DNA of 64,000 nt from Planosporangium thailandense (GTDB lineage: Bacteria > Actinomycetota > Actinomycetes > Mycobacteriales > Micromonosporaceae): assembly GCF_011947195.1 (NCBI RefSeq), contig NZ_JAATVY010000003.1:124001-188000 (forward strand), written 5' to 3'. The notes under the pieces were generated by a model that was given only the letters and a program-made list of their open reading frames with translations, ran no database searches and was not told the DNA's origin. Both the position numbers and the translations under genes were made by a program. Of the stretch, positions 1-64,000 are shown one piece after another. Within the stretch, counting starts at the first letter, position 1, and the number at the start of each line of letters is the position of its first letter.

Positions 1-38
1 TGTGCTTCACGGCATGTTCCTCCAGCCATGCTGATCGA

Positions 39-44
39 TAAGGT
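39..44 (+). promoter_or_regulatory. -10 box of leaderless DUF402 gene
   Basis: TAAGGT ends 6 nt before the GTG at 51, and there is no Shine-Dalgarno, so transcription probably starts at the start codon. Confidence 0.5.
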
Positions 45-50
45 GGACTC

Positions 51-584
51 GTGACAGGCGATCTCGTACGGGTGGTGTATCGCAAGTACGACGGCTCGTT
101 GCACTGGAACCAGCCGGGTCGTCTGCTGGGTGAGGACGAGTTCGGGGTGTGGGTCGGTGGCGCGGCCGGCACGCCGGTGTCGCGGGGGGAGCAGCGCGTC
201 AATCCGGCCGAGCACGACCACGTCATGCTGTTCCCGCGCAACGGCTGGTGGACCGGGCTGTTCAACGCCGCACCGCACCGCACCGACGTCTACTGCGACA
301 TCACCACCGTGCCGACCTGGCCCACGCCCGACGTGGTCACCATGGTCGATCTCGACCTGGACGTGCGGCGCCGCCGGACCGGAGTGGTCCAGATCCTCGA
401 CGAGGACGAGTTCGCCGTCCACCAGGTGCGGTACGGATACCCGCCGGAGGTCATCAACGAGGCGTGGGCCGCCGCCGAGTGGCTGGCCACCGCGCTGACC
501 GATCGCATCGAGCCGTTCGACACGGTCTATCAGCGCTGGCTCGACGTCGTGGCGAGAGATTTCGGACAGATCAACGTGGCGTGA
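51..584 (+). CDS. DUF402 domain protein
   Basis: 177 aa, soluble. The N-terminal half has the family pattern KYDGSLHW and GRLLGEDEFGVWVG. The C-terminal half carries the acidic run YCDITT..VTMVDLDLDV..ILDEDEF, whose Asp/Glu residues bind divalent metal in this fold. Characterised relatives (FomD and Staphylococcus nucleoside diphosphatases) hydrolyse nucleotide phosphoanhydride or phosphoester bonds, so a nucleotide phosphatase role is likely but the substrate is unknown. GTG at 51 is chosen because a TAAGGT box lies 6 nt upstream. The gene stands alone: the next gene has its own ECF41-type promoter from 594. Confidence 0.75.
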   Translation: MTGDLVRVVYRKYDGSLHWNQPGRLLGEDEFGVWVGGAAGTPVSRGEQRVNPAEHDHVMLFPRNGWWTGLFNAAPHRTDVYCDITTVPTWPTPDVVTMVDLDLDVRRRRTGVVQILDEDEFAVHQVRYGYPPEVINEAWAAAEWLATALTDRIEPFDTVYQRWLDVVARDFGQINVA

Positions 585-593
585 CGTAGGACA

Positions 594-620
594 CGTCACA
601 CTGCGGCGTGCGTCCGCGTC
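594..620 (+). promoter_or_regulatory. ECF41-type promoter of the decarboxylase gene
   Basis: The -35 CGTCACA (594-600), a 16-nt spacer and the -10 CGTC (617-620) match the promoter reported for ECF41 sigma factors (TGTCACA, CGTC) with one mismatch. The predicted start near 627 gives a leader of about 29 nt to ATG 656. The same arrangement precedes the sigma gene itself (2247-2273, minus). Confidence 0.7.
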
Positions 621-655
621 CTCCGAGGGAGAGACCATCCACCGGGAGGACTGTG

Positions 656-1258
656 ATGCCCCGCATACCGCTGTTGACCGACGCGCAGGTCGGGTGGGTC
701 ACCCGCGCCTTCATCTTCCGTGCCGCCCGTCGCCGCTTCCGCGAGGTGCCCGAACCGCTGCGCGCCGCGGCCAACCACCGCGGCCTGATGTGGACCTATG
801 CGGTGCACGAACTGATGGTCGACCGGGTGGCCCGGCGGCTCGATCCGGCCCTGCACGACATCGTCGTGCACCGCGTGGCCACCCGCGTCGGATGCTCGTG
901 GTGCGTCGATTTCGGCACGATGCTCGCGCTGCACCGGGGGCTGTCCGTGGAGCGGCACCGTGAGTTGGATCACTACCGCGAGTCGTCGGCTTTCACCGCG
1001 GCGGAGAAGGTGGCCCTGGAGTACGCCGACGCCATGACCGCCCAGCCCATGGACGTCACCGACGAACTCGTCGAACGCGTCCGCGCCCACGTCGGCGACC
1101 CCGGCCTGGTCGAGCTGACGTACCTGATCGCGTTGGAGAACATGCGCGCGCGTACCAACCACGCGCTGGGGCTCACGGCACAGGGGTACACCAGCGGCGA
1201 CGCCTGCCCGCTGCCGTTCGACGAGCAGATCAGGCGGGCGGCCCCGGCGGGGGCGTGA
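656..1258 (+). CDS. carboxymuconolactone decarboxylase / AhpD-like protein
   Basis: 200 aa, all-helical CMD/AhpD family. The redox-type CxxC is C80-S-W-C83, followed by DFGTMLALH, the usual helix with the proton-relay residues. Such proteins act as peroxidase partners or decarboxylases; the substrate is unknown. ATG 656 is chosen because GGGAGGA (644-650) is correctly spaced and the upstream frame would run through the promoter. The 3' end overlaps the convergent sigma gene by 29 bp. Pairing of a CMD protein with an ECF sigma carrying a SnoaL-like tail defines the ECF41 group, in which the sigma activates the neighbouring CMD, oxidoreductase or epimerase gene. Confidence 0.85.
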   Translation: MPRIPLLTDAQVGWVTRAFIFRAARRRFREVPEPLRAAANHRGLMWTYAVHELMVDRVARRLDPALHDIVVHRVATRVGCSWCVDFGTMLALHRGLSVERHRELDHYRESSAFTAAEKVALEYADAMTAQPMDVTDELVERVRAHVGDPGLVELTYLIALENMRARTNHALGLTAQGYTSGDACPLPFDEQIRRAAPAGA

Positions 1259-2207
1259 GCGCGGCGCGGGCCGGCTCGGTCCGCGGTACCCGAGCCAGCT
1301 TCGCCGGGTTGAGCTGGTCGTAGACGGCCGTGATCCGGCCGTCCGCGACCGTGAAGGCCATGACCAGCCGGAGCGTCTGCCCGTTGGGGTACGTCGTCTC
1401 GGCCAGCAGGCCCAGATCTCCGTTGACGAGCACGGGCTCGGCCACCGTCTCGTTGCGCGCGGCCTGGCGGAACAGCCCCAGCAGGAACCGCGCGACCCGC
1501 AGCCGGCCGGTGACCGGTGTGCGGGTGGCCGGGCCCACCCCGCCGCCGTCGCCGGTGACGACCACCTCCGGGGCGAGCACCGCGAGCAGCCCGTCGAGGT
1601 CGCCGCTGCCGGCCGCCGCCATGAAGGCGGCCAGCACCCGCTGCTGCTCGGCACGGTCCGCGCTGTGCCGCCGCACGCCGGAGTCGGCCACGGCCCGGCG
1701 GGCCCGCGAGGCGAGCTGACGGGCGGCGGCCACGGTGGTGTCGAGCGTGGTGGCGATCTCGTCGAACGGCACCGCGAACACGTCGTGCAGGACGAACGCG
1801 ACCCGCTGCTCGGGGCTGAGCCGTTCGAGGACGGTGAGCAGGGCCAGGCTCACCTCGTCGGTACGGGCGACCGCGTCCGCCGGGTCCGGCCAGTCCGACG
1901 GCAGCCGGGTGACGATCGGCTCGGGCAGCCAGGAGCCGACGTACGCCTCCCGGCGTACCCGGGCGGACCGCAGCACGTCCAGGCAGATCCGGGTGGTGAC
2001 GGTGGTGAGCCACCCGCGCAGGTCGGCGATGTCGGACCGGTCGGCCGCGGCGTAGCGCAGCCACGCCTCCTGGACGGCGTCCTCCGCCTCGGCACGGCTG
2101 CCGAGCAGCCGGTACGCCACCGCCTCCAGGTGGGCGCGGTGCGCGTCGAACCCGTCCCCGTACCCGGCGGGCCGAGCCGCCCCGGCCCGGTCGTCGACCT
2201 CGTCCAC
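1230..2207 (-). CDS. ECF41-family (SigJ-like) RNA polymerase sigma factor
   Basis: 325 aa. The order is sigma-2 (FDAHRAHLEAVAYRLLGS..AEDAVQEAWLR), linker motif WLPEP, sigma-4 (LSPEQRVAFVLHDVFAVPFDEIA), then a C-terminal SnoaL/NTF2-like domain with DGGG and NPAKL. WLPEP, DGGG(K) and NPDKL are the ECF41 signatures; the tail replaces an anti-sigma factor and tunes activity. GTG 2207 is preferred over GTG 2231 because AGGAGG (2215-2220) lies 7 nt upstream and the ECF41-type promoter would start transcription near 2240. The gene is convergent with its probable target. The CGTCACA-N16-CGTC before this gene suggests that it also activates itself. Confidence 0.88.
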   Translation of the reverse strand: MDEVDDRAGAARPAGYGDGFDAHRAHLEAVAYRLLGSRAEAEDAVQEAWLRYAAADRSDIADLRGWLTTVTTRICLDVLRSARVRREAYVGSWLPEPIVTRLPSDWPDPADAVARTDEVSLALLTVLERLSPEQRVAFVLHDVFAVPFDEIATTLDTTVAAARQLASRARRAVADSGVRRHSADRAEQQRVLAAFMAAAGSGDLDGLLAVLAPEVVVTGDGGGVGPATRTPVTGRLRVARFLLGLFRQAARNETVAEPVLVNGDLGLLAETTYPNGQTLRLVMAFTVADGRITAVYDQLNPAKLARVPRTEPARAALTPPPGPPA

Positions 2208-2246
2208 GGGGCCCCCTCCTCGCGGCGTCACGGCGTCCTCCGACAG

Positions 2247-2273
2247 GACGCGTTCGCGCCCTGCAATGTGACG
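2247..2273 (-). promoter_or_regulatory. ECF41-type promoter of the sigma gene (autoregulation)
   Basis: Minus-strand CGTCACA (2273-2267), a 16-nt spacer and CGTC (2250-2247). Both boxes and the spacer length are identical to the promoter of the decarboxylase gene, although the spacers differ. Confidence 0.65.
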
Positions 2274-2406
2274 CGATCAGCCGAATCCGTCAATCTTCGG
2301 AGCGTATCCGCGTAGGCCGGCGCAGGAGCCGCCCCGGCGTTGCCTACCATTCGTGCAGGTTCAACGCGAACTACTGCATCCCCCAGCCCCCGTGACGAGG
2401 TCAGTC

Positions 2407-3033
2407 GTGCGATTCAAGTTGCGTCCGAGCGATGACGCGTTCTACGAGTACTTCAGCAAGGCCGCGGCGAACCTGGTCCGGGGTACCGCGCTGCTCAACG
2501 AGCTTGCCCTGCCCGACGCCGACGTGCAGTCGATCAGCGAGCGGCTGACCGAGGTCGAGCACGACAGCGACGCGGTCACCCACGAGCTGTACAACAAGAT
2601 CAATACCACGTTCATCACGCCGTTCGACCGGGAGGACATCTACCGGCTCGGCTCCCTGCTCGACGACGTCATGGACCACATCGAGGCGGTCGGCAACCTG
2701 CTCTACCTGTACGGCCTGACCAAGATGCCGGCGCTGCCCCGTGAGATGCACGAGATCTTCGACGTGCTCGACCAGCAGGCCAAGCTGACCGCGGACGCGA
2801 TGCCGCGCCTGAAGAGCATGAAGGACCTGCGCGACTACTGGGTCGAGTGCAACCGGCTGGAGAACGACGGCGACCGCGCCTACCGGATGCTGCTGGTGCG
2901 CCTGTTCTCGGGTGAGTTCGACGCGCTCACCGTGCTGAAGATGAAGGAGGTCGCCGACGAGCTGGAGGCGGCCTGCGACGCGTTCGAGCACGTGGCCAAC
3001 ACCGTCGAGACCATCGCGGTCAAGGAGTCCTGA
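2407..3033 (+). CDS. DUF47 (PhoU-like) Pit accessory protein
   Basis: 208 aa helical bundle of the DUF47/TIGR00153 family, related to PhoU. The N-terminus RFKLRPSDDAFYEYF and the internal EVEHDSDAVTHEL and FDREDIYRLGSLLDDVMDHIE are typical; the repeated E/D-rich helices bind metal clusters in structures of this fold. GTG 2407 is chosen over 2353 because GAGG (2397-2400) sits 6 nt upstream and the family length is about 205 aa. It ends 5 nt before the Pit transporter gene, so the two are co-transcribed and it probably modulates that transporter. TACCAT at 2345-2350 is a possible -10. Confidence 0.88.
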   Translation: MRFKLRPSDDAFYEYFSKAAANLVRGTALLNELALPDADVQSISERLTEVEHDSDAVTHELYNKINTTFITPFDREDIYRLGSLLDDVMDHIEAVGNLLYLYGLTKMPALPREMHEIFDVLDQQAKLTADAMPRLKSMKDLRDYWVECNRLENDGDRAYRMLLVRLFSGEFDALTVLKMKEVADELEAACDAFEHVANTVETIAVKES

Positions 3034-3038
3034 CCGAG

Positions 3039-4034
3039 GTGGAATTTCTCGCGGTCGCCATCGTGATCATCTTCGCGATGGGCTTCAACTACACCAACGG
3101 TTTCCACGACGCGGCAAACGCCATCGCGACCTCGGTCTCCACCCGGGCGCTCACGCCCCGCGTGGCGCTCGGCGTCGCGGCGGTCGGAAACCTGGTCGGC
3201 TCGTTCTTCGGCGCCAAGGTGGCGAGTACGGTCGGCAAGGGGATCATCGACCCGCCGACCGGTACGAAGGGTCTCGGCGTGGTGCTCGCGGCCCTCGTCG
3301 GCGCCATCGTCTGGAACCTGATCACCTGGTACTTCGGTATCCCCTCCTCGTCGTCGCACGCCCTCGTCGGCGGCCTGGTCGGGGCCACGTTCTTCGCGCC
3401 GCACAGCCAGATCTTCTGGAAGGGCATCTACGAGAAGGTCGTCGTTCCGATGGTCGTCTCGCCGATCGTCGGCCTCATCCTCGGGTTCATCGTGATGCTC
3501 GCGGTGATGTGGCTGTTCCGCCGGGGGAACCCGGGGATCCTCAGCCGCGGCTTCCGGCACGCCCAGACGCTCTCGGCGACCGCGATGGCGCTCGGCCACG
3601 GCATGCAGGACGCGGCCAAGACGATGGGCATCGTCGTGCTGGCGCTGGTGACCGGCGGCTTTCACAAGGGCGCCTCGATCCCGGTGTGGGTGTACTTCCT
3701 GACCGCCGGCGTGATGGCGTTGGGCACCTACGGCGGCGGCTGGCGGATCATCCGTACCCTCGGCCGGAAGGTCATCGACCTCGACCCGCCGCAGGGCTTC
3801 GCGGCCGAGGCCACGGCGAGTGCCGTCCTGTACCTGGCGGCCTGGAAGGGCCTGCCGATCTCGACCACGCACACGATCACGTCATCGATCATGGGTGTCG
3901 GTTCGACGAAGCGGGTGACCGCCGTGCGCTGGAACGTCGCCGGCAACATCGTGGTGGCGTGGGTGCTGACCTTCCCGGCGGCGGCCGCGGTCGCCGCCGT
4001 GGCGTACTTCGTGATCCGGCCGCTGTTCAACTGA
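3039..4034 (+). CDS. pit: PiT-family inorganic phosphate transporter
   Basis: 331 aa membrane protein with about ten hydrophobic segments. The PiT signature GFNYTNGFHDAANAIATSVSTR at the N-terminus, its C-terminal duplicate (LGHGMQDAAKTMG) and GIPSSSSHALVGGLVG and GLPISTTHTITSSIMG identify the family, which imports metal-phosphate with protons at low affinity. GTG 3039 follows the DUF47 stop by 5 nt with AGG nearby. It converges with the oxidoreductase gene, leaving only 4 nt between the stops. It complements the high-affinity PstSCAB system at 7-11 kb. Confidence 0.92.
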   Translation: MEFLAVAIVIIFAMGFNYTNGFHDAANAIATSVSTRALTPRVALGVAAVGNLVGSFFGAKVASTVGKGIIDPPTGTKGLGVVLAALVGAIVWNLITWYFGIPSSSSHALVGGLVGATFFAPHSQIFWKGIYEKVVVPMVVSPIVGLILGFIVMLAVMWLFRRGNPGILSRGFRHAQTLSATAMALGHGMQDAAKTMGIVVLALVTGGFHKGASIPVWVYFLTAGVMALGTYGGGWRIIRTLGRKVIDLDPPQGFAAEATASAVLYLAAWKGLPISTTHTITSSIMGVGSTKRVTAVRWNVAGNIVVAWVLTFPAAAAVAAVAYFVIRPLFN

Positions 4035-4038
4035 GGTC

Positions 4039-5019
4039 TCAGCTGAGGTACTCGACGCCGATCCGCTCGCGGACGGCGTCGAGGGTCGCCATCACGGCGA
4101 GGGTTTCGGCCAGCGGAGCGACGGGGCTCTCCGGCAGCCCCTCGCGCAGGCAGCGCTGCACCTCGGCCGCCTCGAAGTGGTAGCCGACGCCCTCGAACGG
4201 CGTGGGGACGTACTCCGGCTCCGCCCCGACCCGTACGAGCGTGAAGCCGCTGGGCCGGTAGAAGTCGCGGGCCAGTTCGATGCGGCCCAGGGTGCCGGTG
4301 ATGGCCGCCGTGTGGGGCGTGTCGCCGACGAGGGAGCAGGTCAGGGCGGCGAGTGCGCCGGAGGCGTACCCGAAGATCATGCCTGTGTTCTCGTCGACGC
4401 CCTCGGGTGTCAGCCGCGCCCAGGCCTCGATCCGGTCCGGGGCGCCGAGCATGAGGTGCGCGAGTGTGACCGGGTAGACGCCGACGTCCAGCAGGGCGCC
4501 GCCGCCCAGTTCCGGCGCGCGGAGCCGGTGCGTGACGTCGGGCGGCGCGGACAGGCCGAAGTCCGCGCTCACGGTGGTCACGTCGCCGATCGCGCCGTCC
4601 GCGACGAGGCCGCAGATCGTGTGGAGCGCCGGGAAGCAGCGCATCCACATGGCCTCCATGAGGAAGACGCCGCCGGTACGGGCGGCCTCGACCAGCTCTT
4701 CGGCCTGGGCGAGGGTGAGGGTGAGCGGCTTCTCGCACAGCACGGCCTTGCCCGCGCGCAGGCAGGTCAGGCTGGCCTCGTGGTGCGCCGCGTGCGGCGT
4801 GGCCACGTAGATGACGTCGAGGTCCGGGTCCGCGGCGAGCTCCGCCCAGCTGCCGTACGCGCGGGGAATGCCGTGCGCTGCCGCGAACCGGTCGGCCGCG
4901 TCCTGGCTGCGCGAGCCGACGGCGAGGACCTCGGCATCGGGTACCAGCGACAGGTCGGCGACGAAGGAGCGCGCGATGGCGCCGGTAGCGAGGATGCCCC
5001 ACCGGATCGGGTCCGTCAT
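4039..5019 (-). CDS. Gfo/Idh/MocA-family NAD(P)-dependent oxidoreductase
   Basis: 326 aa. The N-terminal Rossmann fold begins IRWGILATGAIARSFV (GxGxxA-type) with the second strand VLAVGSRS. The conserved EKP (VLCEKPLT) that positions cofactor and sugar is followed by an alpha/beta substrate domain with EAMWMRCFP. Relatives oxidise sugars, inositols or trans-dihydrodiols; EAMWMRC resembles the dihydrodiol-dehydrogenase branch. ATG 5019 has ACCCTA on the plus strand (minus TAGGGT, 5026-5031) 6 nt upstream, so it looks leaderless. It is divergent from the thiolase gene across a 19-bp tandem repeat. Confidence 0.85.
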   Translation of the reverse strand: MTDPIRWGILATGAIARSFVADLSLVPDAEVLAVGSRSQDAADRFAAAHGIPRAYGSWAELAADPDLDVIYVATPHAAHHEASLTCLRAGKAVLCEKPLTLTLAQAEELVEAARTGGVFLMEAMWMRCFPALHTICGLVADGAIGDVTTVSADFGLSAPPDVTHRLRAPELGGGALLDVGVYPVTLAHLMLGAPDRIEAWARLTPEGVDENTGMIFGYASGALAALTCSLVGDTPHTAAITGTLGRIELARDFYRPSGFTLVRVGAEPEYVPTPFEGVGYHFEAAEVQRCLREGLPESPVAPLAETLAVMATLDAVRERIGVEYLS

Positions 5020-5025
5020 GTTCCA

Positions 5026-5031
5026 ACCCTA
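5026..5031 (-). promoter_or_regulatory. -10 box of leaderless oxidoreductase gene
   Basis: Minus-strand TAGGGT lies 6 nt before ATG 5019. The 19-bp repeats at 5043-5080 cover its -35 region. Confidence 0.5.
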
Positions 5032-5042
5032 AGCCCTCCAAG

Positions 5043-5080
5043 ATCGCCATCTTGCCGATCTATCGCCGTCTTGCCGATCT
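5043..5080. repeat. 19-bp tandem repeat in a divergent promoter, possible operator
   Basis: Two abutting copies of ATCGCCRTCTTGCCGATCT (5043-5061, 5062-5080) differ at one base. They lie between the divergent -10 boxes of the oxidoreductase (5026-5031) and the thiolase (5113-5118). The first copy is flanked by AAGAT, giving AAGAT-cgcc-ATCTT. Confidence 0.6.
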
Positions 5081-5112
5081 GTGTGCCGGTCGGCATTGAT
5101 CACCGCGAGGGT

Positions 5113-5118
5113 TAGGCT
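5113..5118 (+). promoter_or_regulatory. -10 box of leaderless thiolase gene
   Basis: TAGGCT lies 7 nt before GTG 5126. Confidence 0.5.
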
Positions 5119-5125
5119 CGGCTCC

Positions 5126-6295
5126 GTGGACGCGTATCTCATCGACGCTGTACGGACTCCGTTCGGCAAGCACCGGGGCGGCCTGGCCGGGATCCGCACC
5201 GATGACCTCGCCGCCCTGCCGCTGGCGGAGCTGGTCCGCCGCCAGCCGGCGCTGAACCCGGCCACGATCGACGACGTGATCCTCGGTGACACCAATGGCG
5301 CCGGTGAGGACAACCGCAACGTCGCCCGGATGGCAGCCCTGCTCGCCGGCCTGCCGCCGTCCGTACCCGCGGTCACCGTCAACCGGTTGTGCGCCTCCGG
5401 CGGCGAGGCCATCGTCCAGGCGACCCGGGCGATCCGGGCCGGCGACGCGGACCTGGTGATCGCCGGCGGCGTGGAGAGCATGACCCGGGCACCGTTCGTG
5501 CTGCCCAAGCCGGATGTGCCGTTCCCGACCGAGGCGAAGCTGTACCACACCCAGGTCGGCTGGCGGATGGTCAACCCACGCTTTCCCCGGGAGTGGACGG
5601 CCAGCCTCGGCGCCTGCGCGGAAGCGGTCGCGCACGACCTCGGCATCACCCGTAACGAGCAGGACGACTGGGCGATGCGCTCGCACCATCTCGCCGCGGC
5701 GGCGTGGGAGGCGGGCCTGCACGACGAGTACGTGATGCCGGTCGCCGACGTCAGGCGCGACGAGTCGATCCGGCCGGACACGACGCTCGACAAGCTCGCC
5801 GGACTCAAACCGGCGTTCAGCGAATCCGGGTCGGTGACGGCCGGCAACGCGTCCCCGATCAACGACGGTGCGATCGCGGTCCTCGTCGCGTCCGAAGCGC
5901 AGACGACCGTGCTGGAGGCCCAGCCGCTCGGCCGGATCGTGGCGGCGGCCACCGTCGCGCTCGAGCCGCACCGGTTCACGTTGGCGCCCGTCGGCGCGAT
6001 CCGCAAGGTACTGGCCCGCGCCGGCCTGGCGTTCGGCGACATCGCGGTGTGGGAGATCAACGAGGCGTTCGCCGCGATGGTCCTGTCCTGCCTGCAGGAG
6101 CTGCCGGAGATCGACCGTGAACTGGTCAACCCGAACGGGGGCGCGATCGCGATCGGCCATCCGCTCGGCGCGTCGGTGCCCCGGGTCGTCGTCGACGCCT
6201 GCCGGGAGCTGCGCCGTCGCGGTGGTGGGTACGCCGTCGCCGCCGCCTGTGTGGGCGTCGGCCAGGGGACCGCGATGGTGGTGCGCGTTGACTGA
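5126..6295 (+). CDS. acetyl-CoA C-acyltransferase (thiolase)
   Basis: 389 aa, the usual thiolase length. The nucleophile C89 sits in NRLCASGGEA, H345 in GGAIAIGHPLGAS and the second catalytic cysteine C375 in ACVGVGQG; NEAFA is present. It catalyses reversible acetyl transfer between acyl-CoAs (beta-oxidation or aromatic-acid breakdown; a PcaF-like role is possible). The start is set at GTG 5126, which has a TAGGCT box 7 nt upstream, rather than at 5081. The NUDIX gene starts 10 nt after the stop, giving a probable two-gene operon. Confidence 0.9.
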   Translation: MDAYLIDAVRTPFGKHRGGLAGIRTDDLAALPLAELVRRQPALNPATIDDVILGDTNGAGEDNRNVARMAALLAGLPPSVPAVTVNRLCASGGEAIVQATRAIRAGDADLVIAGGVESMTRAPFVLPKPDVPFPTEAKLYHTQVGWRMVNPRFPREWTASLGACAEAVAHDLGITRNEQDDWAMRSHHLAAAAWEAGLHDEYVMPVADVRRDESIRPDTTLDKLAGLKPAFSESGSVTAGNASPINDGAIAVLVASEAQTTVLEAQPLGRIVAAATVALEPHRFTLAPVGAIRKVLARAGLAFGDIAVWEINEAFAAMVLSCLQELPEIDRELVNPNGGAIAIGHPLGASVPRVVVDACRELRRRGGGYAVAAACVGVGQGTAMVVRVD

Positions 6296-6305
6296 GGCCG
6301 TTCCG

Positions 6306-7088
6306 ATGCCCGACGGGCTGCTCGAGCACGTCCGGCGGTTCTACGCCTCCGGCGCAGCACCCGTGACTCCGAAGTACGCGAGCACCGTCCTGCTGCTGCG
6401 GGAGGGCGAACCGGGCCTGGAGGTCTACCTGATCCGCCGGGCCAGCACGATGGCGTTCGCCGCCGGCATGCACGCCTTCCCCGGCGGTACGGTCGACCCG
6501 CGCGACACCGAGGTGCAGCCCGCATGGACGGGGCCGACCCCGGCCGAGTGGGCGACCCGGCTGGGCCTTTCCGAGCCGCTGGCCCGGGCGGTGGTCAGCG
6601 CTGCCGTCCGCGAGGTGTTCGAGGAGTGCGGGGTGCTGCTGGCCGGCCCCGACGCCGGCACCGTGGTCGGCGACGTCTCCGGCGAGGAGTGGGAGTCGGC
6701 GCGCCTGGCGCTGATCGCCCGGGAGGTCGGCTTTGCCGAACTGCTCGCCGAGCGGGGCCTGGTCGTACGGAGCGATCTGCTGACCCCGTGGGCGCGATGG
6801 CTGACGCCCGAGTTCGAGCCCCGCCGCTACGACACGTACTTCTTCCTGGCCCGGCTGCCCGAGCGGCAGGTGACCCGCGACGTCGGCGGCGAGGCGGAGC
6901 ACGTCGTCTGGGGGCGGCCGGAAGACCTGGTGAACCTGCGGATGCTGCCGCCGACGGTCGCGGCGCTACGCGGGCTCACCGCGTACCGGAGTGTCGACGC
7001 GGCCATGGCCGCGGAGCGCGACGTGACGACGGCGGTCATGCCGCGCGCGGATCTGGACAGCGACCCGGTCCGGCTGCTCATCGACTGA
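6306..7088 (+). CDS. NUDIX hydrolase (NUDT8/NUDT19-like)
   Basis: 260 aa. The N-terminal strand STVLLLREGEPGLEVYLIRR leads to GMHAFPGGTVDPRD. The Nudix box is completed after an insertion by AAVREVFEECGVLL; the split box with a long insert resembles NUDT19-type CoA or acyl-CoA diphosphatases. Pairing with thiolase fits acyl-CoA turnover, but that is inference. ATG 6306 follows TGAGG (6293-6297), which overlaps the thiolase stop; TTG 6288 would give 266 aa and an 8-nt overlap. Confidence 0.8.
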   Translation: MPDGLLEHVRRFYASGAAPVTPKYASTVLLLREGEPGLEVYLIRRASTMAFAAGMHAFPGGTVDPRDTEVQPAWTGPTPAEWATRLGLSEPLARAVVSAAVREVFEECGVLLAGPDAGTVVGDVSGEEWESARLALIAREVGFAELLAERGLVVRSDLLTPWARWLTPEFEPRRYDTYFFLARLPERQVTRDVGGEAEHVVWGRPEDLVNLRMLPPTVAALRGLTAYRSVDAAMAAERDVTTAVMPRADLDSDPVRLLID

Positions 7089-7114
7089 GGACGCGCCGGA
7101 CCGGGCCGTACCGG

Positions 7115-7891
7115 TCAGCCGAAGCGGCCGGTGATGTAGTCCTCGGTGCGCTTCACCGACGGGTTGGTGAAGATCTTCGCGGTGTCGTCGTACTCGATCA
7201 GGCGCCCCGGCTCGCCGGTCTTGTCGATCGAGAAGAAGCCGGTCCGGTCGGAGACCCGCGCCGCCTGCTGCATGTTGTGGGTCACGATCACGATCGTGTA
7301 CTCGTTCTTGAGCTCGGCGATCAGGTCCTCGATGGCCAGGGTCGAGATCGGGTCGAGCGCCGAGCAGGGCTCGTCCATCAGCACGACCTGCGGCTCCACC
7401 GCGATGGTCCGGGCGATGCACAGCCGCTGCTGCTGACCGCCGGACAGGCCCGCGCCCGGCCGGTTGAGGCGGTCCTTGACCTCGTTCCAGAGGTTGGCGC
7501 CACGGAGCGCCTTCTCGCACGCCGCGTCCAGGAGGGACTTCTTGCGCACCCCGTTGAGCCGCAGGCCGGCGACCACGTTCTCGTAGATGGACATGGTCGG
7601 GAAGGGGTTGGGCCGCTGGAAGACCATGCCGATCATCCGGCGGACGGCCGTCACGTCGATGTCGCGGTCGTAGATGTTCTGACCGTCGATGAGCAGCTGG
7701 CCGCCGACCTTCGCACCCGGCAGCACCTCGTGCATCCGGTTGATGGAGCGCAGGAAGGTCGACTTCCCGCAGCCGGACGGCCCGATCAGGGCCGTGACCG
7801 ACTTGGGCTCGATCGCCATCGTGATGTTGTCGATGGCGCGGAACGAGCCGTAGTACGCCGACACGTTGACGGCTTCGATGCGCTTGGCCAT
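7115..7891 (-). CDS. pstB: phosphate ABC transporter ATP-binding protein PstB
   Basis: 258 aa. Walker A is GPSGCGKST, the ABC signature LSGGQQQR, Walker B VVLMDEP and the switch VTHNM. The N-terminal [14 protein letters not shown] and the near-universal family length identify PstB. It powers phosphate uptake through PstC/PstA at the inner face of the membrane. ATG 7891 lies 11 nt after the pstA stop. Last gene of pstS-pstC-(mini-ORF)-pstA-pstB. The open frame continues upstream through pstA, but that is not a fusion. Confidence 0.96.
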
Positions 7892-7902
7892 GGTGGGCAC
7901 TC

Positions 7903-8982
7903 CTATCGACCCAGCTTGTTGCGTCGGGCCAGCAGTTTTGCGGCGACGGTCAGGGCGAGAACGAGGACGACGAGGGTCAGCGCCGCCGCCCAGGCCCGGC
8001 CGGGCGCGTACTTGGAGGCCGCGCCGGCCTGGTCGTAGACGAACAGCGACAGGGACTCCTGGCCGCCCGAGAACGGGTTGAAGTTGATGGCCGGGTTGCC
8101 GAACGCCACCAGGATCACCGGCGCCGTCTCGCCGCAGGCGCGGGCCACCGCGAGCATGACCCCGGTCACGATGCCGGGCGCCGCGGTGGGAAGCACGATC
8201 CGCAGGATCGTCCTCCATTTCGGTATCCCCAGCGCGTACGCGCCTTCGCGGAGCGCGCCGGGCACGAGACGCAGCATCTCCTCCGTCGATCGCACGACCG
8301 TCGGCAGCATGAGCACCGACAGCGCGAGCGCCGCCGCGAAGCCGGAGTACTGGGGCCGGCCGTTGTTGAAGTACGGCGAGACGATCAGCACCCAGAACGC
8401 CAGGATGAACAGGCCCGCCACGATCGACGGGATGCCGGTCATGACGTCGACGAAGAAGCGGATGAGCATGGACAGCCGGCCCCGCCCGTACTCGACGATG
8501 TAGATCGCGCCGAGGACACCCAGCGGGACCGTGATGAGGGTGGCGATGCCGGCCTGCTCCAGGGTGCCGATGATCGCGTGGTACGCGCCGCCCTCGTTGT
8601 CGAACGCGCTGACGTTGTTCATCGACACCTGGAGGAAGTACAGGCTCATCCGGTCGGAGCCCTTGACCAGCAGGGTGTACGCCACCGACAGCAGAGGTGC
8701 GAGGGCCAGCACGAACGCCGCGTACACCAGGGAGGTGGCAAGCCGGTTGCGGGCCGCCCGGCCGTTCTCGACTGCGGCGGACAGCACGGTCAGTCCAATG
8801 AGGAAGATCAACGCGGCGGCGATACCGGTGAGCACCGGTCCGCCCGCACCGGGCAGGTAGACCGCCAGCAGCGCGATCACGACGGCGGCGCCGGCGACAC
8901 CGGCCGGCGTCCACTTCGGCAGCCGCCTGGTCTTCAGGCTCGACCGGGCGCCGACGGCGTGCGAAACAACTTCCGCACTCAT
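7903..8982 (-). CDS. pstA: phosphate ABC transporter permease PstA
   Basis: 359 aa permease with two extra N-terminal hydrophobic segments before the six-helix core. The EAA-loop region is [22 protein letters not shown], followed by [21 protein letters not shown], the PstA hallmark. The start is set at ATG 8982, whose TGA-sharing overlap (ATGA) couples it to the mini-ORF 8979-9062; GAGGTGC lies upstream within that mini-ORF. Starting at 9069 would read through the repeat. Confidence 0.94.
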
Positions 8983-9062
8983 GACAGCACCTCGCTGCGC
9001 TCGGTGCTGCCATGAGGCTCCAACGCGCTGAGCCAATCGATTCGCTCGCTTCGCTCGCTCAC
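8979..9062 (-). CDS. SERSER-type mini-ORF bridging pstC and pstA
   Basis: A 27-residue ORF. GTG 9062 overlaps the pstC stop (GTGA) and its own TGA overlaps the pstA ATG (ATGA). The peptide begins [10 protein letters not shown] and ends TERSEVLS. The same start (SERSER) and end (ERSE plus two hydrophobics) occur in the mini-ORFs at 50803-51002. Near its 3' end the DNA forms CAGCACC / GGTGCTG arms around an 11-nt loop (8985-9009). It may serve only to carry ribosomes across the repeat. A function for the peptide is not established. Confidence 0.5.
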
Positions 9063-10057
9063 GCGGCACCTCCGGTGAACTCGCGGCGGCGGTAGACGAT
9101 GGCGCGTGCCGTCATGTTGACCACCAGGGTGATGGCGAAGAGCACCAGGCCGGACGCGATCAGTGCGCTGCGTCCGGTCGGGTTGGCTTCGCCGAACTTG
9201 AGGGCGATGTTGGCGGCGATCGTGTTGCCGCCCGGACCGAGCAGGTCGAAGGAGACGTTGTAGACCGCGCCGAGCGTCAGCGCCAGCGCGATCGTCTCAC
9301 CGAGGGCGCGGCCGAGGCCGAGCATGACCGCGGCGATGATGCCGGGCCGCCCGTACGGCAGGACCGCGGTGCGGATCATCTCCCACTTCGTGGCGCCAAG
9401 CGCCAGCGCCGCCTCTTCGTTCTGCGTGGGGGTCTGCAGGAAGACCTCGCGCGACAGCGACGTCACGATCGGCAGGACCATGATCGCGAGCACGATCGAC
9501 CCAAGCAGAATCGACCGGCCGTACGGGCCGTTGCTGCCGAACAGCGGGATCCAGCCGAAGTTGTCGTGCAGCCACTTCGCGAAGTCGGAGACCGGCCGGT
9601 AGAAGTAGTCCCGGCCCCACAGGCCGAAGACGACGCTCGGCACGGCGGCGAGCAGGTCGACGAAGAAGCCGAGGACGCTGGCCACCCGGCGGTGCGCGTA
9701 GTGGGTCAGACAGAGCGCGATGCCGAGCGCGACCGGCACCGCCATCAGCAGGGCCAGCGCGGACGTCAGCACCGTGCCGAACGCGATCGCCGCGATGCCG
9801 AACTTCGCCGGGCTGGAGTCGGCGAACCACTGCTGGTAGGTGAAGAAGCTCTCGTGGTCAGCGCGCAGCGACGGGATCGCCTTCACGATCAGGAAGATCG
9901 CGATGGCGACGATGATGACGAGAACCATGGAGCCGGCAGCGGTGGCGGCTCCGCGGAAGACCGTCTCAGCGCCGAAACGCCGGCCCCTTGGCAACGCACC
10001 ACCCCCGCCGGCGCCCTGGGCGTCGACGGGGGTGGTGGTGAGCGATGTGTGGCTCAC
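9059..10057 (-). CDS. pstC: phosphate ABC transporter permease PstC
   Basis: 332 aa with six core transmembrane helices. ESFFTYQQWFADSSPAKFGI, GYFVD-type GFFVDLLAAVPSVVFGLWG and EEAALALGATKWEMIRTAVLPYGRPGI..GLGRALGETIA are the PstC motifs. GTG 10057 lies 19 nt after the pstS stop. The last codons are followed by a repeat that also forms the GTG of the pstC-pstA mini-ORF. Confidence 0.95.
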   Translation of the reverse strand: MSHTSLTTTPVDAQGAGGGGALPRGRRFGAETVFRGAATAAGSMVLVIIVAIAIFLIVKAIPSLRADHESFFTYQQWFADSSPAKFGIAAIAFGTVLTSALALLMAVPVALGIALCLTHYAHRRVASVLGFFVDLLAAVPSVVFGLWGRDYFYRPVSDFAKWLHDNFGWIPLFGSNGPYGRSILLGSIVLAIMVLPIVTSLSREVFLQTPTQNEEAALALGATKWEMIRTAVLPYGRPGIIAAVMLGLGRALGETIALALTLGAVYNVSFDLLGPGGNTIAANIALKFGEANPTGRSALIASGLVLFAITLVVNMTARAIVYRRREFTGGAA

Positions 10058-10076
10058 GGTTTGTGTCCCTGTCTTG

Positions 10077-11186
10077 TCAGGCCATGTCGTTGATGGCCGC
10101 CGCGACCTTGGTCTGCAGCGTGTCGGGCAGCGGCGCGTAGCCGATGTCGCCGAGCTTGGCCTGCCCGTCCTTGCTCGCGACGAAGCCGAGGAAGGACTTC
10201 AGTAGCGACAGCTTGTCGGCCGGGTTGCCCTTGCTGCACGCGATCTCGTAGGTCACCAGGACGATCGGGTAGGCGCCCGACTCCTTGGTGGCGTAGTCGA
10301 TCTTGAGGCTCAGGTCGCCGTTGGTGCCCACCACCTGAGCGCCGGCGACCGCCTTACCCGCCGACGTCGGGTCGAGCGCCACGTACTCACCGGCGCCGTT
10401 CTGGACCTTCGCGGCGGTGAGGCCGCCGGCCTGCACGAACGAGTACTCGACGTAGGCGATCGAGCCAGGGGTCTGCTTCACCAGGGCGGAGACGCCGTCG
10501 GAGCCCTTGGCGGCCTGTCCACCCGGGGCCTTCCAGACCTTGTCGTTGCCGAAGGTCCAGTCGGAGGCGGCGGAGGCGGCCAGGTACTTGGTGAAGTTGT
10601 CGGTCGTACCCGAGGAGTCCGACCGGTGGATCGGCGCGATCGGGGCGGACGGCAGGGTGGCGCTCGGGTTGTCCGCCTTGATCGCCGGGTCGTCCCAGGT
10701 CTTGACGGCGCCCGAGAAGATCTTCGCCAGGGTGGCGGGCTTGAGCTGGAGGTCCTTGACGCCGTCGACGTTGTACGCCACGGCGATCGGGCCCACGACC
10801 ATCGGCAGGTCGATCGCCTGGCCGCCGGTGCAGCGGGCGTCCGCCTTGGTCTTCTCGTCGCCCGCCTTGAGCGCCGAGTCGGAGCCGGCGAAGTCGGCCG
10901 TGTTGGCGGTGAAGGCCTGGATGCCCGCGCCGGAGCCGGTGCCCTGGTAGTTGATCTGCGCACCGTTGCAGGACTGGCCGTACTGCTTGACCCACTCGGC
11001 CATGGCGTTCTGCTGGGCGGTCGAGCCCTGCGCGGTCAGCGAGCCGGTCTTGCAATCGATGGTCGGCTTCGCGGCACTGCTCGTGTCACCTGACGGAGTC
11101 TTGCTCGTGTTGTCCGAGCCGCACGCGGCGAGCGCGAGCGTCGAGGCCGCGATCGCGACCAGTATGCCGTGACGCTTCAGCTTCAC
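10077..11186 (-). CDS. pstS: phosphate-binding lipoprotein PstS
   Basis: 369 aa. A lipoprotein signal (MKLKRHGILVAIAASTLALAAC) places the lipidated cysteine at C22 in LAAC. The phosphate-binding loops are QGSTAQQN, QGTGSGAGI and HRSDSSGTTDNFTKY. It captures phosphate outside the membrane for PstCAB. GTG 11186 is chosen over 11396: AAGGGA is suitably spaced and the signal peptide starts here. Upstream lie TAACGT (11275-11280) and a PHO box (11308-11329), indicating induction by the SenX3-RegX3/PhoRP system on phosphate limitation. Confidence 0.95.
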   Translation of the reverse strand: MKLKRHGILVAIAASTLALAACGSDNTSKTPSGDTSSAAKPTIDCKTGSLTAQGSTAQQNAMAEWVKQYGQSCNGAQINYQGTGSGAGIQAFTANTADFAGSDSALKAGDEKTKADARCTGGQAIDLPMVVGPIAVAYNVDGVKDLQLKPATLAKIFSGAVKTWDDPAIKADNPSATLPSAPIAPIHRSDSSGTTDNFTKYLAASAASDWTFGNDKVWKAPGGQAAKGSDGVSALVKQTPGSIAYVEYSFVQAGGLTAAKVQNGAGEYVALDPTSAGKAVAGAQVVGTNGDLSLKIDYATKESGAYPIVLVTYEIACSKGNPADKLSLLKSFLGFVASKDGQAKLGDIGYAPLPDTLQTKVAAAINDMA

Positions 11187-11274
11187 TGCTGTCCCTTCGG
11201 GGGTACGTTCGTCTCGTTCCTGGTCTGGTCGGAACGAGTTTGCGAAGTTGACGTTCCTCATCAACCGATGCCGA

Positions 11275-11329
11275 ACGTTAGGAGAGCGAGGTTGCCGGCC
11301 GTCCGGTCTCACATGAACGAAGGGTGAAC
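11275..11329 (-). promoter_or_regulatory. pstS promoter with PHO box
   Basis: Minus-strand direct repeats GTTCACCCTTC (11329-11319) and GTTCATGTGAG (11318-11308) match the 11-nt PHO-box units bound by PhoP/RegX3. A further single GTTCACC lies at 11384-11378. TAACGT (11280-11275) is the probable -10, about 27 nt downstream. Confidence 0.75.
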
Positions 11330-11453
11330 ACCAGGCCCGACTCGAATAACAGCTCGTCGGGTACGGGATGGCGCCCAGGTGAACAGCCCAGGTCACGCCC
11401 GCCTTGTCCGGTTATCGCGCACGGAGGGCGGGTAAGGGTGGTCACTTGACAAA

Positions 11454-11541
11454 CGTGACGATCGATGCAGCTGTGCGTCACGATCGATGCAGCCGTACGT
11501 GACGGTCGGTGGAGCGGAGCGTGACGAGCGGTGTGGCTCAG
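11454..11541. repeat. 22-bp tandem repeat, four units, at the mshD stop
   Basis: Units at 11454-11475, 11476-11497, 11498-11519 and 11520-11541 all begin CGTSACG. The first two also share GATCGATGCAGC; units 3 and 4 are diverged. The last unit contains the mshD stop codon. The array is upstream of the pstS PHO box. Confidence 0.7.
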
Positions 11542-12452
11542 CCCAGGCGGCGGAAGCACACGTGGGCCGTCCAGCGGGCGAAGCCCAGCTTCTCGTACAG
11601 CCGCACAGCCTTGGTGTTCGACTCGTCCACGTACAGCATCACGTGGTCGAGGCCCTGAGTGCCGAGGTGGTGCAGGCCCGCCAGGGTCAGCGTGGTGCCG
11701 AGCCCGGTGCCGTGCGCCGCCGGCGCCACGCCGAGCACGTACACCTCGCCGATCGGTTCACCCACGCCAGCGTGGATCTTGGTCCAGTGGAAGCCGAGCA
11801 GCTCGCCGTCGGGGTCCCGCTGGGCGAGCAGGAACCCGGCCGGGTCGAACCACGGCTCCTTCATGCGCAGGCGCAGATCCTCGATCGTCCACCTGCCCTG
11901 CTCGGGGTGGTCGGCGAACGCGGCGGCGTTCAGCGCGAGCCAGGCCGTGTCATCGGTGCCGGGGCGGAACGGCCGGATGCTCACCCCGTCGGGAAGGGTC
12001 GGCTCGGGCACCGGGGTGGACAGCGACCGGCGCATCTGGAACAGCACCCGGGAGCGCTCGAAGCCCAGCGACAGCGACAGCGCGGACGCCGAGGGGTGGT
12101 CACCGTGGGCCCACACCCACAGCGGGCCCTTGTCGGCGGCCGCCATCACCTCGGTCATCAGGGTCCGTCCCAGGCCGTGCCGCCGGCGCAGCGGGTGGAC
12201 GGCCAGTTCGGCCGTCGCGCCCTCCGCCGGGTCGGTGACGTCGACGTACGCATAGCCGACGAGGTCACCGTCGTGTCGTGCCAGCAGGTGTACGGCGTGG
12301 GTGTCACCGGCGGCGCGCAGATGCAGCACGACGTGCTCGGACAGCGGGTACGCGCCGTCGGCGTCGTCCGCGGCCCGCATCAGATCGAGAACTTCAGCCA
12401 CCTCACCGGCTGTCAGCCGGTCTTTTCGCTGTACACGTGCCACCGCTGCCAC
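11538..12452 (-). CDS. mshD: mycothiol synthase MshD
   Basis: 304 aa with two GNAT domains. The N-terminal one has LAVHPLRRRHGLGRTLMTEV, the C-terminal one VYVLGVAPAAHGTGLGTTLTLAGLHHL with LYVDESNTKAVRLYEKLGF. FHWTKIH and AFADHPEQGRWT are MshD hallmarks. It acetylates Cys-GlcN-Ins in the last step of mycothiol synthesis. GTG 12452 is chosen because TACCGT (12459-12464, minus) lies 6 nt upstream, giving a leaderless start between glnR and mshD. glnR-mshD-pstB adjacency is also seen in mycobacteria. Partner gene mshA is at 33 kb. Confidence 0.93.
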   Translation of the reverse strand: MAAVARVQRKDRLTAGEVAEVLDLMRAADDADGAYPLSEHVVLHLRAAGDTHAVHLLARHDGDLVGYAYVDVTDPAEGATAELAVHPLRRRHGLGRTLMTEVMAAADKGPLWVWAHGDHPSASALSLSLGFERSRVLFQMRRSLSTPVPEPTLPDGVSIRPFRPGTDDTAWLALNAAAFADHPEQGRWTIEDLRLRMKEPWFDPAGFLLAQRDPDGELLGFHWTKIHAGVGEPIGEVYVLGVAPAAHGTGLGTTLTLAGLHHLGTQGLDHVMLYVDESNTKAVRLYEKLGFARWTAHVCFRRLG

Positions 12453-12458
12453 GCCGCT

Positions 12459-12464
12459 ACGGTA
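12459..12464 (-). promoter_or_regulatory. -10 box of leaderless mshD
   Basis: Minus-strand TACCGT lies 6 nt before GTG 12452, in the 30-nt glnR-mshD gap. Confidence 0.5.
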
Positions 12465-12482
12465 GCGGCCAGCGATCACCGA

Positions 12483-13214
12483 TCAAGCGCGGGGACTGTG
12501 TGTGAACTCGGCAACACTCTCGGTCGCCGGCTCGGGGAGCGGGCGCGCCGACGGGACGACGAACTTGTACCCGACCTGGCGCACGGTGCCGATCATCGAC
12601 TCGTACTCCGAGCCCAGCTTGGCGCGCAGCCGCCGGACGTGGACGTCGACCGTACGGGTGCCGCCGAAGTAGTCGTAGCCCCACACCTCGCGCAGCAGCT
12701 GGTCGCGGGTGAACACCCGGCCCGGGTGCTGCGCCAGGAACTTCAGCAGCTCGAACTCCTTGTATGTCAGGTCGAGCGGCCGTCCCTTGAGCTTCGCGGC
12801 GTACGTGTCCGGGTCGATCGTCAGCTCACCGGCTTTGACCAGGGCGTCCGCCCGGCCGCTGGCGGCCTGGGTGGCCCTGCCGACGGCCACCCGCAGGCGG
12901 GCCTCGACCTCGGCCGGGCCGGCGGTCGCCAGCAACAGGTCGTCGAGGCCCCAGTCGGCGTGCACCGCCACCAGCCCGGCCTCGGTCAGCACCGCCATGA
13001 GCGGCATGCCCAGGCCGGTGGCCCGCAGCATCCGGCAGGTGGCGCGGGCCTCGGCGAGCTCGGTGCGCGCGTCGACGAGGACGACATCGGGGCTGGGGCC
13101 GCCGACCAGGGTGCGGACGTCGCGCGGCGCGGTCCGTACGGTGTGCGGCAGCAGGTCGAGCCCTGGTAGCACCAGTTGGCCGGCAGGGGCCGCGGTCAGT
13201 AACAGGATCTCCAC
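12483..13214 (-). CDS. glnR: GlnR-like orphan winged-helix response regulator
   Basis: 243 aa. The degenerate receiver domain ([12 protein letters not shown]..) is followed by an OmpR/PhoB winged helix ([53 protein letters not shown]). No kinase gene is adjacent, as expected for GlnR, the nitrogen regulator of actinomycetes. The assignment rests on this architecture and on position next to mshD, as in mycobacteria. GTG 13214 is set by GGAGGTGA 4-5 nt upstream. Confidence 0.82.
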
Positions 13215-13406
13215 GCAGTCACCTCCGTCGCCGCGACGCACCAGCTTCCGGCGCCACGGGCTCTTGCGCCATCGTCCGGCGTCGCTGACGGGCGGGTCGT
13301 TTCAGAGAATACCGGAGAACCTGCAAAAACAGACATCTGATGAATGCAGTGGATCAATGCGTGGCACGGTTCGCCCCACGAGCGGGCCTCTGGCACGATT
13401 CGTGGC

Positions 13407-14495
13407 GTGCCTGCGACCTTCTCCCCTGACGACCCGCTCGACGACCCGTCACCTGGGCGGTCGGTGGGCGGTCCGGGTGGGTACCCCGATGATCAATCAG
13501 GGTACGAGGGCCGGCGGAGGCATCGGGAGACGCGCCGGGGACGCCGGCGGGCCGGTGCGGGCGACACGCGGCCGACGGAGCGGTGGCCCGACGCGGCCGC
13601 TGCCGTCCTCGCCGGTGACGACCCGACCGGGCAGATTCCGGTGATGGACGACGGTCCCGGCGAGGCGGCGGCCGTCCCGGTGTCGCGGACCTCGACGCTC
13701 GCGGTGGCCGGCTGTGCCGCCCTGCTCACGCTCGTCCTGGTGCTCGGCGCGCTGGCCCCGGCCGGGGCGTACGCGGCGGTGGTGTTCGCCGTGCAGGCCC
13801 TGTACGTGGCCGCCTGGGCGACCGCGGCGCGGCCGCCCGCGCCGCGGATCGTGGCCGGGGTGGGGCTGGCCGCGGCGGTCGCCGCCGACGTCGCCGCGAC
13901 GCTGGCCGATCCCGCCTCGCTCGCGCCGCTGGCGTACGTGGTGGCCGCCGGATTCGTGGCCGGCGTGGTGGGCCAGCTCGCGCGGCGGGCCGGCCGGGAC
14001 CGGGTGACCGAGTCGCTCGGCTCCACCCTCGTGGTCGTGGTCGGCGCGGTGTCGCTGGCGAGCCTCGTGGTGTTGGCGCGCCATCCGCGGGGTACCCAAG
14101 CCATCGTGGCCTGTCTACTTGCCGCCGGCGCGGCGGTCGCCGTGGCGCGGCTCACGGATGCCGTGGCGCCGCGGCCGCGCTTCGTGCCGGACGTTCCGCG
14201 CGGTAGGGTCGGCGTGCTGCTCGGCGTGCTGGTAGGAACCGGCGCGGCGGCCGCCGCGGGCTCGCTCGACACCGGTGTGACCATCGGTGCGGTGGCTGCC
14301 GCGGGGCTCGCCACCGCGCTGATCGCGGTGGTGGTCGACCTGTCGGTGAGCTACGTCGAGGCCGGCCGCCGGTTGGCCGGGATGGCCACGGCCCCGTCTC
14401 CAGCCCGGTTGGCACAGGGCCCGCTCGGGGCGTTCGCGCTGGCCGCCCCGGTCATGTACGCGGCCAGCGCACTGCTGCTGTTGGACTACCTGTAG
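13407..14495 (+). CDS. polytopic membrane protein, unknown
   Basis: 362 aa, not recognised. Residues 1-95 are hydrophilic, Pro/Asp/Arg-rich and probably cytoplasmic. They are followed by about seven Ala/Val/Leu-rich membrane helices, with short charged loops such as ARRAGRDRV and PRPRFVPDVPRGRVGV. GTG 13407 is chosen over ATG 13344 because CACGAT lies 7 nt upstream, resembling the leaderless starts elsewhere. It lies 50 nt before the DUF2993 gene in the same direction, so a shared envelope role is possible but not shown. Confidence 0.7.
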   Translation: MPATFSPDDPLDDPSPGRSVGGPGGYPDDQSGYEGRRRHRETRRGRRRAGAGDTRPTERWPDAAAAVLAGDDPTGQIPVMDDGPGEAAAVPVSRTSTLAVAGCAALLTLVLVLGALAPAGAYAAVVFAVQALYVAAWATAARPPAPRIVAGVGLAAAVAADVAATLADPASLAPLAYVVAAGFVAGVVGQLARRAGRDRVTESLGSTLVVVVGAVSLASLVVLARHPRGTQAIVACLLAAGAAVAVARLTDAVAPRPRFVPDVPRGRVGVLLGVLVGTGAAAAAGSLDTGVTIGAVAAAGLATALIAVVVDLSVSYVEAGRRLAGMATAPSPARLAQGPLGAFALAAPVMYAASALLLLDYL

Positions 14496-14545
14496 CCCGG
14501 TGACCCGGCAAGCCCGGTTCGAAGACACCCGTCAAGGAGGATGGT

Positions 14546-15340
14546 GTGGCGGTTCGCGGACGTCGATCGCTGATCGGACTGGTGACGGTCGTGGTGGTGC
14601 TGGCCGGTCTGTTTGTCGTGGCCGACCGGGTCGCGGCGAACATGGCCGAGCAGCGGATCGCGGACCAGGCCGCCACCGAGATGCGCAACCGGGGCATCAC
14701 CTCGGACGGGAAGCCCACGGCCGACATCGCGGGATTCCCGTTCCTGACCCAGGTGATGGGCGGCACGTACCAGAAGGTGACGATCACCGTCGACCACCCC
14801 CGTAACGACCAGGGGGCGTTGGACAAGATGACTCTCGTCGCCACGAACATCCACGCCCCGCTCGACGCGATCACCTCCGGTCACGGACAGGTGAAGGCGG
14901 ACGCCGTCCAGGGCACGGCCACCGTCGGCTGGAGCGCGATCCGCGATCTGATCGACCTGACGCCGCTGCGTCAGATTCCGGGTCTGGACGTCTCGCAGCT
15001 CAAGCTCGGCGTGAAGAACGATCACGTGAACCTCACCGCGCCGATCTCGATCGCCGGCTTCACGCTGCAGTTGCAGGCCACCGGCACGCTTGCCGTCAAC
15101 AAGGGCGAGGTGCGCCTGCAGTTGGACGACGTGCGCGCCGCGGATTCGGGCGGGGCGGCCACGCTGATCCCGCAGTCGGTCATCAGCTCGTTCATCGGCC
15201 AGTACCGCGACCAGCTCGCCGCCCGGATCGCCGTACCGAACCTGCCGTACAGCCTGGTCGTCAACAAGGTCGCTACCAGCGACACCGGGGTGCTGATCAC
15301 CGCCACCGCCGCCGACGTCGTGCTGTCGGGTCAGTCCTGA
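14546..15340 (+). CDS. DUF2993 envelope protein (LmeA-like)
   Basis: 264 aa. Residues 7-28 form a signal anchor (LIGLVTVVVVLAGLFVVAD), then comes an extracytoplasmic DUF2993 domain rich in beta strands (IAGFPFLTQVMGGTYQKVTI). In mycobacteria LmeA, from the same neighbourhood, is a periplasmic protein needed for mannan elongation of lipomannan and binds phospholipid. A lipid-binding envelope role is a reasonable inference here. GTG 14546 follows AAGGAGG (14534-14540) by 5 nt. Confidence 0.8.
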   Translation: MAVRGRRSLIGLVTVVVVLAGLFVVADRVAANMAEQRIADQAATEMRNRGITSDGKPTADIAGFPFLTQVMGGTYQKVTITVDHPRNDQGALDKMTLVATNIHAPLDAITSGHGQVKADAVQGTATVGWSAIRDLIDLTPLRQIPGLDVSQLKLGVKNDHVNLTAPISIAGFTLQLQATGTLAVNKGEVRLQLDDVRAADSGGAATLIPQSVISSFIGQYRDQLAARIAVPNLPYSLVVNKVATSDTGVLITATAADVVLSGQS

Positions 15341-15480
15341 CGTTCATGGTTCAACCAGCCCTGCCCGGGCATATTGCTCAGAATGAGTCGAATGAGGAGC
15401 TATCGGGGTAACGGGGCCGGTGGCCAGGTGAGCCCTGTCTCGCCAATCGGGCAACCCTGCCTCCGCGGATTTTGTGATGC

Positions 15481-15486
15481 TAGGCT
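15481..15486 (+). promoter_or_regulatory. -10 box of the cysteine leader peptide
   Basis: TAGGCT lies 8 nt before ATG 15495, so the leader peptide is probably read from a leaderless mRNA. Confidence 0.5.
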
Positions 15487-15494
15487 CCCTGGCC

Positions 15495-15569
15495 ATGGGC
15501 ACGTTGCTCACGAAGAGGCGCGCGGTTGATCTATGCCGCGTGGCCGCCTGTCTGTGTCGCCTCGCCTGA
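15495..15569 (+). CDS. cysteine-containing leader peptide (attenuator)
   Basis: 24 residues: MGTLLTKRRAVDLCRV followed by AACLCRLA. The Arg-Arg-Ala-Val-Asp-Leu-Cys-Arg core with C-x-C near the end is the pattern of actinomycete leader peptides upstream of sulfur genes. Ribosome stalling at Cys codons when cysteine is scarce is known to switch downstream expression in mycobacterial examples. It precedes the sulfurtransferase operon by 195 nt of G/C-rich leader. The ORF is too short for routine gene calling. Confidence 0.75.
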   Translation: MGTLLTKRRAVDLCRVAACLCRLA

Positions 15570-15764
15570 CGGCGGGTCGATCGCGCGTGCTCTCCTGCGC
15601 CCAGGCCGCTGACGGGGGCACCGCCTGACGCGGGCCAGACCCCGCATCGCGCCTTGCGAACCCGCCCCGTGATCCGTCCTTCTGGGTCGTCCGTGGCGTG
15701 CCGTGCGAAACGTCAGCGCGTACGGCGGCTCTCAACCCGAATTGTCATTCGAGGGAGCTCAAAC
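15570..15764 (+). promoter_or_regulatory. leader region between Cys peptide and sulfurtransferase
   Basis: 195 nt without a gene. It is G/C-rich and contains GCGGG..CCCGC-type arms around 15630-15650 that could form alternative hairpins. No clear intrinsic terminator with a U-run is visible, so whether control is by termination or by access to the ribosome site (GAGGGAG, about 15751-15757) is open. Confidence 0.4.
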
Positions 15765-16613
15765 ATGAGTCGTGACTCCGTACTCGTCACAGCCGACTGG
15801 GCCGAAAAGAACATCGGCGCTGACAACGTGGTGTTCGTCGAGGTCGACGAGGACACCACCGCGTACGACGGGGGCCACATCCCCGGCGCGGTGAAGATTG
15901 ACTGGAAGACCGAGCTGCAGGACCCGGTCCGCCGGGACTTCGTCAACAAGCAGCAGTTCGAGGCGCTGCTGTCCCGCAAGGGCATCGCGGGCGACGACCT
16001 CGTCGTCCTGTACGGCGGCAACAACAACTGGTTCGCGGCGTACGCGTACTGGTACTTCAAGCTCTACGGCCACGAGCAGGTCCGGCTGCTCGACGGTGGC
16101 CGCAAGAAGTGGGAGCTCGACGGGCGTCCGTACACCAAGGACGTCCCGGCGCGGCCCGCCACCAACTACGTCGCCAAGGAGCAGGACGGCTCGATCCGGG
16201 CCTTCCGCGACGACGTCCTCGCCGCCATCGGCTCGCACAACCTGGTCGACGTGCGCTCGCCCGACGAGTACGCCGGCCGGCTGAACGCCCCGGCCCACCT
16301 GCCGCAGGAGCAGTCGCAGCGCCCGGGCCACGTCCCCACCGCGATCAGCGTGCCGTGGAGCAAGGCCGCCAACGAGGACGGCACCTTCAAGTCCGACGAG
16401 GAGCTGCGCAAGCTCTACCTCGACGCGGGCATCGACGAGAGCAAGCCGACCATCGCGTACTGCCGTATCGGTGAGCGCTCCTCGCACACCTGGTTCGCGC
16501 TGCACGAGCTGCTCGGCTACTCCGACGTGCGCAACTACGACGGTTCCTGGACCGAGTACGGCTCGCTCGTCGGCGTCCCGGTGGCGCTCGGCGACGAGCC
16601 CGGCGAGGCCTGA
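15765..16613 (+). CDS. thiosulfate sulfurtransferase (rhodanese, CysA2/SseA type)
   Basis: 282 aa with two rhodanese domains: an inactive N-terminal half (VFVEVDEDTTAYDGGHIPGAVKIDW) and an active C-terminal half with C233 in AYCRIGERSSHTWF. It transfers sulfur from thiosulfate or similar donors to thiols or cyanide. ATG 15765 has GAGGGAG upstream; the longer frame from 15654 lies in the leader. Co-transcribed with the DUF1416 gene 30 nt downstream, as in mycobacterial cysA2-sseC, and preceded by a Cys leader peptide, fitting sulfur-dependent expression. Confidence 0.92.
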   Translation: MSRDSVLVTADWAEKNIGADNVVFVEVDEDTTAYDGGHIPGAVKIDWKTELQDPVRRDFVNKQQFEALLSRKGIAGDDLVVLYGGNNNWFAAYAYWYFKLYGHEQVRLLDGGRKKWELDGRPYTKDVPARPATNYVAKEQDGSIRAFRDDVLAAIGSHNLVDVRSPDEYAGRLNAPAHLPQEQSQRPGHVPTAISVPWSKAANEDGTFKSDEELRKLYLDAGIDESKPTIAYCRIGERSSHTWFALHELLGYSDVRNYDGSWTEYGSLVGVPVALGDEPGEA

Positions 16614-16643
16614 GCGGCCTGACAGGCTGAGAGGAGACGCGAC

Positions 16644-16955
16644 ATGAGCATTGACGGTTGCGGCGCGCCGGAGCAGGGCGCACCCCTGCCCGCCAGCGTG
16701 GACGTGGCGAAGGAGACCGTGATCAGTGGCGTGGTCCGCGCGGGCGACGCGCCGGTCGAAGGAGCGTACGTGCGGCTGCTCGACTCGACCGGCGAGTTCA
16801 CCGCCGAGGTCGTGACGTCGCCGGCCGGCGAGTTCCGCTTCTTCGCGGCGCCGGGCACGTGGACGCTGCGCGCGCTTTCCCGCGCGGGCAACGGCGATGC
16901 CACGGTGTCCGTGGATCGTGGCATCAACCAGGTTGCGGTGTCTGTCGCCGCCTGA
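16644..16955 (+). CDS. DUF1416 protein (SseC-like)
   Basis: 103 aa. A short N-terminus with C6 (DGCGAP) precedes an all-beta, transthyretin-like domain (ISGVVRAGDAPVEGAYVRLLDSTGEF..GEFRFFAAPGTWTLR). Always found next to this sulfurtransferase in actinomycetes; its molecular role is unknown, and a sulfur-carrier or chaperone function has been suggested only from context. GAGAGGAGACGC precedes ATG 16644. The operon ends at the terminator at 16990-17029. Confidence 0.88.
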   Translation: MSIDGCGAPEQGAPLPASVDVAKETVISGVVRAGDAPVEGAYVRLLDSTGEFTAEVVTSPAGEFRFFAAPGTWTLRALSRAGNGDATVSVDRGINQVAVSVAA

Positions 16956-16989
16956 TTACCCTGATTTCGGATCCTCCCCAGGATCATTG

Positions 16990-17029
16990 AACGGCCCGCC
17001 TCTGACGAGAGGCGGGCCGTTCGCCTTTT
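16990..17029 (+). terminator. intrinsic terminator of the sulfurtransferase operon
   Basis: A perfect 14-bp stem (16990-17003 with 17008-17021) around loop GACG, followed by CGCCTTTT. Confidence 0.9.
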
Positions 17030-17078
17030 GCCCGGCCTCGTGCGCGCCCCGCTCGAAGGCCCTGCCACCATGTGGCAC

Positions 17079-17936
17079 GTGACGACCGACGGTCCTGCAG
17101 TCCAGCCCGCTCCCGCGCCGCAGCGGCCGGCCGTCCGCCGGCGCTGGCTGGTGGTCGCGGCCGGGGTCTGGGCCGTACTCGTGATCGCGTTCGCGATCTA
17201 TGCGGTCCATCGAGGCGGATCGACCGTACGGGAACAGACGAGCGTCGCCCACGCGCTGCCCACCGTCGATCGGGCGATCGCCGAGGCGGTCACCGCGGCC
17301 GGGCCCGCCGGCGCCGTTGCCGAGATCGACGGGTACCGCGAAGTGAGCGGCCATTGCATGATCACCACCGCGCGCGCGGGCGCCCGGTACCAGCGGGCCG
17401 CGTACCTGTACGTGCCGGTCGGTCGGGAGCCCGCGCTGCTCGACGGGATCGCCGCGCGGCTGCCGCGCGGCTACGACGCGCGGGTCAGTGGGTCAGGCGC
17501 CCACGCGCTGACCGCGGACGCGGGCGACTTCGTCACGCTCGAGGGTGGCATCTCCGGGCCGGGGGAGGTGCGGCTCACCGCCGACACCGGCTGCCGGCCG
17601 CTCACGCGTCCGGTCAGCGAGCACGCGCCCACGCCGAGCGCGGCCGACCGGGCGCCCGTCGAGGTGGCGCTGTCGGCCCTGAAGCTCAGCGCCGTGCGCT
17701 GGCAGGCGCACCGCGTCGACTGCGCGCGCGGCGGCGCGGTGCGCACCGTACGCGCGGACGGGCCGCCCGGAACCGTCCTGCCGCCGCTGGCCGGCGCGCT
17801 GCGCGCGGTCGCGCCCGACGCCGTCGTGGTGCGGCCCGACCTGTACGTGTACCGCAGTGGCCCGGCCGGGGTCGTGGTGCGTACCGCGGACGGCGTATCG
17901 ACGGTGACCGCGACGACCGGTTGCGGCGGTCAGTAG
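17079..17936 (+). CDS. signal-anchored extracytoplasmic protein, unknown
   Basis: 285 aa, not recognised. A short cytoplasmic Pro/Arg tail is followed by one membrane helix (residues about 24-43, WLVVAAGVWAVLVIAFAIYA) and an external domain with five Cys (GHCMIT, TGCRPL, VDCARGG, TTGCGG among them), some likely disulfide-bonded. The C-terminus is TATTGCGGQ. GTG 17079 is preferred; ATG 17070 is an in-frame alternative. It stands alone after a strong terminator and converges with the DsrE gene. Confidence 0.65.
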   Translation: MTTDGPAVQPAPAPQRPAVRRRWLVVAAGVWAVLVIAFAIYAVHRGGSTVREQTSVAHALPTVDRAIAEAVTAAGPAGAVAEIDGYREVSGHCMITTARAGARYQRAAYLYVPVGREPALLDGIAARLPRGYDARVSGSGAHALTADAGDFVTLEGGISGPGEVRLTADTGCRPLTRPVSEHAPTPSAADRAPVEVALSALKLSAVRWQAHRVDCARGGAVRTVRADGPPGTVLPPLAGALRAVAPDAVVVRPDLYVYRSGPAGVVVRTADGVSTVTATTGCGGQ

Positions 17937-17988
17937 ACCGGTGCTGCGGCGATCAGCAGACCAAGCGCTGCGGTCAGTAGACCAGCGC
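17922..17988. repeat. tandem repeat spanning two convergent stop codons
   Basis: Three near-copies of TGCGGCGRTCAGYAGACC (17922-17944, 17945-17968, 17969-17988). The first carries the TAG of the upstream gene, the third the TCA (minus TGA) of the DsrE gene. Confidence 0.65.
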
Positions 17989-18336
17989 CTGGGCACCCTC
18001 GGTCATGCACTCCTCGACGAAGACCGCCGCGCCCGCGATGCGCACCCCTTCGATGACGTCGGCCTCCCCGATGTTCCGGCGCGCCGCGCACTGGGTGCAG
18101 GCGGTCACCTGGCCGCCGGCCAGGATGGTCGCCAGCAGGACCTCAAGGGGCGCCGAGTGCGGCAGTTCGAACTCGGCCGCCCGGCCGGGCAGGGCGAACC
18201 AGGTCGATTCGCCGGTGAGCCACAGCGAGGTCGGCACTCCGGCCGTGACGGCGGTCGCGGCGACGGTGAAGGCCTGCGCGCAGCGCTCCGGCGCGTCCAG
18301 CCCGGCGGTGACCTTGACGACGAGAGTGCGTCCCAT
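17974..18336 (-). CDS. DsrE-family protein
   Basis: 120 aa, DsrE/DsrF-like alpha/beta fold. It starts MGRTLVVKVTAGLDAPERCAQAF and has TACTQCAARRNI and VEECMTEGAQALVY. Two Cys separated by two residues (CTQC) could serve in sulfur transfer, in keeping with the sulfurtransferase nearby. ATG 18336 is preceded by minus-strand TATGCT (18348-18343) at 6 nt, so it is probably leaderless. Its promoter overlaps that of the plus-strand genes. Confidence 0.82.
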   Translation of the reverse strand: MGRTLVVKVTAGLDAPERCAQAFTVAATAVTAGVPTSLWLTGESTWFALPGRAAEFELPHSAPLEVLLATILAGGQVTACTQCAARRNIGEADVIEGVRIAGAAVFVEECMTEGAQALVY

Positions 18337-18342
18337 GGAGGC

Positions 18343-18352
18343 AGCATAGGAT
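18343..18352. promoter_or_regulatory. overlapping divergent -10 boxes
   Basis: Minus TATGCT (18348-18343) lies 6 nt before the DsrE ATG. Plus TAGGAT (18347-18352) lies 7 nt before ATG 18360, the start of a 10-codon ORF (MTTVLRRVSG). The two boxes share two bases. Confidence 0.5.
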
Positions 18353-18402
18353 CTCGGTTATGACCACGGTTCTGCGGCGGGTGTCAGGGTAGCGATGCCG
18401 TG

Positions 18403-18504
18403 GTGACCGAGATCGGATTCGTCAGCCTGCTGGTCGCCGGCTTCGGCGCGCTCGCCGGCGGGCTGGGCTATGTGGCGGTACGCGTGTCGAGGGGACGTTG
18501 GTAA
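18403..18504 (+). CDS. small single-helix membrane protein
   Basis: 33 residues: VTEIGFVSLLVAGFGA then LAGGLGYVAV and RVSRGRW. One hydrophobic helix with a basic C-terminal tail, about 85% G/C in third positions. It ends 2 nt before the FABP start at 18507. GTG 18400 is an alternative. Not recognised; supported by composition and spacing only. Confidence 0.5.
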   Translation: MTEIGFVSLLVAGFGALAGGLGYVAVRVSRGRW

Positions 18505-18506
18505 GA

Positions 18507-19136
18507 GTGAGCGAGGAGAGTCAGGTCAACCCGGTGTGGATGGGCCAGATCCCGGTTGACCCGTACCCCTTCGAGGAGACCCACGACCTGCGTACGGGGC
18601 CGGACCTGCACCCGGCGCTGCTGGGGCTGCTGCCGTTCGTGGGCGTGTGGCGGGGCCGTGGCCAGGGTGGCTACCCGAGCCTGGAGCAGGACTTCGAGTT
18701 CGCCCAGGAGGTCCGCTTCAGCCACGACGGCCGGCCGTTCCTGTTCTACGAGTCGAGGACCTGGCTCATCGAGCCCGACGGCAAGGCGATCCGCCCGTCC
18801 GCCCGCGAGGTCGGCTGGTGGCGACCGGTCCAGACCGACCCGGGTGCCGAGCACGCGGCCGAGGCCGTGCCGACGAAGAGCGACGAGATCGAGGTGCTGC
18901 TGACCCACCCGACCGGCTTCCTGGAGCTCTACCTGGGGAAGGTGGAGGCGGGCGGCACCCGGGTGGAGATGGCGACCGACGCGATCGTGCGTACGGCCAC
19001 GGCCAAGGAGGTGCGGTCGGGCAAGCGCCTGTACGGCATCGTCGAGGGCGCGCTGCTGTACGCGTACGACATGGCCGCCGTCGGCCAGCCGATGGCGCCG
19101 CACATCTCGGCGCGCCTGGAGCGGGTCGCCGGCTGA
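18507..19136 (+). CDS. FABP-family heme-binding beta-barrel protein (nitrobindin-like)
   Basis: 209 aa, ten-stranded barrel. The signature GVWRGRGQGGYP (GxWxGxG) and the C-terminal HISARLERV with the conserved His that ligates heme in nitrobindins are present. Such proteins bind ferric heme and can isomerise peroxynitrite. GTG 18507 is set just after the small membrane ORF; TTG 18498 is possible. In mycobacteria the homologue is also near pabC. Confidence 0.88.
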   Translation: MSEESQVNPVWMGQIPVDPYPFEETHDLRTGPDLHPALLGLLPFVGVWRGRGQGGYPSLEQDFEFAQEVRFSHDGRPFLFYESRTWLIEPDGKAIRPSAREVGWWRPVQTDPGAEHAAEAVPTKSDEIEVLLTHPTGFLELYLGKVEAGGTRVEMATDAIVRTATAKEVRSGKRLYGIVEGALLYAYDMAAVGQPMAPHISARLERVAG

Positions 19137-19187
19137 GCGGAAACCTCAGCCGAGCGGAAACGTCAGCCGAGTAGAAACCTCAGCCGA
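19137..19187. repeat. 17-bp tandem repeat, three units, between convergent stops
   Basis: GCGGAAACCTCAGCCGA (19137-19153), one-base variant (19154-19170) and GTAGAAACCTCAGCCGA (19171-19187). The array starts directly after the FABP stop and includes the stop of the minus gene. Confidence 0.75.
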
Positions 19188-19833
19188 GCAGGGGGAAGCG
19201 GTCGGCGACCGGGCCGAGCGCCGACCGCTCGTCAGCCGTGAGCGGCAGCCGGCCGGTGCCCTTGAGCACGTACGTCTCGTCGTCCCAGGATGGCGGCCGG
19301 GGACCGTCGAGCAGCGCGTCCAGCGTCGCGCAGGCGGCGGCCAGCGGCTCGGCGGCCGGTGGCGGGGCGTTCGGCAGGTCCACCACGAGGTCGAGGTGGT
19401 GCACGGCCGCTTCGACGGCGAGCGTGGTGACGAAGTCGGGCACGGACAGCACGTGGCCCTGGGTCGTCACGTACCCGTCGACCGGTGCCGCGGCGGCCGC
19501 CCGTACCGCTGCCGGGGCGGTGTCGAGCCAGTGCCGCACCACGCCGCTGGGCTCCTCGTACGCCGACGCCTGAATCCGGGTCCAACGGGCGTGCCGCCGC
19601 CGGGCGCCCTCGCCGGTCCCGGGTCGGAACGGCCGCCAGTACGTGGCGAAGTCGACGTCGGCCGGCCCGGGCGCCGGGCTCGCGAAGGCGACCAGGGCCC
19701 GCTGCGCGTCGAGCAGAACGTGGAACAGCAGATCCGCGACCGTCCAGCCACGGCAGCGGGTCGGCCGGATCAGGTCGTCGTCGGACAGGGGCGTGACCGC
19801 GTCGCTGATCCGCTCGTACGCCGCCGCGATCAC
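19180..19833 (-). CDS. TIGR03083-type (DinB/MDMPI) maleylpyruvate isomerase family protein
   Basis: 217 aa. The N-terminal four-helix DinB/MDMPI domain has RCRGWTVADLLFHVLLDAQRALVAF and AVEAAVHHLDLVVDL (His metal site); a short C-terminal domain follows. The family includes mycothiol-dependent isomerases and transferases, fitting the msh genes here, but the substrate is unknown. GTG 19833 overlaps the pabC stop (GTGA), so it is translationally coupled to pabC. The same frame stays open to 20538, but that part is pabC antiphase. Confidence 0.8.
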   Translation of the reverse strand: MIAAAYERISDAVTPLSDDDLIRPTRCRGWTVADLLFHVLLDAQRALVAFASPAPGPADVDFATYWRPFRPGTGEGARRRHARWTRIQASAYEEPSGVVRHWLDTAPAAVRAAAAAPVDGYVTTQGHVLSVPDFVTTLAVEAAVHHLDLVVDLPNAPPPAAEPLAAACATLDALLDGPRPPSWDDETYVLKGTGRLPLTADERSALGPVADRFPLLG

Positions 19834-20669
19834 AGGTAGCCCAGCAGCTTCTGCATCCGCTCGGTCTCCGGTGACGGGCCGAGGGCGACGCCGTCCAGGG
19901 TGCGGACCTCGGTCAGCCCGCGCACCGACGACGCGAGCCAGACCCCGTCGGCGCTGTGCAGCTCCGCCGGGCGGACCAGCCGCTCGGCCGCCCGCATCCC
20001 GAGTTCGCCGGCGTGCTCCAGCAGGTAGGCGGCGGTCGTGCCGGCCAGGATCCCGGTCGTGGCGGCGGGGACCGTGTACAGGACGCCACCCGCGAGCCAC
20101 ACCAGCGTCGCCGTGGGCGCCTCCAGGGCGTACCCGTCGGCGGAGGTCCACAGCACCTCGTTCACGCCCTGCTCGGCCGCCCAGCGCAGGCTGGCCATGT
20201 TGACCGCGTACGACAGGGTCTTGGCGCCGCCGAGCAGCCACGGCGCGCCCGGGCGGGCCTCGGCCGGCACCGCCAGGGTCGCCGTCGCCACACTGACGCC
20301 GGTGTGCCGGGCCTCGACGGCGGCGGGCGCGAGCGGCGCGACGGTGGCGTACACGGTGACCGGGCCGCCGTCCTCCGGCCCTCGGGTGCAGACCAGCCGC
20401 AGCGCCGCCTCGTCGGCGGCCGGCCACGCCGCGCAGGCCTGGCCCGCCAGCTCGACGAGCGCGGCGCGGTCCGGCAACGGGATCGCCAGCAGCGCCGCTG
20501 AGCGGCTCATCCGGTCCAGGTGCCGGTCCAGGAGCCATGGCTGACCGCCCCGGACGTGCATGGTCTCGAAGACCCCGTCGCCGCGCAGGACGCCGAGGTC
20601 GTCGGCGCGCAGGACGGGCGTGTCGGCGGGGACCACCCCGACGCCGAGAAGGGCGAGTACACGGGCCAT
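19830..20669 (-). CDS. pabC: aminotransferase class IV, probable aminodeoxychorismate lyase
   Basis: 279 aa. PLP fold IV with the catalytic Lys in GGAKTLSYAVNMASLRWA and the phosphate/cofactor region NEVLWTSADGYALEAPTATLVW; the start RGDGVFETMHVRGG is typical. It probably converts 4-amino-4-deoxychorismate to p-aminobenzoate for folate; D-amino-acid or branched-chain aminotransferase is the alternative. ATG 20669 has TAGGCT (20682-20677) 7 nt upstream. Folate-binding YgfZ is encoded nearby. Confidence 0.85.
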   Translation of the reverse strand: MARVLALLGVGVVPADTPVLRADDLGVLRGDGVFETMHVRGGQPWLLDRHLDRMSRSAALLAIPLPDRAALVELAGQACAAWPAADEAALRLVCTRGPEDGGPVTVYATVAPLAPAAVEARHTGVSVATATLAVPAEARPGAPWLLGGAKTLSYAVNMASLRWAAEQGVNEVLWTSADGYALEAPTATLVWLAGGVLYTVPAATTGILAGTTAAYLLEHAGELGMRAAERLVRPAELHSADGVWLASSVRGLTEVRTLDGVALGPSPETERMQKLLGYL

Positions 20670-20676
20670 GTTGGCG

Positions 20677-20696
20677 AGCCTAACGTCCCCTAGGAT
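20677..20696. promoter_or_regulatory. divergent leaderless promoters of pabC and the fur-like gene
   Basis: Minus TAGGCT (20682-20677) lies 7 nt before ATG 20669 and plus TAGGAT (20691-20696) 7 nt before GTG 20704. The starts are 34 nt apart, so each -35 lies over the other gene's -10. Confidence 0.55.
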
Positions 20697-20703
20697 CGAC
20701 TTT

Positions 20704-21177
20704 GTGCCGTCATCTGGGGTAAGCGATCCGCGCGGGCCGGACACCTCGCTGGCCGAGGTGCTGCGCGCGCGTGGGCTGCGGCTGACCGCGCAGCGCCAAC
20801 TCGTGCTGGAGGCGGTCTACACGCTCGGCCACGCGACCCCGGACCAGGTCCACGAGGCGGTGTCCCGCACCGCGGCCGGCGTCAACATCACCACCGTGTA
20901 CCGGACGCTGGAGCTGCTCGAGGACCTGGGCCTGGTGCGGCACACCCACCTGTCACACGGCTCGCCCACCTACCACGCGGTCGGCGAGGACCAGCACGTA
21001 CACCTGGTCTGCCGGGGGTGCGGCGAGGTGGACGAGGTGTCGCCGTCCGTACTGGACGGGCTGGTGCAGGGCCTGGAGAGCAGCCGCGGGTTCAGCGTCG
21101 ACGTCGGCCACGTCGCGCTGTTCGGCACCTGCCGGCGGTGCGCGGGACAGCCCGCGAGGGAGAGCGAGAACCTGTGA
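20704..21177 (+). CDS. Fur-family metal-responsive repressor
   Basis: 157 aa. The winged helix (GLRLTAQRQLVLEAVYTLGHATPDQVHEAV..NITTVYRTLELLEDLGLVRH) precedes a metal-binding dimerisation domain with HTHLSHG, DQHVHLVCRGCGEVDEV and CRRCAGQ. The two CxxC pairs form the structural zinc site. Whether it senses iron, zinc, nickel or peroxide cannot be decided from sequence; HVHLVC and missing extra Asp ligands resemble Zur/Nur. GTG 20704 fits the TAGGAT box. It overlaps the YgfZ gene by GTGA. Confidence 0.87.
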   Translation: MPSSGVSDPRGPDTSLAEVLRARGLRLTAQRQLVLEAVYTLGHATPDQVHEAVSRTAAGVNITTVYRTLELLEDLGLVRHTHLSHGSPTYHAVGEDQHVHLVCRGCGEVDEVSPSVLDGLVQGLESSRGFSVDVGHVALFGTCRRCAGQPARESENL

Positions 21178-22253
21178 TCATGGCATCCGGCGCGGTACCT
21201 GTCGCCGCGCTCGACCCCGACAGTCCCGACAGCGGGATCGTCGCCCACTACGGCGACCCGATGCGCGAGCAGCGCACGTTGGCGACCTCGGTCGGGCTGG
21301 TCGACCGGTCCAACCGGGGCGTGCTGGCGGTGCCGGGCGAGGACCGGCTGGGCTGGCTGCACAGCCTCACCACCCAGTACCTGACGGACCTGCCGCCCAT
21401 GACCGGCACCGAGCTGCTCGTGCTGTCGCCGCACGGGCACGTGGAGCAGCACGCCGTGGTCACCGACGACGGCGCGACGACCTGGCTGGACGTCGAGCCC
21501 GGGCAGGCGCAGCCGCTGCTGGACTTCCTGACCCGCATGCGCTTCCTGCTGCGGGTCGAGCCGACCGACGTGAGCGCCGACTTCTCGCTGCTGTCGCTGG
21601 TCGGGCCGGACGCCGACGAGGCGCTCATCGCGCTGGGGGTCGGCCCGCTGCTGCCGCCCGACGCGGTGGCCGTGCCCGGTCCGAAGTTCGCCGCCGGCTC
21701 CGTGCCGGCGCGGCCGACCACCCGGTACTCGGTCGGCGCGCTGCCGGACCTGGGCGGCTGGGCGCGCCGCATGCCGTACGGAGCGGATCTGCTCCTGCCC
21801 CGCGGCGCCGAAGCCGACCTGGTCGCGGCGGCCGGGGTGCCGCTGGCGGGGATGTGGGCGTTCGAGGCGCTCCGGGTGGCCGACCGCCGCCCGCGGTTCG
21901 GCTTCGAGACCGACCACCGCACCCTGCCGGCGGAGGTCGGCTGGACCGCCCCGGCGGTGCACCTGGAGAAGGGCTGCTACCGGGGCCAGGAGACGATCGC
22001 CCGGGTGCACCACCTCGGTCGCCCGCCGCGCCGGCTCGTCCTGCTGCACCTGGACGGCATCACCACCGAGGAGCTGCCGGCACCGGGTACGGCGGTGACC
22101 ACGCCGGAGGGCCGGCAGGTGGGGTTCGTGGGTACGGCGGCGCGCCATTTCGAACTCGGCATGATCGCGCTCGCGCTCGTCCGGCACAACGTGGCCGACG
22201 ACGCTGCGCTGCGGGTGGGCGAGGCGGCGGCGGCCATCGATCCCGGGGAGTGA
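21174..22253 (+). CDS. folate-binding YgfZ/GcvT-like protein
   Basis: 359 aa. The GcvT-like tetrahydrofolate-binding fold carries the YgfZ signature KGCYRGQETIARVHHLG. YgfZ helps maintain certain Fe-S clusters (e.g. MiaB) in a folate-dependent way. GTG 21174 gives a 4-nt overlap with the fur-like stop; ATG 21180 is an in-frame alternative. Four nucleotides separate it from the NUDIX start. The link with a metal regulator fits Fe-S biology. Confidence 0.88.
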   Translation: MIMASGAVPVAALDPDSPDSGIVAHYGDPMREQRTLATSVGLVDRSNRGVLAVPGEDRLGWLHSLTTQYLTDLPPMTGTELLVLSPHGHVEQHAVVTDDGATTWLDVEPGQAQPLLDFLTRMRFLLRVEPTDVSADFSLLSLVGPDADEALIALGVGPLLPPDAVAVPGPKFAAGSVPARPTTRYSVGALPDLGGWARRMPYGADLLLPRGAEADLVAAAGVPLAGMWAFEALRVADRRPRFGFETDHRTLPAEVGWTAPAVHLEKGCYRGQETIARVHHLGRPPRRLVLLHLDGITTEELPAPGTAVTTPEGRQVGFVGTAARHFELGMIALALVRHNVADDAALRVGEAAAAIDPGE

Positions 22254-22256
22254 GCG

Positions 22257-22694
22257 ATGTCGGTTGACCAGGTCGCCGTGGTCCTGCTGGTGGACCGGTA
22301 CGGGCGGTTGCTGATGCAGCACCGGTCGGCCGACGCGCCCGTCTCGCCCAACCAGTGGGGGCTGCCCGGTGGGCACGTCGAGCCGGGCGAGGAGCCGCTG
22401 GCCGCCGCGCACCGCGAGCTGCTGGAGGAGACCGGCCTGACGGTCGATCGGCTCGATCTGTACTGGCGGGGCCGGCGGCCGGGGTCGCCGTCCGTGGAGG
22501 TCTGGGCGTTCCACGGGGTGACCGCGGCGACCCAGGACGACGTGGTGCTCGGCGAGGGGCAGGCGATGGTCTTCCTGCCCCCTGACGAGGCGCTGGCCCG
22601 CGACCTCGCCACGACCGCCACGCTGCTGGTGCCCGGCTTCTTCCGGTCGCGCGAGTATACGGACGCCACGCAGCGGGCGCGGACACTCGCCTGA
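22257..22694 (+). CDS. NUDIX hydrolase
   Basis: 145 aa single Nudix domain. The full box is GGHVEPGEEPLAAAHRELLEETGL. It is probably a nucleoside-diphosphate-linked pyrophosphatase of the MutT/ADP-ribose type; substrate unknown. ATG 22257 follows GGGGAG within the ygfZ stop region. Last gene of the fur-like/ygfZ operon. Confidence 0.85.
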   Translation: MSVDQVAVVLLVDRYGRLLMQHRSADAPVSPNQWGLPGGHVEPGEEPLAAAHRELLEETGLTVDRLDLYWRGRRPGSPSVEVWAFHGVTAATQDDVVLGEGQAMVFLPPDEALARDLATTATLLVPGFFRSREYTDATQRARTLA

Positions 22695-22747
22695 TCGCCG
22701 GCCGCCGGTCGTACGGGACCTGGTCATGGCGTGCGAGGATGACCGGC

Positions 22748-23581
22748 GTGACGACAACGACGTTGATCACGGTCGCGCCGACCGGAGCCGAGTCGAGCAA
22801 GACCGATGTACCGGCGCTGCCGGTGACCCTGGACGAGCTGGTCGCTACCGCCAAGGAGTGTGAGGCGGTCGGCGCGAGCGTCATCCACGTGCACATCCGC
22901 GACGACGACGCCCGGCCCACACTCGATCTCGGCCGGCTGCGCGACACCGTCGACGCGCTGCGCTCCGAGACGGGGCTGATCGTCCAGCTCTCCAGCGGCG
23001 GCGCGGTGACCGACCCGGAGGCCGACCGGCTGCGGGTGCTGGAGGCGGCGCCCGACATGGCCTCCTGCACGATGGGTACGGTCAACTTCGGCGACGACGT
23101 CTTCCTCAACCGGTGGGAGTTCATCGTCGAGCTGCACGAGTCGATGCGTGACCGGGGGATCGTCCCGGAGTACGAGATCTTCGACCTCGGCCACCTGACC
23201 TCCCTCCAGCGCCTGCTGGACCGGCACGGGCTGCCCTTCGGTGGGCACGTGCACGTCGACTTCGTCCTCGGGGTGCCGGGAGGGGCGGCGGGTACGACCG
23301 AGACGCTGGTCGCGTTCAAGCACGCGCTGCGCGACCTGCCGGAGGACACCACGTTCTCGGCGACCGGCATCGGGCGCAGCACGCTGCCGGTGCTGATGGC
23401 GTCGCTGTCGGCCGGTGGCCACCTGCGGGTGGGCATGGAGGACACGATCACGTACGCCAAGGGTCAGCCGGTGGAGAGCAACGCGCAGCTGGTGGCCCGT
23501 GCGGCCGGGTTCGCACGGCTCGCACAGCGCCCCCCGATGTCGGTCGCGGAGGCCCGCGCGCTCCTCGGAGTCAAGAGTTGA
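22748..23581 (+). CDS. BKACE-family beta-keto acid cleavage enzyme (DUF849)
   Basis: 277 aa TIM barrel. The zinc ligands are HVHIRDDDARPTLD (HxH) and the later His/Glu residues in YEIFDLGHL; GGHVHVDFVLGVPGG and EDTITYAKGQPVESNAQLV are family motifs. It condenses a beta-keto acid with acetyl-CoA to give a CoA ester and acetoacetate. The substrate class cannot be read. GTG 22748 is chosen (GAGGAT 7 nt upstream); ATG 22739 is alternative. Its stop overlaps the asparaginase TTG. Confidence 0.85.
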   Translation: MTTTTLITVAPTGAESSKTDVPALPVTLDELVATAKECEAVGASVIHVHIRDDDARPTLDLGRLRDTVDALRSETGLIVQLSSGGAVTDPEADRLRVLEAAPDMASCTMGTVNFGDDVFLNRWEFIVELHESMRDRGIVPEYEIFDLGHLTSLQRLLDRHGLPFGGHVHVDFVLGVPGGAAGTTETLVAFKHALRDLPEDTTFSATGIGRSTLPVLMASLSAGGHLRVGMEDTITYAKGQPVESNAQLVARAAGFARLAQRPPMSVAEARALLGVKS

Positions 23582-24537
23582 CGGACCTGTACGCGGGCGG
23601 CGAGGTGCTCGTCGAGGTGGCCCGCTCGGGCTTCGTGGAGAGCCGCCACTACGGCTCCGTCGTGGTGCTCGGGGCGGACGGGGAGGTGACGACCTGGGCC
23701 GGCGACGTGACCGGCCCGGTTTTCCCGCGCTCGTCCAACAAGCCCATGCAGGCGGTCGGGATGCTTCGCGCCGGGCTGGAGCTCGCCGACGACGCCGACC
23801 TGGCGCTGGTCTGCGCCAGCCACCACGGTGAGCCGTTCCACGTGGCGCGGGCCCGTGCGATGCTCGCCGCGGCCGGGATCGACGAGGCGCAGTTGCGGAC
23901 CCCGCCGGACTATCCGCTGTCCGATTCGGCGCGCGACGATATCGTCCGGGCCGGCGGCGGCCGCGAGCCGATCCTGATGAACTGCTCCGGCAAGCACACC
24001 GGGATGTTGCTGACGTGTGCGGCCAACGGCTGGCCGTACGACGACTACCGCTCGTCCGGACATCCGTTGCAGCAGCGGCTGGCGGAGACCGTGGCGGAGC
24101 TCGCCGGCGAGCAGATCGCGGCGACCGGGGTGGACGGCTGCGGAGCGCCGGTGTTCGCGCTGTCGCTGCGCGCTCTCGCGGAGGCGTTCCTGCGGCTGGT
24201 CTCGGCGGCCCCGGGCACCCCCGAGCGGCGGGTGGCGGATGCCATGCGCGCCCACCCGGAGCTGATGTCCGGTACCGGGGCGGAGGACGCCCGGCTCATG
24301 CGCGCCGTGCCGGGACTGCTGTCGAAGGTTGGCGCCGAGGGCGTACAGGCGGTGGCGCTGGCCGGCGTCGGCGCGGTGGCCGTCAAGATCGATGATGGTG
24401 CTCAGCGGGCGCGGATGCCGGTCCTCGCGTCGGCGCTGCGCCGGCTCGGGGTGCGCGCGGACGTCCTGGACGGGTACGCGCAGGCGCCCGTCCTCGGCGG
24501 TGGCAGACCCGTCGGCGCGGTCCGTTCCGTCTGGTAG
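23578..24537 (+). CDS. L-asparaginase II-family protein
   Basis: 319 aa, asparaginase_II family (PF06089). PRSSNKPMQAVGML, CASHHGEPFHVARARAML, MNCSGKHTGML and TGVDGCGAPVFALSL are the conserved blocks. It hydrolyses L-asparagine to aspartate, probably in the cytoplasm. TTG 23578 overlaps the BKACE stop (TTGA), implying coupling; no better start with the full N-terminal block is visible. Confidence 0.85.
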   Translation: MTDLYAGGEVLVEVARSGFVESRHYGSVVVLGADGEVTTWAGDVTGPVFPRSSNKPMQAVGMLRAGLELADDADLALVCASHHGEPFHVARARAMLAAAGIDEAQLRTPPDYPLSDSARDDIVRAGGGREPILMNCSGKHTGMLLTCAANGWPYDDYRSSGHPLQQRLAETVAELAGEQIAATGVDGCGAPVFALSLRALAEAFLRLVSAAPGTPERRVADAMRAHPELMSGTGAEDARLMRAVPGLLSKVGAEGVQAVALAGVGAVAVKIDDGAQRARMPVLASALRRLGVRADVLDGYAQAPVLGGGRPVGAVRSVW

Positions 24538-24630
24538 GTGAGGGTTTCTTTCCGCCAGACATCGCGTCGTAATGCGCCCGGAACGTGGGCGCGTTGCAAT
24601 TGACGTGTGCGGGGAGTCACGCTAACTCCA

Positions 24631-24657
24631 GCAAGCGCTTTGCTTGCAAGAGCAAGC
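24631..24657. promoter_or_regulatory. triple half-site operator upstream of the XRE regulator
   Basis: GCAAGC (24631-24636), GCTTGC (24642-24647) and GCAAGC (24652-24657) are spaced about one helical turn and alternate in direction. They end 9 nt before the TACGTT -10 (24667-24672), covering the -35 region. Confidence 0.65.
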
Positions 24658-24666
24658 AGAGCGGCG

Positions 24667-24672
24667 TACGTT
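24667..24672 (+). promoter_or_regulatory. -10 box of the leaderless XRE regulator gene
   Basis: TACGTT lies 6 nt before GTG 24679. Confidence 0.5.
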
Positions 24673-24678
24673 CGAATC

Positions 24679-25323
24679 GTGACCGCTCCACGCGACATCG
24701 GTGGCTTCATCCGCGATCTGCGCCGCAACGCGCAGATCTCGCTGCGCCAGCTTGCCGAGCAGGCCGGGGTCAGCAACCCGTACCTCAGCCAGATCGAGCG
24801 CGGCCTACGCAAGCCGAGCGCGGAGGTGCTCGCGCAACTGGCCCATGCGCTGCGGGTCTCCACCCCGGTGATGTACCTGCGTGCGGGCCTGCTCGATGCC
24901 AGCGGCGGGCAGGAGGGGGTGCTCGCGGCGATCGCCGCGGATCCGGACCTGACCATCGCGCAGAAGCAGTCGCTGACGCAGATCTATGAGACGTTCCGGC
25001 GTGAGAACCTGCGGAGCGCCGAGGTGAATGATGTGGATTCGTCCACGTTTGACCCGCCGGTGGAGCCGGGTACTCACGAAGAAACCGCCGCGACCACCCG
25101 TAAGACCGCGACCCGCCGGGCGACCGCGGCGCGCAAGACCGCCGCGACCGGTCAGGCTGAGCCGGCCGCCGGCACGGACGAAACGACCGCCCCGGCCCGC
25201 AAGCCGCGCAAGGCCGTCAAGCGGCAGCCACGCACCACGCGATCCCAGTCGAGCTCCGAGGCCCCCAGCGCGGAGGGCTCCGGCGCGCAGAACGCGAAGG
25301 AAAGGACCGAGGAGAAAGCATGA
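24679..25323 (+). CDS. XRE-family transcriptional regulator (Rv0474-like)
   Basis: 214 aa. A HTH_3 domain occupies the N-terminal third (FIRDLRRNAQISLRQLAEQAGVSNPYLSQIERGLRKPSAEVLAQLAHALRVS), then a mid region with QKQSLTQIYETFRREN. A basic, Lys/Arg/Ala/Thr-rich tail from about 140 resembles histone-like or nucleoid-associated C-termini. GTG 24679 matches the TACGTT box. It overlaps the HbhA-like gene by ATGA, the same pair as in mycobacteria (Rv0474-hbhA). The triple GCAAGC site suggests autoregulation. Confidence 0.85.
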   Translation: MTAPRDIGGFIRDLRRNAQISLRQLAEQAGVSNPYLSQIERGLRKPSAEVLAQLAHALRVSTPVMYLRAGLLDASGGQEGVLAAIAADPDLTIAQKQSLTQIYETFRRENLRSAEVNDVDSSTFDPPVEPGTHEETAATTRKTATRRATAARKTAATGQAEPAAGTDETTAPARKPRKAVKRQPRTTRSQSSSEAPSAEGSGAQNAKERTEEKA

Positions 25324-25829
25324 ACGCGAAGACCGAGCCCAGGAAGATTCCCGCCCCGCTGTACGCCGCTGCCGGCGCCGGGGAGCTCGCCTACGAGCAG
25401 CTGCGCCGGCTGCCGGAGCGCGTGGCCGAGCTGCGCGGGCGCGTGGCCGAGCTGCGTCCCGTGGTGACCGAGGCGGTGACCGAGCGCGTGTCGGAGCGCA
25501 ACCTACGCGCCGATCTCGACAAGCTACGAGACAGCGCCCGGCGCAACGCCCAGGTGTTCGTCGCCAGCGCGCAGGTCGCCCAGCGGCAGGCCGCCGCCGT
25601 CTACGAGGAGCTGGTGGCCCGCGGCGAGCGGATCGTGGCCGGTGCCCGCACCGAGCAGGCCAAGGCGCAGCTCGCCACGGCCAAGGCCGAGATCAAGGAC
25701 GCGGAGAAGACCGAGGCCAAGGTCGAGGCGGAGACCCTGATCGCCAAGCACGCCGAAGACGCGCAGCAGCCGCTGCCGTCGGTGCCGGCGAAGCCCACCA
25801 AGCGGACCCGCTCGGCCGCCAGCAAGTAA
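25320..25829 (+). CDS. HbhA-like coiled-coil protein
   Basis: 169 aa. A long amphipathic helix (LAYEQLRRLPERVAELRGRVAELRPVVTEAV..) with heptad character is followed by a Lys/Ala-rich C-terminal tail (TEQAKAQLATAKAEIKDAEKTEAK.., ending TKRTRSAASK). In mycobacteria HbhA is a surface adhesin whose Lys-rich tail binds heparan sulfate; in an environmental actinomycete an envelope or lipid-inclusion role is more likely. ATG 25320 overlaps the regulator stop; GAGGAGAAAGC is the ribosome site. Confidence 0.75.
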   Translation: MNAKTEPRKIPAPLYAAAGAGELAYEQLRRLPERVAELRGRVAELRPVVTEAVTERVSERNLRADLDKLRDSARRNAQVFVASAQVAQRQAAAVYEELVARGERIVAGARTEQAKAQLATAKAEIKDAEKTEAKVEAETLIAKHAEDAQQPLPSVPAKPTKRTRSAASK

Positions 25830-25848
25830 GCGAGCAACAGCTCACACG

Positions 25849-25890
25849 CCGGGTCCCCGGCGCCGATCTCGGCGCCGGGGACCCGGGCGT
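25849..25890 (+). terminator. terminator of the XRE-HbhA operon
   Basis: An 18-bp perfect stem (25849-25866 with 25869-25886) and a 2-nt loop, followed by GCGTTT. The U-run is weak. Confidence 0.75.
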
Positions 25891-25984
25891 TTACCGGCGC
25901 CGACTTCTGGCCGGGCCCCGGTCGAGCTCCTGGTCGGGCCGGTCGGGAAGAGCCGGTGCGCCCGAGAAACGGGATCGCCGCAGT

Positions 25985-25990
25985 TAAGCT
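25985..25990 (+). promoter_or_regulatory. -10 box of leaderless DUF2516 gene
   Basis: TAAGCT lies 6 nt before ATG 25997. Confidence 0.5.
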
Positions 25991-25996
25991 CAGTGC

Positions 25997-26308
25997 ATGG
26001 CCATCGCCGCACCACTCTTCTACAAGTCGATCATCGCCTGGCTGGATCTGCTGTTACTGATCCTCGCCCTGCTTGTCGAGGTCGGAGCCTTCGGACACTG
26101 CCTCCTGCAGCGACCTGACGCGTTCTCCGCGATCGGCACGCTCCCCAAGGGCGCCTGGCTGGCGATGCTCGGCGGCTCAGTGCTGGTGACGCTGCTGTTG
26201 GGCCCCACCTACATCCTCGGACTGGTCGCCATCACCATCGGACTGGTCTATCTGCTCGACGTTCGTCCGGCGATCCGCGACGTGGTCGACGGCCGCGGAT
26301 CCTGGTGA
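25997..26308 (+). CDS. DUF2516 membrane protein
   Basis: 103 aa with three membrane helices (IIAWLDLLLLILALLVEVGAF, WLAMLGGSVLVTLLLG, ILGLVAITIGLVYLLDVRPAIRDV). DUF2516 proteins follow hbhA in mycobacteria as here; function unknown. Leaderless start at ATG 25997. Its stop overlaps the hydrolase start (TGATG). Confidence 0.85.
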   Translation: MAIAAPLFYKSIIAWLDLLLLILALLVEVGAFGHCLLQRPDAFSAIGTLPKGAWLAMLGGSVLVTLLLGPTYILGLVAITIGLVYLLDVRPAIRDVVDGRGSW

Positions 26309-27195
26309 TGGATTTCCGCTGGCCGCCGCCGCCTGATGGGCGCCCCGAGCGATACCGGCCGCCGGTCAACCGCGGGCCGCAGACCGGCCGTCCGACGTTG
26401 CCCACCCCGCCGACCGAACTGCTCGCCACGCCGCACGGCGTCGAGCTGGAGTGCCTGGCCACCGGCGCGGGCCATCCGGTCACGGTGTTCGCCCACGGCC
26501 TGGCGGCCGGCATCCCCGAGACCCGCCCGCTGGGCAGCGGCGTACCCGGCCGTCGGGTGTTCTTCCAGTTCCGCGGCCACGGCCGCTCCGCCGCGCCGCC
26601 CGGACAGTGGACCTACCTCGACCTGGCCCGCGACCTCAGGGCGGTCGCCGACCTGTACGGCGCCACCCGGGCCCTCGGCGTCAGCCTCGGCGCCGGTGCG
26701 CTGTGCCGGCTGCTGGCCGACAACCCCAACCGTTTCGAGAAGGCGGTCTTCTACCTGCCCGCCGTGCTCGACCGGCCCCGCCCGCAGATCGCCACGAAGC
26801 GGCTGACCGACCTGCTCGCCGCGATCGAGGACGGGGACGCGGCCGCGGTCGCCGAGGTCGTCGCCCTGGAGATACCGGCCCAGCTGCGCAACACCCCGGC
26901 GGCATGGGCCTACCTGCGACAGCGCATCGAGCAGCTCATGCGCGACGGCCTCGCCGACGGCCTGGCCGACCTACCGGCGCAGACGGCGATCGTCGACCGC
27001 GCCGCGCTGGGGGAGGTCACCGCGTCCGCGCTCGTACTCGCCTGCCGGGGTGACGACCTGCACCCGGTCTCCGTCGCCGAGGACCTCGCGGCCGCGCTCC
27101 CCGACGCGACCCTGCACGTGTACGACCGGCCGGGCATGCTGTGGACCGACCGCGCCGACGTCCGTGAACGCATCGCGGGGTTCCTCGACGACTAG
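26308..27195 (+). CDS. alpha/beta hydrolase
   Basis: 295 aa. Strand VTVFAHGLAAGIPETR gives the oxyanion region, and the nucleophile elbow is GVSLGAGA (GxSxG). RGHGRSAAP follows the usual pattern and CRGDDLHPVSVAEDLA carries the acid. An esterase or thioesterase is likely; substrate unknown. ATG 26308 follows the DUF2516 stop at one shared base; GTG 26305 is possible. Confidence 0.82.
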   Translation: MDFRWPPPPDGRPERYRPPVNRGPQTGRPTLPTPPTELLATPHGVELECLATGAGHPVTVFAHGLAAGIPETRPLGSGVPGRRVFFQFRGHGRSAAPPGQWTYLDLARDLRAVADLYGATRALGVSLGAGALCRLLADNPNRFEKAVFYLPAVLDRPRPQIATKRLTDLLAAIEDGDAAAVAEVVALEIPAQLRNTPAAWAYLRQRIEQLMRDGLADGLADLPAQTAIVDRAALGEVTASALVLACRGDDLHPVSVAEDLAAALPDATLHVYDRPGMLWTDRADVRERIAGFLDD

Positions 27196-27206
27196 GGCGA
27201 AACGAC

Positions 27207-27212
27207 TAGGCT
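27207..27212 (+). promoter_or_regulatory. -10 box of leaderless alaX-like gene
   Basis: TAGGCT lies 8 nt before ATG 27221. Confidence 0.5.
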
Positions 27213-27220
27213 GACCAGCC

Positions 27221-27958
27221 ATGGGTGTCACACATCACGGCCGCACGTACCGGCTGGACCTGGCCGACCCGACGCTGCGTGAGTGGACGTGCACGGTGCT
27301 CGCCGCCGACGCCGAGCAGGGCATCGTGCTCGACCGGTCGGCCTTCTACCCCGGTGGCGGCGGTCAGCCGCCGGACCACGGCGTCCTGCTCTGGCAGGGC
27401 GTACAGACGCGCATCGTGGGCACCCGCAAGGGCGACGAGCTGTACCTGATCCCGGCCGAGGGCGACCCGATCCCGCCGGTCGGCACCGAGGTCACCGGAG
27501 CGGTCGAGGACGACCGCCGGACCAGGCTGATGCGCACCCACTCGGGCCTGCACGTACTGTGCGGGGTCGTCTTCCGGGACTTCGGCGCGCTCGTCACCGG
27601 CGGCAACATGGAGCCCGGCGAGGCCCGGATGGACTTCAACCTGCCCGAGGTGCCGCCCGACTTCAAGGCCCGGCTGGAAGAGCTGGTCAACGCCGAGGTG
27701 ACCGCCGACCGGCAGGTCGTCACCAGGGTGCTGTCCCGCGACGAGGCACTGGCGCTGCCCGACATCATCCGTACGCAGTCCAACCTGATTCCGGCCGACG
27801 AGGCCGAGATCCGCATCGTCGACATTGTCGGCCTGGACGTGCAGGCCGACGGCGGCACGCACGTCGCCTCGACCCGGCAGATCGGCGGCGTCCAGGTGGT
27901 CAAGGTGGAGAGCAAGGGCAAGGCCAACCGGAGGGTACGGGTGCGCCTCACCGACTAG
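27221..27958 (+). CDS. alanyl-tRNA editing protein (AlaX family)
   Basis: 245 aa. The N-terminal barrel (FYPGGGGQPPDHG) is shared with AlaRS C-domains, followed by the zinc site HSGLHVLCG (HxxxH) and DGGTHVASTRQIGG. It probably hydrolyses mischarged Ser- or Gly-tRNA(Ala) in trans. The first ligand of the usual CGGTH is Asp here (ADGGTH), leaving three clear ligands plus this Asp. ATG 27221 is leaderless. Its TAG stop forms part of the next gene's -10. Confidence 0.85.
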   Translation: MGVTHHGRTYRLDLADPTLREWTCTVLAADAEQGIVLDRSAFYPGGGGQPPDHGVLLWQGVQTRIVGTRKGDELYLIPAEGDPIPPVGTEVTGAVEDDRRTRLMRTHSGLHVLCGVVFRDFGALVTGGNMEPGEARMDFNLPEVPPDFKARLEELVNAEVTADRQVVTRVLSRDEALALPDIIRTQSNLIPADEAEIRIVDIVGLDVQADGGTHVASTRQIGGVQVVKVESKGKANRRVRVRLTD

Positions 27959-27961
27959 GCT
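27956..27961 (+). promoter_or_regulatory. -10 box of EI24 gene, built on the alaX stop
   Basis: TAGGCT begins with the AlaX TAG stop (27956-27958) and lies 6 nt before GTG 27968. Confidence 0.45.
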
Positions 27962-27967
27962 TCCGCC

Positions 27968-28741
27968 GTGGTGACCATCGATCGGCAGCGCAACGCGGTG
28001 TCGGAGTTCTTCGCCGGTACGGGGCTGCTCCTGCGTGGAACGGGCCTGGTGCTGCGCAGCCCCCGCCTCCTGCTGCTCGGCATCGTCCCGGGGGTCATCT
28101 CGTTCGTCATCGTGGTGGCCGCGCTGGTGACGCTGCTCGTCTTCAGCACCGACGTCGCCACGTTCCTGACCTGGTTCGCCGACGGCTGGTCGGCGGACGC
28201 CCGCCGGGCGCTGCGGATCGTCGTCGCCGTCGCGGTCGTGGCGGGGGCTTTGATCCTCGCCGTGATGACGTTCACCGCGCTGACGCTCACCATCGGCGAC
28301 CCGTTCTACGAGGCCATTTCGAAGCGGATCGACGACGCCACCGGCGGCGCCCGCGAGTCCGACGCCCCGTGGCACCGCACCTTCGCCTGGAACCTGGTCG
28401 ACTCGCTGCGCCTGCTCGCGCTGTCGGTGGCGACCAGTGTGGCGCTGTTCGCGCTCGGCCTCGTACCGGTGGTCGGCCAGACCGCCGGACCCGTGATCGG
28501 CGCGGTGACCGGGGGCTGGCTGCTCGCGGTCGAGATCTCCGGGGTGCCGTTCAACCGCCGTGGCCTGCGCCTGCGTGACCGGCGGCGGCTGCTGCGCGCC
28601 AACCGGGCGCTCGCGCTCGGCTTCGGGGTGCCCGTGTTCCTGGTGTTTCTGGTGCCCTTCGTCTCGGTACTCGTGATGCCCGGGGCGGTGGCCGGCTCGA
28701 CCCTGCTGGCCCGCCGGGTGTTAGGACAGCCGTATGAGTAG
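27968..28741 (+). CDS. EI24/CysZ-like membrane protein
   Basis: 257 aa. Four to six hydrophobic segments, with the EI24 pattern LLLRGTGLVLRSPRLLLLGIVPGVISFV and GDPFYEAISKRID. Relatives include CysZ (sulfate uptake) and uncharacterised actinobacterial proteins; CysZ function is not proved here. GTG 27968 is leaderless. The macro-domain gene starts 8 nt before this stop. Confidence 0.75.
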   Translation: MVTIDRQRNAVSEFFAGTGLLLRGTGLVLRSPRLLLLGIVPGVISFVIVVAALVTLLVFSTDVATFLTWFADGWSADARRALRIVVAVAVVAGALILAVMTFTALTLTIGDPFYEAISKRIDDATGGARESDAPWHRTFAWNLVDSLRLLALSVATSVALFALGLVPVVGQTAGPVIGAVTGGWLLAVEISGVPFNRRGLRLRDRRRLLRANRALALGFGVPVFLVFLVPFVSVLVMPGAVAGSTLLARRVLGQPYE

Positions 28742-29258
28742 GCGCATCACGCTGGTCACCGGCGACATCACCGCGCAGGAGGTCGACGCGATCGTCAACG
28801 CCGCCAACTCGTCGCTGCTCGGCGGGGGAGGCGTGGACGGCGCGATCCATCGGCGGGGCGGCCCGGCGATTCTCGAGGAGTGCCGGGCGCTGCGCGCGAG
28901 CCGGTACGGCAAGGGCCTGCCGACCGGGGAAGCGGTCGCGACCACGGCCGGACGGCTGCCCGCCCGGTGGGTCATCCACACCGTCGGGCCGGTCTGGGCC
29001 GCCGGCGTCGACCGGACACCGCTGTTGCGCGCCTGCTACGCCAACTCGCTGCGGGTGGCCGCCGAACTGGGCACCGGGTCGGTGGCGTTCCCGCTGATCT
29101 CGGCCGGGGTCTACCGGTGGCCCAAGCGGGACGCCGTGGTGCAGGCGTTGGACACGATCCGCACGGCGGCCGCGGGCGTGGACGACGTCCGGCTGGTGCT
29201 GTTCGACGACGCGACCCGGACGATCGCCGACGAGGTGTACGCGGAGCTGGGCGGCTGA
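28734..29258 (+). CDS. macro domain protein (ADP-ribose binding)
   Basis: 174 aa single macro domain: LVTGDITAQEVDAIVNAANSSLLGGGGVDGAIHRRGG contains the ADP-ribose loop, and FPLISAGVYRWPKRDA the second phosphate loop. It probably removes ADP-ribose from proteins or cleaves O-acetyl-ADP-ribose. ATG 28734 overlaps the EI24 stop by 8 nt, so the two are coupled. Confidence 0.9.
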   Translation: MSRRITLVTGDITAQEVDAIVNAANSSLLGGGGVDGAIHRRGGPAILEECRALRASRYGKGLPTGEAVATTAGRLPARWVIHTVGPVWAAGVDRTPLLRACYANSLRVAAELGTGSVAFPLISAGVYRWPKRDAVVQALDTIRTAAAGVDDVRLVLFDDATRTIADEVYAELGG

Positions 29259-29283
29259 GCCGGTTGGTGCCGGTCCGGCCGAC

Positions 29284-30045
29284 TCACGCGGTGAGGAGGG
29301 CTGTGAGCAGGCTCTCGTCGCCGACGATGTCGAGTATGTCGAAGGGCACCCGACCGTAGAGCGCGAGCAGCAGGTCGCTGGCGGTGCCGCTGGCGACGAC
29401 GCGCTCGTTGTGGTGGTCGTGGTCGAGGAGGGTGTCGGTGTCCAGGAGCGCGATGCCCTCGCCGCGCAGCCGCACGTCCCACACCCCGCCGAGGTCCGTG
29501 GCGCGCAGCGCGACCACGCCGTAACGATCGGTTGGACCGCGTCGCCTGCCCATCGGCAGCAGTGTGTCGAGCACCTCGGTGACGCCGTCGGCGGCCAGCT
29601 TGGCTTCGACGGGTTCGGCGAGACCGACCGCCATCTGGGCGTCCCACCGGTGTACGGCGGTCTCGTGCGCCATCCGGCGGTGCCAGAACTCCGCGCGTTT
29701 ACTCTGTGGCGCCGGGTTCCAGGCGGGAAGGGCGGGGTCGAGCCAGTCGAGCGTCTTGAGCAGCTCCGCGTACTGCTCGTCCCACCAGCCCAGCACGGCA
29801 CGGCCGGTGGGTGAGCCGCTGCTGTCCATCGCGTCCGGATTGTCGGTTACCCCGCGACCGACGTGGCCGGTGACCCAGCGGTACAGGCTCGCCAGGTGGC
29901 GTACGAGGTCCTCGACGGTCCAATCGGGACAGCTCGGTACCGGTGCCGTGAGCACGTCCTCCTGGCCCACGGCGGCGCGGAAGGCGACGCCCTCGGCGCG
30001 CAGGCCCGCCACCCAGAACTCCTTGTTGAAGTGCGCCTTGCCCAT
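29284..30045 (-). CDS. maleylpyruvate isomerase family mycothiol-dependent protein
   Basis: 253 aa. The DinB/MDMPI helical domain contains PSCPDWTVEDLVRHLASLYRWVTGHV and MAHETAVHRWDAQMAVG (His ligands). The C-terminal domain resembles MDMPI_C. The true substrate is unknown. ATG 30045 is chosen over 30051: AGGAGG is 8 nt from 30045 but only 2 nt from 30051. It is divergent from murB. Confidence 0.8.
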   Translation of the reverse strand: MGKAHFNKEFWVAGLRAEGVAFRAAVGQEDVLTAPVPSCPDWTVEDLVRHLASLYRWVTGHVGRGVTDNPDAMDSSGSPTGRAVLGWWDEQYAELLKTLDWLDPALPAWNPAPQSKRAEFWHRRMAHETAVHRWDAQMAVGLAEPVEAKLAADGVTEVLDTLLPMGRRRGPTDRYGVVALRATDLGGVWDVRLRGEGIALLDTDTLLDHDHHNERVVASGTASDLLLALYGRVPFDILDIVGDESLLTALLTA

Positions 30046-30108
30046 CCCCATCCCCTCCTCACGAACGTTTCGTCCCGCGCCGGTGGGATGTCCCCGCGGG
30101 TTCCAGCC

Positions 30109-30114
30109 TAGGGT
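30109..30114 (+). promoter_or_regulatory. -10 box of leaderless murB
   Basis: TAGGGT lies 7 nt before GTG 30122. Confidence 0.5.
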
Positions 30115-30121
30115 GAAACAC

Positions 30122-31201
30122 GTGCCCGAACGTACCCATCACGCCATGCTCGACGCGTATACCACGCTGCGCCTGGGCGGACCTGCCGGGGAGCTCATCG
30201 AGGCGGCGAGCGCCGAGGAGATCGTCGCCGCGCTCCGCAAGGTGGACGCCGCCGGCCCCGCCCATGATGATGCCGTCACATCCGCGTTCGTGCTCGCCGG
30301 CGGCAGCAACGTCGTGGTCGCCGACAGCGGATTTCCGGGCACCGTCGTGCTCGTGCGCAACCGCGGCTACAGCGTGCGCCGCGAGGGTGAGCGCGCGGTG
30401 GTACGGGTCGAGGCCGGTCAGCCCTGGGACGACCTGGTCGCGGCGACCGTCGCCGAGGGCCTGACCGGGCTGGAGTGCCTTTCCGGGATTCCCGGGTCGG
30501 CCGGCGCCACGCCGATCCAGAACGTCGGCGCGTACGGGCAGGAGGTCGCCGAGACGATAACGGCCGTGCGGGTGTACGACCGCCGCACCGGCGACACCGT
30601 GGTGATGTCGCCCGACGAGTGCCGCTTCGGTTACCGGGCCAGCGTGTTCAAGCACAATGACCGCTTCGTCGTACTCTCGGTTGATTTCTCGCTCGCCGTC
30701 TCCACGCGGTCGATGCCGATCCGGTACGCCGAACTGGCCCGGCGCCTCGGGGTCGCGCCGGGTGACCGGGTCGAGTCCGGCCGGGTACGGGAAGCCGTGC
30801 TGGCCCTGCGCGCGGGCAAGGGCATGGTGCTCGACGCGGCCGACCCGGACACGTACTCGGTCGGCTCGTTCTTCACCAACCCGGTCGTGACCGCTGACGG
30901 GTTCGCAGCGCTGCGCGACCGTACCGGCGGCGTCGAGCCGCCCGCCTTCCCGGCCGGCGACGGCCACGTCAAGGTGAGCGCGGCCTGGCTCATCGAGCAC
31001 GCGGGCTTCGCGCGCGGCTACGGGGATCCCGCCGCCGGTGTCGGCATCTCCACCAAGCACACGCTCGCGCTGACCAACCGCGGCACCGGCACCACGTCCG
31101 CGCTGCTGGCGCTGGCGCGCGAGATCCGGGCCGGCGTGCGCGACCGGTTCGGCGTCGACCTGCACCCCGAGCCGGTGTTGATCAACTGTTCCCTCTCATG
31201 A
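30122..31201 (+). CDS. murB: UDP-N-acetylmuramate dehydrogenase MurB
   Basis: 359 aa, the actinobacterial type with a long C-terminal domain. The FAD domain is TTLRLGGPA..LAGGSNVVVADSGFPGTVV, then GLTGLECLSGIPGSAGATPIQNVGAYGQEV, ECRFGYRASVFK, and the catalytic Ser S249 in VGSFFTNP. It reduces UDP-GlcNAc-enolpyruvate to UDP-MurNAc for peptidoglycan. GTG 30122 is leaderless; longer frames upstream read the opposite gene. The TGA lies inside the hairpin element at 31197. Confidence 0.95.
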   Translation: MPERTHHAMLDAYTTLRLGGPAGELIEAASAEEIVAALRKVDAAGPAHDDAVTSAFVLAGGSNVVVADSGFPGTVVLVRNRGYSVRREGERAVVRVEAGQPWDDLVAATVAEGLTGLECLSGIPGSAGATPIQNVGAYGQEVAETITAVRVYDRRTGDTVVMSPDECRFGYRASVFKHNDRFVVLSVDFSLAVSTRSMPIRYAELARRLGVAPGDRVESGRVREAVLALRAGKGMVLDAADPDTYSVGSFFTNPVVTADGFAALRDRTGGVEPPAFPAGDGHVKVSAAWLIEHAGFARGYGDPAAGVGISTKHTLALTNRGTGTTSALLALAREIRAGVRDRFGVDLHPEPVLINCSLS

Positions 31202-31250
31202 TCCTTAAGGATTTTCCGTGCCCGGGCACGGAAAATCCTTCCGGATCATG
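31197..31250. terminator. bidirectional hairpin element with CATGATCC/GGATCATG arms (copy 1)
   Basis: 54 nt. The outer arms CATGATCC and GGATCATG enclose a 34-bp perfect palindrome (31207-31240: AAGGATTTTCCGTGCCC and its complement). It contains the stop codons of both convergent genes, murB and the methyltransferase. A second 54-nt copy with the same arms and different core lies at 44641-44694. Confidence 0.7.
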
Positions 31251-32079
31251 GAGGAGATACCGCGGCCCAGGCGACCGTCAGCTCGCCGAGGCGCCAGCGG
31301 GCCGGCCGGTCGAGCACCGGCCAGCCGGCCGCGCGTACCGCCTCCACGCTGCGCCGCCACCGCTGCCGAGGTCCGAACGTCGAGTACGGGGCGTTGGCCC
31401 GCCACGCCTCGTCCAGCGCCTCCAGCAGGGCGTGCACCGGCTCGCCGGGCACGTTGTGGTGGATGAGCGCCTTGGGTAACCGTTCGGCGAGGGTGCCCGG
31501 AGTGTCCAGCGTGGACAGCGAGGCGGCCAGCGTCAGACTGCGCGGCCCGGCGGCGTCAAGCGCCACCCAGGAGGCCAGGCGCCCCAGTTCGTCACACGTA
31601 CCCTCGACCAGCACCCCGCCCGGCGCCAGCCGCTGCCGCATCACCGACCAGGCCTCGTCCACTTCGGACTCGTCGTACTGGCGGAGCACGTTCATCGCGC
31701 GTACGACCACCGGCCGCAGGCCGGCCAGTTCGAAGCCGCCGCGCCGGAACTCCAGTCCGGGCGGATCGGCGGCCGGAGCCGCGGCGGCGACCCGCGCCGG
31801 ATCGATCTCCAGTCCGACGACGCGGACGTCGGGCCGGACGGCGGCCAGCCGCGACCGCAGTTCGACCGCCGTCACCGGAGTGGCCCCGTACCCCAGATCC
31901 ACCACGAGCGGATCGTCGGCGCGGCGCAACAGACCGCCCAGGTGTACCGCGATCCAGTTGTCGACGCGGCGCAGCCGGTTGGGGTTGGTCGTGCCCCGCG
32001 TGACGGACCCGACTGGCCTTGGCTTGCGACTGCGGTCCTCGCAAGCTGCGGTCCTCGCGCTGCGCGCCAGCGGCTTCAT
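31246..32079 (-). CDS. SAM-dependent methyltransferase
   Basis: 277 aa class I fold. Motif I is VVDLGYGATPVTAVEL, with EIDPARVAAA as the acidic end of strand 2 and APGGVLVEGTCDELG for the post-I segment. The N-terminus contains an Arg-rich stretch. Target unknown. ATG 32079 overlaps the SDR stop (ATGA), so the two are coupled. Confidence 0.72.
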   Translation of the reverse strand: MKPLARSARTAACEDRSRKPRPVGSVTRGTTNPNRLRRVDNWIAVHLGGLLRRADDPLVVDLGYGATPVTAVELRSRLAAVRPDVRVVGLEIDPARVAAAAPAADPPGLEFRRGGFELAGLRPVVVRAMNVLRQYDESEVDEAWSVMRQRLAPGGVLVEGTCDELGRLASWVALDAAGPRSLTLAASLSTLDTPGTLAERLPKALIHHNVPGEPVHALLEALDEAWRANAPYSTFGPRQRWRRSVEAVRAAGWPVLDRPARWRLGELTVAWAAVSPP

Positions 32080-32843
32080 TCCACCCGGTGCACCTTGTGC
32101 TGCGCGGCCTGGGCGAGCGGCCGGACGACGAGCCGGTCGACGTTGACGTGGTGGGGGAGGGTGGCGCTCCACCGGACGCACTCGGCGATGTCGTCGGCCA
32201 CCAGGGGCTCGGCGACGCCGCGGTAGACCGCCGCGGCCTTCTCGGCGTCGCCGCCGAAGCGGACCAGCGCGAACTCGTCGGTCTTCACCATCCCGGGATC
32301 GATCTCGATGACGCGGACGGGCCGACCGCACAGCTCGAGGCGCAGCGTCTCGGCGACGGCGGTGGTGCCGTGCTTGGCGGCGGTGTACCCGCCGCCGCCC
32401 TCGTACACGACGAGTCCGGCCGTCGAGCTGATGATGACGATCGTGCCGGCGCCGGACGCCTCGAGGGCCGGCAGGAGCGCCTTCGTGACACGTACGGTGC
32501 CGAGGACGTTCACCTCGTACATCCACCGCCAGTCGGCAAGGTCGGCCGCCTCCACGTAGTCGCTGCCGAGCGCGCCGCCGGCGTTGTTGACCAGCAGTTC
32601 CAACCGTCCCGGTAGGCCGGCGACCGTCTCGGCGAGCGCGGCCACCTGCGCGTCGTCGGTGACATCCACGTACGCGGCGGTGGCGCGGTGGCCGTCTGCT
32701 GTGATCTGTTTCACGACCGCGTCGAGTCGGTCGGCGCGGCGGGCGGCCGCCACGACATGGAATCCGGCGGCGGCGAGCGTGCGGGCGGTGGCCGCCCCGA
32801 TTCCGCTGGAAGCTCCGGTGACCACGGCGATGCTGACAGACAT
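32076..32843 (-). CDS. short-chain dehydrogenase/reductase (SDR)
   Basis: 255 aa classical SDR: TGASSGIGAATA cofactor motif, NNAGGALG, the catalytic Ser in IISSTAG, and YTAAK (YxxxK). NADP preference is suggested by ARRADR after strand 2. Substrate unknown. ATG 32843 follows GGGGAGGA. In mycobacteria an SDR gene also sits between murB and mshA. Confidence 0.88.
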   Translation of the reverse strand: MSVSIAVVTGASSGIGAATARTLAAAGFHVVAAARRADRLDAVVKQITADGHRATAAYVDVTDDAQVAALAETVAGLPGRLELLVNNAGGALGSDYVEAADLADWRWMYEVNVLGTVRVTKALLPALEASGAGTIVIISSTAGLVVYEGGGGYTAAKHGTTAVAETLRLELCGRPVRVIEIDPGMVKTDEFALVRFGGDAEKAAAVYRGVAEPLVADDIAECVRWSATLPHHVNVDRLVVRPLAQAAQHKVHRVE

Positions 32844-32992
32844 GCACCGATCCTCCCCGGCGACCGCATCGTCGACCGCACCGGGGGTACTCGAAGATTT
32901 GTCGCCCGCAGACCCTGGGATGATGGAGCCCGCCCGGCGTGTTGATCGGGAAAATTGTGTCGAGCGGCACGGCGACGACAGGGGGAGTGAAT

Positions 32993-34354
32993 GTGGCGCG
33001 GGTAGGTTCGCTGCACAACTTCGGTCCATGCCGCCGACCCGCGCGTTCGGGGCTGCCCCGGCGGGTCGCGACGCTGTCGGTGCACACCTCGCCGCTCGAC
33101 CAGCCCGGCACCGGCGACGCGGGCGGGATGAACGTCTACATCGTCGAGGTGGCCAAGCGGGTCGCCGAGGCCGGTGTCGAGGTCGAGATCTTCACCCGCG
33201 CGACAGCGAGCGACCTGCCGCCCGTGGTGGAGATGGCGCCCGGCGTGCTGGTCCGGCACGTGGTCTCCGGCCCCTTCGAGGGGCTGGCCAAGGAGGAGCT
33301 GCCGGCGCAGCTGTGCGCGTTCACGACCGGTGTGCTGCGGGCCGAGGCGGCCCAGGCGCCGGGATGGTACGACCTGGTGCACTCCCACTACTGGCTGTCC
33401 GGGCAGGTCGGCTGGCTGGCCAAGGACCGCTGGGGGGTGCCGCTGGTGCACACCGCGCACACCCTGGCGAAGGTGAAGAACCTGATGCTGGCCGCCGGCG
33501 ACACCCCTGAGCCGAAGGCGCGGGTGATCGGCGAGGAACAGGTCGTCGCCGAGGCCGACCGGCTGGTCGCGAACACCCCGACCGAGGCCCGTGAACTGAT
33601 CGACCTGTACGCCGCCGACCTCCGTCGGGTCGCCGTCGTCGAGCCCGGTGTCGACCTTGACCGGTTCTGTCCTCCGGCGGTCGGCCGGGAGGACGCCGTG
33701 AAGCTCGTCGCCCGCAGCCGGTTCGGGCTGCCGCCCGACGCGTATGTGGTGGCGTTCGTCGGTCGCATCCAGCCCCTCAAGGCCCCTGACGTGCTGCTGC
33801 GCGCCGCCGCCGAGCTGCGCGCGCTCGACCCGGAGACGGCGCGCAAGCTCGTGGTCGCGGTCTGCGGCGGCCCGAGCGGCACCGGCTTGGAGCGTCCGAC
33901 GGCCCTCATCGAGCTCGCCGCCGAGCTTGGCATCTCCGACTCCGTGCGGTTCCTCCCGCCGCAGCCGGCCGACGCGCTCGCCGACCTGTACCGCGCCGCC
34001 GATCTCGTGGCGGTGCCCAGCCACAACGAGTCGTTCGGCCTGGTGGCGCTCGAGGCGCAGGCGTGCGGCACGCCGGTCGTCGCCGCGGCCGTGGGCGGTC
34101 TGGTCACGGCCGTACGGGACGGCGTGTCGGGTGTGCTGGTCGACGGCCACGACCCGGTCGACTGGGCCCGCGCCATCGGGCGCCTGCTGCGCTCTCCGGG
34201 CGAGCGGGCCCGATACCGGCTGGCCGCCGCGGCGCACGCCCGCAACTTCTCCTGGAACCGCACCGCCTGCGGACTGCTCGCCGTCTACCGGGAGGCGATG
34301 AGCGAGCACCGGGAGCGCCATGCGGCCGCGTCGGCGACGGGAGCGTGCTCATGA
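32993..34354 (+). CDS. mshA: D-inositol-3-phosphate glycosyltransferase MshA
   Basis: 453 aa, GT4 GT-B fold. [22 protein letters not shown] at the N-terminus and [46 protein letters not shown] at the C-terminal domain (E-x7-E type) are MshA hallmarks. It couples UDP-GlcNAc with 1L-inositol-1-phosphate, the first step of mycothiol synthesis. GTG 32993 follows AGGGGGAG by 5 nt. Its stop overlaps the YbjN start. Confidence 0.94.
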
Positions 34355-34851
34355 GCGAGGAACGCGACCGGGTCGGCGCGCTGATCGAGTCGGTCTGCGC
34401 CGACCGGGAGGTGCCGGTCGAGCGTACGGGCGACCACTCCTTCGTGGTGACGCTGCCCGGCACGCACAAGTTGAAGACGAACTGCAACCTCATCGTCGGC
34501 GAGCACGCGCTGCGGATCGAGGCGTTCGTGATGCGCCAGCCGGATGAGAACCGCGAGCAGCTGTGGGCGTGGCTTTTGAAGCGAAATGCCCGGATGTTTG
34601 GCGTGGCGTTCTCGATCGACGACGCCGGTGACGTATACCTGACCGGTCGGGCGCCGCTGACCGCGATCACACCCGACGAGCTCGACCGACTGCTCGGCTC
34701 GGTGCTCACCTACGCGGACGAGAGCTTCAACCCGATGCTCGAGATCGGATTCGGCACGGCGATCCGGCGCGAATGGGAGTGGCGGGTCAAGCGCGGCGAG
34801 CCGCTGGACAACCTGCGCGCGTTCGAACACTTCGTCAAACGTACGGATTGA
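34351..34851 (+). CDS. YbjN-domain protein (Rv0487-like)
   Basis: 166 aa, type III chaperone-like YbjN fold: [45 protein letters not shown] and [31 protein letters not shown]. Function is unknown. ATG 34351 overlaps the mshA TGA. The pairing with mshA is conserved in mycobacteria. Confidence 0.87.
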
Positions 34852-34862
34852 GGTAAGTGCCG

Positions 34863-36392
34863 GTGACCGAGTCGACGGTCCACGCCCCCACCCGAGTCGA
34901 CCCGGTCACCACGGGGACAGCCGCGCCGCTCTTCGCCTGGCGGCCGGTGGCGGCCGTGGCCGTCGGCCTCGCCGCACTGCTCGCGGCGACCTCCACCCGT
35001 TACGACTACCACCGTGACGAGCTGTACTTCCGCGAGCTGGGCGCGCACCCCGCCTGGGGGTACGTCGACCAGCCGCCGCTGACCCCGTTGCTGGCCCGCG
35101 CGTCGACGGCGGTCTTCGGCGACTCGGTCTGGGCGCTGCGCCTGCCCGCCCTGCTGAGCGCGGTGGCGGCCGTCTTCCTGCTGGCTCTGATCGCGCGTGC
35201 GCTCGGCGGCGGCCGGGGCGCCCAGGCGCTGGCCGCGGTCGGCGTCGTCTCGGTGTTCCCGCTGATCAGCGGGCACATCCTGCTCACGTCGAGCGTCGAT
35301 CTCGTCGTCTGGGCGGTGGTGATCCTGTGCGTGATCCGGGTCCTGCGCGGTGGCCACCCGCGCTGGTGGCTGGCCGCCGGCCTGGTCACCGGCCTGGGCC
35401 TGTACAACAAGCACCTGATCGTGCTGATGCTGCTCGCCCTGGCCGTCGGGCTGCTGCTCGTCGGGCCGCGCCGGGTCCTGCTGTCCGGCTGGCTGTGGGC
35501 GGGCGTCGCGATCGCGCTGCTGGTCGGCTCACCCAACCTCGTCTACCAGGTCAGCCACGACTGGCCGCAGCTGCAGATGGCGCGGGCGATCCAGCGCAAC
35601 AAGGGCGACGACGCCCGCGTGATGTTCGTACCGCTGCAACTGGTCCTGCTCGGACTGGGGCTCGTGCCGATCTGGGTCGCGGGCCTGGTGTCGTTGCTGC
35701 GCAACCCTGCCCTGCGCGCCGTACGCGCGCTCGGCGTCGCGTACCCGGTGATCTGTGTCCTCGTGCTCGGCACCGCCGGGCAGCCGTACTACACGATGGG
35801 GGCACTGCTCGCGCCGTACGCGGCGGGCTGCATCGCCACCGTGCGGTGGCTGTCCGGCCGACCCGCGCGGCGGGCCTGGGTGGCGGCGGCGGTCGTGTTC
35901 AACATCGCCTGCTCCGTGGTGATCGCGCTGCCGGTTCTGCCCGTGGGCGTCCTCGGCAAGACCCCGATCCCGGCCATGAACCAGACCGCGCGCGACCAGG
36001 TCGGCTGGCAGATGTACGTGCGCCAGGTGGCCGACGCGTACCGGGCGCTGCCGGCCGGCGAGCGCGCCGGCGCGGTGATCATCGCCGCGAACTACGGTGA
36101 GGCGGGCGCGCTCAACCGGTACGGGGGGCGGTACGGGCTGCCGCACACGTACAGCGGCCACAACGAGCTGTACTACGAGGGCGCACCGCCCGCCACGGCG
36201 AACGCCGTGCTCGTCGTCGGCTACCGGATGGACGCATTCCTCGACGCCCGGTTCGGCTCGTGCCGACAGGTCGGCCACCTCGACAACGGGGTCGGTGTCG
36301 ACAACGAGGAGCAGGGGATCCCGATCCGGGTTTGCCGGGATCCGCGCGCGCCGTGGCCGCGACTGTGGCCCGCGTTCCAGCACTTCGACTGA
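34863..36392 (+). CDS. GT39-family glycosyltransferase (ArnT-like), membrane
   Basis: 509 aa with about ten membrane helices. The N-terminal external loop has YHRDELYFRELGAHPAWGYVDQPPLTPLLAR, the acidic catalytic motif of ArnT/PMT-type polyprenyl-phosphate transferases. The C-terminal soluble part follows residue 360. It probably moves a sugar from a lipid carrier to an envelope acceptor. GTG 34863 is chosen with GAGGT 8 nt upstream (GTG 34857 is too close). First gene of a block absent from the mycobacterial order. Confidence 0.82.
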   Translation: MTESTVHAPTRVDPVTTGTAAPLFAWRPVAAVAVGLAALLAATSTRYDYHRDELYFRELGAHPAWGYVDQPPLTPLLARASTAVFGDSVWALRLPALLSAVAAVFLLALIARALGGGRGAQALAAVGVVSVFPLISGHILLTSSVDLVVWAVVILCVIRVLRGGHPRWWLAAGLVTGLGLYNKHLIVLMLLALAVGLLLVGPRRVLLSGWLWAGVAIALLVGSPNLVYQVSHDWPQLQMARAIQRNKGDDARVMFVPLQLVLLGLGLVPIWVAGLVSLLRNPALRAVRALGVAYPVICVLVLGTAGQPYYTMGALLAPYAAGCIATVRWLSGRPARRAWVAAAVVFNIACSVVIALPVLPVGVLGKTPIPAMNQTARDQVGWQMYVRQVADAYRALPAGERAGAVIIAANYGEAGALNRYGGRYGLPHTYSGHNELYYEGAPPATANAVLVVGYRMDAFLDARFGSCRQVGHLDNGVGVDNEEQGIPIRVCRDPRAPWPRLWPAFQHFD

Positions 36393-36394
36393 CC

Positions 36395-36409
36395 GTTGGT
36401 GATCACCAT
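36395..36409. repeat. shared palindromic 15-mer (copy 1)
   Basis: GTTGGTGATCACCAT, containing the palindrome TGGTGATCACCA, 2 nt after the GT39 stop. An identical copy is at 40936-40950 before gpm. Confidence 0.5.
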
Positions 36410-36645
36410 CACGGTGTCCGCTAGCTGTCAGGTGCGCTGTGAGCGGCGTGACAGACAGGTGGTGGGAAGCGGTGGATGCTCGGTCCAGCGGTGATCCGCA
36501 TCGATCGACCCGCCTGCTGGGGGGATCTCGGGGGGACGGGTCGATGGAGGCCGGCTCGCGCCGGGTGAAACGGGGGCTGGGCGGGCAGGGCGGGTGGCAC
36601 GCACGTGGGGGTGCGCGCCACCCGCCGACGGTGTCCACCGCTCGG

Positions 36646-36714
36646 ACGTGATTGAGCGTCACGTGGCAACTAAGGGTGTGAGCGCTTGCTGCTCTGACCG
36701 GCGGCCCATAGCGT
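36646..36714 (+). promoter_or_regulatory. promoter and inverted repeat upstream of the hexosaminidase
   Basis: A -35 TTGCTG (36686-36691), 17-nt spacer and -10 TAGCGT (36709-36714) give a start near 36721. ACGTGA-N7-TCACGT (36646-36664) lies upstream of the -35 and may bind a regulator. The remainder of the 362-nt gap shows nothing recognisable. Confidence 0.55.
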
Positions 36715-36754
36715 CCCGGCACACGTCATTCGCAGTGGCGGCTGGGGAGGCGCG

Positions 36755-38332
36755 ATGGCTGGCTCACGGTTGCGCACGGCGCTTGCCGGAGTGCTTCTCG
36801 CCGTCACCTCGGCGGCTTCGGTTCTGGTCGGGCCGCAGGCGGCCACCGCCGCCACCGACGTGTCATCGATGCGGGACGTGGTGCCGGCGCCGTTGATGGT
36901 CAAGCCCGCCGCCGGTACGACGTTCACGCTGACGGCCGGTACGAGGATCTTCACCTCACCCGGTGCCCGTGAGGTCGCCGGCTATCTCGCGGGCATCCTG
37001 CGCCGCTCGACCGGCTACCGGCTACCGGTGGTCGAGGGCTCCGGCGTCGGCGTGTCGCTGCTGCTCACCGGCGCCGATCCCGACGTGGGCGACCAGGGCT
37101 ACCGACTCGACGTCACGCGGGCGAGCGTGGTGATCCGGGCGCAGAGCGGGGCCGGTCTCTTCGCCGGGGTGCAGACGCTGCGTCAACTCTTCCCCGCGGC
37201 GATCGAGAGCCCGACCGCGCGCCCGGGTCCCTGGGCCGTCGCCGGCGGGCAGATCGTCGACCGTCCGCGCCTGGCGTACCGCGCGGCGATGCTCGACGTG
37301 GCCCGGCACTTCTTCACCGTGGCCACCGTCGAGCGTTACCTCGACGAGCTCGCTCTGTACAAAGTGAACTACCTGCACCTGCACCTGACCGACGACCAGG
37401 GCTGGCGGATCGCGATCGACAGTTGGCCACGGCTGGCCACGTACGGCGGCAGCACCCAGGTCGGTGGCGGTGCGGGCGGATACTTCACCAAGGCCGACTA
37501 CCGCGCGATCGTCGCGTACGCGGAGGCCCGCTACATCACCGTCGTCCCTGAGGTCGACATGCCGGGCCACGTCAACGCCGCGCTCGCCTCGTACGCGGAG
37601 TTGAACTGCGACGGCAAGGCGCCGCCGCTGTACACCGGAACCGGTGTGGGCTTCAGCTCCCTGTGCATGACCAGGGACGTCACATACCGGTTCGTCGACG
37701 ACGTCATCGGCGAGGTGGCCGCGCTGACGCCGGGGCCGTACCTGCACATCGGCGGGGACGAGGCGTACGCCACCAAGCCGGCCGACTACGCCAGCTTCAT
37801 GAACCGGGTGCAGGAGATCGTGGCGGCCCACGGCAAGGCGGTGCTCGCCTGGCATCAGGTGGTGACGGCGACGCCGCTGCCTTCCACGGTCGCGCAGTAC
37901 TGGGGCACCACCCGCTCGGCGCCGGACGTCGCCGCGGCCGCCGGGCGCGGGACGAAGCTGCTGCTCTCGCCGGCCAACAAGGCGTACCTCGACATGAAGT
38001 ACGACGCGAGCACCCCGCTGGGGCAGGACTGGGCGGGGTACGTCGAGGTGAAGGACGCCTACGACTGGGACCCCGGGACCTACCTCGACGGGGTCGGCGC
38101 GTCGTCGGTGCTGGGCGTCGACGCTCCACTCTGGACCGAAACGATCGTGGCGTTGCGCGACATCGAGTACATGGCGTTTCCGCGCCTGCCGGCCATCGCC
38201 GAACTGGGGTGGTCGCCGACGTCGACCCACGACTGGAACGCGTTCCGGGTCCGGCTGGGCGCGCAGGGGCCGCGATGGACGACCCAGGGCATCACCTTCT
38301 ACCGCTCGCCGCAGATACCCTGGGCGGGGTAG
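36755..38332 (+). CDS. secreted beta-N-acetylhexosaminidase (GH20)
   Basis: 525 aa. A signal peptide (LRTALAGVLLAVTSAASVLVGPQAATA) is followed by a GH20b alpha/beta domain and the catalytic TIM barrel from about residue 165. The D335-E336 pair in HIGGDEAY is catalytic, with HLHLTDDQGWR and PEVDMPGH supporting. It releases terminal GlcNAc or GalNAc from chitin fragments or glycoconjugates. ATG 36755 follows GGGGAGG. The 3' end overlaps the convergent MFS gene by 41 bp. Confidence 0.93.
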   Translation: MAGSRLRTALAGVLLAVTSAASVLVGPQAATAATDVSSMRDVVPAPLMVKPAAGTTFTLTAGTRIFTSPGAREVAGYLAGILRRSTGYRLPVVEGSGVGVSLLLTGADPDVGDQGYRLDVTRASVVIRAQSGAGLFAGVQTLRQLFPAAIESPTARPGPWAVAGGQIVDRPRLAYRAAMLDVARHFFTVATVERYLDELALYKVNYLHLHLTDDQGWRIAIDSWPRLATYGGSTQVGGGAGGYFTKADYRAIVAYAEARYITVVPEVDMPGHVNAALASYAELNCDGKAPPLYTGTGVGFSSLCMTRDVTYRFVDDVIGEVAALTPGPYLHIGGDEAYATKPADYASFMNRVQEIVAAHGKAVLAWHQVVTATPLPSTVAQYWGTTRSAPDVAAAAGRGTKLLLSPANKAYLDMKYDASTPLGQDWAGYVEVKDAYDWDPGTYLDGVGASSVLGVDAPLWTETIVALRDIEYMAFPRLPAIAELGWSPTSTHDWNAFRVRLGAQGPRWTTQGITFYRSPQIPWAG

Positions 38333-39533
38333 CGATGGTGGCGGCGACGCGGCGTTCGCGCGCCGGTGAGGCGAGCAGATGGCCCACCGCGGCCAGGACG
38401 CCGACCAGTCCGCACAGCGCCCAGTGCCAGTTGCCCAGGTGTTCCAGGCTCCACCCGCCGACAGCCGGGGCAACGAACCCGGCCGCCGGGAAGGTCAGGT
38501 AGAACACGCTCTGGTAGCGCCCGCGCAGCTCAGGCGGGGACAGTTCGGCGTTGATCTCCGCGTTCGGCGGGGCGGCGAGCATCGAACCGGCGGTCCAGAC
38601 CGCCGCGGCCACGAGGTACACCGGCAGCGTGTCCGCGCCGCCGACCATCCCGATGCCGAGGCCGAGCAGCGCGACCGCCACGGCCAGCACGCGACCCTTC
38701 ACCCGGCCGGTGATCAGGCGGGGCACGAACAACTGCCCCAGGACGATCAGCACGCCCGCGAACGCCGTCACGAGCCCGTACGCCGACGGGCGCAGCCCGT
38801 CGGCGCGCATGGCGAGCGGGAGGATCGTCGAGGTCTGCAGCGTCAGCACGGCCAGGACGAACGTGAGCCCCACGAAGGTCAGGAAGGTCCGGTCGGTGAG
38901 CGCGGTGTGCAGTCCTCCCCGGGGCTCGTTCGGCGCGGTACCGGATTCTCGCGCGGCCCCGGTCTCCGGCACCCGCAGCAGCAGGATCACGAACGTGATG
39001 AACGTGGCCGTCGCGTCGAGCGTGAACAGCAGGGTGAAGCTGACCTCGGCCACCATGCCGGCGAGCAGCGAGGCGCCGGCCATCCCGAGGTTGACCGCCC
39101 AGAACTGGAGGTTGAACGCGCGGGTACGGTCGGGCTCGGGCACGACGTCGACGATCGCGGCCACGAACGCGGGCGGAGCCATCTGTTGCGCGAACCCGAT
39201 CAGGGCCGTGACCACCGTGATGACCGGCAGCCAGGGGGAGAAGGCGAGGGCGAGCATCAGGACGGTCGCGGCGGCGTGGCAGGCGAGCAGCGTCGAGCGG
39301 CGGCCCCACCGGTCGGCGAGGACGCCGCCGGCCAGCACGCCGAGCGCCCCGCCGACGCCGTGCGCCCCGACGACGAGGCCGGCGGCCGCGGGGGACAGGC
39401 CCCGCGCGCTGGTCAGGTACAGCGACAGGAACAGCACCGCGAAGCCGCCGAGCCGGTTGATCAGGGTCCCGGCCCACAGGTACCAGTAGGCACCGGGTAG
39501 GCCGCCCAGGTTCGCCCGGTACCAGGTCCGCAA
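38292..39533 (-). CDS. MFS transporter (MdtH-like), paralogue 1
   Basis: 413 aa, twelve hydrophobic helices. The A-motif is GGVLADRWGRRSTLL, and the cytoplasmic loop is followed by LPLAMRADGLRPSAYGLV and ELRGRYQSVFY. A drug or metabolite exporter is probable. Closely similar to the next gene in these motifs, indicating tandem duplication. Only a TTG (39533) with GGGAG upstream is available as start. The 3' end overlaps the GH20 gene. Confidence 0.82.
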   Translation of the reverse strand: MRTWYRANLGGLPGAYWYLWAGTLINRLGGFAVLFLSLYLTSARGLSPAAAGLVVGAHGVGGALGVLAGGVLADRWGRRSTLLACHAAATVLMLALAFSPWLPVITVVTALIGFAQQMAPPAFVAAIVDVVPEPDRTRAFNLQFWAVNLGMAGASLLAGMVAEVSFTLLFTLDATATFITFVILLLRVPETGAARESGTAPNEPRGGLHTALTDRTFLTFVGLTFVLAVLTLQTSTILPLAMRADGLRPSAYGLVTAFAGVLIVLGQLFVPRLITGRVKGRVLAVAVALLGLGIGMVGGADTLPVYLVAAAVWTAGSMLAAPPNAEINAELSPPELRGRYQSVFYLTFPAAGFVAPAVGGWSLEHLGNWHWALCGLVGVLAAVGHLLASPARERRVAATIATPPRVSAASGRR

Positions 39534-39565
39534 CGGCGCTCCCGATCAGTTAGGGCTATTAACAG

Positions 39566-40849
39566 CTAGATCCTAACCAGCTTCTCCTCCGCCGGCTCGG
39601 TGGCAACCGCCGGCGCGGGTGGAGTCACCGGCGCCGACTCCGGCTTCAGATCGGCGATGCGCCGATCGCGGGCCGGCCCGGCGAGCAGGTTCCAGCCACC
39701 CGCCACCAGGCCGAGCGCGAGGCAGCCCAGCCAGAGCGCCGTGCCGCCCGCCTCCTGTTGCACGAAACCGCCGAGTACGGGCGCCGCGAAGCTCGCCAGT
39801 TGCCACGAGAGGCTGTACAGGCCCTGGTAGCGCCCGCGCATCGAGACGGGTGACAGCGAGGCGAGGAGCGCCGAGTTGGAGGGCGCGTTGAGCATCTCGC
39901 CGAGGGTCCAGACCACGACCGTCGCCGCGTACCAGATCGGGGTGTGCGCGAAGGCGGTCAGGCCGAACCCGAGGCCGATCACGACGGCCGACCCGGCGAT
40001 GACGCGGGTCGGGCGACGGTCGCGTAGCAGGCGGGTGACGGCGAACTGGCCGGCGACGATGAGGATGCCGTTGACCGCGATCACGAGTCCGAAGGTCCGG
40101 CTCGACAGGCCGTCCGCGCGCATCGCGATCGGCAGCATGGACATGTGCTGCAGCATGATGAGCGCGATCAGCAGGTTGCAGACGACGAAGCCGAGGAAGA
40201 CCCGGTCGCTCAGGGCGGTCCGGAGGCTGCCGCGCTGCTCGGTGGCGTCCGCGGGTACGGCGGGCCGCGTCTCCGGCACCTTCACCGCGATCAGGACCGC
40301 GGCCGCCGCGGTGGTCGCCGCGTCGAGCGCGAACAGCAGCAGGTAACCCGCCTGCGCGGCGAACCCGGCGAGGATGGCGGACGCGCTGAAGCCCAGGTTG
40401 ACCGCCCAGTACCAGACGGAGAAGGCGCGCATCCGGTCGGCGTCGGGAACGATGTCGGCGATCATCGCGCCGAGCGGTGGGCGGGCCGACTCGGCGGCCA
40501 GGCCGAGCGCGGCCGCCGCGACGGCGATCAACGGGGGTGCGGTCGCGAGCCCGAGCAGCAGCATGAGGACCGAGGCGCTGCCGAGCGCCGTCAGCGCGGT
40601 CGGGCGGCGGCCCCACCGGTCGGTCAGGTACCCGCCGACGGTGACGCCGACCGCGCCGCCGGCCCCGTACAGGCCGACGACCAGGCCCGCGGCCGACGGG
40701 GAGAAGTGTCGCTGGCCGGTGAGGTAGAAGGCCAGGAAGAGGATGACGAAGCTGCCAGCCCGGTTGATCAGCGTCGCGGTCCACAGTGCCCAGAACCGGC
40801 CGGGGAGCCGGCCGGCCCGTCCTGATCCCACCGCCCGTGACCGATCCAT
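39566..40849 (-). CDS. MFS transporter (MdtH-like), paralogue 2
   Basis: 427 aa, twelve hydrophobic helices. GGYLTDRWGRRPTAL (A-motif), RMRAFSVWYWAVNLG, LPIAMRADGLSSRTFGLVI and SMRGRYQGLYS parallel paralogue 1. The C-terminus is Pro/Ala-rich and cytoplasmic. ATG 40849 follows GGGAGG. It lies 32 nt upstream of paralogue 1, same direction. Substrate unknown. Confidence 0.84.
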   Translation of the reverse strand: MDRSRAVGSGRAGRLPGRFWALWTATLINRAGSFVILFLAFYLTGQRHFSPSAAGLVVGLYGAGGAVGVTVGGYLTDRWGRRPTALTALGSASVLMLLLGLATAPPLIAVAAAALGLAAESARPPLGAMIADIVPDADRMRAFSVWYWAVNLGFSASAILAGFAAQAGYLLLFALDAATTAAAAVLIAVKVPETRPAVPADATEQRGSLRTALSDRVFLGFVVCNLLIALIMLQHMSMLPIAMRADGLSSRTFGLVIAVNGILIVAGQFAVTRLLRDRRPTRVIAGSAVVIGLGFGLTAFAHTPIWYAATVVVWTLGEMLNAPSNSALLASLSPVSMRGRYQGLYSLSWQLASFAAPVLGGFVQQEAGGTALWLGCLALGLVAGGWNLLAGPARDRRIADLKPESAPVTPPAPAVATEPAEEKLVRI

Positions 40850-40935
40850 GTCCCCCGCCTCCCGTAATGCCCACAATGGCTCGCGCGCCTTACACCTTAG
40901 AAGGCCCGATCCGTGGCCGACAGCGATTTACCGGT

Positions 40936-40950
40936 GTTGGTGATCACCAT
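40936..40950. repeat. shared palindromic 15-mer (copy 2)
   Basis: Identical to 36395-36409. It lies 48 nt before the gpm start, in the gap between divergent MFS and gpm genes. Confidence 0.5.
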
Positions 40951-40997
40951 GGCGGGTGCCCGGCGGCGCTTCGGGCGCGTACGCGAAGATGTGGGGC

Positions 40998-41750
40998 ATG
41001 AGCGAAGTCGGGACACTGGTGCTGCTGCGCCACGGCGAAAGCGAGTGGAACGCCAAGAATCTGTTCACCGGCTGGGTCGACGTGGACCTCAGCGCAAAGG
41101 GAGAGGCGGAGGCGCGTCGCGGCGGCGAACTGTTGCGCGAACACGACCTGCTGCCCGATCTGGTGCACACGTCGGTGCTGCGCCGCGCAATTCGTACGGC
41201 TGAGATCGCCCTCAACGCCGCTGACCGGCTGTGGATCCCGGTGCACCGGACCTGGCGGCTCAACGAGCGCCACTACGGGGCCCTGCAGGGCAAGAACAAG
41301 AAGCAGACCCTCGAGCAGTACGGCGAAGAGCAGTTCATGCTGTGGCGCCGCTCCTACGACACCCCGCCGCCGCCGATCGCCTCCGACGACGAGTGGTCAC
41401 AGTTCGGCGACCCCCGGTACGCGACCCTGCCGCCGGAGTTGATGCCGAAGACCGAGTGCCTCAAGGACGTCGTGGGGCGGATGCTGCCGTACTGGTACGA
41501 CAACATCGTGCCGCAGTTGCTCGACGGCAAGACCGTGCTCGTCGCCGCGCACGGCAACTCGCTGCGCGCGCTCGTCAAGCACCTCGACCGGATCTCGGAC
41601 GAGGCGATCGCCGGCCTCAACATCCCGACCGGCATCCCGCTGCGCTACGACCTGGACTCCGACCTGCGTCCGATCACGCCCGGCGGCGTCTACCTCGACC
41701 CCGACGCCGCTCGCGAAGCGGCGGCCGCGGTCGCCAACCAGGGCCGCTAA
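40998..41750 (+). CDS. gpmA: 2,3-bisphosphoglycerate-dependent phosphoglycerate mutase
   Basis: 250 aa. The phosphohistidine is in [18 protein letters not shown], the second His in [15 protein letters not shown], and [15 protein letters not shown] is the substrate loop. It interconverts 3- and 2-phosphoglycerate in glycolysis. ATG 40998 is chosen; GAAGAT lies 7 nt upstream. It precedes the phoU/senX3-regX3 locus as in mycobacteria. Confidence 0.95.
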
Positions 41751-41758
41751 GTTTCGGC

Positions 41759-41806
41759 GATCTTGGACACTTGGCGGTGTCATGGGCCCGCCAAGTGTCC
41801 AAGATC
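41759..41806. terminator. bidirectional terminator between gpm and phoU
   Basis: A perfect 19-bp stem (41759-41777 with 41788-41806) and a 10-nt loop between convergent stops. No U-run. Confidence 0.75.
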
Positions 41807-41816
41807 CGATGAGGAA

Positions 41817-42461
41817 CTACGCCGCGTTCTCGCCCGTCACCAGGAAGATGACGTGCCGGCTGACGTTCACCGCGTGGTCGGCGTACCGCTCGTAGAAGCG
41901 GCCCAGCAGCGCGGCGTCCACGGCGGTCTCCACGCCGTGCGGCCAGTCCGGCTTGAGAATCGTGTTGAGCAGCTGGCGGTGCAGCTCGTCCATGACGTCG
42001 TCGTCGCGCTCGAGCTGCGCGGCCACCACCGCGTCCAGGTTGATCAGCGCAATCGCGATCTTGCCGGCCAGCTGGTCGGCCACCTCACCCATGCGCTCCA
42101 CGACCTCGGTGAGCTCCGAGGGGATCACCGGGGCCGGGTGCCGCCGCAGCGCGGCCCGGGCCACGTGCTTGGCCAGGTCGCCCATCCGCTCCAGGTCCCC
42201 GGCCACATGCAGGGCGGTCAGCACCATGCGCAGGTCGGACGCCACCGGCGCCTGCCGGGCGATGACGTCGTACACCTTGTCCTCGACGATCCGGTACAGC
42301 GCGTCGATCTCGGCGTCCCGGTCGCAGACCTGCTCGGCATCGGTCTGATCGGCCTTGAGTAGAGCATGGGTGGCACGCTGCATGGCCGCCTGGATGGCTT
42401 CGGCCATCGCCACCAGCGTGCGGCCGACCTGGAGCAGGTCGGCTCGGAACTCTTCGCGCAT
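41817..42461 (-). CDS. phoU: phosphate signalling regulator PhoU
   Basis: 214 aa with two PhoU three-helix repeats (AEQVCDRDAEIDALYRIVEDKVYDVIARQ..GDLERMGDLAKHVARAA and DDDVMDELHRQLL..YERYADHAVNVSRHVIFLVTGE). It links Pst transport activity to the SenX3-type kinase. ATG 42461 follows AGGAG. It is divergent from senX3, with a PHO-box-like site between. Confidence 0.93.
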   Translation of the reverse strand: MREEFRADLLQVGRTLVAMAEAIQAAMQRATHALLKADQTDAEQVCDRDAEIDALYRIVEDKVYDVIARQAPVASDLRMVLTALHVAGDLERMGDLAKHVARAALRRHPAPVIPSELTEVVERMGEVADQLAGKIAIALINLDAVVAAQLERDDDVMDELHRQLLNTILKPDWPHGVETAVDAALLGRFYERYADHAVNVSRHVIFLVTGENAA

Positions 42462-42547
42462 GACACTCCTGACAGTGGGCTGGCCGTCCAGACTATGACC
42501 CCCGGGCACGGGGATGGTATCGATGAATGAACTGGGTCGGACCGGCC

Positions 42548-42565
42548 GGTGAACACTCGGCGAAA
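42548..42565 (-). promoter_or_regulatory. PHO-box-like site between phoU and senX3
   Basis: Minus TTTCGCC (42565-42559) and GTTCACC (42554-42548) are offset by 11 nt, as in PHO boxes; the first unit is degenerate. Confidence 0.45.
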
Positions 42566-42613
42566 CGGTGTCCGGTTCGCCGTATCGGTCCTGACCGGCG
42601 GGGTGCCGGGACC

Positions 42614-42619
42614 TACGAT
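42614..42619 (+). promoter_or_regulatory. -10 box of leaderless senX3
   Basis: TACGAT lies 6 nt before GTG 42626. Confidence 0.5.
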
Positions 42620-42625
42620 CGACAC

Positions 42626-43933
42626 GTGCCGTCCGGTTACCTGCTCGCCGTGTGTGCTGCGCTACTTTGCCTGGTCACAGGCGTTGCGGTCGTGGCGGTC
42701 ATGCGCTCCCGGCGTAACCTCGTGGTCGTGTCATCACCGGCGGAGGGCGGATACCCGGGTTATCCGGGTTCAGACGGCGGACCACTGACGGACCCACCCG
42801 GCGCCGACCCTGGTTCGCTCGCGCGCGCGGCCGACGCTCCGCCGGCCAGGGCGGCCATGGAGGCCCTGCGGGTGGGCGTGCTCGTACTCGACGCCGACGA
42901 CATCCCCGTACTGGCCAACCCGGCGGCCCGGGACATGGGCCTGGTGCGTGGCCGGGGCGACGCGGCGACCGACGCGCACAGCATCGTCCGCACCCTGGCC
43001 GGGCAGGTGCGCCGGTCGGGTGAGAGCCGTGAGGTCGAGCTGGATCTCGCGCGGCCGCACGGCGTCGGGGGCGGCGGTGGCGGACAGTTCGGCGTGCACG
43101 TACGCGCATCCGCCCTCGACGAGGGCCACGTCGTGGTGGAGGCCGCCGACGTCACCGAGGCGCACCGCGTGGCCCGGGTGCGCCGTGACTTCGTCGCCAA
43201 CGTCAGCCACGAGCTGAAGACGCCGGTCGGCGCGCTGCAGCTGCTGGCCGAGGCGCTCCTGGAGGCAACCGACCCGGACGACGGCGACGCCGCGCGGGAC
43301 CCGGCGGCGGCCCGCCGCTTCGCCGAGCGCATCCAGAAGGAGTCGACCCGGCTCGGACGGCTGGTGAGCGAGCTGCTGGAGCTGTCGCGCCTGCAGGGCG
43401 CCGAGCCGCTACCCGAGCCGCAGCCGGTCTCGGTCGACCGGATCGTCGCGGAGGTCGTCGACCGTACGCGTACGCCCGCGTCGGCCAAGGACATCGAGGT
43501 GCTGTTCGACGGTGAGCGGGAGCTGACCGTGTACGGCAGCGAGAGTCAGCTGGTGACGGCCGTGACCAACCTGGTCGAGAACGCCGTCGCGTACTCGCCG
43601 GAGCACACCCGGGTCACGGTGCGTGCCCAGCGGACCGACGACGGTGTCGAGATCTCGGTCATCGACCAGGGGATCGGCATCGAGCCGCGGGACCTGGACC
43701 GGATCTTCGAGCGGTTCTACCGGGCGGACAAGGCGCGCTCGCGCGCCACCGGCGGTACCGGTCTGGGTCTGGCGATCGTCAAGCACATCGCGACCAACCA
43801 CGCCGGGCGCGTCGAGGTGCACAGCACCGTCGGCGTTGGATCGACGTTCACCTTGCGGCTTCCTGGACGTCCACCGGAGGTCTCCACGCCGCTACCGCAG
43901 TCGGTTGAGATCAACCCGAATTCGGTTGTTTAG
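42626..43933 (+). CDS. senX3: phosphate sensor histidine kinase (SenX3/PhoR)
   Basis: 435 aa. One N-terminal membrane helix (residues 5-26), a PAS-like domain (MEALRVGVLVLDADDIPVLANPAARDM), HisKA with H195 in FVANVSHELKTPVGAL, then HATPase_c with N, G1 (DQGIGI), F and G2 (GGTGLGLAIVK) boxes. It phosphorylates RegX3 under phosphate limitation. GTG 42626 fits the TACGAT box. The regX3 TTG starts 14 nt after the stop. Confidence 0.93.
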   Translation: MPSGYLLAVCAALLCLVTGVAVVAVMRSRRNLVVVSSPAEGGYPGYPGSDGGPLTDPPGADPGSLARAADAPPARAAMEALRVGVLVLDADDIPVLANPAARDMGLVRGRGDAATDAHSIVRTLAGQVRRSGESREVELDLARPHGVGGGGGGQFGVHVRASALDEGHVVVEAADVTEAHRVARVRRDFVANVSHELKTPVGALQLLAEALLEATDPDDGDAARDPAAARRFAERIQKESTRLGRLVSELLELSRLQGAEPLPEPQPVSVDRIVAEVVDRTRTPASAKDIEVLFDGERELTVYGSESQLVTAVTNLVENAVAYSPEHTRVTVRAQRTDDGVEISVIDQGIGIEPRDLDRIFERFYRADKARSRATGGTGLGLAIVKHIATNHAGRVEVHSTVGVGSTFTLRLPGRPPEVSTPLPQSVEINPNSVV

Positions 43934-43946
43934 GAAGGACCGGCCG

Positions 43947-44630
43947 TTGTCACGAGTGCTTGTGGTGGAAGACGAGGAGTCGTTCTCCGACGCCCTCTCC
44001 TACATGCTGCGCAAGGAGGGCTTCGAGGTCTCCGTGGCGGCGACCGGCACGGAGGCGATGACCGAGTTCGACCGCACCGGTGCCGACATCGTGCTGCTGG
44101 ACGTGATGCTGCCCGAGATGTCCGGTACGGAGGTCTGCCGGCAGCTGCGCGCGAGGTCACACGTACCGATCATCATGGTGACCGCCCGGGACAGCGAGAT
44201 CGACAAGGTGGTCGGGCTGGAGATCGGCGCCGACGACTACGTCACGAAGCCGTACTCGCCCCGTGAGCTGGTGGCCCGGATCCGCGCGGTGCTGCGTCGA
44301 CACGCCGGGGACGCGACCGACCTCGTCCCGCCGTCCCTGTCCGCCGGGCCGGTACGCATGGACGTCGACCGTCACGTGGTGACCGTCAACGGCGAGGCGG
44401 TGCAGCTTCCGCTCAAGGAGTTCGAGCTGCTCGAACTGCTGCTGCGCAACGCGGGCCGGGTGCTCACCCGCGGCCAGCTCATCGACCGGGTGTGGGGCGC
44501 CGACTACGTCGGGGACACCAAGACGCTGGATGTGCACGTCAAGCGGTTGCGCTCCAAGATCGAGCCGGAGCCGTCGACGCCGCGCTACATCGTCACCGTG
44601 CGCGGGCTCGGGTACAAGTTCGAGCCGTGA
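43947..44630 (+). CDS. regX3: phosphate response regulator (RegX3/PhoP)
   Basis: 227 aa OmpR family. The receiver has the phospho-acceptor D52 in VLLDVMLPEM, with K in YVTKPYSPREL. The winged helix is LPLKEFELLELLLRNAGRVLTRGQLIDRVWGADYVGDTKTLDVHVKRLRSKIE. It binds PHO boxes such as that before pstS. TTG 43947 is set by GGAAGGAC; GTG 43956 lacks a ribosome site. Confidence 0.94.
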   Translation: MSRVLVVEDEESFSDALSYMLRKEGFEVSVAATGTEAMTEFDRTGADIVLLDVMLPEMSGTEVCRQLRARSHVPIIMVTARDSEIDKVVGLEIGADDYVTKPYSPRELVARIRAVLRRHAGDATDLVPPSLSAGPVRMDVDRHVVTVNGEAVQLPLKEFELLELLLRNAGRVLTRGQLIDRVWGADYVGDTKTLDVHVKRLRSKIEPEPSTPRYIVTVRGLGYKFEP

Positions 44631-44640
44631 CGCGGTTTCC

Positions 44641-44694
44641 CATGATCCTGAAGGGTTGAGGGGGCAATAGGCCCCCTTTCTCTACCGGATCATG
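44641..44694. terminator. bidirectional hairpin element with CATGATCC/GGATCATG arms (copy 2)
   Basis: 54 nt with the same first eight and last ten bases as the element at 31197-31250. The core is a shorter hairpin GGGGGC-aatag-GCCCCC followed by TTTCTCT. It lies between convergent regX3 and the Cys-rich gene and contains the latter's stop. Confidence 0.7.
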
Positions 44695-45502
44695 CCGACG
44701 GGTCCGGGTCCGCCGGGTGCCTGGCGACCAGGCCCAGCTCCAGACGGTGGGCACAGATCTCGGCCAGCTTCTCGTACGCCGCCTTACCGATCAGCGCGGT
44801 CAGCTCCGGCCCGTACTCGAGGTACATCGGCTGGGTCCCGACGTGCGCCTCCGGTGAGGACGTGCACCACCAGTGCAGGTCGTGGCCGCCCTCGCCCCAG
44901 CCCCGGCGGTCGAACTCGCTCAGCACCGACAGCAGCACCTTCGACCCGTCCGGGCGCTTGACCCACTCCTGTTCCCGGCGGATCGGCAGCTGCCAGCACA
45001 CGTCCGGCTTGTACTCCAGTGGGTGCACCCCGTCCCGCAGCGCCTGCGCGTGCAGCGCGCAACCGCCGCCGCCCGGGAACGACGGGTCGTTGAGGAACAC
45101 GCACGGCTGGTCCGGCCCGCGGGTGGCGGTGCGGCGGGCCGGCGTCTCGCCGTCGACGGTGTCCATCTCGGTGTAGTTCTTGAAACCGCGACGGAAGTGC
45201 TGCCAGGTCTCCGGCGTGAGCTTCTTCGCGGCCGCCCGGACCCGCTTCTCGTCATCCGAATCGGTGAAGAACGCGCCGTGTGAGCAGCAGCCGTCGCCGG
45301 CGCGGCCGGCCACGATGCCGTGGCAGCCGCGCGCGAAGATGCACGTCCACTTCGACAGCAGCCAGGTCAGGTCGGCGCGGATCAGATGCTTCGGATCGGC
45401 CGGATCCAGGAATTCGATCCATTCGCGCGGGAAGTCCAGCCCGACCTCGCGGCTGCGCGGATCGTCGGCGCCTTCCATCTGGATCATGATCTCCACCACC
45501 AC
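44690..45502 (-). CDS. Cys-rich conserved protein (YkgJ-like metal-binding)
   Basis: 270 aa. Cys clusters [34 protein letters not shown] and CWQLP resemble the YkgJ/UPF0153 Fe-S or zinc-binding pattern, and HWWCTSSPE adds another Cys. Homologue of mycobacterial Rv0495c by content and position; function unknown. GTG 45502 has minus TAACGT (45515-45510) 7 nt upstream. Confidence 0.75.
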
Positions 45503-45509
45503 GTCACCT

Positions 45510-45541
45510 ACGTTACGCGGCTACCCGGCGGGATCTACGGT
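45510..45541. promoter_or_regulatory. divergent leaderless promoters of the Cys-rich and ppx genes
   Basis: Minus TAACGT (45515-45510) 7 nt before GTG 45502; plus TACGGT (45536-45541) 6 nt before ATG 45548. The starts are only 45 nt apart. Confidence 0.55.
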
Positions 45542-45547
45542 ATGCGG

Positions 45548-46471
45548 ATGCGGCTCGGCGTACTTGACGTGGGTTCCAACACCGTCCACCTGCTCGTCGT
45601 GGACGCACATCACGGTGCGCACCCGTGGCCGGCGTACTCCGAGAAGGCGGAGCTGCGGCTCGCCGAGAAGATCGGCGAGGACGGCAAGCTGAGCCGTGCG
45701 GGCGCGGACGCGCTGGTGGAGACCGTGGCCAAGGCCCGCGACTCGGCCGCGGCGCACGAGACCGAGGACCTGCTCGCCTTCGCCACCTCCGCCGTCCGCG
45801 ACGCGACGAACTCGGCGGCGGTCCTGCGACGGGTACGCGACGAGACCGGCGTCGACCTCCAGGTGCTCTGCGGCGAGGACGAGGCGATCATGACGTTTCT
45901 GGCCGTGCGGCGCTGGTTCGGATGGTCGGCGGGGCGGCTGCTGGTCGTCGACATCGGCGGCGGCTCGCTCGAACTGGCCGCCGGTATCGACGAGGAGCCC
46001 GACGTGGCGCTCTCGCTGCCGCTCGGCGCCGGCCGGCTCACCCGGGAGCGGTTGAGCGCCGATCCGCCGTCCGCGGCCCAGGTCGAGCAGTTGCGCGAAT
46101 ACGTCGACGAGCAGGTCGGCAAGGCGGTGGGGATGCTCCGGGACGGCTGGGACCGGCCGGTCGCGACCTCCAAGACGCTCCGTACGCTGGCCCGCCTCGC
46201 CGGTGCGGCACCGTCGAGCGCCGGGCTGCGGGTGCCCAGGCGACTCACCCTGACCGGCCTGCACCAGATGCTCGGCTTCATCCGCCGGATGCCGTCCGCC
46301 GCGCTCGCCGAGATGGATGGCGTCAGCGCGGGTCGGGCGCATCAGCTGCTCGCCGGAGCGGTGGTCGCCGAGACCGTGATGCGGAGATTGGACCTCGAAG
46401 CGGTTGACGTGTGCCCGTGGGCGCTGCGCGAAGGAGTGATTTTACGCCGGCTCGACGTGCTCGGAACCTGA
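45548..46471 (+). CDS. Ppx/GppA-family phosphatase
   Basis: 307 aa, ASKHA fold. MRLGVLDVGSNTVHLLVVD (phosphate 1), AFATSAVRDATNS, GEDEAIMTFLAV and VVDIGGGSLELAAG (phosphate 2) are typical. Short actinobacterial Ppx type, which hydrolyses polyphosphate ends or (p)ppGpp. ATG 45548 is preferred over 45542 because TACGGT lies 6 nt upstream. Mycobacteria have ppx in the same place. Confidence 0.88.
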   Translation: MRLGVLDVGSNTVHLLVVDAHHGAHPWPAYSEKAELRLAEKIGEDGKLSRAGADALVETVAKARDSAAAHETEDLLAFATSAVRDATNSAAVLRRVRDETGVDLQVLCGEDEAIMTFLAVRRWFGWSAGRLLVVDIGGGSLELAAGIDEEPDVALSLPLGAGRLTRERLSADPPSAAQVEQLREYVDEQVGKAVGMLRDGWDRPVATSKTLRTLARLAGAAPSSAGLRVPRRLTLTGLHQMLGFIRRMPSAALAEMDGVSAGRAHQLLAGAVVAETVMRRLDLEAVDVCPWALREGVILRRLDVLGT

Positions 46472-46538
46472 GCGCGCGATGCCCGTCCGGGGTCAGCCAT
46501 TAGTGGGTGCGTCCGGGCTTCGACGCCGATACGGCGGC

Positions 46539-46544
46539 TAGGCT
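46539..46544 (+). promoter_or_regulatory. -10 box of leaderless isomerase gene
   Basis: TAGGCT lies 6 nt before GTG 46551. Confidence 0.5.
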
Positions 46545-46550
46545 GAAGCG

Positions 46551-47348
46551 GTGACGCCCGTCCTGCTCTCCAGTTCGTCCGTGTTTCCCGAGCCCACCGC
46601 GGCGGCCTTCGAGGTCGCGGCGACGCTCGGCTACGACGGGCTGGAGATCATGGTGTGGAACGACGCCGTGAGCCAGGACGCGGGGGCGCTGCGCGGGCTG
46701 TCCGAGCACTACGGGGTCCCGGTCCTGTCCGTGCACGCCCCGTGCCTGCTGGTCACCCAGCGGGTGTGGAGCGCGGACCCGTGGGAGCGGCTGCGCCGGG
46801 CCGCCGACCTGGCCGAGAACCTCGGTGCGCCGACCGTCGTCGTGCATCCGCCGTTCACGTGGCAGCGCGAGTACGCCCGCGGGTTCAAGCCGGGGATCAG
46901 CCGCATCGCGGAGAGCTACCCGAAGATCCGGTTCGCCGTCGAGAACATGTATCCGGTGCGGATGGCCGGGCGCGAGTTCGTGCCCTACTCGCCGGGCTGG
47001 GACCCGACCGCCGCCGGGTTCGACGACTACACGCTCGACCTGTCGCACTGCGCCGCTTCGCACACGAACGCCCTCGCCATGGCCGATGCCATGGCCGGCC
47101 GGTTGACCCACGTGCATCTCGGCGACGGCACCGGCGAGGGCCGCGACGAGCATCTGGTGCCCGGCCGGGGCGGCCAGCCGTGCGCCGAGCTGCTGCAGTC
47201 GCTCGTGCCGCGCGGCTTCCGCGGGTCGGTCGCGGTCGAGGTCTCCACCCGTCGAGCGGCCAGCCGCGCCGAGCGGGAAGCGGACCTCGCCGAGTCGCTC
47301 GCGTTCGCCCGCCAGCACCTGGGCACCCCATCCACCGTGGACGCCTGA
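46551..47348 (+). CDS. sugar phosphate isomerase/epimerase family protein
   Basis: 265 aa AP-endonuclease-2-like TIM barrel: [43 protein letters not shown] and [10 protein letters not shown] provide the metal-ligand Glu/His residues. Substrate unknown. GTG 46551 is leaderless. Rv0498-like position after ppx. Confidence 0.85.
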
Positions 47349-47371
47349 GGCGCCAGACCGGCGGGGACGCC

Positions 47372-47914
47372 TCAGGCTACGGGCGCCGGCTCCGATTCCG
47401 CGGCCCGCTTGCGCGCCCGGTGGGCGGCGACGTGCGAGCGGGTGGCGCAGCGCTCCGAGCAGAAGCGGCGGCAGCAGTTCGACGAGGTGTCGAGGTACAC
47501 GTTGCCGCAGCGCTCGTCGGCGCAGATGCCGAACCGCGAACTGCCGTGTTCACACAGCCAGACCGCGAGGCCCCAGGCCGCGCCGGCCAGGAACTCGGAG
47601 CTGACCGCCGAGCCCCGACCGGTCACGTGCATGTGCCAGTCATGGGCGTCGTGACCCGAGATCCGCGGGCGGATCGGGTACGCCTCGAGCAGCGCGTTCA
47701 GCTCCGCCACCGCTTCGGCGTCCCGGCCGGCCGCGCCGTGTTCGAACACGTCCCGCAGCCGGCGCTGGGCTCGCTTGAGCGCGTTGAAGTCACGGTCGGT
47801 GGCTTCCGCAGCCATCCATTCCTGTTCGCCGAACAGCTCGGTCAGGTCGGTCAGCTCCGTCAGCGGCGCGTTGACGAGGTCGACCGCCGTCCGGGCGTAC
47901 GCGTCGAAGTCCAC
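47372..47914 (-). CDS. CGNR-type zinc-finger protein
   Basis: 180 aa. The N-terminal ABATE domain (FDAYARTAVDLVNAPL) is followed by a zinc finger FGICADERCGNVYLDTSSNCCRRFCSERCATRSH. The usual CGNR is CATR here. Probably a stress-related transcriptional regulator. GTG 47914 has minus TACCTT (47926-47921) 6 nt upstream. It lies convergent to the isomerase gene. Confidence 0.85.
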   Translation of the reverse strand: MDFDAYARTAVDLVNAPLTELTDLTELFGEQEWMAAEATDRDFNALKRAQRRLRDVFEHGAAGRDAEAVAELNALLEAYPIRPRISGHDAHDWHMHVTGRGSAVSSEFLAGAAWGLAVWLCEHGSSRFGICADERCGNVYLDTSSNCCRRFCSERCATRSHVAAHRARKRAAESEPAPVA

Positions 47915-48047
47915 GCGACAAAGGTAGACAAGAAAAGCGTCGAGCCCTAGTCCAGCCTCGGCAACCGCGCCGGAAAACGGGCGTATCGGGTGCTATCCGG
48001 CCGGGCGACGGGCAGCCTGTCGGGCGCGGTCGAAGCGGCGTGGGCGA

Positions 48048-48053
48048 TACGCT
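48048..48053 (+). promoter_or_regulatory. -10 box of leaderless proline dehydrogenase gene
   Basis: TACGCT lies 6 nt before ATG 48060. Confidence 0.5.
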
Positions 48054-48059
48054 CTGCTC

Positions 48060-48980
48060 ATGTTCCGATCGGTGATCCTCGCCGCTGCCGGGTCTTCCCG
48101 GGCGGAGCGGCTCGTCCAGCGCGCGCCCATCAGTCGCGGCGTCGTCAACCGGTTCATCGCCGGGTCCGGTCTCGACGACGCGCTCCGCGTCACGGGCGAA
48201 CTCATCGGTGACGGGCTCGCGGTGACGCTCGACTATCTCGGCGAGGACACCACGACGCCGGCCGACGCGGAGGCGGCGCGGGACGAGTATCTGCGGCTGC
48301 TCGACGGGCTGGCCACCGCGGAGCTGACCCCGGCGGCCGAGGTGAGCGTGAAGCTGTCCGCCCTCGGCCAGGCCTTCGACGTCGAGCGCGCCGAGGAGTA
48401 CGCCCGGGCCATCTGCGTCAAGGCGACCGAGGCCGGCACCACGGTCACCCTCGACATGGAGGACCACACCACGACCGATTCGACCCTGGAGGTGCTGGCG
48501 CGGCTGCGGGAGGACTTCCCGACCGTCGGGGTCGCGCTCCAGGCGTACCTGCGGCGTACCGAGGCGGACTGCCGTGAGCTGGCCGGAGGCGGGTCGCGCA
48601 TCCGACTGTGCAAGGGCGCGTACGCCGAGCCGGAGTCGGTCGCCTACCAGACCCGCCTCGACGTCGACAAGTCGTACGTCCGCTGCATGAACATCCTGAT
48701 GGCCGGCGACGGCTACCCGATGATCGCAAGTCACGACCCGCGGGTCGTGGCCATCGCCGAGGACCGGGCGAAGTGGTTCGACCGGTCATGCGACGAATTC
48801 GAATTCCAGATGCTCTACGGGGTGCGCCCGGAAGAGCAGCGACGGCTGGCCAAGGAGGGGTACACCGTCCGGGTCTACGTGCCGTACGGCACGCAGTGGT
48901 ACGGGTACATGATGCGCCGGCTCGCCGAGCGCCCGGCCAATCTCGCGTTCTTCGCCAGGGCGCTGCGTTCCCGGGGCTGA
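48060..48980 (+). CDS. proline dehydrogenase
   Basis: 306 aa, FAD TIM-barrel PutB type. VSVKLSALGQAFD, VTLDMEDHT, IRLCKGAYAEP, IASHDP and FEFQMLYGVRPEEQRRLAKEGYTVRVYVPYG are conserved substrate and flavin motifs. It oxidises proline to pyrroline-5-carboxylate. No P5C dehydrogenase gene is adjacent. ATG 48060 is leaderless. Confidence 0.92.
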   Translation: MFRSVILAAAGSSRAERLVQRAPISRGVVNRFIAGSGLDDALRVTGELIGDGLAVTLDYLGEDTTTPADAEAARDEYLRLLDGLATAELTPAAEVSVKLSALGQAFDVERAEEYARAICVKATEAGTTVTLDMEDHTTTDSTLEVLARLREDFPTVGVALQAYLRRTEADCRELAGGGSRIRLCKGAYAEPESVAYQTRLDVDKSYVRCMNILMAGDGYPMIASHDPRVVAIAEDRAKWFDRSCDEFEFQMLYGVRPEEQRRLAKEGYTVRVYVPYGTQWYGYMMRRLAERPANLAFFARALRSRG

Positions 48981-49029
48981 TACGGCGTCGGCTTTCGCGT
49001 TCTACAGAGCGAGACGTGTAAGTATCGCG

Positions 49030-49035
49030 TAGCGT
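49030..49035 (+). promoter_or_regulatory. -10 box of leaderless peptidase gene
   Basis: TAGCGT lies 6 nt before GTG 49042. Confidence 0.5.
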
Positions 49036-49041
49036 CCAAGC

Positions 49042-50391
49042 GTGACCGAGGAGGAGCTCGATCCCGCGCGCCGACCGGCGCGGACCCGACTGATCCGGAT
49101 CGGGCTCGGACTGGCGGCCCTGTCCGGGCTGCTCGGCGGTTCGGCTGTGCCGACGGCCGGCCACGACTGGCGGCGACCGCTCGATCACCGGGCTGCGGCG
49201 GTGGCCGCGCAGGCGCCGTCGGACGGCTCCGGTGACGGCGGCCCTACCGGGTACCAGCGGGCGTCGGGCACGGTCGCCGCCAGGGCCGGCTCCTCGCGGG
49301 TGTACGGCCGGATCCAGGCGGTCCTCGATACCCAGGCGGCGGCACTGTTACGCGGTGACGAGAAGGCGTTCCTCGCGCCGGCCGACCCCGCCAGAATGGC
49401 GCTCGTCGACGACCTGCGCCAGCGGTTCACCACCCTGCGGGCGATGAGCGTGGCGGGCTGGACGGAGAAGCTCGACGGTGAGCCCGAACCGGTCGAGGGT
49501 GGTTGGCGGGCGCAGGTACGGCTCGGGTACTGCTTCGTCGTCTCCGGCTGCCAACCGGTGACGGTGCCGGTGAGCACGCGCTGGGCCGAGCACACCGGGT
49601 CGCCGACCCTGGTCGAGTTCGGCACCTCCGGAACGTCCGATCTTGGTCCCCGCCCATGGGAGGTGACCGACCTTCGGGTGGCGGTGGGCCCGCGGGTGGT
49701 GGTCGCCGCGGCGCCCCGGTACGCCGACCGGGTGGCCGAGGTGCTCGCCGCGGCCGAGGAGGCCGCCGGGGTCGCCGACCGGTACGCCCGCTGGTCCCCA
49801 CCGCCCGGCCGGTACCTGGTGTTCCTCGCCGGCCCGGAGGAGTGGGGCCGCTGGTACGGGGTGCATCAGGCGGAATGGGTCGCCGGGTACGCCATGCCGA
49901 TCACCGACCGCCACACCGAGATCGTGCTGAACGGCCAGCGCGTCACCACCAACGAGGTGGTCGACACCTTGCGTCACGAGTTCACGCATGTGGTGACGCT
50001 CGCGGACGTACGCCGCGACTACTCGAAGCAGTGGTGGCTGGTCGAGGGCATCGCAGAGTACGTGCGGATGGTCGGGCGGCCGCTGAGCGAGTACGAGCTG
50101 CTGGCCGCCTCCCGCCGCTACGTACAGGCCGGAAACACCACCAATGTGATGGAGCTGACCGAGCCGCCGGCGAGCGCGTCGACCGAGGACGCGAGCGGCC
50201 GGTACGGGGTGGCGTTCCTGTCCGTGCGCTGGCTGGCCGAGCGGTTCGGCGAGGACCGGATGCTGCGCTTCTTCGACGCGGTCGTTCGCCGGGGCCAATC
50301 GCCGGAGTACGCCATGACCATTGAGCTCGGCGTCAAGTGGGCGAGCGTCGCGGACGAGTGTGCGGCGTACGTGCGCCAGAATCTCGATTGA
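49042..50391 (+). CDS. signal-anchored gluzincin-type metallopeptidase
   Basis: 449 aa. An N-terminal anchor (residues about 17-36, LIRIGLGLAALSGLLGGSAV) is followed by a long external domain. The zinc site is H312-E-F-T-H316 with a third ligand E335 in WWLVEGIAEYV (18 residues between), as in peptidase-MA/gluzincin families. YRVYDR-type middle part (VGPRVVVAAAPRYADRVAEVLAAAEEAAG) is typical of peptidase_MA_2. Substrate unknown. Leaderless GTG 49042. Confidence 0.78.
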   Translation: MTEEELDPARRPARTRLIRIGLGLAALSGLLGGSAVPTAGHDWRRPLDHRAAAVAAQAPSDGSGDGGPTGYQRASGTVAARAGSSRVYGRIQAVLDTQAAALLRGDEKAFLAPADPARMALVDDLRQRFTTLRAMSVAGWTEKLDGEPEPVEGGWRAQVRLGYCFVVSGCQPVTVPVSTRWAEHTGSPTLVEFGTSGTSDLGPRPWEVTDLRVAVGPRVVVAAAPRYADRVAEVLAAAEEAAGVADRYARWSPPPGRYLVFLAGPEEWGRWYGVHQAEWVAGYAMPITDRHTEIVLNGQRVTTNEVVDTLRHEFTHVVTLADVRRDYSKQWWLVEGIAEYVRMVGRPLSEYELLAASRRYVQAGNTTNVMELTEPPASASTEDASGRYGVAFLSVRWLAERFGEDRMLRFFDAVVRRGQSPEYAMTIELGVKWASVADECAAYVRQNLD

Positions 50392-50570
50392 AACCCGTCC
50401 CGCCGACCCGGGGGAGACGCGGGCGACCGTGACCGGGGGAACGACAGCTTGAGCCTGTTTTCCGATCTCCTCGGAGGCCGGCTACCCTGGATGCGCCATT
50501 ATTTCCACGTGTCACCGGCGCCTCCCGGCGGCGGCCGACACCATCACGTACCTGACAAGGGGACACTCGT

Positions 50571-50672
50571 ATGGGCTCAGTGGTCAAGAAGCGCCGCAAG
50601 CGCATGGCCAAGAAGAAGCACCGCAAGCTGCTGCGCAAGACCAGGGTCCAGCGTCGTCGTCTCGGCAAATGA
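50571..50672 (+). CDS. small ribosomal subunit protein bS22 (AURKAIP1/COX24 domain)
   Basis: 33 aa: [33 protein letters not shown]. Almost identical to the actinobacterial bS22, a very basic peptide that binds 16S rRNA in the 30S subunit (Rv0500B in mycobacteria). AAGGGGA is the ribosome site. TACCCT (50483-50488) is a possible -10 with a long leader. Too short for routine gene calling. Confidence 0.93.
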
Positions 50673-50802
50673 CCTCCGTGCGGTGCATGGGCGCGTAACC
50701 TTTCGGTACGTGCCCACGCCGCGTGGGTAAGTCATAGACGTTCCGCCCCCGCACGAGCCGCGCGGCGCGGGCCCACTGCACCAGGCACAGCCGGAGGGAC
50801 TC

Positions 50803-50880
50803 GTGAGCGAGCGAAGCGAGCGAACCAGCGGCTCAGTGCGTCGCGAATGCATCGCCGAGCGAAGCGAGGCGATCGTATGA
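50803..50880 (+). CDS. SERSER-type mini-ORF (copy A)
   Basis: 25 residues beginning VSERSERTSGSVRREC and ending AERSEAIV. GGAGGGACTC directly precedes the GTG, a good ribosome site. The TGA overlaps the ATG of copy B (ATGA). Near the 3' end, ATCGCC / GGCGAT arms (50851-50873) enclose GAGCGAAGCGA. Confidence 0.5.
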   Translation: MSERSERTSGSVRRECIAERSEAIV

Positions 50881-51002
50881 GCGAGCGAAGCGAGCGAACC
50901 AGCGGCTCAGTGCGTCGCGAATGCTGCGAATGGCTTGGCCCGCGCAGCTTCGCCCGGCGGCCCAGGCCATTCGTCGCCGAGCGAAGCGAGGCGATCGTAT
51001 GA
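50877..51002 (+). CDS. SERSER-type mini-ORF (copy B)
   Basis: 41 residues beginning MSERSERTSGSVRREC as in copy A, then a 17-residue insertion (CEWLGPRSFARRP..), ending VAERSEAIV. The TGA overlaps the epimerase ATG 50999 (ATGA). The insert contains a hairpin with GGCTTGGCC-like and GGCCCAGGCC-like arms (about 50925-50974). Its 3' segment repeats TCGCC / GGCGA around GAGCGAAGCGA. Confidence 0.5.
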   Translation: MSERSERTSGSVRRECCEWLGPRSFARRPRPFVAERSEAIV

Positions 51003-52165
51003 GCGAGCGAACCAGCGGCTCAGTGCGTCGTGTGCGGGGTGCTCAGCGGGACGAGCGCAGCGGGAGTTCGGCGCGTCGTGCGCGGTCTAGCAGCTCGACG
51101 TCTCGTGGGAGCGCGCCCAAGGTCGTCCTGGTCACCGGCGTGGCCCGACGCCTCGGCGCGCAGGTGGCCGCCCGGCTCGTGGCCGACCCGCGGGTCGAAC
51201 GGGTCATCGGCGTCGATCTCGCCGCGCCGTCCACCGAGCTGGCACGCCTGCTCGACGGCGTCGAACTGCACCGGGTCGACCTGCGCAACCCGGAGATCGC
51301 CCGGCTGCTCGGCGACGAGGGCGTGCAGGCGGTGGCGCACCTGGCGATCACGACCGCGGTCGACTACCAGTCGGGCGGTCGGGGCGCGACCAAGGAGCTC
51401 AACGTCATCGGCACGATGCAGCTGCTGGCCGCCTGCCAGCAGGCGCCGGAGCTGCGGAAGCTGGTGATCCGCTCGTCAACGGCGGCCTACGGCGCGTCCT
51501 TCCGCGACCCGGCGGTCTTCACCGAGGACACCGAGCCGCGTGAGACGCCGCGCGGCGGCTTCGCCCGCGACGTACTCGACGTCGAGGGGTACGTGCGGGG
51601 CTTCCGCCGTCGCTGCCCCGACGTCGTGGCGACGGTGCTGCGGTTCGCACCGTTCATCGGGGAGCACGCCGACACGAGGCTCAAGCGGTACTTCTCGCTG
51701 CCCGTCGTGCCTACCGTCCTGGGCCGCGACCCGCGGTTGCAGTTCGTCCACGTCGACGACGCGGTCGAGGTGCTGCACCGCGCGACCGTGGAGCGCCACC
51801 CCGGCACGTACAACGTCGCCGGCCGCGGCGTGCTCACGTTGTCGCAGGCGATCCGGCGGGCCGGCCGGGTCACGCTGCCCGTGATCGAGCCTGGCCTTTC
51901 GGCGGTGGCGGGGTTCGCCAAGAGTTCGGGGGCGCTCGACTTCTCCCTCGACCAGCTGGACCTGTTCGTACACGGCCGGGTGGTCGACACCACCCGCCTG
52001 GTCGAGGAGTTCGGCTTCGAGCCGCGCTCCACCGCGGCCGCGTTCGACGACTTCATCCGGGGAGCCGGTTTCGGGCCGTTGGGCCCAGACCGCGTGCGCA
52101 GGGCCGAGCGGGCGATCCTGGACGGCATTCGGCGGGTCCGCGACACGGCGGAGGGGGACCGGTGA
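50999..52165 (+). CDS. NAD-dependent epimerase/dehydratase (GalE2-like, Rv0501-like)
   Basis: 388 aa extended SDR. The Rossmann motif is KVVLVTGVARRLGAQ (atypical GxxRxxG), followed by GVDLAAP and VIRSSTAAYGAS. YGAS with the later catalytic segment is weak for a canonical YxxxK, so catalysis may differ from GalE. Residues 1-40 (MSERTSGSVRR.., Ser/Arg-rich) derive from the upstream repeat and are probably disordered; the enzyme proper starts near residue 41. ATG 50999 overlaps mini-ORF B by ATGA. Confidence 0.78.
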   Translation: MSERTSGSVRRVRGAQRDERSGSSARRARSSSSTSRGSAPKVVLVTGVARRLGAQVAARLVADPRVERVIGVDLAAPSTELARLLDGVELHRVDLRNPEIARLLGDEGVQAVAHLAITTAVDYQSGGRGATKELNVIGTMQLLAACQQAPELRKLVIRSSTAAYGASFRDPAVFTEDTEPRETPRGGFARDVLDVEGYVRGFRRRCPDVVATVLRFAPFIGEHADTRLKRYFSLPVVPTVLGRDPRLQFVHVDDAVEVLHRATVERHPGTYNVAGRGVLTLSQAIRRAGRVTLPVIEPGLSAVAGFAKSSGALDFSLDQLDLFVHGRVVDTTRLVEEFGFEPRSTAAAFDDFIRGAGFGPLGPDRVRRAERAILDGIRRVRDTAEGDR

Positions 52166-53115
52166 GCGACGGTCGGTTCGAGGCTGGGGACGCCCACCAG
52201 ATGGCTGCGGACGCCCACCAGATGGCTGCGGACGCCCACCAGCTGGCTGGGGATGCCGACGAGACGGCGGAGGCGGATGTCTGGGACGGGCGGGTCGCCC
52301 GGCTGCTGGCACTGCTACGCCACCGGCTGACGGGCGACTACGAGGTCGATGAGTTCGGTTTCGACCGGCAGCTCACCGAGTCGGTCTTCCTGCCGCTGAT
52401 GCGGCCGTTCTACCGCACCTGGTTCCGGGTCGAGACGTACGGGATCAAGCACCTGCCCGACGACGGCCCGGCGTTGATCGTGGCGAACCACTCCGGCACG
52501 ATCGCGCTCGACGCGGCGATGCTGTGCGTCGCGGTCCATGACGAGCACCCCGCCAGGCGTTTTCTCCGCCTGCTCGGCGCCGACTTCGTCTTCCGCATGC
52601 CGGGACTGTCGGAGGTGGCGCGCAAGTCCGGCAGTACCCTCGCCTGCAACCCCGATGCCGAGCGGCTGTTGCGCAGCGGCGAGTTGGTCGGGGTGTTCCC
52701 GGAGGGGTTCAAGGGCGTCGGCAAGCCGTTCGCCGAGCGCTACAAGCTGCAGCGTTTCGGCCGGGGCGGATTCGTCTCCGCCGCCCTGCGTACGGGTACG
52801 CCGATCATCCCGGTGTCGATCGTCGGCGCCGAGGAGACCTATCCGCTGCTCGGCAACATCCGACCGTTGGCGCGCCTGTTGGGCGCGCCCTACTTTCCGG
52901 TGACACCGCTGTTTCCGTGGCTCGGGCCGCTGGGCATGGTCCCGCTGCCGAGCAAGTGGCTGATCGAGTTCGGCGAGCCCATCGTGACGGAGGGCATGGC
53001 CGACTCCGCCGACGACCCGATGGCCGTGTTCAACCTCGCCGACCAGGTACGCGAGACGATCCAGCAGACCCTGCACCGGCTGTTGGAGCTGCGTCCCGAC
53101 CCCTGGTCGGCCTAG
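52162..53115 (+). CDS. lysophospholipid acyltransferase family protein (PlsC-like)
   Basis: 317 aa. NHSGTIALD, GADFVFRMPGLSEVARKSGS, FPEGFKGVGKP and PIIPVSIVGAEE are the acyltransferase blocks. It probably acylates a glycerol-phosphate lipid at the membrane; specific acceptor unknown. The N-terminus has three copies of DAHQMAA. GTG 52162 overlaps the epimerase stop (GTGA), so the two are coupled. Confidence 0.88.
   Translation: MSDGRFEAGDAHQMAADAHQMAADAHQLAGDADETAEADVWDGRVARLLALLRHRLTGDYEVDEFGFDRQLTESVFLPLMRPFYRTWFRVETYGIKHLPDDGPALIVANHSGTIALDAAMLCVAVHDEHPARRFLRLLGADFVFRMPGLSEVARKSGSTLACNPDAERLLRSGELVGVFPEGFKGVGKPFAERYKLQRFGRGGFVSAALRTGTPIIPVSIVGAEETYPLLGNIRPLARLLGAPYFPVTPLFPWLGPLGMVPLPSKWLIEFGEPIVTEGMADSADDPMAVFNLADQVRETIQQTLHRLLELRPDPWSA
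52189..52251 (+). repeat. 21-bp in-frame tandem repeat in the acyltransferase N-terminus
   Basis: Three copies (52189-52209, 52210-52230, 52231-52251) encode DAHQMAA, DAHQMAA and DAHQLAG. The first two are identical in DNA, so expansion is recent. Confidence 0.85.
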
Positions 53116-53127
53116 CCGACGGCCGCG

Positions 53128-54036
53128 TCACCTGGCGGAGTGCGTGCCGCGGCGTCGCTTCGCCAGGGCGACGCCCGCCACGAGCGCCCCGGCGGCCACC
53201 GCCGTACCCATCGCGGTGGGCACGGCGACCTTCGCGGCCTTGCGGCCGGTGCGGAAGTCCCGGATCTCCCATCCGCGCCGGCGGGCCTCGGCGCGCAGCG
53301 CGGAATCCGGATTCACCGCCACCGCGTGTCCGACGGCCGACAGCATGGGCACGTCGTTGACCGAGTCGCTGTAGGCCGAGCACCGCTCCAGGTCCAGCCC
53401 CTCGGCGTCCGCGAGCGCCCTGATCGCGTCGGCCTTGGCCGGGCCGTGCATCAGGCCGCCGACCAGGCGGCCGGTGTAGACGCCGTCGCGTACCTCGGCG
53501 ACGGTGCCGATCGCGCCGGTGAGGCCGAGCCGCTCGGCGATCACCCGGCCCAGCTCGACGGGGGCGGCGGTCACCAGCCAGACCCGCTGGCCGGCGTCCA
53601 GGTGCATCTGGGCCAACGCCCGGCTGCCCGCCCAGATGCGCTCGGCCATCAGCTCGTCGAAGATCTCCTCGCTCAACCGCTCCATCTCATCGACGCGCCA
53701 GTCGGCCACGAACGCGAGGGCGGCGTCCCGCGCCGCGGACATGTCCCCGGCGTTCTCGGAGGCCAGGAGCCGGAACTTGAGCTGCTGCAGGCCGAAGCGC
53801 AGCAGGTCGCCGGTGGTGAAGTACTTGCGGGAAGCCAGGCCGCGGGCCAGGTAGTAGATGGAGGCGCCCTGCATCATCGTGTTGTCGACGTCGAAGAAAG
53901 CGGCCGCCGTGGGATCGGCCGGCACGGTGAGCGCCGCCTCGACCTCCTCGGCCGCCCAGCCGGCGAGCGGGTCCACCAGCTTCGTCGACGCGCCACCGGC
54001 GCGCGACTTGCGGCGACTCTGGATCCGGCCCGCCAT
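53128..54036 (-). CDS. HAD-IB family phosphatase (SerB1-like)
   Basis: 302 aa. The nucleophile motif is FFDVDNTMM (D49, D51), motif [13 protein letters not shown], and motif [21 protein letters not shown] basic C-terminal hydrophobic helix ([17 protein letters not shown]) suggests membrane tethering. Phosphoserine-type or lipid phosphatase activity is possible; not decided. ATG 54036 follows AGGGGGG. Rv0505c-like position; converges with the acyltransferase. Confidence 0.88.
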
Positions 54037-54199
54037 GCTCTCGCCCCCCTTGTCCGGACACCCCGACGGCCGTCGGTGGCACCAATGCGAGGGTATCTGC
54101 CTAATACCGGATCGTGGGCTGATGACGGACCTATCACGTGCGGCGGCCGGTCGACGGACCGGTGAACACGGGTGAAAGGGCACCCGGTCGGGTGCGCCC

Positions 54200-55321
54200 T
54201 CAGCCGCCGCCCAGGAGGCGTCCGAGTCGGTCCAGGAGGCCGCCGGTGACCTGCGGCACCGTGGTCGGCGGTGCGCTGATCGGGGACGCGAGCCGCTCCG
54301 TCCCCGAGGTCACAGCTGGGGCGCCGGGCGTCGGGGTGGTCGGCCGGACGTATGCGCCGGTCGCCGGTGGTGTCACGGTGGCGGTGCGGGCGGGCGGCTC
54401 GCTGCGGACGGCTGGGCCGCCGGCACCCTTCTTGAGGCTGTCGGCGGCCGGGCTGTGCGCCGTGCAGGCACCGGGAACGGGACCCAGGTCGTCAGCGGTC
54501 CAGTTCGCGGCGTCGGCGCAGTCGAGGTTCTTGCGCAGCCCGTCGACGCGCTTCTGAACGCGGTCGAGAAGCTGCAGCGAGTCGACCGTACGGGTGCGCG
54601 CGTCGCCGCTGAGGGCGCCGAGCATGCCGGCGATCGTGTGGCGCTGCCCGGCCACGAACGCGTCAACGGTGTCCAGCGAGGCGGGATCGCGCCGGTCGAC
54701 GGCGGCGGCCGTGAGCAGTCGTACGCCCTGGCGCGTCTCGTCGTCCATGTCGGTGAGGACCGCGAGGATGTCGTGGCGATCCGCGGCCGCCTCGTTGCCG
54801 CGGGCCTTCGCGAACTCGAGGTACAGCTCGCCACGGCCCTGCTGGGAGCTGGACAGCGCGAGCTGGGCGCGCTCGGCCGACCGCTTCATCCCGTACAGCG
54901 GATCGCCGGGCCTGGCATCGACGCTGATGGTCGACAATGCGGCGACGGCGAGGGTGCCGACGGCCAGCCCGACCGCGACGGCGCCGCGGGCGCGACGGCT
55001 GCGTATCGGAAGCCATGCGGCCGCCAACCGGCGGTTGGCGGGCTGCCGCGCGGGCTCGGGGCTGGCCTCGGGCAGCGCGGTGGCGCCGATCCCTTCCCGC
55101 TCGATCGTCGCCATCAGCATCGCCCGCAGCCCGGTCCGGAACTCGGGGTCCGCCTGCGGGGTGAGGTCGATGCCGCGCAACCGGTGACCGAGGTCGACGA
55201 GGTCGGTCAGCTCCCCGTCGTCAGGGGCGGGGCGCGCGGCGTGGTGACGGATCCCGGCAGCCTCGTCGAGGAGTTGCGCGAAGCGCTCGGCGCGTCGCCG
55301 GTGGAAAAGGAACAGGTTCAC
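54200..55321 (-). CDS. rsbN: DUF5667 transmembrane protein, probable anti-sigma factor RsbN
   Basis: 373 aa. A cytoplasmic N-terminal region ([20 protein letters not shown], anti-sigma-like helices) of about 110 residues is followed by one membrane helix ([18 protein letters not shown]). The external DUF5667 domain begins [24 protein letters not shown], with a Pro/Thr-rich tail. In Streptomyces RsbN, next to bldN, holds BldN inactive. GTG 55321 has GGAGGT 8 nt upstream (GTG 55330 is too close). A BldN-type promoter lies at 55422-55449. Confidence 0.82.
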
Positions 55322-55421
55322 CGGGAGCACCTCCCTTCGCTCGTCGCGGCTGTGCGGCGCGACGGGATGGCGCGGGTCGCCATCGGGACTGACGGGCGCC
55401 TGGCCGCCAGTCGTACCACCT

Positions 55422-55449
55422 CCAACGAGGCGCTTACGGTCCGGTTACG
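55422..55449 (-). promoter_or_regulatory. BldN-dependent promoter of rsbN
   Basis: Minus CGTAAC (55449-55444), a 16-nt spacer and CGTTGG (55427-55422) match the Streptomyces BldN consensus (CGTAAC, CGTTGA, 16-nt spacing) with one mismatch. Confidence 0.7.
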
Positions 55450-55504
55450 GTCGCCGAAAACGTGATTTCGCACACTCTTTTGTCAAAACGTGTGCGCGCA
55501 CGTC

Positions 55505-56485
55505 CTAGGGCTGGAAACCGTCCGGGAGCAGTCGGGCGAGGGTGCGGACCGCGCGGTACTGGAGCGCCTTGATCGCACCTTCGTTCTTGCCCATGGCCTG
55601 TGCGGTCTCCGCCACCGAGAACCCCTGCAGGAAACGCAGCACGATGCACTCCTGCTGCTCGGGGTTGAGCTGCTTGACGGCCCGCAGCAGCGCCACGTTC
55701 GTGATGTGGTCGACGACGGCGCTCTCGGGGCTGCCTTCCGGGCCGCTCTCGGCGCGTTCGGCGTCGAGGACGTCACCGGTGGTCACCTCGAGCCGGTACC
55801 GGCCGGACTTGAAGTGGTCGGCGACCAGGTTGCGGGCGATCGTGACCAGCCATGCGCCCAGGTCGCGGCCCTGCCAGGTGAAGCTGCCGATGCGCTTGAG
55901 CGCACGCAGGAAGGTGTCGGCTGTCAGGTCCTCGGCCAGTTGCCGGTTGCCCACCCGGAAGTACACGAACCGGAAGACGGTGTCGAAGTACCGGTCATAG
56001 ATCAGGCCGAACGCCTCGGCGTCGCCCGCCTGCGCCCGCTCGACCAGCAGCCAGACCGCCGTGGCCGCTTCGGTCGCCTCGGGGCGGTCGGGGTACCCGG
56101 GCGGCGGGCCGTCGGACCCTCCGGTCCGCTCGTCGGACTCGGCGTCGAGCGCCACGGAGTGGGCCTGCTGGTCCGACTCGGCGGGGAGTCGGAAGGAGTG
56201 CGTCGCCGGCGCGGCGGCCTCCCCGCGAGCCTCCGGGGACACGGACCGACCTTCCGGGGAGACCCGGCCGGCGGGTGCGCTCCGGTTGTCGGCCGGCCGG
56301 GTGTTCGTACCCGGGCTGTGGCGCGTGGCGGGCGGGCCGCTGTACGGGCGTTCCCGGGTGTGCGGGACGCCGCCGTCGGCGCGAAGCGTGGTCGCCATCA
56401 TCTTCCGGATCACGTCCAGGCTGTCGTTGACTTCGATGTGCCCCGCGAGGACGTCCGGGCCGGAGCTCAGCTCGTACCCGCTCAT
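55505..56485 (-). CDS. bldN: developmental ECF sigma factor BldN
   Basis: 326 aa. A long, Pro/Ser/Asp-rich N-terminal extension (1-140) precedes sigma-2 (LLVERAQAGDAEAFGLIYDRYFDTVFRFVYFRVG..AEDLTADTFLRALKRI) and sigma-4 (LNPEQQECIVLRFLQGFSVAETAQAMGKNEGAIKALQYRAVRTLARLL). Streptomyces BldN is likewise made with an N-terminal prosequence. It drives aerial development genes. ATG 56485 overlaps the TGA of a 67-aa ORF upstream. Confidence 0.88.
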   Translation of the reverse strand: MSGYELSSGPDVLAGHIEVNDSLDVIRKMMATTLRADGGVPHTRERPYSGPPATRHSPGTNTRPADNRSAPAGRVSPEGRSVSPEARGEAAAPATHSFRLPAESDQQAHSVALDAESDERTGGSDGPPPGYPDRPEATEAATAVWLLVERAQAGDAEAFGLIYDRYFDTVFRFVYFRVGNRQLAEDLTADTFLRALKRIGSFTWQGRDLGAWLVTIARNLVADHFKSGRYRLEVTTGDVLDAERAESGPEGSPESAVVDHITNVALLRAVKQLNPEQQECIVLRFLQGFSVAETAQAMGKNEGAIKALQYRAVRTLARLLPDGFQP

Positions 56486-56685
56486 GCGGACCCCCCGAGC
56501 GCGTCGGTCCGGTGGCCGGTCCGTTCGCCGCGCCGGGCCGGCGCGTCCCCGAATCGGCGGAGATCCCCGAGCCGGTCGAGCCGATGGGCCACGACGGCGG
56601 GCCGCGGAGCCACGGGCGCCGGCCTGGCATGTCCGTCGCCCCGGCCCGTGCCCGGGAAGCGTTCATGCAGCGCAATATGGGGCAC
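56482..56685 (-). CDS. small protein translationally coupled to bldN
   Basis: 67 residues: begins VPHIALHERFPGTGRGD, Arg/His/Pro-rich, ends TDALGGSA. GAGGAG lies 6 nt before GTG 56685 and the TGA overlaps the bldN ATG (ATGA). About 80% G/C in third positions. No family recognised; it may act as a translational gate for bldN. Confidence 0.55.
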   Translation of the reverse strand: MPHIALHERFPGTGRGDGHARPAPVAPRPAVVAHRLDRLGDLRRFGDAPARRGERTGHRTDALGGSA

Positions 56686-57026
56686 TACGGTCTCCTCGGG
56701 GGTGAGGGGTATCAACCACCCTGAATGGTGTGAGCTGACTCGGCTGGCTTGTCGGGGGTTCGTCACTCATGCGTGGGCAGTCAGTTACTCGGGGCATGAA
56801 TATTTCCCCGCCCGGGGTGCGCTCCGTCGCACACGGTGTGCGGCACCGGGGTCAGATGGCTGTGTTTTGTACTTGAGAGTCCGAAAGATCGATTGTGTGG
56901 CAGTCATTGATGGCCGTTATGGCACCGACAACTCCGCCAATCGGGTAGATACCTACCGGGAACGCCCATATCGGGGACCCGACTCGGGCTGATTCCAACC
57001 GGTGGGGCGCGCTAGTGTGATCGGTC
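56686..57026. other. intergenic region upstream of bldN operon
   Basis: 341 nt between divergent genes with local AT-rich stretches (e.g. GAATATTTCC near 56800). It should hold the bldN promoter. No BldD box fitting TNAC-N5-GTNA was found by eye. TAGTGT (57013-57018) serves the ligase gene. Confidence 0.4.
57013..57018 (+). promoter_or_regulatory. -10 box of leaderless AMP-ligase gene
   Basis: TAGTGT lies 8 nt before GTG 57027. Confidence 0.45.
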
Positions 57027-58628
57027 GTGCAGGACGTACGAAACGTGGCGGATCTGGTCCGCCGCGCCGCCGGTATGGGCGCCGGGCGCCCCGCACTGCG
57101 CTGGCATGATCGGCTGATCACCTGGGGAGAGCTGGACACCCAGGTCGATGCCGTCGCCGCCGCCCTGCGAGGGCTCGTCCACGCCGCAGACGACCGCGAA
57201 TCGCACCGCGCCGACGTCGGACCACGGATGGCGATCGCGCTGCCCAACGTCCCCGAGTTCGCGGCCGCCTACTTCGGAGCGCTGCGCGCCGGGTACGTGG
57301 TCGTGCCGGTCAACCCCGGGTACACCGCCCGTGAGCTGCAACACGTGCTGGCCGACACCGGCGCCGAGATCATCGTCGGCACGCCGGCCGTCCTGGAAGC
57401 CGTGGCGGGCATCGACGCGCCGGCGCCCCGGCACGCGTACAGCCTTGGTGAGCTCACCGGCGGCGGCCCCGCCGGCGCGCGACCCTTCGCCGAGCTCCTG
57501 GCCGCCCCCTCCGCCCCGACCGAGGCGACGACCGGCGGCGAGGACATCGCCGTCCTGCTCTACACGTCTGGTACGTCCGGTCTGCCCAAGGGCGCGATGC
57601 TGTCGCACCGGGCACTGCTGGCCAACCACGCCCAGCTCGCCGCGATCGAGCCCCGGCCGGTGGGCGAGGACGACGTCGTCCTGCTCACGCTGCCGCTGTT
57701 CCACTCGTACGGGCTCAACACCGGCCTGGGCGCCATCGCCTACCACGGTGCGTGCGGCGTCCTCGTCGAGCGGTTCGACCCGGCGGACACGCTCGCGCGC
57801 ATCCGCAGCGACGGCGTCACGGTCGTCGTCGGCGTGCCGCCCATGTTCGTCGCCTGGTCACTCATGGGTGAGCGGCTCGCCACCGCGTTCCGTGGGGTCC
57901 GGGTGGCGGTCTCCGGCGCCGCGCCGCTGGACGCGGCGACCGCGCAGCGGTTCGGCGAGGTGGCCGGCGCGCCGGTGTACGAGGGGTACGGGCTGACCGA
58001 GACCGCACCGGTGCTCACCACGACCATGGGCGAGGAACGCCCGAAGGCCGGCTCGATCGGCCGCCCGCTGCCCGACGTCGAGATCAAGCTCGTGGACGCG
58101 GACGGCAACGTCGTCGGCGAGATCGACGACGAGGGCGTCGACGACGAAGACATCGACTACGACGCGCCGGGCAGCCCCGGCACCGACCCGGGCGTGATGG
58201 TCGTCCGCGGACCCAACCTGTTCTCCGGGTACTGGCCCGACGGCCACGGCGGGCCCGACGCGGACGGATGGTTTTCGACGGCCGACATCGCGTACTCCGA
58301 CGCCGACGGTGACCTGTTCCTGGTCGACCGGGTCGGCGACTTGATCATCGTGAGCGGGTTCAACGTGTACCCGCGCGAGGTTGAGCTGGTGCTCGACAGC
58401 CACCCGGCGGTGGTGGAGTCCGCGGTGGTCGGGGTGCCGCACCCGTACACCCAGCAGACGGTGAAGGCCTACGTCGTACGCCGTCCGGACGCCGTCGTCA
58501 CGGCCGAGGAGCTGATCGCGTACTGCGAGGGCAACCTCGCCCGGTTCAAGTGCCCCACGGCCGTGGAGTTCGTGTCCGAGCTGCCCAAGTCGGCGACGGG
58601 CAAGGTGCGTAAGGGGGAGCTCGCATGA
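57027..58628 (+). CDS. AMP-dependent acyl-CoA synthetase/ligase
   Basis: 533 aa ANL superfamily. The P-loop is LLYTSGTSGLPKGAM, then YEGYGLTETAPV (A5), GDLFLVDRVGDLIIVSGFNVYPREVE (A8) and the catalytic Lys in SATGKVRKGEL. It adenylates a carboxylic acid and forms a CoA thioester; chain specificity unknown. An acidic insert (DDEGVDDEDIDYD) near residue 375 is unusual. GTG 57027 is leaderless. Its stop overlaps the glutaredoxin start. Confidence 0.9.
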   Translation: MQDVRNVADLVRRAAGMGAGRPALRWHDRLITWGELDTQVDAVAAALRGLVHAADDRESHRADVGPRMAIALPNVPEFAAAYFGALRAGYVVVPVNPGYTARELQHVLADTGAEIIVGTPAVLEAVAGIDAPAPRHAYSLGELTGGGPAGARPFAELLAAPSAPTEATTGGEDIAVLLYTSGTSGLPKGAMLSHRALLANHAQLAAIEPRPVGEDDVVLLTLPLFHSYGLNTGLGAIAYHGACGVLVERFDPADTLARIRSDGVTVVVGVPPMFVAWSLMGERLATAFRGVRVAVSGAAPLDAATAQRFGEVAGAPVYEGYGLTETAPVLTTTMGEERPKAGSIGRPLPDVEIKLVDADGNVVGEIDDEGVDDEDIDYDAPGSPGTDPGVMVVRGPNLFSGYWPDGHGGPDADGWFSTADIAYSDADGDLFLVDRVGDLIIVSGFNVYPREVELVLDSHPAVVESAVVGVPHPYTQQTVKAYVVRRPDAVVTAEELIAYCEGNLARFKCPTAVEFVSELPKSATGKVRKGELA

Positions 58629-58864
58629 GCGACCGGCTCGTACTGTTGACGAGGCCCGGGTGCCACCTGTGCGAGGTCGCCAAGGAGGCGATGGCGCGGG
58701 TCGCCGCGGCGTCCGGCGAGTCCTGGCACGAGGTCGACATCTCGGGTGACCGGGAGCTGGAAGGTGAGTACGGCGACCGGATCCCGGTCGTGCTCCTCGA
58801 TGGCAGGGAGCACGGATACTGGCGGGTCGAAGAAGATCGACTGCTGCGCGACCTGGGCCGATAA
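58625..58864 (+). CDS. glutaredoxin-family protein
   Basis: 79 aa thioredoxin fold (DUF836 type): LLTRPGCHLCEVAKEAM has C13-H-L-C16, and RIPVVLLDG provides the cis-Pro. A disulfide reductase working with mycothiol is plausible. ATG 58625 overlaps the ligase TGA (ATGA). Rv0508-like position upstream of hemA. Confidence 0.88.
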   Translation: MSDRLVLLTRPGCHLCEVAKEAMARVAAASGESWHEVDISGDRELEGEYGDRIPVVLLDGREHGYWRVEEDRLLRDLGR

Positions 58865-58867
58865 GGT
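58862..58867 (+). promoter_or_regulatory. -10 box of HAD gene, built on the glutaredoxin stop
   Basis: TAAGGT begins with the glutaredoxin TAA (58862-58864) and lies 7 nt before GTG 58875. Confidence 0.45.
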
Positions 58868-58874
58868 TGCGGCC

Positions 58875-59558
58875 GTGGCGCATCTTGTCTGGGACTGGAA
58901 CGGAACGCTGCTCGACGATCTGACCCTCGTGGTTGCGGCGACGAACGTCTCGCTCGCGGCGGTCGACGGCCCGCCGATCACGGCTGACGATCACCGGCGG
59001 GACTTCCGCCGCCCGGTCGCCGACTACTACGGCCACGTGCTCGGCCGGTCGGTGACGCAGGAGGAGTTCGTCCAGCTCGACCGCGTCTACCACGACTTCT
59101 ACCGCGACGGGCTGCTCGACTGCGCGCTGGCGGCCGATGCCGAGGCCGCGATGCGGGCCTGGCCGGGCACGCAGTCGCTGCTGTCGATGTGGTTCCACGA
59201 GGAGCTGGTGCCCGAGGTCACGCGGCGCGGGCTGCACGCGGTGTTCGAGCGCATCGACGGGCTGCGCCCCGGTGTCCTCGCGGGCGGCCACAAGGCGGAG
59301 CACCTCGCCGCCCACCTGGACGCGCTCGGCGTGGCCGGCGCGGACGCCGTCCTGATCGGTGACTCGGTCGACGACGCGCACGCCGCGGCCTCGGCCGGCG
59401 CCGCCTGCATCCTGTACGGCGGGGGCTTCACCCACCCGGAGCGCCTGCTGGCGGCCGGGGTGCCGGTGGCCTCGACGCTGCTCGAGGCGGTGGCGCTGGC
59501 CCGGGAGGCGGTCGGTGCCGAGGCTCCCGACCAGGGGTGCGCTCAGGCGCCCAGGTAG
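58875..59558 (+). CDS. HAD-family phosphatase
   Basis: 227 aa. VWDWNGTLLDD is motif I (DxN variant: D-W-N), GGHKAEHLAAHL holds the Lys, and VLIGDSVDDAHAA is motif IV. Phosphoglycolate-phosphatase-like cap. Substrate unknown. GTG 58875 is leaderless. The 3' end overlaps the convergent regulator gene by 16 bp. Confidence 0.85.
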   Translation: MAHLVWDWNGTLLDDLTLVVAATNVSLAAVDGPPITADDHRRDFRRPVADYYGHVLGRSVTQEEFVQLDRVYHDFYRDGLLDCALAADAEAAMRAWPGTQSLLSMWFHEELVPEVTRRGLHAVFERIDGLRPGVLAGGHKAEHLAAHLDALGVAGADAVLIGDSVDDAHAAASAGAACILYGGGFTHPERLLAAGVPVASTLLEAVALAREAVGAEAPDQGCAQAPR

Positions 59559-60187
59559 GCCAGCACGGCGCGTACCCGCCGGTGCTGCTCGTCGTCGGGG
59601 GCCAGATCGAGCTTGGCGAAGACGTTTCCGATGTGCTTCTCCACGGCGCCTTCGCTGATGACGAGCCGGCGTGCGATCGCGGCGTTGGACCGCCCTTCGG
59701 CCATGAGCGCCAGCACCTCGCGCTCGCGCGGGGTGAGCGCCCGCAGCGGGTCGTCGCGGCGCCGCCGTACCAGGAGCTGGGCGACGACCTCGGGATCGAG
59801 CACGGTCGCGCCGGCGGCGACCCGGCGCAGCGCGTCCAGAAACTCGCCGACCTCCGCGACCCGGTCCTTGAGCAGGTACCCGACCGCACCGTGCCGGTCG
59901 GCCAGCAGGTCTTCGGCGTACGACACCTCGACGTACTGGCTGAGCACGAGGACCGGAGCGCCGGGTACCCGCTGCCGGGCTTCCACCGCGGCCCGCAGCC
60001 CCTCGTCGGTGTGGCTGGGCGGCATCCGGACGTCGACGATGGAGACGTCGGGGCGGTGCGCCGTCACCGCCTCCACGAGCGCCGGGCCGTCCCCGACGGC
60101 GGCGGCGACGACGTGGCCGTTCTCGGCGAGCAGGCGTACCAGGCCTTCGCGGAGCAGTACCGCGTCGTCAGCGACCACCACGCGCAT
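59543..60187 (-). CDS. NarL/FixJ-family response regulator
   Basis: 214 aa. Receiver domain with D52 in SIVDVRMPP and K in YLLKDR; LuxR-type HTH LTPREREVLALMAEGRSNAAIARRLVISEGAVEKHIGNVFAKL. Works with the kinase 12 nt upstream, a LiaRS-like pair; the signal is unknown. GAGGACTCGAAGAG precedes ATG 60187. Confidence 0.9.
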   Translation of the reverse strand: MRVVVADDAVLLREGLVRLLAENGHVVAAAVGDGPALVEAVTAHRPDVSIVDVRMPPSHTDEGLRAAVEARQRVPGAPVLVLSQYVEVSYAEDLLADRHGAVGYLLKDRVAEVGEFLDALRRVAAGATVLDPEVVAQLLVRRRRDDPLRALTPREREVLALMAEGRSNAAIARRLVISEGAVEKHIGNVFAKLDLAPDDEQHRRVRAVLAYLGA

Positions 60188-60199
60188 CTCTTCGAGTCC

Positions 60200-61537
60200 T
60201 CACTGGCAGGGCAGCCGCGCGCTGACGACGGTCGGGCCGCCGGGCGGGCTGGTCAGGGTCAGCTCACCACCCGCGGCGTGGACCCGGTCGGCCAGCCCGG
60301 CCAGGCCGTGCCCCTTCGACAGCTCCGCGCCGCCGACCCCGTTGTCGACGACGCTCACGAGCAGGTGGTCGTTGTCGCGACGGACGATCGCCTGGCACTC
60401 GTCGGCCCGGCTGTGCTTCGCGACGTTGGTCAGCGCCTCGGCCAGTACGAAGTACGCGGTCGACTCGACGCTCGGATCGAGCCGGCCCGGGTCGGGCGCG
60501 TCCAGCTCGACCGGGACGGTGGACCGGCCGGCGAGCGCCGCGACGGCGGCGACCAGCCCGCGGTCGACCAGGATCGGCGGGGCGATGCCGCGGGACAGCG
60601 CGCGCAGCTCGTCGAGGGTTTCGCGGGTCTGGAGCAGCGCTTCGGCAACGGTCCGGCGGGCGGCCTCCGGGTCGGTGTCGAGCTGGTGCTCGGCGCGGCC
60701 GAGGTCCATCGCGAGGCGGACCAGCCGCTGCTGCGGGCCGTCGTGGATGTCGCGTTCGAGGCGGCGCAGCGCGGTCGACTCGGCGGATACGGCGGCGCTG
60801 CGCTGCGACCGGGCGGTGGCCGTGGCCGCCTCCGCGGCGGCGTTCGCCCGCTCCAGCCCGGCGATGCGAGCGCGCAGGTCGGTCATGCCGGTGAGCAGCG
60901 CCTTGGCGATGCTCGCCTGTAGCTGCGCGCACAAGCGGGTGACGATCGGAAGGGTGAGCAGGAAGAAGAGCCCTATCGCGGTGTAGAGCGTCACCCGCGC
61001 GGTCGTGCTGTCACCCATTCCGAGCAGCTCGTTCAGCGAATCGACCTTGTGGGGCGGGTGTGGAATCGTCCAGTCGTAGACGACGGTGAGGGTGCCGCCG
61101 ACAGCGGCGGCCCACCAGCCGACCGCGATGGACCAGGTGACGGTGGCCACTATGAACCCGATCACACCATGGAGCAGGTCCAGCCAGGACTGGCCGTCGG
61201 CGATCGGAGCGAAGAGGCGCCGCCAGACACCGGCGTCCCGGGCCGCGCGCTTGTAGGTGCCGCCGACGTGCGGCACGTCGAGGACCCGCGAGATCCGCCA
61301 GCGTTCCAACTCGGCGAAGCCCCTGGCCGCGAAGAGGGTGGCGGTCAGGATGGGGATGCCGGCCAGCGTGATGAACATGCCGACGCCGAGGGAAAACCCG
61401 GTAACGAAGACCACGAAGCCGGCCAGCGCGATCGGGAATCCGGTGAGCAGGTACGCCGAGTCGATTCCGAGCTGGTTGATCAGTCTGCGGACGGCGGGCG
61501 GTTCGGCGCTTGTGGGCAGCGATGCGGTCGGCGTCAT
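60200..61537 (-). CDS. sensor histidine kinase (HisKA_3 type)
   Basis: 445 aa. Four hydrophobic segments in a PF13796-type sensor region (residues about 30-210), then the phosphorylation helix LERDIHDGPQQRLVRLAMDLG and HATPase_c with VVDNGVGG and GHGLAGLADRV. Probably envelope-stress sensing. ATG 61537 has minus TAGCGT (61550-61545) 7 nt upstream. It forms an operon with the response regulator. Confidence 0.9.
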   Translation of the reverse strand: MTPTASLPTSAEPPAVRRLINQLGIDSAYLLTGFPIALAGFVVFVTGFSLGVGMFITLAGIPILTATLFAARGFAELERWRISRVLDVPHVGGTYKRAARDAGVWRRLFAPIADGQSWLDLLHGVIGFIVATVTWSIAVGWWAAAVGGTLTVVYDWTIPHPPHKVDSLNELLGMGDSTTARVTLYTAIGLFFLLTLPIVTRLCAQLQASIAKALLTGMTDLRARIAGLERANAAAEAATATARSQRSAAVSAESTALRRLERDIHDGPQQRLVRLAMDLGRAEHQLDTDPEAARRTVAEALLQTRETLDELRALSRGIAPPILVDRGLVAAVAALAGRSTVPVELDAPDPGRLDPSVESTAYFVLAEALTNVAKHSRADECQAIVRRDNDHLLVSVVDNGVGGAELSKGHGLAGLADRVHAAGGELTLTSPPGGPTVVSARLPCQ

Positions 61538-61544
61538 GTCGGAA

Positions 61545-61550
61545 ACGCTA
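61545..61550 (-). promoter_or_regulatory. -10 box of leaderless histidine-kinase gene
   Basis: Minus TAGCGT lies 7 nt before ATG 61537. Confidence 0.5.
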
Positions 61551-61860
61551 GGCATCGCGCCCGTCGGCTCCCATCCGGTCGGCTGGCGTTTCAGGGGTGA
61601 GGCTATCCCTACCCCGCGGTGCGCGGTGCCCGTGACGTCGCACACGGCCAGCCGGGGAATGCGTGGGAGCGGTCATCCGGCAGAATGCGAATGGACGGCC
61701 ACTATTCAGACGACCTGGGTCGGGCAATTCGGAATTAAGTCGTATCTTTCGCCGCTGTCCCGCTCGTGAGGCGTCCCGGGCCGACAATGAACGGCAGGGT
61801 ACCGCCCGTGAGTCGGCCGAGCGATGGGTGTCGGCGAGTCGATTCTTCAAGATCGTGAGT
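61551..61860. other. intergenic region between kinase and rex promoters
   Basis: 310 nt, lower in G/C than its neighbours around 61715-61750 (GCAATTCGGAATTAAG). An 81-codon frame crosses it and the Rex site but has no ribosome site or family. I see no gene here. Confidence 0.4.
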
Positions 61861-61889
61861 TTGTGCAAACGTTCACAAACGCCTACTCT
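61861..61889 (+). promoter_or_regulatory. rex promoter with Rex operator
   Basis: TTGTGCAAACGTTCACAA (61861-61878) matches the Rex operator TTGTGAA-N4-TTCACAA with one mismatch. TTGTGC also forms the -35, with a 17-nt spacer to the -10 TACTCT (61884-61889). Rex binding would block its own transcription at low NADH. Confidence 0.85.
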
Positions 61890-61972
61890 GTTACGACGTC
61901 GAGCCTAGATAGCACAGCCGCACACGGGCTGCGCACCTGGGGTTCACAACACGTTCGACGTCTCGGAGTCTG

Positions 61973-62728
61973 ATGAGTCAGCAGCGCAACGGGCAAGCCG
62001 CCGGTGTATCCGATGGGGGAGTGTTCCCGGACCTTCCCGAAGCCACCGTCGCCCGGCTGCCGGAATACCTCCGCGCCCTGCACCATCTCGCGGAGACCGG
62101 GTTCGAGACGGTCTCCAGCGAGGGGCTGGCCGCGGCGGCCGGGGTCAACTCGGCCAAGCTGCGCAAAGACCTGTCCCACCTCGGCTCGTACGGCACCCGC
62201 GGCGTCGGCTACGACGTCGCCCTGCTCATCGCGCAGATCGAACACGTCCTCGGCCTCACGCAGCGCCGGGCCGTGGCTCTGGTCGGCGTGGGTAACCTTG
62301 GACACGCGCTGGCCGGCTACGGCGGGTTCAGCACCCGCGGATTCCGCATCGCCGCGCTCTTCGACGCCGATCCCGACCGGATCGGTGAGCGCATCAACGG
62401 CCTGGTCGTGAAAGACATCGCGCGCCTGCCCGAGGTGGTCGCCGCCGAGGCGATCTCCATCGCTCTGATCGCGACGCCGGCCCACGCCGCCCAACTGGTC
62501 GCCGACCAGCTCGTCGCGGCCGGGGTCACCAGCATTCTCAACTTCGCGCCGTGCGTGCTCAGCGTGCCCGACGGCGTCGACGTCCGGAAGGTCGATCTCG
62601 CGATCGAACTCCAGATACTGTCGTTCCACGAGCACCGCAAGTCGGCGCTGACCACCCTGCCCGCGCCTGCCGGCAACGGGCGAATGAAAATCCGTCCAAC
62701 CCTGAACGGGGAGGCGCTCGCTACGTGA
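61973..62728 (+). CDS. rex: redox-sensing transcriptional repressor Rex
   Basis: 251 aa. Winged helix (ARLPEYLRALHHLAETGFETVSSEGLAAAAGVNSAKLRKDLSHLGSYGTRGVGYDV) and NADH-binding Rossmann domain (ALVGVGNLGHALAGYGGF..FDADPDRIG). It represses respiratory and other genes until NADH/NAD rises. ATG 61973 follows CGGAG. The TGA overlaps the hemA GTG. In Streptomyces rex also heads the hem operon. Confidence 0.95.
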   Translation: MSQQRNGQAAGVSDGGVFPDLPEATVARLPEYLRALHHLAETGFETVSSEGLAAAAGVNSAKLRKDLSHLGSYGTRGVGYDVALLIAQIEHVLGLTQRRAVALVGVGNLGHALAGYGGFSTRGFRIAALFDADPDRIGERINGLVVKDIARLPEVVAAEAISIALIATPAHAAQLVADQLVAAGVTSILNFAPCVLSVPDGVDVRKVDLAIELQILSFHEHRKSALTTLPAPAGNGRMKIRPTLNGEALAT

Positions 62729-64000
62729 ACCTGCTCGTCGTCGGCGTATCGCACCGCACCGCTGGAGTCTCTCTGCTGGAGCGGCTCGCGGTGACCGCCG
62801 ACCAGACTCCTCAGTTGCTGACCCGGCTGCTCGCCCAGGAGTACGTGGGCGAGGCGCTCGTGCTGTCCACCTGTAACCGGGTGGAGGTGTACGCCGCGGT
62901 GTCAGCCTTCCACGGCGGCCTGGCCGACATCGGCGCCGTGCTCGCCGAGCGCGCCGGGTGCTCCGTGGCCGACCTGGCTCCGCACCTGTACGTCAACTAC
63001 GACGTCGACGCCGTCGGGCACGCGTTCCGGGTGGCCGCCGGGCTCGACTCCATGGTCGTCGGTGAGGCCCAGATCCTCGGTCAGCTGCGCGACGCGTACG
63101 CCGTGGCCATCGAGCACGGCACCGCCGGCCGCCTGCTGCACGAACTCACCCAGCAGGCGCTGCGGGTGGGCAAGCGCGCCCACGCCGAGACCGAGATCGA
63201 CCGGGCCGGGCAGAGCGTCGTCACCGCCGCCCTGCGGCTGGGGCTGTCAAGCCTGTACGGCGAGCAGACCGAGACCTTCCCGCCGGACGCCTCCGCCGAC
63301 GCCCTCGTCATCGGCGCGGGCGCGATGGGCGCGCTCGCCCTCGCGACGCTGCGCCGGGCCGGTGCCGGCCGGCTCTACGTGGCCAACCGGAGCGCGGGGC
63401 GGGCGGAGCGGCTCGCGGCCGGTTACGAGGCCGAGACCGTGCCCTTCGACGAGCTGGGCTCCGCGCTCGCCCGCGTCGACCTGGTCGTCTGCGCCACGGC
63501 CTCGCCGGAGCCGGTGCTCACCACGGAGCTGATCGCCGCCGCGCGCCGGCCGGGCGCCGGTACGCGCCCGCTGCTGGTGCTGGACCTGGCCGTACCCCGG
63601 GACGTGGCTCCCGGCGTCGGTGACCTGCCCGGCGTGATCGTGGTCGACATGGAGACCCTCGGGCTCGCCGCCGACCGGCGGGCGGGCGAGGCCGCGGACG
63701 TCATCGGCGTCGCCGAGGACGTCGTCCTGCCGGAGGGGCAGCGCCTCGGGCTGCCGGCCGACACCGACGTACGGGCCGCCGAGGCGATCGTGGCCGACGA
63801 GGTGGAGGCGTTCCGCACCTGGCAGCGCAGCGCCGACGTGGCGCCGACCGTCGCGGCTCTGCGGGCGCGCGCCGATGAGGTCGTTGTCGCCGAGCTGGGC
63901 CGGCTCCGGCAGCGCCGCCCGGATCTGACCGACGACCAGCGTTCGGACGTGGCCCGCACGGTGCACCGGATCGTGCAGCGGCTGCTGCACGAGCCCTCGG
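62725..64000 (+). CDS. hemA: glutamyl-tRNA reductase HemA (3' end outside window)
   Basis: At least 425 codons, no stop before the window end. The catalytic Cys is C50 in VLSTCNRVEVY; GLDSMVVGEAQILGQ, GAGAMGALALATLRRAGAGRLYVANRS (NADPH site) and DLAVPRDV follow. It reduces Glu-tRNA to glutamate-1-semialdehyde, the first step of C5 tetrapyrrole synthesis. GTG 62725 overlaps the rex TGA (GTGA). The dimerisation domain is reached at the end (VEAFRTWQRSADVAPTVAALRARAD), so only the last residues are missing. Confidence 0.95.
   Translation, partial: MNLLVVGVSHRTAGVSLLERLAVTADQTPQLLTRLLAQEYVGEALVLSTCNRVEVYAAVSAFHGGLADIGAVLAERAGCSVADLAPHLYVNYDVDAVGHAFRVAAGLDSMVVGEAQILGQLRDAYAVAIEHGTAGRLLHELTQQALRVGKRAHAETEIDRAGQSVVTAALRLGLSSLYGEQTETFPPDASADALVIGAGAMGALALATLRRAGAGRLYVANRSAGRAERLAAGYEAETVPFDELGSALARVDLVVCATASPEPVLTTELIAAARRPGAGTRPLLVLDLAVPRDVAPGVGDLPGVIVVDMETLGLAADRRAGEAADVIGVAEDVVLPEGQRLGLPADTDVRAAEAIVADEVEAFRTWQRSADVAPTVAALRARADEVVVAELGRLRQRRPDLTDDQRSDVARTVHRIVQRLLHEPS

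Follow-up and report, generated by a model that had tools for sequence, protein, structure and literature searches.

The short ORF between pstC and pstA in the window, the 64,000-nucleotide stretch of DNA analysed here, is very probably a copy of a non-autonomous mobile element of the MIRU kind, whose mini-ORF would let ribosomes that enter at a gene's old start codon go on, by coupling, to a new one. At the level of sequence this reading builds on a dispersed family, its position on start codons, a frame retained without conservation of the peptide, a covarying hairpin, empty orthologous sites and tandem arrays. The initial annotation had described an ORF of 27 codons that shares GTGA with the pstC stop and ATGA with the pstA start, and this description holds for the full 84 nt (8979–9062, minus strand). 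The junction is laid out as follows.

9059–10057, minus strand: pstC, above the cut-off of NCBIfam TIGR02138
9069–9073, minus strand: GGAGG, a Shine-Dalgarno-like sequence in the 3' end of pstC, upstream of the left GTG
9059–9062, minus strand: left NTGA (GTGA), pstC stop and mini-ORF start
8979–9062, minus strand: mini-ORF, a full copy of the repeat (84 nt, GTGA to ATGA)
8978–9016, minus strand: covarying hairpin around the GAGG of the element and the pstA start codon
8990–8993, minus strand: GAGG, a Shine-Dalgarno-like sequence within the element, 7 nt before the pstA ATG
8979–8982, minus strand: right NTGA (ATGA), mini-ORF stop and present pstA start
7903–8982, minus strand: pstA, host gene of the insertion, above the cut-off of NCBIfam TIGR00974

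Judging from the empty orthologous sites described below, the left GTGA is probably the original start codon of pstA, and the GGAGG in front of it would start translation of the mini-ORF. An insert had been called abnormal for pst operons, and the element was indeed found at one of 18 other pstC–pstA junctions inspected (L046, in the congeneric genome G002), the remaining 17 being without it. The eight best plasmid matches of the window's PstC are all actinobacterial, at 46–59% identity. In a mechanical ORF listing, pstA runs on across the element as far as a GTG at 9069 (7903–9069, minus strand, 388 aa), and starts may be called wrongly in this way at copies of the element. Upstream of pstS, about 3.4 copies of a 22-bp unit lie at 11454–11527; these are possibly binding sites of a regulator.

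A dispersed repeat family

When the pst junction was used as a DNA query in 41 genomes, the dispersed part of the query proved to be its positions 97–186, approximately, i.e. the mini-ORF. The matches listed, those to the pst flanks included, number at least 19 in the window's own genome (G000) and at least 19, 9 and 13 in three congeneric genomes. The 5' 20-mer has 19 matches in G000 at up to three mismatches, five of them exact including the pst copy, while its reversed-pattern control, with 16 matches, is uninformative because the 5' motif is almost its own mirror image. The 3' pattern has 25 matches in G000 versus one in the control. The recurrence of the element in this genome exceeds chance.

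The consensus runs from NTGA-GCGAGCGNAGCGAGCGAAYC through a variable middle with CTCAG to CCTCATG, followed by a stem strand, CCGAGCGNAGCGAGG, the second stem strand and CATGAG. Subfamilies mostly measure 84, 81 or 78 nt from NTGA to NTGA inclusive, which corresponds to units of 80, 77 and 74 bp. The first set of copies came from a seed profile with 67 matches of at least 20 bits, one duplicate locus being excluded beforehand; the 48 with NTGA at both ends were counted, and the other 19 (tandem fragments, degraded ends) were left out. The second set came from 59 loci of f1 genomes, which gave 70 matches, among them 68 full copies, in 59 chains; it was drawn from the top-scoring matches of the model, and its length was thereby fixed near 85 (all copies are 84 nt). 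The copies are related by descent, and their counts are not counts of independent events. Minimal versions of 30 nt (ATGAGCGAGCGNAGCGAGG...CATGA and the like) between NTGA sites were also seen, at L229, L238 and L243 in genome G205 and at L053 in G000, and at L243 the loop of the hairpin next to the minimal version is inverted.

The order-wide model search, under stricter filters, was positive in 72 of 200 genomes, which comprise 22 genomes of one genus (g4) of the same family together with members of eight other families, some of them weakly positive; the non-matching genomes listed include five of the same family, four of genus g12 and one of g5. The phylum was sampled with 296 genomes, of which five were positive, four of them in the order, including the window's own. 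The single weak match outside the order (G291) lacks NTGA ends and is probably due to chance. No Rfam family was matched on the window at gathering score, and the one match that Rfam gave on three copy-bearing loci is at chance level and lies outside the copies. A search of phages, plasmids and viral contigs with one copy and one exact pattern gave no match, and a search of the open-licence PMC literature returned nothing relevant on such elements outside mycobacteria.

The recurrence about 42 kb away that had been noticed in the window is real, and consists of two copies and a third, degraded one.

50803–50880, plus strand: copy 1, 78-nt subfamily, GTGA to ATGA
50877–51002, plus strand: copy 2, 126 nt, a copy of the 78-nt type enlarged by a 48-nt insert, in frame
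50999–51062, plus strand: degraded copy 3, in-frame N-terminus of the epimerase-like ORF 50999–52165

The third copy is a repeat captured as protein sequence, forming the N-terminus MSERTSGSVRR... of the epimerase-like protein. The 48-nt insert of copy 2 contains an inverted repeat (GAATGGC...GCCATTC) and leaves the frame intact. Right behind the epimerase-like ORF, 4.1 copies of a 21-bp unit are found at 52182–52268.

Start codons and insertion sites

At 43 of the 48 first-set copies the best coding frame begins with the right NTG, versus 35% of 2772 control sites, among which are the ends of the copies themselves. An upstream coding frame is closed by the left TGA at 25 of the 48, versus 4.8% of the controls. 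The right NTG of the second set opens a coding frame in 54 of 58 chains (control 41%, or 23% without mid-gene sites); on reading the four exceptions, two lead into degenerate further copies, one into a short gene and one is unclear. Of the 58 testable chains, 16 come after the stop of an upstream gene. In other families, 31 of the 36 testable right NTG codons open the frame that lies downstream. A Shine-Dalgarno-like site precedes the right start in 56 and the left start in 38 of 59 chains, versus 10.7% of 1070 controls. Among the 25 right ends found by pattern in G000, the pattern itself ending in CATGAG, 21 lead into an open ORF and four into another copy; the frame score picks the frame of that ORF in 16 of the 21 and an antisense frame in the other five.

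The rule is therefore 'on a start codon' rather than 'in an operon gap'. The start codon of the downstream gene, inside operons or not, is the common denominator. The initial annotation had spoken of an operon insertion, which is too narrow in view of the upstream stops (25/48 and 16/58). It had also held that copies lying mostly outside operons, or out of frame with neighbouring stops and starts, would make the ORF a matter of chance; many copies do lie outside operon gaps, and nearly all are in frame with the downstream start.

The pst junction is empty in the congeneric genomes G001 and G003 (...GCGGC-ATGAC...), and G002 has a copy at the same place. For nine other sites of G000 the joined flanks were searched in six genomes, and empty orthologs from the same genus were found at seven (L031, L033a, L033b, L034, L038, L043 and L044), while this search gave none for L037 and L054. 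Empty same-genus sites are thus available at eight of the ten loci examined, pst included, and these orthologous sites show that insertion takes place at start codons of the form NTGA. At L031, L033a, L033b, L034, L038 and, for pst, in G002, the left NTGA begins with the same base as the empty sites; at L043, L044 and at pst in G000 this base differs from them or the comparison is mixed. Filled ends have G as the fifth base after the right NTGA in 46 of 48 and 65 of 68 cases, versus five G, nine C and two A at 16 same-genus empty sites, a hint that the element brings this G with it or converts the base. At L033a the copy measures 84 nt in G000 and 78 nt in G001, and sites are therefore re-used or replaced. 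Two or three copies in tandem occur in 8 of the 59 chains of the second set, and the arrays have an exact period of 80 bp.

The element was presumably moved by an enzyme. If it resembled REP/RAYT, its hairpin would be the single-stranded DNA substrate of a Y1 transposase of the IS200/IS605 type, and the ORF a by-product of the NTGA target. REP/RAYT and IS200/IS605-derived repeats are, like the element, short, dispersed, hairpin-forming and asymmetric. The ends here are asymmetric, no terminal inverted repeats were seen, the hairpin belongs to one strand, and CTCATG is complementary to the CATGAG end; the hairpin over the start codon may serve transposition instead of translation. Unlike those repeats, however, the element sits on start codons and has a kept ORF. 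The Y1 transposase domain (PF01797) was found in four of 25 genomes, including the congeneric G002 and G003, but not in the copy-rich G000 and G001. A hairpin needed for transposition alone would, moreover, leave unexplained the multiple-of-three lengths and the missing in-frame stops reported below, and we consider this explanation unlikely. In 20 3'-motif regions of the copy-rich G205 no gene-bearing parent element was seen; of the 22 motif places listed in these regions, 16 have a 5' motif at most 69 nt upstream and six have none upstream within the region.

The hairpin and the reading frame

RNAalifold, applied to 23 copies found by sequence alone, places a stem at the 3' end. Its 11 pairs are formed in 94.4% of cells, and 26 cells are altered on both sides, versus 6.5 in shuffled alignments (0/500 reached this) and 2 to 7 in slid structures. 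In 58 further copies the stem is formed in 95.3% of cells, with 56 two-sided changes versus 17.9 after shuffling (0/500) and 3 to 8 in slid structures, figures that are biased towards the stem as these copies were fetched through a model containing it. G-T pairs outnumber A-C mismatches by 12 to 2 in the 23 copies and by 31 to 2 in the 58, and it is therefore the sense strand that folds. The stem includes the next start codon, and variants from ATG to GTG are matched by T-to-C changes on the opposite strand (seven cells in the 58 copies). Single copies fold unevenly, with z scores of -3.36 (pst), -2.21, -1.86 and -0.44 (the copy at 50803). The hairpin would presumably act in the mRNA.

The span is a multiple of three in 43 of the 48 first-set copies, all 43 being open to the last codon; the five exceptions are out-of-frame spans of 77, 80, 80, 80 and 83 nt. 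For the other families 40 loci were taken, one of them a weak match from outside the order, and ends were sought within 3 nt; 34 of the 40 are two-ended (NTGA), and all 34, from six families and 75–90 nt long, are in frame and open, several of them being tandem neighbours. The 68 of 68 copies in frame in the second set are weak evidence, as their length was set by the selection of top model matches. Among model matches with E < 0.001 in 15 genomes, 72 of 86 fit the length rule, or 53 of 67 when matches of the model's own length are left out. The frame also holds where copies differ in length by 3, 6, 9 or 15 nt, and across the 48-nt insert.

Stops tell the same frame apart. In 87 distinct copies of 84 nt the mini-ORF frame is free of stops, versus 8.4 stop-making changes expected among the single-base differences; in the other two frames stop-making changes number 13 versus 36.4 expected and 41 versus 33.9. 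The peptide is treated differently, with a synonymous fraction of single changes of 0.335, hardly enriched over the 0.308 expected, and in 21 of the 87 copies a one-base shift in the 5' motif, compensated further on, gives a different peptide of the SERQRAN type. The frame is therefore kept and the peptide hardly so; the family shows selection acting on a reading frame, while the peptide bears few signs of it. The initial proposal of a repeat family that keeps translation continuous is borne out to this extent, in the dispersed copies and in a linking frame that is retained in 43/48 and 34/34 copies and free of stops in 87.

An untranslated intercistronic hairpin, acting on mRNA stability or as an attenuator and with an ORF that merely follows from the sequence of the motif, would suit the strong folding of the pst copy. 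It would not account for a frame that is preserved through all the length differences and the 48-nt insert just given, nor for the avoidance of stops in the mini-ORF frame in particular, and is very unlikely.

That the family codes for small functional peptides (MSERSER...) and has spread as genes is highly improbable, although several features would agree with it. The ORF is open in every one of the 87 copies. In both halves of the GAGCGNAGCGAG motif the base that varies falls on the third position of an arginine codon. The 5' motif, unlike the rest of the element, varies most at third codon positions, as a selected peptide would also produce. The middle third of the element, however, has no codon-position pattern, no NCBIfam model matched the peptide, and the codon test, in which synonymous changes and compensated shifts behave as described above, led us to reject the functional-peptide reading, and with it the suggestion that the ORFs were seen as a family of translated peptides. 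Least probable of all is a reading in which the insert extends PstA at the N-terminus (ORF 7903–9069, GTG start at 9069) and is no separate ORF. The frame is open through the pst copy and such an extension did arise once, at 50999, but the frame of the downstream gene contains a stop in 43 of the 87 copies, versus none for the mini-ORF frame, and the reading is rejected for the family.

Comparison with MIRUs and proposed mechanism

MIRUs are the standard typing loci of tuberculosis strains. Those of class I are reportedly 77 bp long, and a statement on DTGA, together with a lack of dyad symmetry, is said to belong to their description. The element resembles them in its insertion at start codons and NTGA, in an ORF that shares four nucleotides with the downstream start, in having the orientation of the downstream gene (here at 43/48 and 54/58 right ends) and in its tandem copies. 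Unit lengths leave a remainder of 2 on division by three in both (77 and 53 for MIRUs; 80, 77 and 74 for the element). The comparison was made with a single MIRU spacer from one locus, which has 77-bp units and the peptide MTCADDDAERSDEVGAPPACGGEWR. This spacer has GAGCGNAGCGA in common with the element, and also AERS(D)EV, read in the same frame; GAGCGNAGCGA, a motif chosen after being seen, occurs in 200,000 randomised sequences 248 times anywhere and 73 times in phase. Our model R1 gives a best match of 14 bits on the spacer, out of register, and no full-length match in register. The MIRU compared folds no better than its shuffles (z -0.26), whereas the element has a covarying hairpin, and it ends in TGATGA, with its ORF stopping one codon earlier than that of the element. 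By analogy, then, the element appears to work like a MIRU, with a sequence that differs from the one MIRU compared.

Published accounts of the range of MIRUs vary: a passage of PMC12548453 places them in many mycobacteria, one in PMC2639699 confines them to the M. tuberculosis complex, and one in PMC4213456 to that complex and M. leprae. PMC4213456 also describes units of 77 and 53 bp in tandem in senX3-regX3, and an excerpt of PMC4128351 has one MIRU forming the entire 77-nt 5' UTR of a gene with a leaderless ortholog. Ordinary coupled gene pairs, with the ATGA overlaps mentioned in part of PMC12548453, share the overlap of stop and start with the element; unlike them, it is a dispersed repeat that would serve as the coupling unit and overlaps a neighbour at each end.

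In the MIRU-like reading that we favour, the element would enter a gene at its start codon, at NTGA, which then stands on both sides. The left NTG would be the start codon that the gene had before, together with the ribosome-binding site that served it, and would now start the mini-ORF, mostly of 24–29 codons, which ends at the TGA of the right NTGA, the right NTG being the new start codon of the gene. The element would provide the Shine-Dalgarno-like GAGG some 7 nt before this new start and fold both into the hairpin. A ribosome on the mini-ORF would melt the hairpin, terminate at the TGA on top of the new start and re-initiate there. The mini-ORF would thus be translated and coupled to the downstream gene, which would stay translated through this coupling, so that the insertion does little harm. 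Such a hand-over of ribosomes would account for the preservation of frame and hairpin next to a peptide that is hardly conserved.

Tentatively, and with somewhat more doubt than belief, one may see here an order-wide and mostly unrecognised class of mobile DNA aimed at start codons, with the mycobacterial MIRUs as one branch. Its start-stop cassette, with a masked ribosome site, would rewire the host gene to coupled translation, and its enzyme would recognise NTGA at initiation sites and often bring its own G as the fifth base. A family of the same design and another sequence in several families of one order makes questions about MIRUs testable outside tuberculosis bacteria, namely how the units move, whether the mini-ORF is translated and why start codons are chosen, and for this it offers numerous copies in several subfamilies, sites both with and without the element, and tandem arrays. 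It is also a warning of annotation error where MSERSER... N-termini and small ORFs are met. One contig titled Bacillus subtilis SK7B5 (L147, 1–3327) carries the end of senX3 and 77-bp MIRU units, and looks like contamination by DNA of the M. tuberculosis complex.
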